Below are positions 1 to 33,693 of a stretch of 33,693 nucleotides of DNA, piece after piece. The stretch comes from an uncultured Clostridia bacterium. GTDB taxonomy: Bacteria; Bacillota; Clostridia; Oscillospirales; Ruminococcaceae. A program made the position numbers and the translations under genes. Position 1 is the stretch's first letter. Each line of letters starts with the position of its first letter. The DNA lies in the NCBI GenBank assembly GCA_947649285.1, contig CANSRB010000011.1, positions 1 to 33,693 on the forward strand, written 5' to 3'. The notes under the pieces were generated by a model, which saw only the letters and a program-made list of their open reading frames with translations, searched no databases and was not told the DNA's origin.

Positions 1-195
1 GCCCTCGTAAACCTTAATGCGGTCGATCAGCTCGCCTAAAATTTCCCGTGTCAGCTTGTCAATGTTCCGATATTTAAGAAATGCGGTAAGGCATGGGCTT
101 TCCGCATCCACGCCGTTTTCCAGTTGTTCCTGTTCCGCCGTCAGCATTTGCATAATGCGTGTGAGGGCCTCAATCTGCTGTTCATAAGGGAAGCG
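1..195 (-). pseudogene. C-terminal fragment of a large serine recombinase (DUF4368-like tail), 5'-truncated and running off the left edge
   Basis: Minus-strand frame absent from the ORF track reads RFPYEQQIEALTRIMQMLTAEQEQLENGVDAESPCLTAFLKYRNIDKLTREILGELIDRIKVYEG, resembling the coiled-coil/DUF4368 tail of TndX-type recombinases. No catalytic domain is found upstream (>195). Confidence 0.72.
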
Positions 196-325
196 TTGCC
201 TGCCGTTGCCGCTTGTGCTCCTTTGGACTGGCTTGTACGCGTGACGGCTTCCAGGCTTGCCTCTCGTATAAAATCGTAAGGAGCGGCCTGCTTTCGTCCG
301 GGAGGCAGAGGGAGCCGTTGGCGCA

Positions 326-556
326 CGGGGGAATCCAAGGGGGCGGTCTTGCAATATTTCGGCGTTAGCCGATGTCGCCTCCCTTGGGCGCATTTCTTTC
401 CCCTATTTCTTTGGATATCCAAAGAAATAGGGTGGGGCATGGGGCGCGGAGCCCCACAAATCGGCGGGTCGCCCCGGTCAGAGCCGGAGGAACATCCCGT
501 TCGCTCGGGAGCTGGGGCGCTGGAAAGCCGGGTTCTTTTTATGAAGCGGGCGTGAA
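326..556. repeat. Intergenic repeat copy 1 (palindrome-bearing)
   Basis: Perfect 32-bp palindrome CCCTATTTCTTTGGATATCCAAAGAAATAGGG at 401-432. Flanking motifs at 326-342, 470-498 and 536-554 recur near 16686-16907. Confidence 0.7.
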
Positions 557-567
557 AAAAGGGAATA

Positions 568-592
568 TCCTCCATAAAGATTTTATGGAGGA
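568..592 (-). terminator. Possible terminator/hairpin downstream of the acyl-CoA synthetase
   Basis: TCCTCCATAAA-gat-TTTATGGAGGA inverted repeat, followed on the minus strand by ...TATTCCCTTTTTTC. Confidence 0.4.
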
Positions 593-674
593 CAGACAGA
601 ACAAGAGGGAAGCCCACGGACCAAACAAAGGCTGCGGTTTCCGCATTTTGATCCATGGGCTTATATAAAGGGTG

Positions 675-2342
675 CTAGACTTTTTTATTATCTCGATCCC
701 GGATTTCTGTGCGGCGGATTTTCCCGGAGATGGTCTTGGGAAGTTCGGGGACAAATTCAATAATGCGTGGATATTTATAGGGCGCGGTAGTTTTTTTGAC
801 GTAGGTTTGCAGCTCTTTTTTCAGCTCGTCCGAGGGCTGGTACTGGCTGGTCAGCACAATTGTGGCTTTTACCACTTGTCCGCGTACCGGATCCGGTGCC
901 CCGGTGACGGCAACCTCTAAAACAGCCGGATGTTCCATCAGCACGCTTTCCACCTCGAAGGGCCCGATCCGGTAGCCCGAAGCTTTGATGACGTCATCCG
1001 TCCGGCCAACGTACCAGAAATAACCGTCCTCGTCCTGATAAGCTGTGTCGCCGGTATGATAGACACCGCCTTCCCAGACGGCAGAAGTCCGTTCTTCATC
1101 CAGATAATAGCCCTTGAATAAGCCGTTTGGCCGTCCGTCCGGATGGGGCCGGACAACGATTTCACCCACTGTTCCGATCGGGACGGGACGGCAGTTTTCG
1201 TCCACAATCTCCACCGGGTATAGAGGGGTTGGTTTTCCCATCGAGCCGGGCTTAGCCTTCATTCCTTTTAAAGTTCCGACCAGCAAAGCGGTTTCCGTCT
1301 GTCCGAAGCCCTCCATCAGACTGAGCCCTGTGACTTCTTTAAACCGGTTGAAGACCTCCTCGTTCAGCGCTTCACCTGCGGTTGTGACGTATTTCAGGGA
1401 GGAGAGGCTTTCCTTATCCATCCCTTCTTTAATCAGGAAGCGGAAAACGGTAGGAGGCGCACAAAAGGTGGTAATCTGATATTTATGGATTATGGTCAGC
1501 AAGTCATGCGGGACGAATTTATCAAAATCATAAACATAGATCCCGCCTCCGAGGAACCATTGACCATAAAGCTTACCCCAAGCGGCTTTTCCCCACCCGG
1601 TTTCCGCCAGAGAAAGATGGAGTCCGTCCGGGTCAATGCAATGCCAATTATGCGCCGTAGTGATATGGTAAATTGCATAGTAATGGGAGTGCAGGACCAT
1701 TTTGGGGTTCCCGGTTGTTCCCGAGGTGAAATAGAGGAGCATACCGTCGTCTGCATGGGTATTTTCCCGTTCAAAATGATCGGGATAGCGTTGGATTTCT
1801 TGGTTGAAGGAGATCCATCCCTCCCGGCTGCCCTTAGCAATAAACTTGGCCTGATAAGGGGTTCCCAGCTTTTTTTCCGCCTCATCCACAAAAGAAGCCA
1901 CATCGCAGGTACCGCTGCAAACGACGGCTTTGATATTGGCCGCCTGGGTGCGGTAGAGGATATCTTTGGTCGTCAGCAGGTTGGTAGCCGGAATCGCGAC
2001 GGCTCCCAGCTTATGCAGAGCCAGGATCGAAAACCAGAATTCATAGTGGCGCTTGAGCACCAGCATGACCCTGTCGCCTTTTTGGATCCCATGCATCCGG
2101 AACATCTGGGCCGCCTGGTTGGAGAACCGGCTCATTTCCTGAAAAGTAAAAACGCGTTCCTCCCCATGCTCGTCCGACCAGACCATTGCCCGGCGTTCGG
2201 GCTCCAGTTCGGCGATCTGGTCGATGACGTCGTATGCAAAGTTGAAATTTTCCGGGCAGTGAATATCAAAACGGGTCAAAACGCCATTTTCATCGTATTC
2301 CTCTGTGCAGAATTTTTGATAAAGATTTTCAACAGTTTTCAT
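675..2342 (-). CDS. AMP-forming acyl-CoA synthetase (medium-chain/MACS-like)
   Basis: 555 aa with YFTSGTTGNPKMVLHSH (P-loop-like), MEGFGQTET, YHTGDTAYQDEDGYFWYVGRTDDVIKASGYRIGPFEVE and KTISGKIRR motifs. Confidence 0.93.
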   Translation of the reverse strand: MKTVENLYQKFCTEEYDENGVLTRFDIHCPENFNFAYDVIDQIAELEPERRAMVWSDEHGEERVFTFQEMSRFSNQAAQMFRMHGIQKGDRVMLVLKRHYEFWFSILALHKLGAVAIPATNLLTTKDILYRTQAANIKAVVCSGTCDVASFVDEAEKKLGTPYQAKFIAKGSREGWISFNQEIQRYPDHFERENTHADDGMLLYFTSGTTGNPKMVLHSHYYAIYHITTAHNWHCIDPDGLHLSLAETGWGKAAWGKLYGQWFLGGGIYVYDFDKFVPHDLLTIIHKYQITTFCAPPTVFRFLIKEGMDKESLSSLKYVTTAGEALNEEVFNRFKEVTGLSLMEGFGQTETALLVGTLKGMKAKPGSMGKPTPLYPVEIVDENCRPVPIGTVGEIVVRPHPDGRPNGLFKGYYLDEERTSAVWEGGVYHTGDTAYQDEDGYFWYVGRTDDVIKASGYRIGPFEVESVLMEHPAVLEVAVTGAPDPVRGQVVKATIVLTSQYQPSDELKKELQTYVKKTTAPYKYPRIIEFVPELPKTISGKIRRTEIRDRDNKKV

Positions 2343-2420
2343 AAACAGGCGCTCCTATCTTTTTGGATCAGCAGGAACCTGTATTCACTGCCTCTGACGG
2401 CGATGAATACCAGATTCTAA

Positions 2421-2657
2421 AGAAAAAGCTTCCGCCGTAAAAGGCGAAAGCTTGCACTCAAAACCCTATTACGGCATACTGACATATGCGTCCTTGTTGA
2501 CGGTAGGAAGCCGTCGGCGTCTACTGGCGGGGATCCCGCTTTGGAGCCGCTACTCGGGAGGGATATTCAGATTTGCTTTACTGGTATCGGTTTCCACCCT
2601 GCCCGACTCTCTGTAACGTTGGAGCAAATCCTACTGTCTCCGTCTTGGTATTTGAAT
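2421..2657 (-). ncRNA. T-box-like leader RNA with intrinsic terminator
   Basis: Minus-strand RNA carries Stem I hallmarks: ..GAGACAGTAGG..., CAGAGAGTCGGGCAGGGTGGAAACCG, GAATATCCCTCCCGAGTAG, then a Stem III-like AGTAGACGCCGACGGCTTCCTACCGTCAA and an 11-bp terminator stem with T-run. The canonical AGGGUGGNACCGCG element is not recognisable. Confidence 0.8.
2426..2453 (-). terminator. Leader terminator hairpin
   Basis: Minus strand AAGCTTTCGCC-TTTTAC-GGCGGAAGCTT followed by TTTTCTTT. Confidence 0.85.
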
Positions 2658-2663
2658 GTTTTT

Positions 2664-2692
2664 ATTATAGCATCCGGGTTTTTATTTGTCAA
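2664..2692 (-). promoter_or_regulatory. Consensus sigma-A promoter for the leader/acyl-CoA synthetase
   Basis: Minus strand TTGACA (2692-2687), 17-nt spacer, TATAAT (2669-2664). Confidence 0.9.
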
Positions 2693-2738
2693 TAAAATTT
2701 GCAGGAATTCCCATCCCGGGTTCCCATGGGAATTTGGA

Positions 2739-4853
2739 CTAAGCCTTCGCACCTTTTGCGGCGATATCGGCCATCGCGTCCTTGCGGGAGAGGTTGATCC
2801 GGCCCTGCGAGTCGATTTCAGTAACCTTGACGAATACGGTGTCGCCAGGGGAAACCACATCTTCGACCTTTTCTACACGGCGTTCCGCCAGCTTGGAAAT
2901 GTGAACCAATCCCTCTTTCCCGGGCGCGATTTCAACGAACGCGCCGAATGCCATCAGCCGGGTGACAACGCCCTTGTAAATCGCGCCGATTTCCGGGTCG
3001 TTGGCAATAGACTCTACAATCGCCAGCGCGCGTTTGGCATTCTGGAGATCCACGCCCATAATGACGCAACTGCCGTCGTCGTCAATATCAATTTTAACGT
3101 CGCAGTCCGCGCAGATTTTCTGGATAACCTTTCCACCGCTGCCGATAACCTCGCGGATTTTATCCGGTTTGATCTGAGTCTGCAGGACCTTCGGCGCATA
3201 CTGGGAAACCTCTGCACGCGGTTTATCGATCGCTTTCGCCATGATTTCATCCAGGATATAAAGCCGTGCCGTACGGGTTTTTTCAAAAGCTTCCGCGATA
3301 ATATCCATGGTCAGACCGTCAACTTTGATGTCGACCTGGATGGAGGTAATCCCTTTATGGGTGCCGCCTACCTTGAAGTCCATATCCCCGTAGAAATCCT
3401 CCAGGCCCTGGATGTCGACCATCGTCTGGAAGGAACCGTCTTCCTTGGTAATCAGGCCGCAGGAGATACCGGCAACAGGGGTGCGGATGGGGACACCGGC
3501 ATCCATCAGCGCCAGGGTAGAAGCGCAAATCGAGCCCTGGGAGGTTGAGCCGTTGGAGGAGAGGATCTCCGAAACCACCCGGATTGCGTAGGGGAATTCT
3601 TCAATGGTGGGGAGGACGGGGACCAGGGAACGCTCTGCGAGCGCACCATGGCCGATTTCACGCCGTCCGGGCCCGCGGGAGGGTCTGGTTTCCCCAACGG
3701 AGTAGGAAGGGAAATTATACTGGTGCATATAGCGCTTTTCGGTGGTTTCGTCAATGCTGTCCAGCAATTGAGCGTCCCGGATCGGACCCAGGGTCGCAAC
3801 GGTCAGAACCTGGGTCTGACCGCGGGTAAACAGTCCTGAACCATGCACACGGGGAAGGATGCCGGCTTCCGCCGCCAAAGGACGGATTTCATTCATGCCG
3901 CGGCCATCGACCCGTTTGCCTTCAAACAGCCATGCCCGCACGATTTTTTTCTGAAGCTTGTAAACGACCTCGCCCAAGGTAGGCAGGTAGTCCGCAAATT
4001 TTTCCCCTAATTTTTCTTCGATTTCATCCAGGATCGGTTTCATGCGCGCTTCACGGACGTTTTTATCGTCGGTATCCAGCGCATATTTGATTTTTTCTGC
4101 GGAGAGTTCCTCAACCGCAGCGAAAAATTCCGGATTCACACCCACCTTTTCGAAAACGGCTTTTTCCTTGCCGATCTCTTTTTGAATATCGGAAATGAAC
4201 GCCACCATTTTTTGGATTTCAGTGTGCGCGGTGCGGATAGCTTCCAGCATGGTATCGTTGTCCACTTCGTTTGCACCGGCTTCAATCATGACGATTTTTT
4301 CCGCAGAAGCGGCGACCGTGAGATCCAGATCCGATTTTTCGCGCTGTTCGGTGTTGGGGTTGATGACCAGCTTCCCATCGACCAGGCCGACGCTGACGCC
4401 GGCGATTGGACCGTTGAAGGGGACGTCGGAGATGGTAACGGCGATCGAAGCGGCGAGCATTGCGGTGATTTCCGGGGAATTGTCAATATCCGTTGCGAGG
4501 ACGGTTGTGACAATGGAAACATCGTTGCGGAGGCCTTCCGGGAAAAGAGGGCGCATCGGCCGGTCAATCATCCGGGAAGTCAGGATTGCGTTTTCGGAGG
4601 GGCGGCCTTCCCGTTTGAGAAAGGAGCCGGGGATTTTGCCGACAGCATAGAGCTTTTCCTCATAATCGACGGATAACGGGAAAAAATCGATCCCGTCACG
4701 CGGTTTCTGGGACATGGTAACGTTTGCCATGACGACGGTTTCGCCATACTGCACCCAGCAGGAACCGTTGGAGAGCATACAGGTTTTTCCGGTTTCCACC
4801 TTGAGAGGGCGGCCGGCAAAAGTGGTTTCAAAGATTTTGTGATTTTCAAACAT
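2739..4853 (-). CDS. pnp: Polyribonucleotide nucleotidyltransferase (PNPase)
   Basis: MFENHKIFETTFAGRPLKVETGK... with two RNase PH domains, KH (IREVIGSGGKVIQKI) and S1 (GVVTRLMAFGAFVEIAPGKEGLVHIS) domains. Start placed at the RBS-preceded ATG rather than the longer ORF start. Confidence 0.97.
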   Translation of the reverse strand: MFENHKIFETTFAGRPLKVETGKTCMLSNGSCWVQYGETVVMANVTMSQKPRDGIDFFPLSVDYEEKLYAVGKIPGSFLKREGRPSENAILTSRMIDRPMRPLFPEGLRNDVSIVTTVLATDIDNSPEITAMLAASIAVTISDVPFNGPIAGVSVGLVDGKLVINPNTEQREKSDLDLTVAASAEKIVMIEAGANEVDNDTMLEAIRTAHTEIQKMVAFISDIQKEIGKEKAVFEKVGVNPEFFAAVEELSAEKIKYALDTDDKNVREARMKPILDEIEEKLGEKFADYLPTLGEVVYKLQKKIVRAWLFEGKRVDGRGMNEIRPLAAEAGILPRVHGSGLFTRGQTQVLTVATLGPIRDAQLLDSIDETTEKRYMHQYNFPSYSVGETRPSRGPGRREIGHGALAERSLVPVLPTIEEFPYAIRVVSEILSSNGSTSQGSICASTLALMDAGVPIRTPVAGISCGLITKEDGSFQTMVDIQGLEDFYGDMDFKVGGTHKGITSIQVDIKVDGLTMDIIAEAFEKTRTARLYILDEIMAKAIDKPRAEVSQYAPKVLQTQIKPDKIREVIGSGGKVIQKICADCDVKIDIDDDGSCVIMGVDLQNAKRALAIVESIANDPEIGAIYKGVVTRLMAFGAFVEIAPGKEGLVHISKLAERRVEKVEDVVSPGDTVFVKVTEIDSQGRINLSRKDAMADIAAKGAKA

Positions 4854-4982
4854 AACAACTGCCTCCTTAAAATTTTGAATGATACTCGGCAGCCGGTTTA
4901 GCACAAAATCCTGCGCCGGGGCGGCGTACGATTCTATGCTAACTCCTGGCGGTCGAGTGTTTTTGTCGAAAAATATCTTGAA

Positions 4983-5009
4983 GGCAGGCAGCATTTTGCG
5001 CTGCCTGCC
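4983..5009 (-). terminator. rpsO-pnp intergenic hairpin (terminator/attenuator)
   Basis: Perfect 10-bp inverted repeat GGCAGGCAGC-N7-GCTGCCTGCC followed on the minus strand by TTCAAGATATTTTTC. Confidence 0.6.
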
Positions 5010-5025
5010 CCAAAAAGAAACACAA

Positions 5026-5292
5026 CTACTTACGGATACCCAGCTTCGCAATCACTGCACGGTATCTTTCGATATCCACTTTCTTCAGATAGTTCAACAG
5101 GTTCCGGCGATGGCCGACCATTTTCAGCAAGCCGCGGCGGGAATGGTGGTCTTTAGCATGAACTTTCAGATGCTCGGTAAGATCGTTGATCCGGGAGGTC
5201 AGGATTGCGATCTGCACCTCGGGCGAGCCGGTGTCCTTTTCATGCAGGCGGTTGTTTTCGATGATGTTGTCTTTCTGTTCTTTTCTTAACAT
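5026..5292 (-). CDS. rpsO: 30S ribosomal protein S15
   Basis: 88 aa: [48 protein letters not shown]. Confidence 0.98.
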
Positions 5293-5391
5293 TTTTTCAC
5301 CTCTTTAATTATTCGCCGCTGTCATAGGAAAGGGTGGGTAAAATTCCTTAAAAAAGGCATAATCCCCAAGCCATGGCAGGGCACTTTTGAA

Positions 5392-5420
5392 AGTATAGCA
5401 TAGACCTCTTTTTTTGTAAA
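5392..5420 (-). promoter_or_regulatory. rpsO promoter
   Basis: Minus strand TTTACA, 17-nt spacer, TATACT. Confidence 0.8.
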
Positions 5421-5562
5421 GCATTTTCCGGCAGTTTTAGGGGAAAGTTTTGTGTAGGGCCTGCGCTCACCCTATTGTGTGAAAAAGCTGGGCAAATATC
5501 AGGCGGGAGCCTAGTCAAATTGGAATTCCAGCCTGCAAAATAGAAAAAATACGTCAGAAGCC

Positions 5563-5591
5563 TTTACAAAAATCCGGGATTCATGTAAAAT
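5563..5591 (+). promoter_or_regulatory. Promoter upstream of pyrH operon
   Basis: TTTACA (5563-5568), 17-nt spacer, TAAAAT (5586-5591). Confidence 0.65.
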
Positions 5592-5712
5592 ATGTAATAA
5601 ATAGAATAGATTCGGGCAATCTGCCTGGCGCCGTTTTGAACGGAACGCGGCGTGCCAAAAAAGGGAAAATATGCAGGCCGGTTCCGTCCGGCCGGAACAG
5701 GAAGTGGAAATA

Positions 5713-6420
5713 ATGGCGGTAAAATACAAACGGATTCTTCTCAAGCTGTCCGGCGAGGCGCTTGCCGGCGAAAAAGGCTTCGGCTTGGATTATGAGGTGA
5801 TCCGCAGCGTTTGCCGGAGCGTTAAGGATTGTGCGGATTTGGGTGTGGAAATCGGTATCGTCGTCGGAGGCGGAAATTTCTGGAGAGGTCGTTCCAGCGG
5901 CTCGATGGACCGTACCCGCGCAGACCACATCGGGATGCTGGGCACCACGATGAATGCGCTGGCAGTAGCGGATGTGCTGGAGGAGCTGGGCTGCACCGTG
6001 CGCGTCCAGACCGCAATCATCATGCAGCAGATCGCGGAGCCGTATATCCGCAATAAAGCGGTCCGCCATTTGGAAAAAGGCCGCGTGGTTATTTTCGGAT
6101 GCGGCACGGGAAGCCCGTTCTTTTCGACGGATACAACGGCTTCGCTCCGCGCGGCGGAAATTGAAGCGGAAGTCATTTTTAAAGCCACCATGGTGGATGG
6201 GGTCTATGACAAGGATCCGCACAAGTTCCCGGACGCCGTGAAATATGACACGCTGACCTTCAGCGAGGTGCTTTCACGGGGGCTGGGCGTGGTGGATTCC
6301 ACGGCGGCCTCCATGTGCAAGGACAACAGGATCCCGCTTTTGGTCTTTAATATTCAGCGTCCTGAAAATATTTTGGATGCTGTAAAAGGGGAACAGGTCG
6401 GCACGATGGTGCTTGCCTGA
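5713..6420 (+). CDS. pyrH: UMP kinase
   Basis: [27 protein letters not shown]...[11 protein letters not shown]...[10 protein letters not shown]; start trimmed from the ORF at 5671. Confidence 0.97.
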
Positions 6421-6462
6421 ACCGGATATAAAAAGAAAAACAGATGATGGAGGATTTTTATC

Positions 6463-7026
6463 ATGGACGCTATTCAGGAAAGACTGGAACTCACCAAAAC
6501 AAGGATGGAAAAATCAATTCAGGCTTTGGAGAATGATTTCAAAACCATCCGGGCAGGCCGTGCGAACGCAGCGGTATTGGATAAAATTACCGTGGACTAT
6601 TACGGCGTTGCAACCAAGATTGACCAGATGGCGGCTATCAGTGTGCCGGAAGCACGGATGATGGTGATCCAGCCGTGGGATATGTCCCAGCTGTCGAATA
6701 TCCAAAAAGCGATCCAAGCATCGGATCTGGGGCTGAACCCCGCCAGCGACGGCAAGGTCCTGCGGCTTTCCTTCCCGCCGCTGACAGAGGAGCGCCGCCG
6801 CGAGCTGGTCAAAGAGGTATCTAAACATGCGGAAGAATGTAAGGTTGCCGTCCGCAATCAGCGCCGCCACGCGAACGACCGGCTGAAGGCATTGAAAAAA
6901 GACAGTCTGATTACCGAGGATCAGCAGAAGGATGGGGAAGCAGAAATCCAGAAGCTGACGGACAAATTCATTAAAAAAGTAGATGAATGCGCCAAAGAAA
7001 AAGAAAAGGAAATCATGGAAATTTAA
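6463..7026 (+). CDS. frr: Ribosome recycling factor
   Basis: ALENDFKTIRAGRANAAVLDKITVDYYG...LSFPPLTEERRRELVK. Confidence 0.98.
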   Translation: MDAIQERLELTKTRMEKSIQALENDFKTIRAGRANAAVLDKITVDYYGVATKIDQMAAISVPEARMMVIQPWDMSQLSNIQKAIQASDLGLNPASDGKVLRLSFPPLTEERRRELVKEVSKHAEECKVAVRNQRRHANDRLKALKKDSLITEDQQKDGEAEIQKLTDKFIKKVDECAKEKEKEIMEI

Positions 7027-7048
7027 CAAGGTATTCGGAGGAAGATCA

Positions 7049-7756
7049 ATGCCGGAACAACATTTACTTCCCAGGCATATCGGCCTGATTATGGACGGCA
7101 ACGGCCGCTGGGCCAAAAAGCGGGGGCTTCCCCGTAAAGCGGGCCATAAGGCGGGCGCAAAGACGTTTAAAAAGATTGTGCGTTACTGCAATCAGATCGG
7201 CGTCCCTTACCTGACGGTGTATGCTTTTTCGACCGAAAACTGGTCCCGTCCACAGGAGGAAGTAGATGGGATTATCCGGCTTCTCCGTGACTTTTTAGCC
7301 GATGCGTCAAATTACCGGGATGAAAATATCCGCACCCGTTTTGTGGGGGATATCAGCGTTTTTGACTCGGATATCCAGCGAAAAATTGCCGAGTGTGAAG
7401 AAGTCAGCGCCTCGCATACGGGGTTGACGTTAAATATTGCTATCAATTACGGCGGCCGGGATGAAATCCTCTGTGCGGCCCGCCGTTTGGCGGCGGAAGC
7501 AGCAGTTGGAAAGCGTTTGCCGGAGACGATCACGGCGGAGGACTTTTCCGAGCAGCTGTATACCGCCGGGGAACCAGATGTCGATTTGATTATCCGTCCA
7601 AGCGGGGAGCAGCGTCTTTCCAATTTTTTGCTTTGGCAGGCTGCCTATGCGGAATATATTTTTTTAGATACGCTTTGGCCGGACTTCGATGAAGCCTGCA
7701 TGGACCGGGTGCTGGAGGAATATGCTTCGCGCAACCGGCGTTTTGGCGGTGTATGA
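7049..7756 (+). CDS. uppS: Isoprenyl transferase (undecaprenyl diphosphate synthase)
   Basis: HIGLIMDGNGRWAKKRGLPRKAGHKAG...RPSGEQRLSNFLLWQAAYAEY; ATG with GGAGGAAG RBS. Confidence 0.97.
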   Translation: MPEQHLLPRHIGLIMDGNGRWAKKRGLPRKAGHKAGAKTFKKIVRYCNQIGVPYLTVYAFSTENWSRPQEEVDGIIRLLRDFLADASNYRDENIRTRFVGDISVFDSDIQRKIAECEEVSASHTGLTLNIAINYGGRDEILCAARRLAAEAAVGKRLPETITAEDFSEQLYTAGEPDVDLIIRPSGEQRLSNFLLWQAAYAEYIFLDTLWPDFDEACMDRVLEEYASRNRRFGGV

Positions 7757-7764
7757 CTGTTTTT

Positions 7765-7945
7765 TATAGTCAACGCACTTGAAAAGAAGCAGTGGCTTCT
7801 TTTCAACACTGCGGCATAATGCCGCAGCGGGCAGCGAAGCGGCCGTGCGGTAGGGCTTCATAGACGGCGCACAGCGCATTTTATGCGTGGGCAGGCAAAG
7901 CCTGACTTGAAAATCGGGCGCCGGTTTTCAAGTGTGCCGACTATA
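7765..7945. mobile_element. MITE-like element with ~21-bp terminal inverted repeats
   Basis: 5' end TATAGTCAACGCACTTGAAAA; reverse complement of the 3' end TATAGTCGGCACACTTGAAAA. Internal hairpins (TTGAAAAGAAGC/GCTTCTTTTCAA, CTGCGGCATAATGCCGCAG) and no coding capacity. Confidence 0.75.
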
Positions 7946-8008
7946 TCATTCCAAAAGAAAGGGTATTTTCGGTGGTTTGCTAAAGAAAATACTAAAGGAT
8001 AAACGACA

Positions 8009-8851
8009 ATGAAGCAGAGGATTATCACTGCGGTGATTGGCCTGGCGCTTTTGGCAGTGGTGCTGTTTTGTTATGAAACGCCGGTTTATGATGGGGCGGT
8101 CTGCATAATCACGCTGATTGCTGTGCATGAATTGCTTTTGGCAATGAAGGTAACAAGGAATATCCCTTTGACAGTTTTGACTTTGCTGACAGCAGCAATT
8201 CCGTTCTTTACTCCTTTGACCCAGACCCCGAAGGATTATTTCAGCCTGAGCGTGACTTTATACGCCGCTTCTGTTTTTCTTGGCTTTCTTTTGATGCTGA
8301 AACAGCACGACAGGTTGGATTTTCAGACAGTGGCGACGGCCTATTTCATCGCAGCTATCGTCCCCTTCTCCTTTTATGCGCTGATCCATATCCGGGACAG
8401 CTTTGGGTGGATGCAGGGGCTGTTCTACACGCTGGTGATCTTTGCCAGCGCCTGGGGTGCGGATTCCGGCGCTTATTTTGCCGGGCGCTTTTTTGGGAAA
8501 CGGAAGCTTGCCCCTAAAATCAGCCCTAATAAAACGGTAGAGGGCCTGATCGGCGGGATTATTTCTGCGTTGGTGCTGGTCGTGCTGATCACCTGGGGGT
8601 ATCTGTTCCTGATCGGCCGGATGACGGCGGAAGGCTGGCTGGAGCGGGTGCCGCTGTTGGTTATCACCCCGCTGCTTTCCTTGGCAGGGGTAGGAGGGGA
8701 CTTGTTTGCCTCTGTGATTAAACGGCAGAATGGGCTGAAGGATTTCGGCACGATTATGCCGGGACATGGCGGCATTTTGGACCGGTTTGATTCCGTTTTT
8801 TTCATTGCGCCGCTTTTTTATCTGATCCTGCTTTATCTGCCGGCGGCATAG
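8009..8851 (+). CDS. cdsA: Phosphatidate cytidylyltransferase
   Basis: Multi-TM protein ending GVGGDLFASVIKRQNGLKDFGTIMPGHGGILDRFDSV. Confidence 0.96.
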   Translation: MKQRIITAVIGLALLAVVLFCYETPVYDGAVCIITLIAVHELLLAMKVTRNIPLTVLTLLTAAIPFFTPLTQTPKDYFSLSVTLYAASVFLGFLLMLKQHDRLDFQTVATAYFIAAIVPFSFYALIHIRDSFGWMQGLFYTLVIFASAWGADSGAYFAGRFFGKRKLAPKISPNKTVEGLIGGIISALVLVVLITWGYLFLIGRMTAEGWLERVPLLVITPLLSLAGVGGDLFASVIKRQNGLKDFGTIMPGHGGILDRFDSVFFIAPLFYLILLYLPAA

Positions 8852-8908
8852 AGAAAGAGGATTGATTTGCTGTCGGATGGGGAGCAGAAATTAAAATGAA
8901 ACAAGGAT

Positions 8909-8940
8909 GCCCCCGGCTGTGTCCCAGTGAAGCCGGGGGC
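8909..8940 (+). terminator. Strong GC hairpin between cdsA and dxr
   Basis: GCCCCCGGCT-N12-AGCCGGGGGC followed by GTTTCC. Confidence 0.45.
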
Positions 8941-8974
8941 GTTTCCATATTTTAAGCCTGGGGGAAGGAATACA

Positions 8975-10141
8975 ATGGGAATGAAACGGATTGTAGTTTT
9001 GGGCTCGACCGGCTCAATCGGGACTCAGACGCTGGAGGTATGCCGCGCACAGGGCTTCGAGGTAACCGGGCTGGCGGCTTACCATAATGTAGAATTATTA
9101 GCGGAGCAGGCGGCAGAGTTTTCCCCTAAGGCGGTTTGTATCTACGACGCTTCCCTGGAGGAGGAATGCCGGCGGCGCCTGGCGCATAGGAATATAGAGG
9201 TTTTGACCGGTATGGAAGGGCTTTGCCGCCTGGCCGGGCAGGAGGAAGCGGACATTTTGCTCAATGCGGTGGTCGGGATGATCGGACTCCGGCCTACCCT
9301 GGCAGCGATCCGTGCGGGAAAGGATATTGCGCTGGCAAATAAGGAAACCCTGGTAACCGGGGGAAAGCTGGTCATTGAGGAAGCCAGGCGCCGGGGCGTA
9401 AAGATCTACCCGGTGGACAGCGAGCATTCCGCAATCTTCCAGTCGATGCAGGGAAGCCGGGAATCCCAAGTGAAAAAGATCATTCTAACCGCTTCGGGAG
9501 GGCCTTTCTTCGGGCGGACGAGGGCAGAGCTGGGAGGGGTTACCAAGGCTGATGCGTTGAAGCATCCCAACTGGACGATGGGGGCTAAGATCACGGTGGA
9601 TTCGGCTACTTTAATGAATAAGGGGCTGGAGCTGATCGAAGCCTGCTGGCTCTTTGACAAATCGCCGGAGGAAATTGAGATCGTCGTACACCGGCAGAGT
9701 ATCGTGCATTCTTTAGTGGAATTTGACGATTACGCGGTATTGGCCCAGCTGGGGGTTCCCGACATGAAGCTGCCGATCCAATATGCGCTGACCTATCCAG
9801 AGCGGCTGAGATGTCCGACCGATCGCCTGTCTTTGACCCAGGTTGGCAGCTTTACGTTTGAAAAGCCGGATGAAGATACCTTTATTTGTCTGAAAGCCTG
9901 CAAAGAGGCCATGCGGAAAGGGGGCTTGTATCCGGCGATTGTAAACGGGGCGAACGAACAGGCGGTAGAATACTTTTTGCAGGACCGGATTGGCTTTTTG
10001 GATATCGGGGAGCTGGTGTACGGCTCGCTTAGCTTGAAATATGAGCATGAAGATTTTGATGAAACCGATATCCATTTGGCGGATTCCCTCGCGCGGGAAT
10101 ATGTCCGCGCCAAGGTTGCAGAGAAGGAGCAGAAACGTTGA
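8975..10141 (+). CDS. dxr: 1-deoxy-D-xylulose-5-phosphate reductoisomerase
   Basis: VVLGSTGSIGTQTLEVCR...ALANKETLV...PVDSEHSAIFQ...NEQAVEYFL. Confidence 0.97.
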   Translation: MGMKRIVVLGSTGSIGTQTLEVCRAQGFEVTGLAAYHNVELLAEQAAEFSPKAVCIYDASLEEECRRRLAHRNIEVLTGMEGLCRLAGQEEADILLNAVVGMIGLRPTLAAIRAGKDIALANKETLVTGGKLVIEEARRRGVKIYPVDSEHSAIFQSMQGSRESQVKKIILTASGGPFFGRTRAELGGVTKADALKHPNWTMGAKITVDSATLMNKGLELIEACWLFDKSPEEIEIVVHRQSIVHSLVEFDDYAVLAQLGVPDMKLPIQYALTYPERLRCPTDRLSLTQVGSFTFEKPDEDTFICLKACKEAMRKGGLYPAIVNGANEQAVEYFLQDRIGFLDIGELVYGSLSLKYEHEDFDETDIHLADSLAREYVRAKVAEKEQKR

Positions 10142-11151
10142 GTATTATTTATACAGTGCTGATTTTCGGTATCATCATTTTTATTCATGAGCTGGGGCAT
10201 TTCCTGGCTGCGCGCTGCACCGGCGTCACCGTAAACGAGTTTGCGATTGGGATGGGCCCGGCTATTTGGAAGCGTCAGGGGAAACGTACCCTTTATTCCC
10301 TTCGCGCTTTCCCGATCGGGGGATACTGTGCCTTTGAAGGGGAGGAAGAGGACTCGGAGGATGAGAACTCCTTCCGCAAAAAGTCGGTCCCTAAGCGGCT
10401 GCTGATCTGTGCGGCGGGCGCATTGATGAATTTGGTGCTGGGGTTTGCAATCCTGCTTTCAGTACTGGCTGGGGCGGAATATTACAGCTCGACAACGGTA
10501 GCGGCTTTTAAGGAAGACGCTTCTTCCTCGGAAAGCGGGCTTCAGGTCGGGGACCGGATTGTCAAAATGAATGGGGTTTCTATCTGGTCCGACCAGGATA
10601 TTGTCTATGAAATCGTCCGGGATGAGGACGGTATCATTCAGATGGAAGTGATCCGGGAAAGCGAACGGGTAACGCTTCCTGCTGTCCGCTTCAAAATAGA
10701 CGGCGAGGGGGAAAAACGTTCGATCTATTTGGATTTCAAGGTTGCGGCTGTTGAAGCCTCGGTCGGGAATGCGCTTTCCCAGGCCGGGCGCAAAACCCTG
10801 TCCCTGGCCCGGAGCTCCTGGAGTTCGGTAGGGGATTTGATTACAGGGAAAATTGGGTTCAATGAATTGTCCGGCCCAGTCGGCGTAGGCCAGGTAGTTG
10901 GCGAAGCGGCGAAGGTGGGAATGAAGAATGTGTTAAATTTAGCCGCTTTTATTACAATCAGTATAGGGATGTTCAACCTGCTGCCCTTCCCGGCGCTGGA
11001 CGGAGGCCGTATTATTTTTCTGCTGATTGAGGCTGTCCGTCGGAAGCCGCTGAACCCGAAATGGGAAGGGTACGTCAATGCGGCAGGGTTGATTTTGCTG
11101 TTTGCTTTGATGATCCTGGTAACGGCAAAGGATATTTTTCAATTGTTTTAG
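10138..11151 (+). CDS. rseP: Site-2 protease family (RseP-like) metalloprotease
   Basis: HELGHFLAAR zinc site, PDZ domain, NLLPFPALDGGRI; TTG start overlaps the dxr stop. Confidence 0.95.
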   Translation: MSIIYTVLIFGIIIFIHELGHFLAARCTGVTVNEFAIGMGPAIWKRQGKRTLYSLRAFPIGGYCAFEGEEEDSEDENSFRKKSVPKRLLICAAGALMNLVLGFAILLSVLAGAEYYSSTTVAAFKEDASSSESGLQVGDRIVKMNGVSIWSDQDIVYEIVRDEDGIIQMEVIRESERVTLPAVRFKIDGEGEKRSIYLDFKVAAVEASVGNALSQAGRKTLSLARSSWSSVGDLITGKIGFNELSGPVGVGQVVGEAAKVGMKNVLNLAAFITISIGMFNLLPFPALDGGRIIFLLIEAVRRKPLNPKWEGYVNAAGLILLFALMILVTAKDIFQLF

Positions 11152-11193
11152 AAGCTGAATCAATAAAAAAGATTAAACCCAAAGAGAGAAAGG

Positions 11194-12255
11194 TTGAATC
11201 GAATCATGGGGAAGAAGCGGGAGATCAAGCAGGTAAAAGTAGGTCCGTATTTTCTGGGAAATGGAAAAGTAACGGTGCAGTCGATGCTTTCCGTGCCGGC
11301 GGCAGATGTGGAAGCAAATGTTTGGCAGGCAAAGGCCCTGGAGGCGGCGGGGTGTGAAATCCTGCGCGTCGCTGTCCCGGATGAGCCGGCGCTGGCGCTG
11401 ATCCCGGCATTGAAATCCGCCGTCCGTATGCCGCTGGTTGCCGATATCCATTTTGATTATCGGCTGGCTTTGGGCGCCATTGAACGAGGGATTGACAAAA
11501 TCCGGATCAACCCGGGAAACATCGGCTCGGATGAAAAGGTGAAGCGGGTGGCGGATGCCTGCCGTGTGGCGCGCGTCCCGATCCGGATCGGCGTAAACGG
11601 CGGTTCTCTGGAAAAGCATATCCTGGAAAAATATCATTCCCCAACTCCGGAGGCACTGGCGGAAAGCGCGCTGTACCATATCCGTCTGCTGGAAAAATTT
11701 GATTTTGATGAAATTGTGGTTTCCATGAAATCCTCCAACGTAAAAACGATGGTGGAGGCTTACCGCTTATTGGCGGAACAGTGTCCCTATCCGTTCCATA
11801 TCGGCGTGACGGAGGCGGGAACCGTGCGGATGGGGATGCTGAAAAATGCCATCGGCATCGGAAGCCTGCTTCTGGACGGGATTGGGGATACGATCCGTGT
11901 TACCCTGACGGCAGACCCGGTGGAGGAGGTGCGCGCGGGCTATGATATCCTGAAGGCGGCAGGTGTGCGGAAGCGGGGGGTTGAGATTATTTCCTGCCCT
12001 ACCTGCGGCCGTACCCAAATTGATCTGATCGGTTTGACGGAAAAGGTCGAACAGGCTTTGGAGGGCTGCGGCAAAGAAATCAGGGTCGCAGTGATGGGGT
12101 GTATCGTGAACGGGCCGGGAGAAGCCCGGGAGGCAGACCTGGGCGTAGCCGGCGGGAAAGGCTGCGGCGTGCTTTTCCGGAAAGGGGAAATGCTCCGGCA
12201 GGTGCCGGAATCGGAGATTTTGCCTGAGCTTTTGAAAGAAATTGAACGATATTGA
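11194..12255 (+). CDS. ispG: (E)-4-hydroxy-3-methylbut-2-enyl-diphosphate synthase
   Basis: VGPYFLGNGKVTVQSML...GVTEAGT...SCPTCGRTQID...MGCIVNGPGEAREADLG. ATG at 11206 is an alternative start. Confidence 0.96.
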   Translation: MNRIMGKKREIKQVKVGPYFLGNGKVTVQSMLSVPAADVEANVWQAKALEAAGCEILRVAVPDEPALALIPALKSAVRMPLVADIHFDYRLALGAIERGIDKIRINPGNIGSDEKVKRVADACRVARVPIRIGVNGGSLEKHILEKYHSPTPEALAESALYHIRLLEKFDFDEIVVSMKSSNVKTMVEAYRLLAEQCPYPFHIGVTEAGTVRMGMLKNAIGIGSLLLDGIGDTIRVTLTADPVEEVRAGYDILKAAGVRKRGVEIISCPTCGRTQIDLIGLTEKVEQALEGCGKEIRVAVMGCIVNGPGEAREADLGVAGGKGCGVLFRKGEMLRQVPESEILPELLKEIERY

Positions 12256-15200
12256 AAAAGAAAGGGAAGAAGAGTTGAATAATTCATTCTCTGCTATTTT
12301 TGGCGAATATGTGAAAAATGAGGTTCCGGAAAAGATTGCGGCTGCGGAGATCTTGTTCCTGGACGCTTTTCATGAAAGCAAGGAACTGGTTATTACGATC
12401 AAGCCAGCGGAATTATTGCCGAAAAAGGATCTTGCTGAGCTGGAACCGCTTTTAGCGAAAGCATTGAAGCTGAAAAAAGTGACAATCGATACCAAATACC
12501 TACCGACTCAGTTTGAATGCGGCTATCTTTCGGAAATTTCGGCGGTGCTGAAACGTCGTGTGGCGATGATCAACGGCTATTTTGATGGGGCGGCTTGCAC
12601 CTTGGAGGACCGTCTGCTGATCGTGGAGCTGAAGCATGGTGGGGCGGAACTGCTGGAAAAATGCGGGGTGGACCGGGAATTATCCGATTACATTGCAAAG
12701 GAATTTTCCTTTACCCCTCAGATCCGTTTTGCGGGGGTGCGTGAGATTCAAGAGGAGGCGTTTGCCCCTGCGCCTGTTTATACGGAGGATTTCGGCGAGC
12801 CTCCTCCGGAACGGGAACTGTCTTTGCCTGGGGATCTTCCGGCTGAACCGGAAAGCCCTCCTTCTGGGGAGTCCAAGCCGTCGGGCAAAAAAAGGAGAGC
12901 TGCGGCTTCCAAAAAAGCGTCTTCCCGCCTGGATCTTTCCCGCCTGCCGTTTGAGTGTGGCGAGGGGGAAGTGGTGATCGGGAAGTCTATTGCGGAAAAA
13001 CCCATTACACTGGCCGAAGTCAGCGGGGAGAGCGGGAAAGTGGTAGTTTGCGGGGAGGTTTTTGCGAAGGATGTCCGTTACAGTCGGGACAATTCCAAAT
13101 TGATCCTTTCGATTGATTTTACAGATTATACCGGCTCCAACACCCTGAAAATTATTGACGACGCGAAAAAAGAATCCTCTTATGATGCCGTCCAGAAAGG
13201 CTCGGTTCTGGTTGCCCGGGGCGAGGCAAACTATGATAAATATGACCGTGAGGTTACCATCCGTCCCTATGACATCATGGTGTATAAAAAAGTCCCAACT
13301 ATGGATCAAGCGCCGGAAAAACGGGTAGAGCTTCATCTGCACACCATCATGTCCGCCATGGATGCAACGACCCGGGTGGAAGACGCGGTGAATACCGCTT
13401 TTCGGTGGGGGCATAAGGCGGTAGCGATTACCGACCATGGGGTACTGCAGGCTTATCCTGCGGCGATGAACGCAGTGGAAAAAATCCGGAAAAACGGCGG
13501 GGACTTCAAAGTGATTTACGGGGTAGAAGCCTACTTCGTCAACGACCGGATGGAGATTGTGACCGGCGATCAGGACGAGCCGCTGGACGGTGAATGTATC
13601 GTCTTCGATACGGAAACCACAGGGCTTTCGGCTGGGATTGAGCGGATGACGGAAATCGGCGCGGTACGGATCCGGGGCGGCGAGATTGTAGAGGAATTTA
13701 ACACCTTTGTGAATCCGGGGAAACCGATCCCTGCCAAAATTACGGAGCTAACCGGTATCACGAACGAGATGGTCAAAGGTGCGCCCGCGGAAGAGGAAGC
13801 GGTCCGCTTATTTGCGGAATTTTGTAATGGAAAAATCCTGATTGCCCATAATGCGCCCTTTGATATGGCCTTTTTGAACGCGGCGCTGAGCCGGGCCAAG
13901 ATCAATATTCAGTACACCTCATTGGACACTGTCCCGCTTTGCCGGAAGCTGCTGCCGGAGCTGAAAAAGCATAAGCTGAATCTGGTAGCGGGGCATCTGG
14001 GCTTGGGGGATTTTAACCACCACCGGGCTTCGGACGACGCGCGGATGCTGGCCAGGATCTTCTTAAAGCTGCGGGATCAGTTAAAAACCGAATATGGGAT
14101 CGAAAATTTCCAGCAGATCAATACCGCTTGTGCGGGTGTTGATGTGAAAAAAGCGCCCACCTATCATCAGATTATCTTGGTTCAAAATAAAACAGGCCTG
14201 AAAAACCTGTACAAGCTGGTGTCCCATGCCCATCTGGACTATTATTTCAAACGCCCGCGCATCCCGAAAAGCGTGCTGATGCAGCATCGGGAAGGGCTTT
14301 TGCTGGGAAGTGCCTGTGAGGCCGGGGAGCTTTACCGGGCGATTGTCAGCGGGAAGCCCTGGGGGGAGCTTTGTGACCTGGCCCGGTTTTATGATTATCT
14401 GGAGATCCAGCCGGTGGAGAACAACAGCTTTATGGTTCGCACGGGGACTGTTGAAAGCGAGGAACAGCTTCGGGATTTCAACCGAACGGTTGTCAACCTG
14501 GGCGAAAAGCTGGGGATTCCTGTGGTGGCTACCTGTGATGTGCATTTCCTGAACAAATCGGATGGGATTTTTCGGAAAATCCTGCTGGCGGGCATGAAAT
14601 TCCGGGATTTTGAAGAACAGCCGCCTTTGTATTTCCGCACGACTGAGGAAATGCTGGAGGAGTTTTCCTATCTTGGCGAGGAAAAAGCCCGGGAAATTGT
14701 CATCACCAACCCCAATAAGGTTGCCGATTTGATCGATGGGGATATCCGCCCGATCCCGCTGGGGACGTTTACCCCGGAAATCCCAGGTTCGGATGAGGAT
14801 CTCCGGCGGATTACCTGGGGCAAAGCCCGGGAAATTTATGGGGAAAACCCGCCGGAGCTGGTTTCGGCCCGGCTGGAACGCGAGCTGGAATCCATCATCA
14901 AGCATGGGTTTGCGGTGCTCTACATGATCGCTCAGAAACTGGTCGCCAATTCCGAAGAGAACGGCTATCACGTTGGCTCACGGGGATCAGTGGGCTCTTC
15001 CTTTGTGGCGACAATGGCCGGGATTTCAGAGGTAAACCCGCTGCCGCCGCATTATGTATGCCCTCATTGTACTTACAGCGAATTTATCACGGACGGTTCG
15101 GTCGGCTCAGGCTATGATCTTCCTGCCAAGGACTGCCCGGAATGCGGGACTTTGATGAACCGGGACGGGCACGACATTCCTTTTGAAACCTTTTTGGGGT

Positions 15201-16648
15201 TTGACGGGGATAAAGCGCCGGATATCGATTTGAATTTTTCGGGGGAATATCAATCCCGGGCGCACCGCTATACCGAGGAGCTGTTCGGCAAGGATCACGT
15301 ATTTAAGGCGGGTACGGTGTCCACCGTTGCGGATAAAACGGCGTACGGTTTTGCCATGAAATATCTGGAAGAAAAAGGGATGACGGTACATAAAGCCGAA
15401 GAAAACCGTTTGGCGCTGGGCTGTGCCGGCGTAAAGCGGACAACCGGGCAGCATCCGGGCGGGATGGTCGTCGTTCCCTCTCAGTACGAGGTATATGACT
15501 TTACCCCGGTGCAGCATCCGGCGGATTCGAAGGAATCCGGGGTGATTACCACCCATTTCGACTTCCACTCCCTTCATGATACAATCCTGAAGCTGGACGA
15601 GCTGGGGCACGATGTCCCGACCTTGTATAAGCATTTGGAGGATCTTACCGGGGTTTCCATTACCGATGTTCCGGCCTTTGATGAAAAGGTGATCAGCCTG
15701 TATACTTCTACCGAGGCGTTAGGGGTGGAGCCGGAGCAGATTTACAGTGAAACCGGGACACTGGCACTTCCGGAGATGGGGACGAATTTTGTTCGCCAGA
15801 TGCTGATCGACGCCCATCCGACCAAGTTTTCCGACTTGCTTCAGATTTCGGGGCTTTCCCATGGTACCGGGGTGTGGCTTGGGAATGCACAGGACCTGAT
15901 TAAAAATGGGACCTGCAGTATTTCCGAAGTTATCGGTACACGTGACAGCATTATGACCTACCTGATGCATAAAGGCTTGGAGCCTAAGATGGCTTTCAAA
16001 ATCATGGAAATCACCCGGAAAGGCAATGCGTCCAAGCTGCTGAACGAAGAACATTTCAATGCAATGAAGGAACATGATGTCCCGCAATGGTATGTGGATT
16101 CCTGCATGAAAATTGAATATATGTTCCCAAAAGCCCATGCGGCCGCCTATGTCATCGCGGCCTGCCGGCTGGGATGGTTTAAAATTTATTATCCGCTGGC
16201 GTTTTATGCCGCGTTCTTTACGGTGCGGGGCGGTGATTTTGATGCGGACAGTGCTGTCCGAGGGCTGGATGTGCTCCGTATGCGGATGGAAGGGCTGCGT
16301 TCCAAAGGAAACGAACGGACTGTAAAGGAAGAGGATACCTATACCACGCTGCAGGTTATCAATGAGATGCTTTGCCGGGGCTATCAATTCCTTCCGGTGG
16401 ACTTATACCGATCGGACGCGCTGGCGTACACCATTGAGGATGGAAAAATCCGTCTGCCTTTCACGGCGCTGAAAGGGGTTGGAGAAGCGGCGGCCCGGAG
16501 TCTCCAGGAAGCTTCTGCCAAAGGCCGTTATATTTCCGTGGATGAGGTGCAGACCCGTTCCGGGGTGTCGAAATCCGTCATTGAAACTTTAGACGAAGCG
16601 GGGGCGTTCGGCGATCTGCCGAAAACCAGCCAGTTGTCTTTCTTTTAG
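12242..16648 (+). CDS. polC: DNA polymerase III PolC-type alpha subunit
   Basis: OB fold, PHP (ELHLHTIMSAMDA), DnaQ-like exonuclease (VFDTETTGLSAG) and C-family polymerase (GSRGSVGSSFVATMAGI...PDIDLNFSGEYQ). TTG start overlaps ispG. Confidence 0.98.
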   Translation: MNDIEKEREEELNNSFSAIFGEYVKNEVPEKIAAAEILFLDAFHESKELVITIKPAELLPKKDLAELEPLLAKALKLKKVTIDTKYLPTQFECGYLSEISAVLKRRVAMINGYFDGAACTLEDRLLIVELKHGGAELLEKCGVDRELSDYIAKEFSFTPQIRFAGVREIQEEAFAPAPVYTEDFGEPPPERELSLPGDLPAEPESPPSGESKPSGKKRRAAASKKASSRLDLSRLPFECGEGEVVIGKSIAEKPITLAEVSGESGKVVVCGEVFAKDVRYSRDNSKLILSIDFTDYTGSNTLKIIDDAKKESSYDAVQKGSVLVARGEANYDKYDREVTIRPYDIMVYKKVPTMDQAPEKRVELHLHTIMSAMDATTRVEDAVNTAFRWGHKAVAITDHGVLQAYPAAMNAVEKIRKNGGDFKVIYGVEAYFVNDRMEIVTGDQDEPLDGECIVFDTETTGLSAGIERMTEIGAVRIRGGEIVEEFNTFVNPGKPIPAKITELTGITNEMVKGAPAEEEAVRLFAEFCNGKILIAHNAPFDMAFLNAALSRAKINIQYTSLDTVPLCRKLLPELKKHKLNLVAGHLGLGDFNHHRASDDARMLARIFLKLRDQLKTEYGIENFQQINTACAGVDVKKAPTYHQIILVQNKTGLKNLYKLVSHAHLDYYFKRPRIPKSVLMQHREGLLLGSACEAGELYRAIVSGKPWGELCDLARFYDYLEIQPVENNSFMVRTGTVESEEQLRDFNRTVVNLGEKLGIPVVATCDVHFLNKSDGIFRKILLAGMKFRDFEEQPPLYFRTTEEMLEEFSYLGEEKAREIVITNPNKVADLIDGDIRPIPLGTFTPEIPGSDEDLRRITWGKAREIYGENPPELVSARLERELESIIKHGFAVLYMIAQKLVANSEENGYHVGSRGSVGSSFVATMAGISEVNPLPPHYVCPHCTYSEFITDGSVGSGYDLPAKDCPECGTLMNRDGHDIPFETFLGFDGDKAPDIDLNFSGEYQSRAHRYTEELFGKDHVFKAGTVSTVADKTAYGFAMKYLEEKGMTVHKAEENRLALGCAGVKRTTGQHPGGMVVVPSQYEVYDFTPVQHPADSKESGVITTHFDFHSLHDTILKLDELGHDVPTLYKHLEDLTGVSITDVPAFDEKVISLYTSTEALGVEPEQIYSETGTLALPEMGTNFVRQMLIDAHPTKFSDLLQISGLSHGTGVWLGNAQDLIKNGTCSISEVIGTRDSIMTYLMHKGLEPKMAFKIMEITRKGNASKLLNEEHFNAMKEHDVPQWYVDSCMKIEYMFPKAHAAAYVIAACRLGWFKIYYPLAFYAAFFTVRGGDFDADSAVRGLDVLRMRMEGLRSKGNERTVKEEDTYTTLQVINEMLCRGYQFLPVDLYRSDALAYTIEDGKIRLPFTALKGVGEAAARSLQEASAKGRYISVDEVQTRSGVSKSVIETLDEAGAFGDLPKTSQLSFF

Positions 16649-16685
16649 GAGAATCCGGCTTTCAGGCGCAGACTTTCAAGCGGTC

Positions 16686-16907
16686 GGGACGTTCCTCCGG
16701 CTCTAACCGGGGCGGCCCGGCTTCAGGAGTGCTTCCCTTCTGTCCTCCATGCGGGGGTTTCCAAGGGGACCCAAGTTTTCTTTTCCCCCCTTTTCTTTGA
16801 TCGCTCAAAGAAAAGGGGGTGCCCGGCGCAGGGCGGCATGAGCCTCGCATTGGAATCGCGGCTCTGTTGAACATTTCAGGACACTGTTTTTTATGAGACG
16901 GGCGTAA
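16686..16907. repeat. Intergenic repeat copy 2
   Basis: Long inverted repeat CCCCCTTTTCTTTGA-tcgc-TCAAAGAAAAGGGGG (16786-16819) with motifs shared with 326-556. Confidence 0.7.
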
Positions 16908-16925
16908 GCTTCCTGCCGAAAAGAA

Positions 16926-16954
16926 TTGACAGTATCGATTTATTGTGTTATCAT
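16926..16954 (+). promoter_or_regulatory. his operon promoter
   Basis: TTGACA (16926-16931), 17-nt spacer, TATCAT (16949-16954). Confidence 0.85.
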
Positions 16955-16955
16955 G

Positions 16956-16967
16956 TTAGCAAGCTAA
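16956..16967. promoter_or_regulatory. Candidate operator at the his transcription start
   Basis: Inverted repeat TTAGC-AA-GCTAA immediately 3' of the -10 box. Confidence 0.5.
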
Positions 16968-16986
16968 AGTGACAGAGGAGGATTCC

Positions 16987-18183
16987 ATGCTCAAAAATCA
17001 GCTTATTACGCCGGAGGGCACCAAGGATGACTTGTTTGAAGAAGCGTCCGTTTGCCGCCGTATCGCACAGCGTCTTTGCGGATTATTCGAAAAGCGCGGG
17101 TTTGCTGAGGTCGTTACGCCGGGATTGGAATTTCTGGATGTGTTTTCCGTTGAGGGGCATTCCATCCCAACTGAATATATGTTCAAATTGACCGACCCTA
17201 AGGGGCGGCTTCTGGTGATCCGTCCGGACTCCACCCTGCCGATCGCAAGGCTCTGTGCAACCCGGTTAAAGGGCGAACCGCTGCCTTTGCGTCTGTATTA
17301 TAATCAGGCGGTATATTCCTCCAATCCGGCCCTGCGCGGCCGGAGCGACGAGGTTAAACAGGCAGGGGTGGAATTGATCGGGGTACAGTCTAAGCTGGCC
17401 GATTTGGAGATCCTTTCGCTGGCCTTGAAATCGTTGGAGGAATTGGGAAGTCCAAGTTTCCGGCTCGAAATCGGGCATATTGGATTTTTTAATATTCTGG
17501 CAGATTCCCTTTGTTTGGATGCGGCGGCTCGGGAGGAGCTCCGTCTGCTGATCGAAGTCAAAAACTATCCGGCTGTAGGGGACATCCTGGACCGGTTCTC
17601 CGGACGGAAAGAAGCGTTGATTCTGAAACAGCTGCCCCGGCTGTTTGGCGGGAAGGAAGTGTTCCGGCAGGCCTCCGCACTGATTGAAAACAGTGAGGCC
17701 GCCCCGATTTTGTCCTATCTCCAGCAGCTTTATGAAAACCTTCAAAAGCTTGGCCTGGGCGACCGGGTCAGCGTCGATCTTGGGATTGTCAACCGTACCG
17801 ACTATTATACCGGCGTCGTGTTTAAAGGTTACCTGGAGGGTTATGGGGAACCGATCCTTTCCGGAGGGCGGTATGACCGCCTGCTGGCTTCCTTTGGGGA
17901 AGAAGCCCCGGCGATCGGGTTTGCCGTCCATATTGATGCGGCGGCCCGGACGCTGATGCGGGAGCAGGAGGTGCGGATCTCTCCGGCAGAGCGGTTGATT
18001 TTCGCGGAGCCAGGCCGGGAAATGGAAGCCATCCATTATTTGAACGAATTGACCTCGCAGGGGATCAAGGCGGAGTTATCCCTGTTCTCCACCTGGGAGG
18101 AAAGCCGGGAATATGCGGAAAAGCGGGGGATTTCCAGGCTGGAGAAGCCGGAATTGTTCTCATCAGGAGGAAAAGTGCAATGA
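16987..18183 (+). CDS. hisZ: ATP phosphoribosyltransferase regulatory subunit
   Basis: HisRS-like: TPEGTKDDLFEEA...IRPDSTLPIARL; next to a short-form hisG; GAGGAGG RBS before the ATG. Confidence 0.94.
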   Translation: MLKNQLITPEGTKDDLFEEASVCRRIAQRLCGLFEKRGFAEVVTPGLEFLDVFSVEGHSIPTEYMFKLTDPKGRLLVIRPDSTLPIARLCATRLKGEPLPLRLYYNQAVYSSNPALRGRSDEVKQAGVELIGVQSKLADLEILSLALKSLEELGSPSFRLEIGHIGFFNILADSLCLDAAAREELRLLIEVKNYPAVGDILDRFSGRKEALILKQLPRLFGGKEVFRQASALIENSEAAPILSYLQQLYENLQKLGLGDRVSVDLGIVNRTDYYTGVVFKGYLEGYGEPILSGGRYDRLLASFGEEAPAIGFAVHIDAAARTLMREQEVRISPAERLIFAEPGREMEAIHYLNELTSQGIKAELSLFSTWEESREYAEKRGISRLEKPELFSSGGKVQ

Positions 18184-18827
18184 AACCGATTCGGATCGCC
18201 CTGACAAAGGGCAGGCTGGAAAAAGATACGACCTGGCTTTTCGAGCAGATGGGGCTGGATTGCACCGAACTGCTTCAAAAGGGAAGGAAGCTGATTTTGT
18301 CCATCCCCAATGCCGGGCTGGAGGTCGTTTTGGCGAAAGCGGCGGATGTCATTACTTATATCGAAAACGGGGTCTGTGATCTGGGTGTCGTTGGAAAGGA
18401 TACCATTATGGAATATGGAGGCAGCTTTTTTGAGGTCATGGATTTGGGCTTCGGGAGATGCCGGTTCGCTTTGGCCGGGAAAAAGGGTGTCGATTTTTAT
18501 GCCGGCTACGGGGAAAAAACGATTGCAACCAAATATCCGAATGTGTCCCGTGTTTTTTTTAAAGGGAAGGGAATGGACATCCGCGTTGTTCGAATCGAGG
18601 GAAGCGTAGAGCTGGCGCCGTTGCTGGGCTTAGCGGATGGGATTGTCGATATCGTGGAAACCGGCACCACCCTTCGGGAAAATGGGTTGGAGGTCATTGA
18701 AGATGTCGCCCCGATTTCTGCCCGGGTGATTGTCAATACGGTCAGCATGAAGCTGCGGAAGGCGGAAATTGAAAGCCTGCTGCACCGGATGGAACAGGCT
18801 TTGGACCTGGAGAATAAAGGAGAGTAA
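18180..18827 (+). CDS. hisG: ATP phosphoribosyltransferase (short form)
   Basis: RIALTKGRLEKDT...GVCDLGVVGKDTI...GIVDIVETGTTLRENGL. Confidence 0.97.
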   Translation: MKPIRIALTKGRLEKDTTWLFEQMGLDCTELLQKGRKLILSIPNAGLEVVLAKAADVITYIENGVCDLGVVGKDTIMEYGGSFFEVMDLGFGRCRFALAGKKGVDFYAGYGEKTIATKYPNVSRVFFKGKGMDIRVVRIEGSVELAPLLGLADGIVDIVETGTTLRENGLEVIEDVAPISARVIVNTVSMKLRKAEIESLLHRMEQALDLENKGE

Positions 18828-18832
18828 GGGAA

Positions 18833-20116
18833 ATGGTTGAAACAATTCGAGTAAATGGACAGGATGAAGTCGAGTTCCTTCAGCGGCTGAAGGCTCGCGC
18901 GGGTTCAGTGAATGAGGAAGTTACCGGGCGGGTTGCGGAAATCCTGAAGGATGTCCGCTTGAGAGGGGACGAGGCCGTACGGGAATATACGCTCCGGTTT
19001 GACGGGGGCTGCCCGGCAGCATTTGAAGTGCCGCGGGACGAAATCAACGAGGCGCTTTCCAGTGCGGAGGAGGATTTTATCAACGCTCTCCTGAGCGCAG
19101 TTGAAAATATTTCGGATTTCCATCAGCGCCAGAAACAGCAAAGCTATATCGACGCGAAGCCGAACGGCGTGTTGATGGGCCAGCGGATCCGGGGGCTTAA
19201 ACGGGTTGGCATCTATGTCCCGGGCGGGACGGCGGCCTATCCCTCTTCCGTACTGATGAACGCCATCCCGGCGAGGATCGCCGGCGTCGAGGAGATCATC
19301 ATGGTCACTCCTCCGATGAAAGACGGCCGGGCAAACCCAGATATTTTAACTGCGGCGGCGGTCTGCGGGGTAGACCGGGTGTTCCTGCTGGGCGGGGCGC
19401 AGGCGGTCGCTGCGCTGGCCTATGGTACGGAAACCGTCCCGAAGGTGGACAAGATTGTAGGCCCCGGGAATATCTATGTAGCCACCGCGAAAAAGCTGCT
19501 CTTCGGCGAAGTGGATATCGATATGATCGCTGGTCCGAGCGAGATTCTGATCGTAGCTGACGATACCGCGGATCCGGCTTTTGTGGCGGCTGATTTGATG
19601 AGCCAGGCAGAACATGACAATCTGGCTTCGGCGATTCTGGTGACGACTTCGGAGCGTTTGGCAGAAGAAACCAAAGCCGAGCTGGAAAAACAGGTCGCCT
19701 CCCTTTCCCGGGAGGAAATGATCCGGACATCTCTGAAAGATTACGGCGCGATCTTCCTGTGCGACCAGATGCCGGGTGCAATCCAGCTGGCAAATGAGCT
19801 TGCGCCGGAGCATCTGGAGATCATGGTGGAAAACCCGATGCAGTATCTGGGCCAGCTGGATAATGCCGGCTCGATCTTCATGGGCGCTTACTCTCCGGAA
19901 CCTCTGGGGGATTATTATGCCGGCCCGAACCATGTCCTGCCGACCAGCGGTACGGCGCGGTTCTTCTCCCCTCTTTCGGTAGATGCGTTTGTGAAAAAGC
20001 TGAGCTACATTTATTATACCAAAGAAGCGCTGGCTGAAGCGGAAAAGGATATTGTCTGCCTGGCGGAGAAAGAAGGGCTGACGGCGCACGCCAATTCGGT
20101 CCGGGTACGTTTTTGA
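18833..20116 (+). CDS. hisD: Histidinol dehydrogenase
   Basis: GVYVPGGTAAYPSSVLMNAIPA-type motif (VGIYVPGGTAAYPSSVLMNAIPA), IAGPSEILIVAD, GPNHVLPTSGTARF. Confidence 0.98.
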   Translation: MVETIRVNGQDEVEFLQRLKARAGSVNEEVTGRVAEILKDVRLRGDEAVREYTLRFDGGCPAAFEVPRDEINEALSSAEEDFINALLSAVENISDFHQRQKQQSYIDAKPNGVLMGQRIRGLKRVGIYVPGGTAAYPSSVLMNAIPARIAGVEEIIMVTPPMKDGRANPDILTAAAVCGVDRVFLLGGAQAVAALAYGTETVPKVDKIVGPGNIYVATAKKLLFGEVDIDMIAGPSEILIVADDTADPAFVAADLMSQAEHDNLASAILVTTSERLAEETKAELEKQVASLSREEMIRTSLKDYGAIFLCDQMPGAIQLANELAPEHLEIMVENPMQYLGQLDNAGSIFMGAYSPEPLGDYYAGPNHVLPTSGTARFFSPLSVDAFVKKLSYIYYTKEALAEAEKDIVCLAEKEGLTAHANSVRVRF

Positions 20117-20137
20117 CGGAATTCAGGAGGATTTTAT

Positions 20138-21214
20138 ATGTCTTATGAATTAAATCAGAAAATCCGGGAATTGAAGCCCTATGCACCTTTGGAGGGGGAG
20201 TATGCCGTCCGTCTGGACGCGAACGAGTCCTATCTTACTTTGCCGCCGGAGAAATTGGGGGCGGTGTTTTCCAAAGCGGTGCAGGAGCCGCTGAACCGTT
20301 ATCCCGACCCACGGGCGGAGAAGCTTTGCCGGGCTTTTGCAGGCTATTACGGCGTCCGTCCGGAGCATTGCACCGCGGGGAATGGGTCGGATGAATTGAT
20401 TGCGCTGATTGCTTCCGCTTTTTTTGTTCCAGGGGATGAGCTGATTACCCTGGAACAGGATTTCTCGATGTATCGGTTTTATGGGGAGGTCAGCGGGGTG
20501 ACGACCTCGATTTTCCCAAAGCGTCCGGATTTGACGGTCAACCTGGAAGGGCTGATCGAATATGCCAGCCGGACCGGCGCACGGGGGCTGATCTTTTCGA
20601 ACCCCTGCAATCCGACCTCCATCTGCCTGGAAAAGAAGCAGGTAATAAAATTGGTGCAGGCGCTGCCGAACTGCCTGGTTGTGGTAGACGAAGCCTATAT
20701 GGATTTTGCGGATGAAAGCGTTTTGTCAGAGATTGAACGCTATGATAATCTGATGGTGCTGAAAACCTGTTCCAAGGCTATTGGGCTGGCGGGGATCCGG
20801 CTGGGCTTTGCCGTGGCGGGAGAATTGCTTACCCGTGCTCTTCAGTCAGTGAAATCCCCTTATAACGTCAACAGCCTGACCCAGGTAATTGGCCGGGAGG
20901 TATTGTCCGACCGCGCTTTTTTGGAGGAATGTACCGAAGAGCTGATCCGTGCGCGGGATCAGCTCTATAGCCGCATCCTCTCCCTGTACGCCCGATATCA
21001 GCTGATTGACGAGGTATACCAGACGGCATCCAATTTTGTGTATTTCCGGACGCGGTATGCCAAACCCATTTTTGAGGCGCTGAAAACGCGCTCGATTGCG
21101 ATCCGGTATATGGGGGATTATCTTCGGATCTGCGCGGGCAGCAAGGATGAGATGGAGCGGCTGTTTGAGGCGCTTGAGGAAATATTTCAGGAGCTTTCCG
21201 GAATGAAAGGATGA
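20138..21214 (+). CDS. hisC: Histidinol-phosphate aminotransferase
   Basis: LDANESYL...GNGSDELI...NPCNPTS...VVDEAYMDF...KTCSKAIGLAGIRLGF. Confidence 0.96.
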   Translation: MSYELNQKIRELKPYAPLEGEYAVRLDANESYLTLPPEKLGAVFSKAVQEPLNRYPDPRAEKLCRAFAGYYGVRPEHCTAGNGSDELIALIASAFFVPGDELITLEQDFSMYRFYGEVSGVTTSIFPKRPDLTVNLEGLIEYASRTGARGLIFSNPCNPTSICLEKKQVIKLVQALPNCLVVVDEAYMDFADESVLSEIERYDNLMVLKTCSKAIGLAGIRLGFAVAGELLTRALQSVKSPYNVNSLTQVIGREVLSDRAFLEECTEELIRARDQLYSRILSLYARYQLIDEVYQTASNFVYFRTRYAKPIFEALKTRSIAIRYMGDYLRICAGSKDEMERLFEALEEIFQELSGMKG

Positions 21215-21810
21215 AGAACATGGAACGGACCCGTGTCGGGAAAGTGAGCCGGAAAACCAAGGAAACAGAGATTTCTGTCCAGGTGGGGCTGGATGGGCCT
21301 GCGGCGGCGGAAATTTCCACTGGTATCGGCTTTTTCGATCATATGCTGACGGCCTTCGCCATCCATGGCGGGCTGGATCTGCAAATAAAATGCCAAGGAG
21401 ATTTGGAGGTAGACTGCCACCATTCGATTGAAGATACTGGGATTGTGCTCGGGCAGGCGCTAGGCCAGGCGCTGGGGGATAAATCCGGGATCCTGCGTTA
21501 TGGGGAGTCCCGCATCCCGATGGATGAGGCCTTGGGGGAGTGTATCCTGGATATCAGCGGGCGGCCTTTTCTGGTGTTTCAGGCGGAATTTACTGCGGAT
21601 CAGGTTGGGGGGATGGATACCCAGATGGTGGAGGAATTTTTTCGGGCTGTGGCCTTTCAGGCTGGGCTGACCCTCCATTTGTCCGTCCCTTACGGCAGGA
21701 ACGATCACCACAAAGTGGAGGCTCTGTTCAAGGCATTTGCCCATGCTTTCAGGAAAGCGGTTGTCCGGAGCGAAGCCGGTCAGGCGCTTTCGACCAAGGG
21801 AGTGTTATAG
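21211..21810 (+). CDS. hisB: Imidazoleglycerol-phosphate dehydratase
   Basis: GIGFFDHMLTAFAIHGG...DCHHSIEDTGIVLGQAL...GRNDHHKVEALFKAFAHAFRKA. Confidence 0.98.
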   Translation: MKNMERTRVGKVSRKTKETEISVQVGLDGPAAAEISTGIGFFDHMLTAFAIHGGLDLQIKCQGDLEVDCHHSIEDTGIVLGQALGQALGDKSGILRYGESRIPMDEALGECILDISGRPFLVFQAEFTADQVGGMDTQMVEEFFRAVAFQAGLTLHLSVPYGRNDHHKVEALFKAFAHAFRKAVVRSEAGQALSTKGVL

Positions 21811-21813
21811 GCA

Positions 21814-22563
21814 ATGGCTCGACCCGTGCGCGCGTTCCGGTGGAACGCGCTTCTCCTTATCGCGCTGCTGATTTCGTCCAATCTGCTGTTGGTGTATTCC
21901 AGGCAAGTTTCTGCTGAAACGCTGCCCAGTGCTTTGGCAGAGTGGCCGAAGGAAACCGTTTATCTGGATATCCTGCCTCTCAGCCAAAATCCGGAGCTGC
22001 CCAATGGCTGTGAAATCACTTCCCTGGCGACGGTACTGAATTATTGGGGCTACCCGGTGGATAAAGTGACCTTGTCGGATGAATTCCTGGATAAACAGGA
22101 ATTTGTGATCCGGGGCGGCGTGAAGTATGGCGGGAACCCGGAGGAGGTTTATGTGGGAAACCCCAAAAGCAAAGAGGGGTTTTACTGCTATCAGGTACCG
22201 ATTGTCCGGGCGGCCAACCGGTACCTGGAATCCGTTGGGGCAGATGAACGGGCTTACGATATCACCGGGGCGGGGCTGGAGGAGATCAAAAGCCATTTGG
22301 ACCAGGGGAGGCCGGTTATTGTCTGGTCTGTCCGGGATGGAAAGGACCGGGAACTGAAGTACAGTGATAAAAGCTGGCTTTTTTCGGAAACAGGGGAATT
22401 TTATCGGCCTTACAGCAATCTGCACTGCTTTTTGGTTCAGGGGTACGGGCCGGATAAAATTTTTTTGACAGATACACTGGAGGAAGACATCATTTCCAGA
22501 TCTTATGATTATTTTTTCCCGCCGTTTGAAAAGATGGGCTCCCGCGCGGTGGTAATTTATTGA
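21814..22563 (+). CDS. Predicted secreted/membrane-anchored C39-like (Peptidase_C39_2 type) papain-fold protein in the his operon
   Basis: N-terminal hydrophobic signal (WNALLLIALLISSNLLLVYS), ELPNGCEITSLATVLNYWGYPVDKVTLSDEFL, and downstream LHCFLVQGYGPDKIFLTDTLEED (His/Asp region). Three nt separate it from the hisB stop. Confidence 0.8.
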   Translation: MARPVRAFRWNALLLIALLISSNLLLVYSRQVSAETLPSALAEWPKETVYLDILPLSQNPELPNGCEITSLATVLNYWGYPVDKVTLSDEFLDKQEFVIRGGVKYGGNPEEVYVGNPKSKEGFYCYQVPIVRAANRYLESVGADERAYDITGAGLEEIKSHLDQGRPVIVWSVRDGKDRELKYSDKSWLFSETGEFYRPYSNLHCFLVQGYGPDKIFLTDTLEEDIISRSYDYFFPPFEKMGSRAVVIY

Positions 22564-22579
22564 ATGAAGGAGCGTTGCT

Positions 22580-23179
22580 ATGCTTGCGATTATTGATTAT
22601 GGGGCAGGAAATCTCTTCTCTGTCAAAAATGCATTGGAACATTTAGGGGAAGAAGGGGTCATTACCAGTGATCCTGAGGTGCTGGCCCAGGCGGACCGGC
22701 TGATCCTTCCAGGGGTTGGAGCCTTTCCGGACGCGATGCAGAAGCTGAACCAGCTGGGACTGACGGCGGTTATTCAGGAGCAGGCCAAGCGGAAGCCGCT
22801 GCTCGGGATCTGCCTGGGAATGCAGATTTTGTTTGAATCCGGCAGTGAATTTGCTGAAACCGCCGGGCTGGGGTTGATTCCCGGCCGAGTAGACCGGATC
22901 CAGACCTCATATAAAATTCCTCACATGGGATATAATGAGTTGGAATTTCAAAACCCTTCCCCTTTATTAAAGGGAATTGAAGAAAAATCCTGTGTATATT
23001 TTGTCCATTCCTTTATGGCATACACGCCGGAGGAGTATGTCACCGCCTGCTGTGACTATGGGGTGAAAGTCCCTGCCCTGGTACAGAACGCCCATGTTTT
23101 TGGCGCGCAGTTCCATCCGGAAAAGAGCGGGGAGGCTGGGCTGCGGATACTGCATAATTTTATCCGTTATTCCAATTAG
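22580..23179 (+). CDS. hisH: Imidazole glycerol phosphate synthase, glutaminase subunit
   Basis: IIDYGAGNLFSVKNALEHLG...LLGICLGMQILFESG...GAQFHPEKSGEAGL. Confidence 0.97.
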   Translation: MLAIIDYGAGNLFSVKNALEHLGEEGVITSDPEVLAQADRLILPGVGAFPDAMQKLNQLGLTAVIQEQAKRKPLLGICLGMQILFESGSEFAETAGLGLIPGRVDRIQTSYKIPHMGYNELEFQNPSPLLKGIEEKSCVYFVHSFMAYTPEEYVTACCDYGVKVPALVQNAHVFGAQFHPEKSGEAGLRILHNFIRYSN

Positions 23180-23210
23180 TCCAGGATGTTGAAAAGAAAG
23201 GAAGCCGGTA

Positions 23211-24011
23211 TTGATGATTATTTATCCAGCGATTGATATTCAGGGCGGCGAATGCGTCCGTCTGACGAAAGGGAACTTTGAAACTGCGGAAAGGGTGGCG
23301 GAAGACCCCTTGAAAACCGCTTTGGAATTTAAGGCGGCCGGGGCGGAATACCTGCATATGGTGGATCTTGACGGCGCCAAAACCGCCCGGATGCAGAACC
23401 GTGAGGTATTCGTCACGGTGGCGGCGGAAAGCGGACTGAAGGTGCAGGTTGGCGGCGGCATCCGGGATCAGGACGCAGCGGCTTATTATCTGGAGCATGG
23501 AATTGACCGGGTCATTTTGGGGTCCATTGCCGTGAAAAACCCAAAGCTGCTGGCCGAATTGGTGCGGGAATACGGCGAAAGGATTGTCGTCGGCATTGAC
23601 GCGGAGGACGGTATGGTTAAAACTGAAGGATGGCTGGCGGCCGGACGGGTGAATTTCCTGACCCTTGCCAAGGAAATGGCTCATATCGGCGTGCGGCAGA
23701 TCATTTATACCGACATTTCCAAGGACGGCACATTGACGGGCCCGAATTTGGCCGACCTGAAAAAGCTGCGGGATAGTGTCCGGCTGGGGATTATCGCTTC
23801 CGGCGGCATTTCCAATATTGACGATATCCGTGCATTGGCCAAGCTACGGATGCAGGGGGCCATCTGTGGGAAATCCCTTTATCATAAAACGCTGGATTTA
23901 GCGGAAGCAATCCGGATAGGGGAAGAAACGGTCCCGCCTCCAGCTAAGTCTGTCCGGGCTTCCCGGCCCAAAAAGCCGGAAAATCGCCCGGCTAAAACTC
24001 CGAAAGAATAA
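23211..24011 (+). CDS. hisA: Phosphoribosylformimino-5-aminoimidazole carboxamide ribotide isomerase with extra basic/Pro-rich tail
   Basis: [21 protein letters not shown]...[10 protein letters not shown]...[11 protein letters not shown]-term [29 protein letters not shown]. Confidence 0.96.
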
Positions 24012-24025
24012 CGGGAGGTAGGGCT

Positions 24026-24802
24026 ATGCTTTCGAAACGGATTATCCCTTGTTTGGATGTGAAAAACGGCCGGGTCGTGAAGGGGATCAACTTTGTCGGC
24101 TTAAAAGAGGTCGGCGATCCGGTGGAGTGCGCACGGGAATACTATTGCCAGGGCGCGGATGAAATTGTCTTTTTGGATATTACGGCGACCCATGAGGAAC
24201 GGGACACCATGATTGATGTAGTGCGTGAAACAGCCCGCCAGGTGTTTGTCCCGCTGACCGTCGGAGGCGGTATTCGGGAGATTGAGGATTTCCGCCGTCT
24301 GCTCCGCGCCGGTGCGGATAAAATCTCGGTGAATTCCTCGGCAGTCAAAAACCCGCAGCTGATCTCAGACGCAGCTCAACTGTTTGGCAGCCAATGCGTT
24401 GTAGCGGCGATCGATGCCAAGCGGGTGGACAGAAGCTTCCATGTGGTGGTCAATGGCGGACGGATCGATACCGGGCTGGACGCGATTCAATGGGCGAAAG
24501 AGGTTCAGGAGCGGGGAGCAGGGGAAATCCTGCTGACCTCGATGGATGCGGACGGTACCAAGGAGGGCTTCGATATCGAGCTGCTGAACGCGGTTTGCGA
24601 GGTGGTGTCGATCCCGGTGATCGCTTCGGGCGGTTGCGGCCAGCTGAAACACTTTTCGAAGGTTTTTCTGGAGTCCGGGGCAGATGCGGCGCTGGCAGCG
24701 TCCCTGTTCCACTATAAGGAGCTGACGGTGGAGCAGGTGAAAACCCATCTCGCTGAAAAAGGAATCCCGGTACGCCGGCTGAAAGGATCGGAATGCGAAT
24801 GA
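24026..24802 (+). CDS. hisF: Imidazole glycerol phosphate synthase, cyclase subunit
   Basis: [26 protein letters not shown]...[13 protein letters not shown]...[10 protein letters not shown]. Confidence 0.98.
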
Positions 24803-25131
24803 ATCTGGAACGTTATTTTGCGAAGTCGGAGTTGATTCCGGCGATTATTGTAGAGGACTCGACCCGTGAGGTTCTGATGCTGGCCTATATGAACCGGGAG
24901 AGTATGGCCAAGACGCTGGAAACCGGATATACCTGGTTTTATTCCCGTTCCCGGCAGGAGCTGTGGAATAAGGGCGCGACCAGCGGTCACCTTCAGCGGG
25001 TGATTTCGATCATGGGGGATTGCGACGACGATACCCTTCTCATCCGGGTGGAGCAGACGGGGGCGGCCTGCCATACAGGGAACCACAGCTGCTTTTTCCA
25101 GCCGGTTTTGATAAAAGGAAAGGAGGAATAA
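24793..25131 (+). CDS. hisI: Phosphoribosyl-AMP cyclohydrolase
   Basis: [42 protein letters not shown]...[27 protein letters not shown]. Confidence 0.97.
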
Positions 25132-25133
25132 AA

Positions 25134-25466
25134 ATGGCCTATGAAAATGCGCTGGCTGAGCTGAGCCAGGTGATTGCTTCCCGGAAAGCCCATCCGGAGG
25201 AGGGCTCTTATACCTGCTATCTTTTTGAAAAGGGGCTGGATAAGATCCTCAAAAAATGCGGGGAAGAAAACGCCGAAATGATTATCGCGGCCAAAAACCA
25301 CGACCCGGAAGAGCTGGCCAATGAAATCTGCGATTTGTTTTACCATGTCCTGGTTTTAATGGAACAGGAGGGGCTTCCCCTGGAACGGGTGTTGGAAATC
25401 CTGGACCAGCGGAGTAAGAAAATCGGGAACCTGAAGCAATTCCATCAGGTGGACCGCAATACCTGA
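25134..25466 (+). CDS. hisE: Phosphoribosyl-ATP pyrophosphatase
   Basis: EGSYTCYLFEKGLDKILKKCGEENAEMIIAAKNHDPEELANEICDLFYHVLVLM; ATG at 25134 after AGGAGG. Confidence 0.96.
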   Translation: MAYENALAELSQVIASRKAHPEEGSYTCYLFEKGLDKILKKCGEENAEMIIAAKNHDPEELANEICDLFYHVLVLMEQEGLPLERVLEILDQRSKKIGNLKQFHQVDRNT

Positions 25467-25534
25467 CCTGCCGCCGCATAACCTCCCTGCTGCCTGCATA
25501 TGTTGAAAAGAAGGAACAACAGGGGGCGGTAACT

Positions 25535-26899
25535 ATGGATCAGATACTGGGAACGCTGAACCGCTTTTTGACGGGGCCGATTATGGTCTGGAGCGTATTG
25601 GCCGTCGGGGTATATCTTACCTTCTGCACAGGCGGCGTCCAGTTCCGGTATTTTGGCCGGATGCTTCGGGAAACGCTGGGCAGGCTGTTTTCCCGCTCCA
25701 AGTCAAAAAGGGGAGGGATTACGCCGTTTCAGGCGATGACGGCCGCGCTTTCGGGAACGCTTGGGACGGGGAATATTGCAGGAGTCGCCGCGGCGGTTTC
25801 GGTAGGAGGGGCTGGGGCCTTATTCTGGATGTGGATGAGTGCCCTGTTTGGGATGGCGACGAAATATACGGAAATTGTGCTGGCGGTTGCCTACCGCAAA
25901 AAAATGCCGGATGGGCAGTATCGAGGCGGGCCGATGTGTTATTTGCCTGCCGCGTTTTGCCGTACGCCGAAACTGGGCCAAAAAATGGCCGCTTTTTTTT
26001 CGGTTTGTTGTTTGGGTGCCAGTTTTTTTATGGGGAATATGGTACAGTCGAATACGGCTGCGGCTGCGCTTTCAGCGGTTTTCCCAATCCCTTCGTCCGG
26101 GCTGAAAATCTGCTTTGCCGTCATTACCCTGCTGGTGGGAGTGGTCATCTTCGGGGGCTTGAAGCGGATTACCCGGACAACGGAATGGCTCATCCCGTTG
26201 CTGTCCTTGATTTATATGGCCGGCTGTGTATTTGTTATTGTGCGGAATGCGGAAGGCCTTCCCGCTGTATGGCAAGAAATCTGGGAATCGGCCTTTTCGG
26301 TTCCGAGTGCGGCGGGAGGGGTTGGCGGGTTCCTCCTGAACCGCAGTGTAAAGGTTGGGATCACCCGCGGGATTTTTACCAATGAGGCGGGTTTGGGTTC
26401 TGCCCCTATCGTCCATGCGTCGGCGGAGACGCCCTCCCCGGCGCATCAGGGGCTTTGGGGGATGTTCGAAGTATTTCTGGATACCATCGTCTTTTGTTCC
26501 CTGACGGGCTTTGTAGTGCTGCTGTCCGGCTTCCATCGGGAAGGGATACGCGATGGGGCCGCCTTGACGCTGCGGGCTTTTGAGCAAAGCCTGGGCAGCG
26601 GGGCGGCTGTATTGATCGGCGGCTCAACGGTTTTTTTTGCTTTGGCAACGATCCTCGGATGGAATTATTATGGGGAGACCTGTGTCCGTACTCTTTTTCC
26701 CAAGAGAGAGGATTGGGCGGTTTCCTGCTATCGTGTTTGCTATATGCTGGCGGTGTATCTGGGCGCTGTAACGGCTCTGGACCTGGTATGGGGATTATCC
26801 GATCTATTCAATGGGCTGATGATGCTGCCCAACCTTTGTGGGATACTGCTTCTTTCAGGCAAAGTGCGTAAAGAAAACCGGGCTTTGTCTAAAAAATAA
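25535..26899 (+). CDS. Sodium:alanine/glycine symporter family protein (AgcS/AlsT)
   Basis: GGITPFQAMTAALSGTLGTGNIAGVAAAVSVGGAGALFWMWMSALFGMATKYTE...TNEAGLGSAPIVHA. Confidence 0.95.
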   Translation: MDQILGTLNRFLTGPIMVWSVLAVGVYLTFCTGGVQFRYFGRMLRETLGRLFSRSKSKRGGITPFQAMTAALSGTLGTGNIAGVAAAVSVGGAGALFWMWMSALFGMATKYTEIVLAVAYRKKMPDGQYRGGPMCYLPAAFCRTPKLGQKMAAFFSVCCLGASFFMGNMVQSNTAAAALSAVFPIPSSGLKICFAVITLLVGVVIFGGLKRITRTTEWLIPLLSLIYMAGCVFVIVRNAEGLPAVWQEIWESAFSVPSAAGGVGGFLLNRSVKVGITRGIFTNEAGLGSAPIVHASAETPSPAHQGLWGMFEVFLDTIVFCSLTGFVVLLSGFHREGIRDGAALTLRAFEQSLGSGAAVLIGGSTVFFALATILGWNYYGETCVRTLFPKREDWAVSCYRVCYMLAVYLGAVTALDLVWGLSDLFNGLMMLPNLCGILLLSGKVRKENRALSKK

Positions 26900-26938
26900 A
26901 GGGAATATGTCAAAAAATCTTTCATTTTGGAAAATTAC

Positions 26939-26967
26939 TTGCGGTTTGTGCGGAACTATGCTATATT
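26939..26967 (+). promoter_or_regulatory. Promoter for the ACT-domain regulator/hom cluster
   Basis: TTGCGG (26939-26944), 17-nt spacer, TATATT (26962-26967). Confidence 0.65.
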
Positions 26968-26989
26968 TGTATTCATACTAAATACAAAT
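26965..26989. promoter_or_regulatory. Operator-like inverted repeat overlapping the -10
   Basis: ATTTGTATT-N7-AATACAAAT, perfect 9-bp arms. Confidence 0.6.
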
Positions 26990-27000
26990 GTGTTCAAGAG

Positions 27001-27438
27001 GTGAACTCGATGCAGGAACAGCTGGTGCTGGTGGATCAACAAGTACTTCCCGAGGTGTTTTCCAAGGTTCTTCTGGCAAAATCCTTCCTTTCTAAAGACA
27101 TGGCGCGGAATTCAACCGAGGCCTGCCGGATGGCTGGGCTTTCCCGAAGCGCTTTTTATAAGTATAAAGACAGCGTCTATTTTTATGAGGATAAAAGCAG
27201 CCGCCAGGTCAGGACCTATTCGCTCTGGCTTTCGGATGATCCGGGGGTTTTAGCAAAGCTGCTGGAGAAATTGTCCTCTTACCGGGTCAATGTGCTGACA
27301 GTGAATCAAAATATCCCGGTGGACCGGGTAGCGCTGGTCACGCTTTCGTTCCGGATTGGGGACAGCGAAGCGGATCTGGAACAGCTCCATGAAGAGCTCC
27401 AGCGTATTCCGGGCGTAGTGAAAGCGAAACGAATCTGA
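27001..27438 (+). CDS. thrR: ACT domain-containing ThrR/PheB-like regulator (UPF0735 family)
   Basis: N-terminal HTH-like ACRMAGLSRSAFYKYKDSVYFY and C-terminal ACT domain (LSDDPGVLAKLLEKLSSYRVNVLTVNQNIP), directly upstream of hom. Confidence 0.8.
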   Translation: MNSMQEQLVLVDQQVLPEVFSKVLLAKSFLSKDMARNSTEACRMAGLSRSAFYKYKDSVYFYEDKSSRQVRTYSLWLSDDPGVLAKLLEKLSSYRVNVLTVNQNIPVDRVALVTLSFRIGDSEADLEQLHEELQRIPGVVKAKRI

Positions 27439-27524
27439 CCCGCGGGCTTGCAGCCAGCTGGGGAACCCAGGAAAAGGGCCGCCGTTTTTCGCAGGGATTA
27501 TAAAACGAGGAATGAGGAAACAAC

Positions 27525-28760
27525 ATGGCAAAAATTGCAGTATTAGGACATGGGGTCGTCGGTTCGGGCGTTTGTGAATTGGTGCGGGATAACCAGCAAA
27601 GCATCTGCCGCCGGGCGGGCCAGCCGATTGAAGTGAAGCGGATTTTGGATTTGCGCCGTTTTGACGGGCTGGATTACAGTGACCGCTTTACAACGGATTT
27701 TAACGAGATTCTTTCTGATGATGAAATTACCATTGTAGTTGAAGTGATGGGGGGACTTTCTCCTGCGTACGAATACGCGTCGGCCGCCCTCTGCCAGGGG
27801 AAAAGCGTTGTGACCTCCAATAAAGAACTGGTTGCCGCAAAAGGTGCGGAGCTGCTCCGCCTGGCCAAGGAGCACAACTGCAATTTTTATTTTGAAGCGT
27901 CGGTTGGCGGGGGGATCCCGATTATCCGCCCGATGCATCTCTGTTTGGCCGCGAATGAAATTGATGAAATTGCCGGTATCCTGAACGGGACGACCAATTT
28001 CATCCTGACCAAGATGATCAAGGAGCAGATGGACTTTGATACGGCACTGAAATTGGCGCAGGATCTGGGCTATGCGGAACGGAACCCCTCTGCCGATGTG
28101 GACGGGCATGACGCCTGCCGGAAGATCTGTATCCTGGCTTCCCTGGCATTCGGGCGGCATATCCATCCGGAAAACGTGCATACCGAAGGGATTACGGCCA
28201 TCACTCCGGAAGATGTAGACTATGCGGCAAATTGGGGCGGCGTGATCAAGCTGATCGGCCGGGCGCGGAAAACGGAGGATGGGAAGGTTGAATGCCTGGT
28301 AGCCCCGTCCTTTGTCCATGGGGAAAGCCAGCTGGCCAATATTGATGATGTATTCAATGGGGTCTTAGTCCGCGGGAATGCAACGGGCGATGTGGTGTTC
28401 TACGGCAAGGGGGCTGGGAAGCTGCCTACGGCCAGCGCGGTTGTCGCCGACGTCATTGATGTGACGAAATCCCCGGCAACCAGCAAATCCCTCACCTGGG
28501 CGGAATGTGAGGAAAATATTGTCGAACCGTTTGAAAATACCTTCAGCGCGCATTATGTCCGTGTAAATGGTGTAAAAGCGCGGAAGGCGGTCGAGAACCT
28601 GTTTGTCAACGCGGCTTTCTTAAACCGCAAGGGACAGCCCGGAGGGGAAGAAGCTTTTGTAACCGAAGTGATGCTGGAGAGCCAGTTCCTGAATTGCCTG
28701 ACACAGCTGGAGGGTCTGGGCGTGCAGGTATTGGCACATCTGCGGATTGTGGAGGACTGA
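27525..28760 (+). CDS. hom: Homoserine dehydrogenase
   Basis: MAKIAVLGHGVVGSGVCELV...GGIPIIRPMHLCLAANEIDEIAGILNGTTNFIL; C-terminal ACT domain. Confidence 0.97.
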   Translation: MAKIAVLGHGVVGSGVCELVRDNQQSICRRAGQPIEVKRILDLRRFDGLDYSDRFTTDFNEILSDDEITIVVEVMGGLSPAYEYASAALCQGKSVVTSNKELVAAKGAELLRLAKEHNCNFYFEASVGGGIPIIRPMHLCLAANEIDEIAGILNGTTNFILTKMIKEQMDFDTALKLAQDLGYAERNPSADVDGHDACRKICILASLAFGRHIHPENVHTEGITAITPEDVDYAANWGGVIKLIGRARKTEDGKVECLVAPSFVHGESQLANIDDVFNGVLVRGNATGDVVFYGKGAGKLPTASAVVADVIDVTKSPATSKSLTWAECEENIVEPFENTFSAHYVRVNGVKARKAVENLFVNAAFLNRKGQPGGEEAFVTEVMLESQFLNCLTQLEGLGVQVLAHLRIVED

Positions 28761-28762
28761 GG

Positions 28763-29653
28763 ATGATTCGAATTCGTGTTCCTGCGACCAGCGCCAATCT
28801 GGGCGCCGGGTTTGACTGTTTGGGCTTGGCGGTGAACCTGTATAATTATATGGATATGGCGGAATCGGACAGCATCGAAATAGCTTCTACAGATGGGACC
28901 TGGGTTCCTACCACCAAGGAAAATATGATTTATTCCTCAGCCGAGCATCTCTACCGGCTTTGCGGGAAAACCCTGCCCGGACTGCGGATTTTGCAGGAAA
29001 ATAACGTCCCGATGACGCGGGGGCTTGGTTCCAGCTCCGCCTGTATTATCGGAGGCTTGGTAGGGGCGAATACGCTGCTGGGTTCCCCGTTTTCCAAGGC
29101 GGAGCTGGTGAATATTGCGTCCGGCTTGGAGGGCCACCCGGATAATACAACCCCTGCTTTGCTGGGCGGGATTGTGACCTCTGTCCTGGAAGGGGACAAG
29201 GTGTATTGGGTGAAGCAGGAGGTGCAGAATACGCTTCGTCTGGTTGCCATTATCCCGGACTTTAAGGTCAGCACCGAGATGGCTCGGAGGGTGCTTCCGC
29301 AGGAAATCGCCCATCAGGACGCGCGGTATAATCTGGCCAGAGCGGCGCTGTTCTCCGCTTCGCTGCTTCAGGGGAAGTATGAAAATTTGAAAATTGCGGT
29401 TGGCGACCGCCTTCATCAGCCTTACCGGATGCCGCTGATTAAACACGCGGATGAGGTGTTCCGGTTTGCTTATGAGTTGGGCGCCTATGCGGTTTATATC
29501 AGCGGGGCCGGCCCGACGATGATGGCGGTTGTATCGGGAGAAGATGCGGATTTCGCGCCGAAGCTGCGCAGCTATCTGGGGAAACTGGAGCTGGACGGCT
29601 GGGGGATCCGGGAGCTTTCGATTGATAATGTAGGCACGATTGTCAGTACCTGA
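28763..29653 (+). CDS. thrB: Homoserine kinase
   Basis: MIRIRVPATSANLGAGFDCLGLAVNLYN...VPMTRGLGSSSACIIGGL (GHMP); GGAGG RBS. Confidence 0.97.
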   Translation: MIRIRVPATSANLGAGFDCLGLAVNLYNYMDMAESDSIEIASTDGTWVPTTKENMIYSSAEHLYRLCGKTLPGLRILQENNVPMTRGLGSSSACIIGGLVGANTLLGSPFSKAELVNIASGLEGHPDNTTPALLGGIVTSVLEGDKVYWVKQEVQNTLRLVAIIPDFKVSTEMARRVLPQEIAHQDARYNLARAALFSASLLQGKYENLKIAVGDRLHQPYRMPLIKHADEVFRFAYELGAYAVYISGAGPTMMAVVSGEDADFAPKLRSYLGKLELDGWGIRELSIDNVGTIVST

Positions 29654-29713
29654 CATAGTATAAAAGGGAAACTGGGATCAATCTTATAGGAGAATATTCG
29701 AGGAGGTTTGGCA

Positions 29714-30928
29714 ATGGGACTTATTGTACAAAAATTTGGCGGCAGTTCTGTCCGGGACAAAGAACGGATCTTCAATGTGGCGAAAATTATTACAGATACC
29801 TATAAAGCTGGAAATGAAGTGGTGGTAGTGGTCAGCGCCCAGGGGGATACGACGGACGATTTGATCGCGAAAGCCTGTGAAATTAACGAAAATGCCTCTA
29901 AACGGGAGATGGATATGCTGCTTTCCACAGGGGAGCAAATTTCCATATCCCTGCTGGCAATGGCGATTGAAAAAATGGGATTCCCAGTTGTTTCCCTGAC
30001 GGGATGGCAGGCAGGCTTCCTGACCCGTTCCAATCACGGGGCAGCCCGGATCCGCCGGATCAAGGGGGAACGTGTCCGCCGCGAGCTGGACAACAACAAT
30101 ATTGTTGTTGTAGCCGGTTTCCAGGGCTTGAACCGCTTTGATGATATTACCACCTTGGGGCGGGGCGGCTCGGATACCAGTGCTGTAGCGCTGGCGGCGG
30201 AGCTGCGGGCGGATCGCTGCCAGATTTACACGGATGTGGACGGCGTTTATACAGCGGATCCCCGGATCGTCAAAGATGCGGTGAAGCTGGATGAGATTTC
30301 CTATGACGAAATGCTGGAGCTGGCTTCTTTGGGCGCGGGGGTCTTACATAACCGTTCGGTGGAGATGGCGAAAAAATATCATGTGAATATTGAAGTGTTG
30401 TCAAGCCTGGAGCAGAAGCCGGGTACGATCGTGAAGGAGGCAGTTAAAGTGGAGAAATTGTTGATTAAAGGGGTTACCAAAGATGAAAATGTTGCTCGGA
30501 TTGCGCTGATCGGCCTGCCGGACACTCCGGGTATTGCATTTAAGATTTTCTCCTTGCTGGCAAGCAAGAAAATCAACGTGGATATTATTTTGCAGTCCAT
30601 CGGCCGCCACAATACCAAAGATATCAGCTTTACGGTCCCGCTGTCGGATAAAGACGCCGCTTTGGCGCTGCTGCATGAAAAATTTGACGTCGTTGGCGCG
30701 GAGCGGATCGAAGCGGACGACAACGTGGTCAAGGTTTCCATTGTCGGTGCGGGAATGCAGTACAACCCGGGTGTCGCTTCTAAGATGTTTGAGGCTTTGT
30801 ACGATGCGAATATCAATATCCAGATGATTTCGACTTCAGAGATCAAGATTTCTGTTTTGATTGAGCGGAAGGACGCGGATCGGGCGGTAGTATCCATCCA
30901 TGACGCTTTTGACTTTAAGGATAACTAA
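29714..30928 (+). CDS. Aspartate kinase with tandem ACT domains
   Basis: MGLIVQKFGGSSVRDKERI...GRGGSDTSAVALAAELRADRCQIYTDVDGVYTADPR. Confidence 0.97.
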   Translation: MGLIVQKFGGSSVRDKERIFNVAKIITDTYKAGNEVVVVVSAQGDTTDDLIAKACEINENASKREMDMLLSTGEQISISLLAMAIEKMGFPVVSLTGWQAGFLTRSNHGAARIRRIKGERVRRELDNNNIVVVAGFQGLNRFDDITTLGRGGSDTSAVALAAELRADRCQIYTDVDGVYTADPRIVKDAVKLDEISYDEMLELASLGAGVLHNRSVEMAKKYHVNIEVLSSLEQKPGTIVKEAVKVEKLLIKGVTKDENVARIALIGLPDTPGIAFKIFSLLASKKINVDIILQSIGRHNTKDISFTVPLSDKDAALALLHEKFDVVGAERIEADDNVVKVSIVGAGMQYNPGVASKMFEALYDANINIQMISTSEIKISVLIERKDADRAVVSIHDAFDFKDN

Positions 30929-30931
30929 GCG

Positions 30932-31204
30932 ATGAAATCCAATCTTTACCGGGCGCTGTTTTTTGGCGGGATGCTTTTCTCGATTGCAGCTAATCTCTGC
31001 TCTATTTTGGGGGTTCTGACCCCTGCGCAGTGGCGGTGGACGCTTCCGGTCCTGCTGCTCTTATTTCTGGGGCTTTGGATTGCAGCCCGCCGGAAAAAAA
31101 CGGAACTCTTTGATTTGGTGGAAACCCGGCTTCAAAAGGGGGTTCTTTTGTCCACCGTGGTATTATGGGCGGCTACTTTTTTCATCGCCGCTGTCAAAAA
31201 ATAG
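30932..31204 (+). CDS. Small predicted membrane protein of unknown function
   Basis: 90-aa ORF with hydrophobic segments, 3 nt after the aspartate kinase stop, ending just before a terminator. Confidence 0.6.
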   Translation: MKSNLYRALFFGGMLFSIAANLCSILGVLTPAQWRWTLPVLLLLFLGLWIAARRKKTELFDLVETRLQKGVLLSTVVLWAATFFIAAVKK

Positions 31205-31210
31205 GATCAG

Positions 31211-31241
31211 GCGCAGCTGAAAAATTCGGCTGCGTTTTTTT
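31211..31241 (+). terminator. Intrinsic terminator of the hom-thrB-ask operon
   Basis: GCGCAGC-tgaaaaattcg-GCTGCG-TTTTTTT. Confidence 0.9.
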
Positions 31242-31311
31242 GTGCCAAGGCATGGATTCCGAGGTTTCTGCATATACTCAAGTAACTTACAGCGAGAGGT
31301 GCGGAAACGCC

Positions 31312-31791
31312 ATGTTTATTGTTTCGATGAAGCCAAACGTAAAAAAGATCTTCCTGTTTCTGCTGTTCGGGACGGCGATCGGAGTTTCATTCTATCTTCT
31401 CTTTCAAGGAAGCCTGGTCACAGAGGCCGCTAAAAAGTCAGCAGCAGTTTTAACGGCAAGAAGCAATGAAGAGCGGATCACCTATTTGAAAACATATGGA
31501 TGGGAAGTAGGGTCGGAGCCGATCGAAATTTCAGAGGTGGCCATACCGGTAGAATTTGGAAAAGTCTATCAGGAATACAATAAAATCCAGAAAAAGCAGG
31601 GATTTGACCTTTCTGATTATGCAGGACGGAAAGTCCGGCGTTATACTTATGAAGTCACCAATTATCCGGATTATCCGGAAGATATCCGGGCCAATCTGCT
31701 GGTTTGTGAAGGTGTTATTATCGGAGGTGATATCTGCTCGATCCGCCTGGATGGATTTATGCACGGCTTTGCCCGTCCGAAATCCAGTTAG
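31312..31791 (+). CDS. DUF4830-like membrane-anchored protein
   Basis: N-terminal TM (IFLFLLFGTAIGVSFYLLF), then YLKTYGWEVGSEPIEISEVAIPVEFGKVYQEYNKIQKKQGFDLSDYAGRKVRRYTYEVTNYP...GVIIGGDICSIRLDGFMHGF. The longer ORF start (31165) is upstream of the RBS. Confidence 0.75.
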   Translation: MFIVSMKPNVKKIFLFLLFGTAIGVSFYLLFQGSLVTEAAKKSAAVLTARSNEERITYLKTYGWEVGSEPIEISEVAIPVEFGKVYQEYNKIQKKQGFDLSDYAGRKVRRYTYEVTNYPDYPEDIRANLLVCEGVIIGGDICSIRLDGFMHGFARPKSS

Positions 31792-31952
31792 GGCTTGTTT
31801 GAAAATAGAGAAAGTGCTGGATTTTTGTGCAAGACGAGGCGGTTTCAAGGAAAAAACCGCAAGAAATGCTGCGCCTTTCGAGGATTTTTGACGCCGAAAT
31901 CCGCCCGGTTTGGGCAAAAAGACAGGATTGGCGATTTTTCAAACAGGCCCTA
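31789..31952. mobile_element. MITE-like element, 17-bp TIRs
   Basis: 5' TAGGGCTTGTTTGAAAA and 3' TTTTCAAACAGGCCCTA (one mismatch as inverted repeats); 164 bp, non-coding. Confidence 0.8.
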
Positions 31953-31972
31953 TTTATCGACAAAATTACCCA

Positions 31973-32001
31973 TTGCCTAAACCGCTGGTTTCCGGTATAA
32001 T
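31973..32001 (+). promoter_or_regulatory. Promoter of the pseudouridine synthase gene
   Basis: TTGCCT, 17-nt spacer, TATAAT (31996-32001). Confidence 0.75.
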
Positions 32002-32061
32002 GATATATACGGACGGCAGGGATCATAAGTCCCTGTTCCGATGAAACGAGGAGGAAAAGAG

Positions 32062-32799
32062 ATGCCGGTGATGCGGTTGGACCGCTTTTTTTCCAGCCAG
32101 GATATTCTGACGAGAAAAGAAGTCAAGTCCTTTGTGAAGCTGGGGATGATTCAGGTGAACCGTATCCCTGCTTCGTCCCCGGAACAGCGGATTGATACGG
32201 AAAAAGACCAAATTTCTTTAAACGGGAACGAGGTGCCTTATGAACCCTATCTGTATTTGATGCTGAATAAACCTCAGGGAGTGGTTTCTGCTACGGAAGA
32301 TACCCGGAATCCTACGGTATTGGATCTAGTTCCGCCCGAATATTTTCGAAGCGGGCTTTTTCCCGCAGGGCGTTTGGACAAGGATACGGTCGGTTTTGTC
32401 CTGCTGACCAACGACGGGGATTTCGCCCATGAAATCCTTTCGCCGAAAAAGCATGTTCCCAAAACCTATTTAGTGCGTTTGGACGGCCCGCTGACACCGG
32501 AAGGGATCCGGCGTTTGGAGCAGGGGATCGAGCTGGCGGACGGATCGCTTTGCCAGCCGGCAGAAGTTTTTTTGCGGGAAGACGAAACAGAGCCTCTCTG
32601 TGAAATGGTGCTGAGGGAAGGGAAATACCATCAAATAAAAAGGATGTTCGGCGTGTTGGATTTAGGGGTGATTTGGCTGAAGCGGACAAAGATTGGAGGG
32701 CTTTGTCTGGATGAAAAACTGCCTGAAGGAGGGTGTCGAAAAATACTGCACAAAGAGAAAGAAAAAATTTTGTGCACTTATACAATGCCGGTAGAGTAG
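32062..32799 (+). CDS. rsuA: RsuA-family 16S rRNA pseudouridine synthase
   Basis: S4-like N-terminus MRLDRFFSSQDILTRKEVKSFVKLGMIQVN; PAGRLDKDTVGFVLLTNDGDFAHEILSPKKHVPKTYLV. Confidence 0.9.
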   Translation: MPVMRLDRFFSSQDILTRKEVKSFVKLGMIQVNRIPASSPEQRIDTEKDQISLNGNEVPYEPYLYLMLNKPQGVVSATEDTRNPTVLDLVPPEYFRSGLFPAGRLDKDTVGFVLLTNDGDFAHEILSPKKHVPKTYLVRLDGPLTPEGIRRLEQGIELADGSLCQPAEVFLREDETEPLCEMVLREGKYHQIKRMFGVLDLGVIWLKRTKIGGLCLDEKLPEGGCRKILHKEKEKILCTYTMPVE

Positions 32800-32906
32800 C
32801 CCCAAAAAGATTGTTTTTTTATTGTCATTATATCTAAACAAAATCCAGAAAGTTTGGGTATTTATCATCTGTTATTTTTCGATATAATTTGCTATAGTAT
32901 AGAAAA

Positions 32907-32948
32907 CACTTGGTGGATCCAAGTGAGAGATATTTAGGAGGTTCACTT
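32907..32948 (+). promoter_or_regulatory. Candidate alternative hairpins around the RBS of the ABC ATPase
   Basis: CACTTGG/CCAAGTG (32907-32913 / 32919-32925) competes with AAGTGA/TCACTT (32921-32926 / 32943-32948), which encloses AGGAGG. Confidence 0.35.
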
Positions 32949-33693
32949 ATGGCAAGCTTATCGTTACAACACATTTATAAAAGATATCCAGGCGGAGTTA
33001 CAGCGGTTTCCGACTTTAACTTGGAAATTGAGGATAAAGAGTTTATCATTCTTGTCGGTCCCTCTGGCTGCGGTAAATCCACCACGCTGCGTATGATCGC
33101 AGGCCTTGAAGAAATTTCGGAAGGCGACCTGTTTATCGGTGACCGCCGGGTAAACGATGTCGTTCCGAAGGACCGCGATATTGCAATGGTATTCCAGAAC
33201 TATGCTCTGTATCCGCATATGACTGTGTTTGAAAACATGGCTTTTGGCCTGAAGCTTCGGAAAACACCGAAAGATGAAATTAAAAAACGCGTAGAAGAAG
33301 CAGCGCGTATCCTGGATATCACACACTTGCTTGAAAGAAAACCGAAGGCTTTGTCTGGTGGTCAGAGACAGCGTGTTGCATTAGGCCGTGCGATTGTCCG
33401 TGAACCCCGCGTATTCCTGCTGGACGAACCGCTGTCCAACCTGGATGCAAAGCTCCGTGCTCAGATGCGTACCGAAATTACCAAACTGCATCAGCGCTTG
33501 GGTACCACCTTTATTTACGTAACACACGACCAAACCGAGGCTATGACCATGGGTACCCGGATCGTTGTTATGAAAGACGGTCTGATCCAACAGGTAGATT
33601 CTCCTCAGAACCTGTATGAAAAACCCTGCAACCTGTTTGTAGCCGGCTTTATCGGTTCTCCCCAGATGAACTTCATCGATGCTGTAGTCGAAG
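32949..33693 (+). CDS. Carbohydrate ABC transporter ATP-binding protein (MsmK/UgpC type), 3'-truncated by the window edge
   Basis: [27 protein letters not shown]...[19 protein letters not shown]...[36 protein letters not shown]...[15 protein letters not shown]. Open frame to the last base, absent from the ORF track. Confidence 0.95.

Follow-up and report, generated by a model that had tools for sequence, protein, structure and literature searches.

The gene between hisB and hisH

The window, the whole stretch of 33,693 nt of contig CANSRB010000011.1 that was analyzed, carries a histidine operon in the order hisZ-G-D-C-B-[C39]-H-A-F-I-E, with his gene names assigned by eye except for those used as queries. 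The additional gene (C39 gene; 21814..22563, + strand) encodes a 249-aa predicted secreted or membrane-anchored cysteine peptidase-like protein of PF13529, on the evidence of its open reading frame, profile match and structure model. It begins 3 nt past the stop of hisB (imidazoleglycerol-phosphate dehydratase; 21211..21810, + strand) and ends 16 nt ahead of the start of hisH (IGP synthase glutaminase subunit; 22580..23179, + strand), exactly as the sequence-only reading of this DNA had described; both neighbors were identified as open reading frames and by family matches with the HisB and HisH queries. The length of the C39 reading frame and its support are well beyond chance expectation.

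We found a Shine-Dalgarno-like AAGGGAG (21796..21802, + strand) within the final hisB codons, 11 nt ahead of the C39 ATG, and a probable ribosome-binding site of hisH, AAGGAG (22567..22572, + strand), between the C39 stop and the hisH ATG. The composition and codon usage of the C39 gene (GC 0.520, GC3 0.612) match those of the neighboring his genes, and we found no foreign-DNA signature for it. Directly past its start codon is a perfect 9-bp hairpin, GCGCGTTCC GGT GGAACGCGC, with a weak T-rich tail (21830..21850, + strand). We rejected this hairpin as a genomic repeat since the genome has no second copy at fewer than three mismatches, and the region does not fold better than shuffled sequences.

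The likely promoter of the his operon is a promoter-like TTGACA-17-TATCAT with TG before the -10 element (16926..16954, + strand), which matches the consensus at 11 of 12 positions and is the top-scoring site within 16600-25600. Another promoter-like site, TTGACA-17-CATCAT (22465-22493, 10/12), lies in the 3′ end of the C39 gene and could drive hisHAFIE; 10 such sites were found in the region compared with 5.3 expected. Rfam matched nothing within the window; hence, it has no listed T-box or other leader.

Family, predicted fold and presumed catalytic residues

The C39 protein matches PF13529 (Peptidase_C39_2) over positions 1-141 of the 143-position profile with E=1.1e-26 (94.5 bits relative to a cut-off of 24 bits), and PF03412 (bacteriocin C39) is absent from its Pfam matches at E<=1; neither NCBIfam nor PADLOC yielded an assignment. 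By sequence, the nearest solved structure is PDB 3ERV, a putative C39-like peptidase (E=2e-21). Corroborating this match, a structure search with an AlphaFold model built from 44 aligned sequences (mean pLDDT 87.7) ranked 3ERV first, with E=1.8e-15 and TM 0.69/0.85 (0.85 by target), and the C39 domains of ComA and PCAT1, the staphopains and papain came far below it. The sequence-only reading had called this protein a secreted C39-like papain-fold protein and had named both PF13529 and PF03412 along with a structural comparison as checks; the class is borne out by profile, sequence and predicted fold, with only the first of the two profiles matching. Hence, from the profile and the model, assignment of the putative exported hydrolase to PF13529 is well supported.

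The nucleophile-type motif LPNGCEITSLATVLNYWG and the LHCFLVQGY...LTDTL region noted in that reading are both present. Cys66 (22009..22011, + strand), the presumed nucleophile, aligns with the GCE of 3ERV; His204 (22423..22425, + strand), the presumed general base, is invariant across the 44 aligned sequences; and Cys66, Asp220 (22471..22473, + strand), the presumed third triad residue, and Gln58 (21985..21987, + strand), the presumed oxyanion-hole residue, are each at least 90% conserved in the 44. Relative to its aligned relatives the C39 protein has just 27-43% identity, and all presumed catalytic residues are kept. These relatives range from 236 to 517 aa, appear to be exported and differ in their N-terminal parts. 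One of them, from genome G097 (locus L028), has a dockerin-like N-terminal sequence by eye and carries Ser (PKGSE) where the catalytic Cys would be, so it is possibly an inactive or altered enzyme.

Hydropathy marks residues 1-34 (21814..21915, + strand) as a predicted signal anchor or signal peptide; these residues are low-confidence and non-globular in the AlphaFold model. The N-terminus reads MARPVRAFRWNALLLIALLISSNLLLVY-SRQVSA-ET, with a 17-residue hydropathy maximum of 2.4, and could be either a membrane anchor or a signal peptide cleavable between VSA and E. Hence, the C39 protein is apparently exported.

PF13529 proteins are single-domain peptidases that are sometimes encoded near transporter genes (PMC10318531). 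With 3ERV, from Bacillus anthracis, the C39 protein shares the fold, the GCE...HC...D motif, the Gln before the Cys and the single exported domain, although identity in the structural alignment is 28%. Unlike the usual PF13529 members, its gene sits in a biosynthetic operon, and its Asp is followed by Thr rather than the usual Pro. The bacteriocin-processing C39 peptidases of PF03412 (ComA, PCAT1) also have a papain-like fold, but their structural matches are weaker (3k8u, E=2.5e-4; 7n87, E=4.9e-4); moreover, the C39 protein is a single domain without a fused ABC transporter, and no double-glycine leader substrate was recognized near its gene. A paralogue on contig C65 of the same genome (392 aa) and its orthologue in genus member G200 have the same motifs at 42% and 41% identity, respectively, but are encoded outside the his operon and have a long, charged N-terminal stalk.

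Distribution and history of the arrangement

Within the genus, we found hisB-C39-hisH in two of eight genomes, that of the window's species and that of one sister species (G202). A second assembly, CANAQK010000046.1 (L033), has the same arrangement with one indel within the C39 gene; it and the G202 contig were counted as one record. In the other six genomes, the junction is either empty, with hisB-hisH gaps of 15-26 nt (G201, G113, G203 and G193), or otherwise filled, with a signal peptidase I gene in G200 and 497 nt without a recognized gene in G199. A C39 gene about 6 kb from hisB in G194 was set aside as it is outside the junction, past the his genes and beside an anaerobic RNR activase-like gene. 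In the his operon of G194 (L074), hisH and hisF are separated, by eye, by a SAM methyltransferase-like gene, and hisF is followed by a cytidine deaminase-like one; G200 has, again by eye, a 110-aa MazG-like reading frame, unmatched in Pfam, between hisC and hisB (L037).

Across the family, the C39 query matched 78 of 199 genomes, at no more than 44% identity apart from the window, and the HisB and HisH queries each matched 149 of 199. Comparing the coordinates of the C39 matches with those of the HisB and HisH matches, we found no C39 match between hisB and hisH, other than that of the window, among the 138 family genomes with collinear hisB and hisH. An order-level C39 search returned no closer donor, and in the tree the protein groups weakly with genus paralogues (support 87/31). 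Hence, linkage to the his operon is not conserved across lineages, as it would be for an accessory member of the operon; instead, close relatives have the junction without the C39 gene and the gene is unrelated to the pathway, as for an operon passenger (alien gene). The sequence-only reading had looked to conservation of the arrangement for support and had held that its restriction to this genome would speak against the proposal; the arrangement extends only to one sister species besides, through one shared tract, which comes close to such a restriction.

That tract, about 3.8 kb, is at least 99.2% identical to the sister species from the 3′ end of hisD into hisA (about 19775..23600-23775) and includes the C39 gene. 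In a sliding comparison of the window with L073, background identity was about 96%, computed from about 60 kb of alignable stretches, and only 3 of 216 background intervals reached at least 99%. Gene by gene, the window diverges from G202 by 4.3-4.9% in hisZ, hisG and hisD, but the values are 0.09% for hisC, 0.67% for hisB, 0.13% for the C39 gene and 0 for hisH. Since the C39 gene lies within this tract, the two carriers probably reflect, by sequence comparison, one insertion and one recent exchange between species. Hence, the two occurrences of hisB-C39-hisH are not independent.

The sole difference between the C39 genes is a 1-nt deletion in G202 (T at 22493), known from one metagenome assembly, which frameshifts the conserved C-terminus, alters about the 20 last residues and removes the GSRAVVI-like end found in most relatives. 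The copy in the window is intact and of ordinary composition, with its presumed catalytic residues kept at 27-43% identity; hence, the gene was selected for most of its history and, in the window, may still be useful.

Gaps between hisB and hisH were at most 60 nt in 123 of the 138 collinear genomes and exceeded 250 nt in 10, compared with 4 of 70 at hisC-hisB and 5 of 109 at hisH-hisA; above 400 nt, the counts were 10 of 138 relative to 2 of 70 and 3 of 109. Unrelated genes occupy the hisB-hisH junction in G055 and G030 (GNAT) and G182 (NUDIX), unnamed reading frames in G091 and G179, and no recognized gene in G078 and G153; the remaining large gaps come from G143, with a reordered operon, and G054, with a distant pair. 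By eye, the order in G143 is hisB-hisZ-hisG-hisD-hisH (L103). Since the 10 large gaps count the window and two rearranged operons, and interruptions are about as frequent at the neighboring junctions, hisB-hisH is not a clear hot spot; a mild preference for it is possible.

A probable passenger in the histidine operon

The his pathway is otherwise complete and the C39 gene is not needed for it, in keeping with the remark in the sequence-only reading that no step calls for an extracytoplasmic cysteine peptidase. An extra gene might have been explained by a missing histidinol phosphatase, but we set this idea aside because contig C5 has a HisJ-family phosphatase candidate, just above the profile cut-off. 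Nothing in the analysis linked the C39 protein to histidine.

We consider it very likely that the C39 gene encodes an ordinary C39-like hydrolase of the envelope or exoprotein type and is a lineage-specific passenger of the his operon with no histidine role; its status as a lineage-specific passenger is well supported by the distribution. The gene would have entered the hisB-hisH junction a single time and would be co-transcribed from the his promoter, and its product would take no step in histidine synthesis. As a young passenger, it would have been exchanged between the sister species along with the flanking his genes. The protein would be a papain-fold cysteine hydrolase of the PF13529/3ERV type, exported and probably anchored in the membrane, that presumably uses Cys66, His204 and Asp220 for catalysis with Gln58 as the oxyanion residue. 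It would most likely cleave an envelope component or an extracellular peptide, at a peptide or isopeptide bond. Since domain N5 of a mycobacteriophage endolysin has been matched to the C39-like peptidase of B. anthracis (PMC3314691), an envelope component is, by analogy, a plausible substrate.

The position of the gene inside the operon with short gaps, and its product's exported peptidase fold with an intact triad, would also agree with functional coupling, in which histidine shortage induces the his operon, the enzyme is exported as part of this response and, outside the cell, it frees histidine or peptides containing it to complement biosynthesis. However, the gene order is not conserved in the family and is common to two sister species only, via one recombined tract, and the copy in G202 carries a frameshift. 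In relatives, this junction can hold unrelated genes, and no peptide transporter was recognized inside the his operon. Hence, we regard functional coupling as improbable, and the release or processing of histidine peptides, as suggested in the sequence-only reading, finds no support. Its form in which the starvation response of the his operon exports a histidine-supplying peptidase, so that synthesis and scavenging are turned on together from one transcript, is quite improbable.

It is very unlikely that a phage or another mobile element brought the C39 gene into the operon as cargo, for example as a lysin-type C39 domain. Viral contigs (12 IMG/VR loci, 24-34% identity), phage records and plasmids do contain PF13529-like proteins, but the best phage relatives reach about 31-34% identity and chromosomal ones in the family up to 44%, and the composition of the gene matches that of the his genes. 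In addition, no integrase or transposase was recognized near the C39 gene, and a tRNA scan and a search for flanking direct repeats around it found none. A wrong join of the his operon and the C39 gene in assembly or binning is barely credible. In its favor, the second carrier comes from a metagenome assembly, the genome of the window is split into 181 contigs and the two carriers are nearly identical over the tract. Against it, the same join occurs in two separate assemblies with four hisB differences and one indel, and neither the reading frames nor the ribosome-binding sites nor the composition show a break.

The preferred reading, a lineage-specific passenger, retains the insertion part of the domesticated insertion that the sequence-only reading had offered as its other possibility, with the two sister species sharing the gene through one tract. 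Alien genes in operons have already been described with the histidine operon as the model (PMC10138114). Like them, the C39 gene is pathway-unrelated and lies inside a conserved operon; it differs in nothing fundamental and adds one more example, in which the exchange between sister species can be traced.

Since unrelated genes repeatedly enter hisB-hisH within one family, gene neighborhood alone should not assign a histidine-related function at this junction, which corrects a tempting functional inference drawn from operon position. The locus also offers a legible example of an operon passenger that apparently passed between sister species when the operon segment around it was exchanged.
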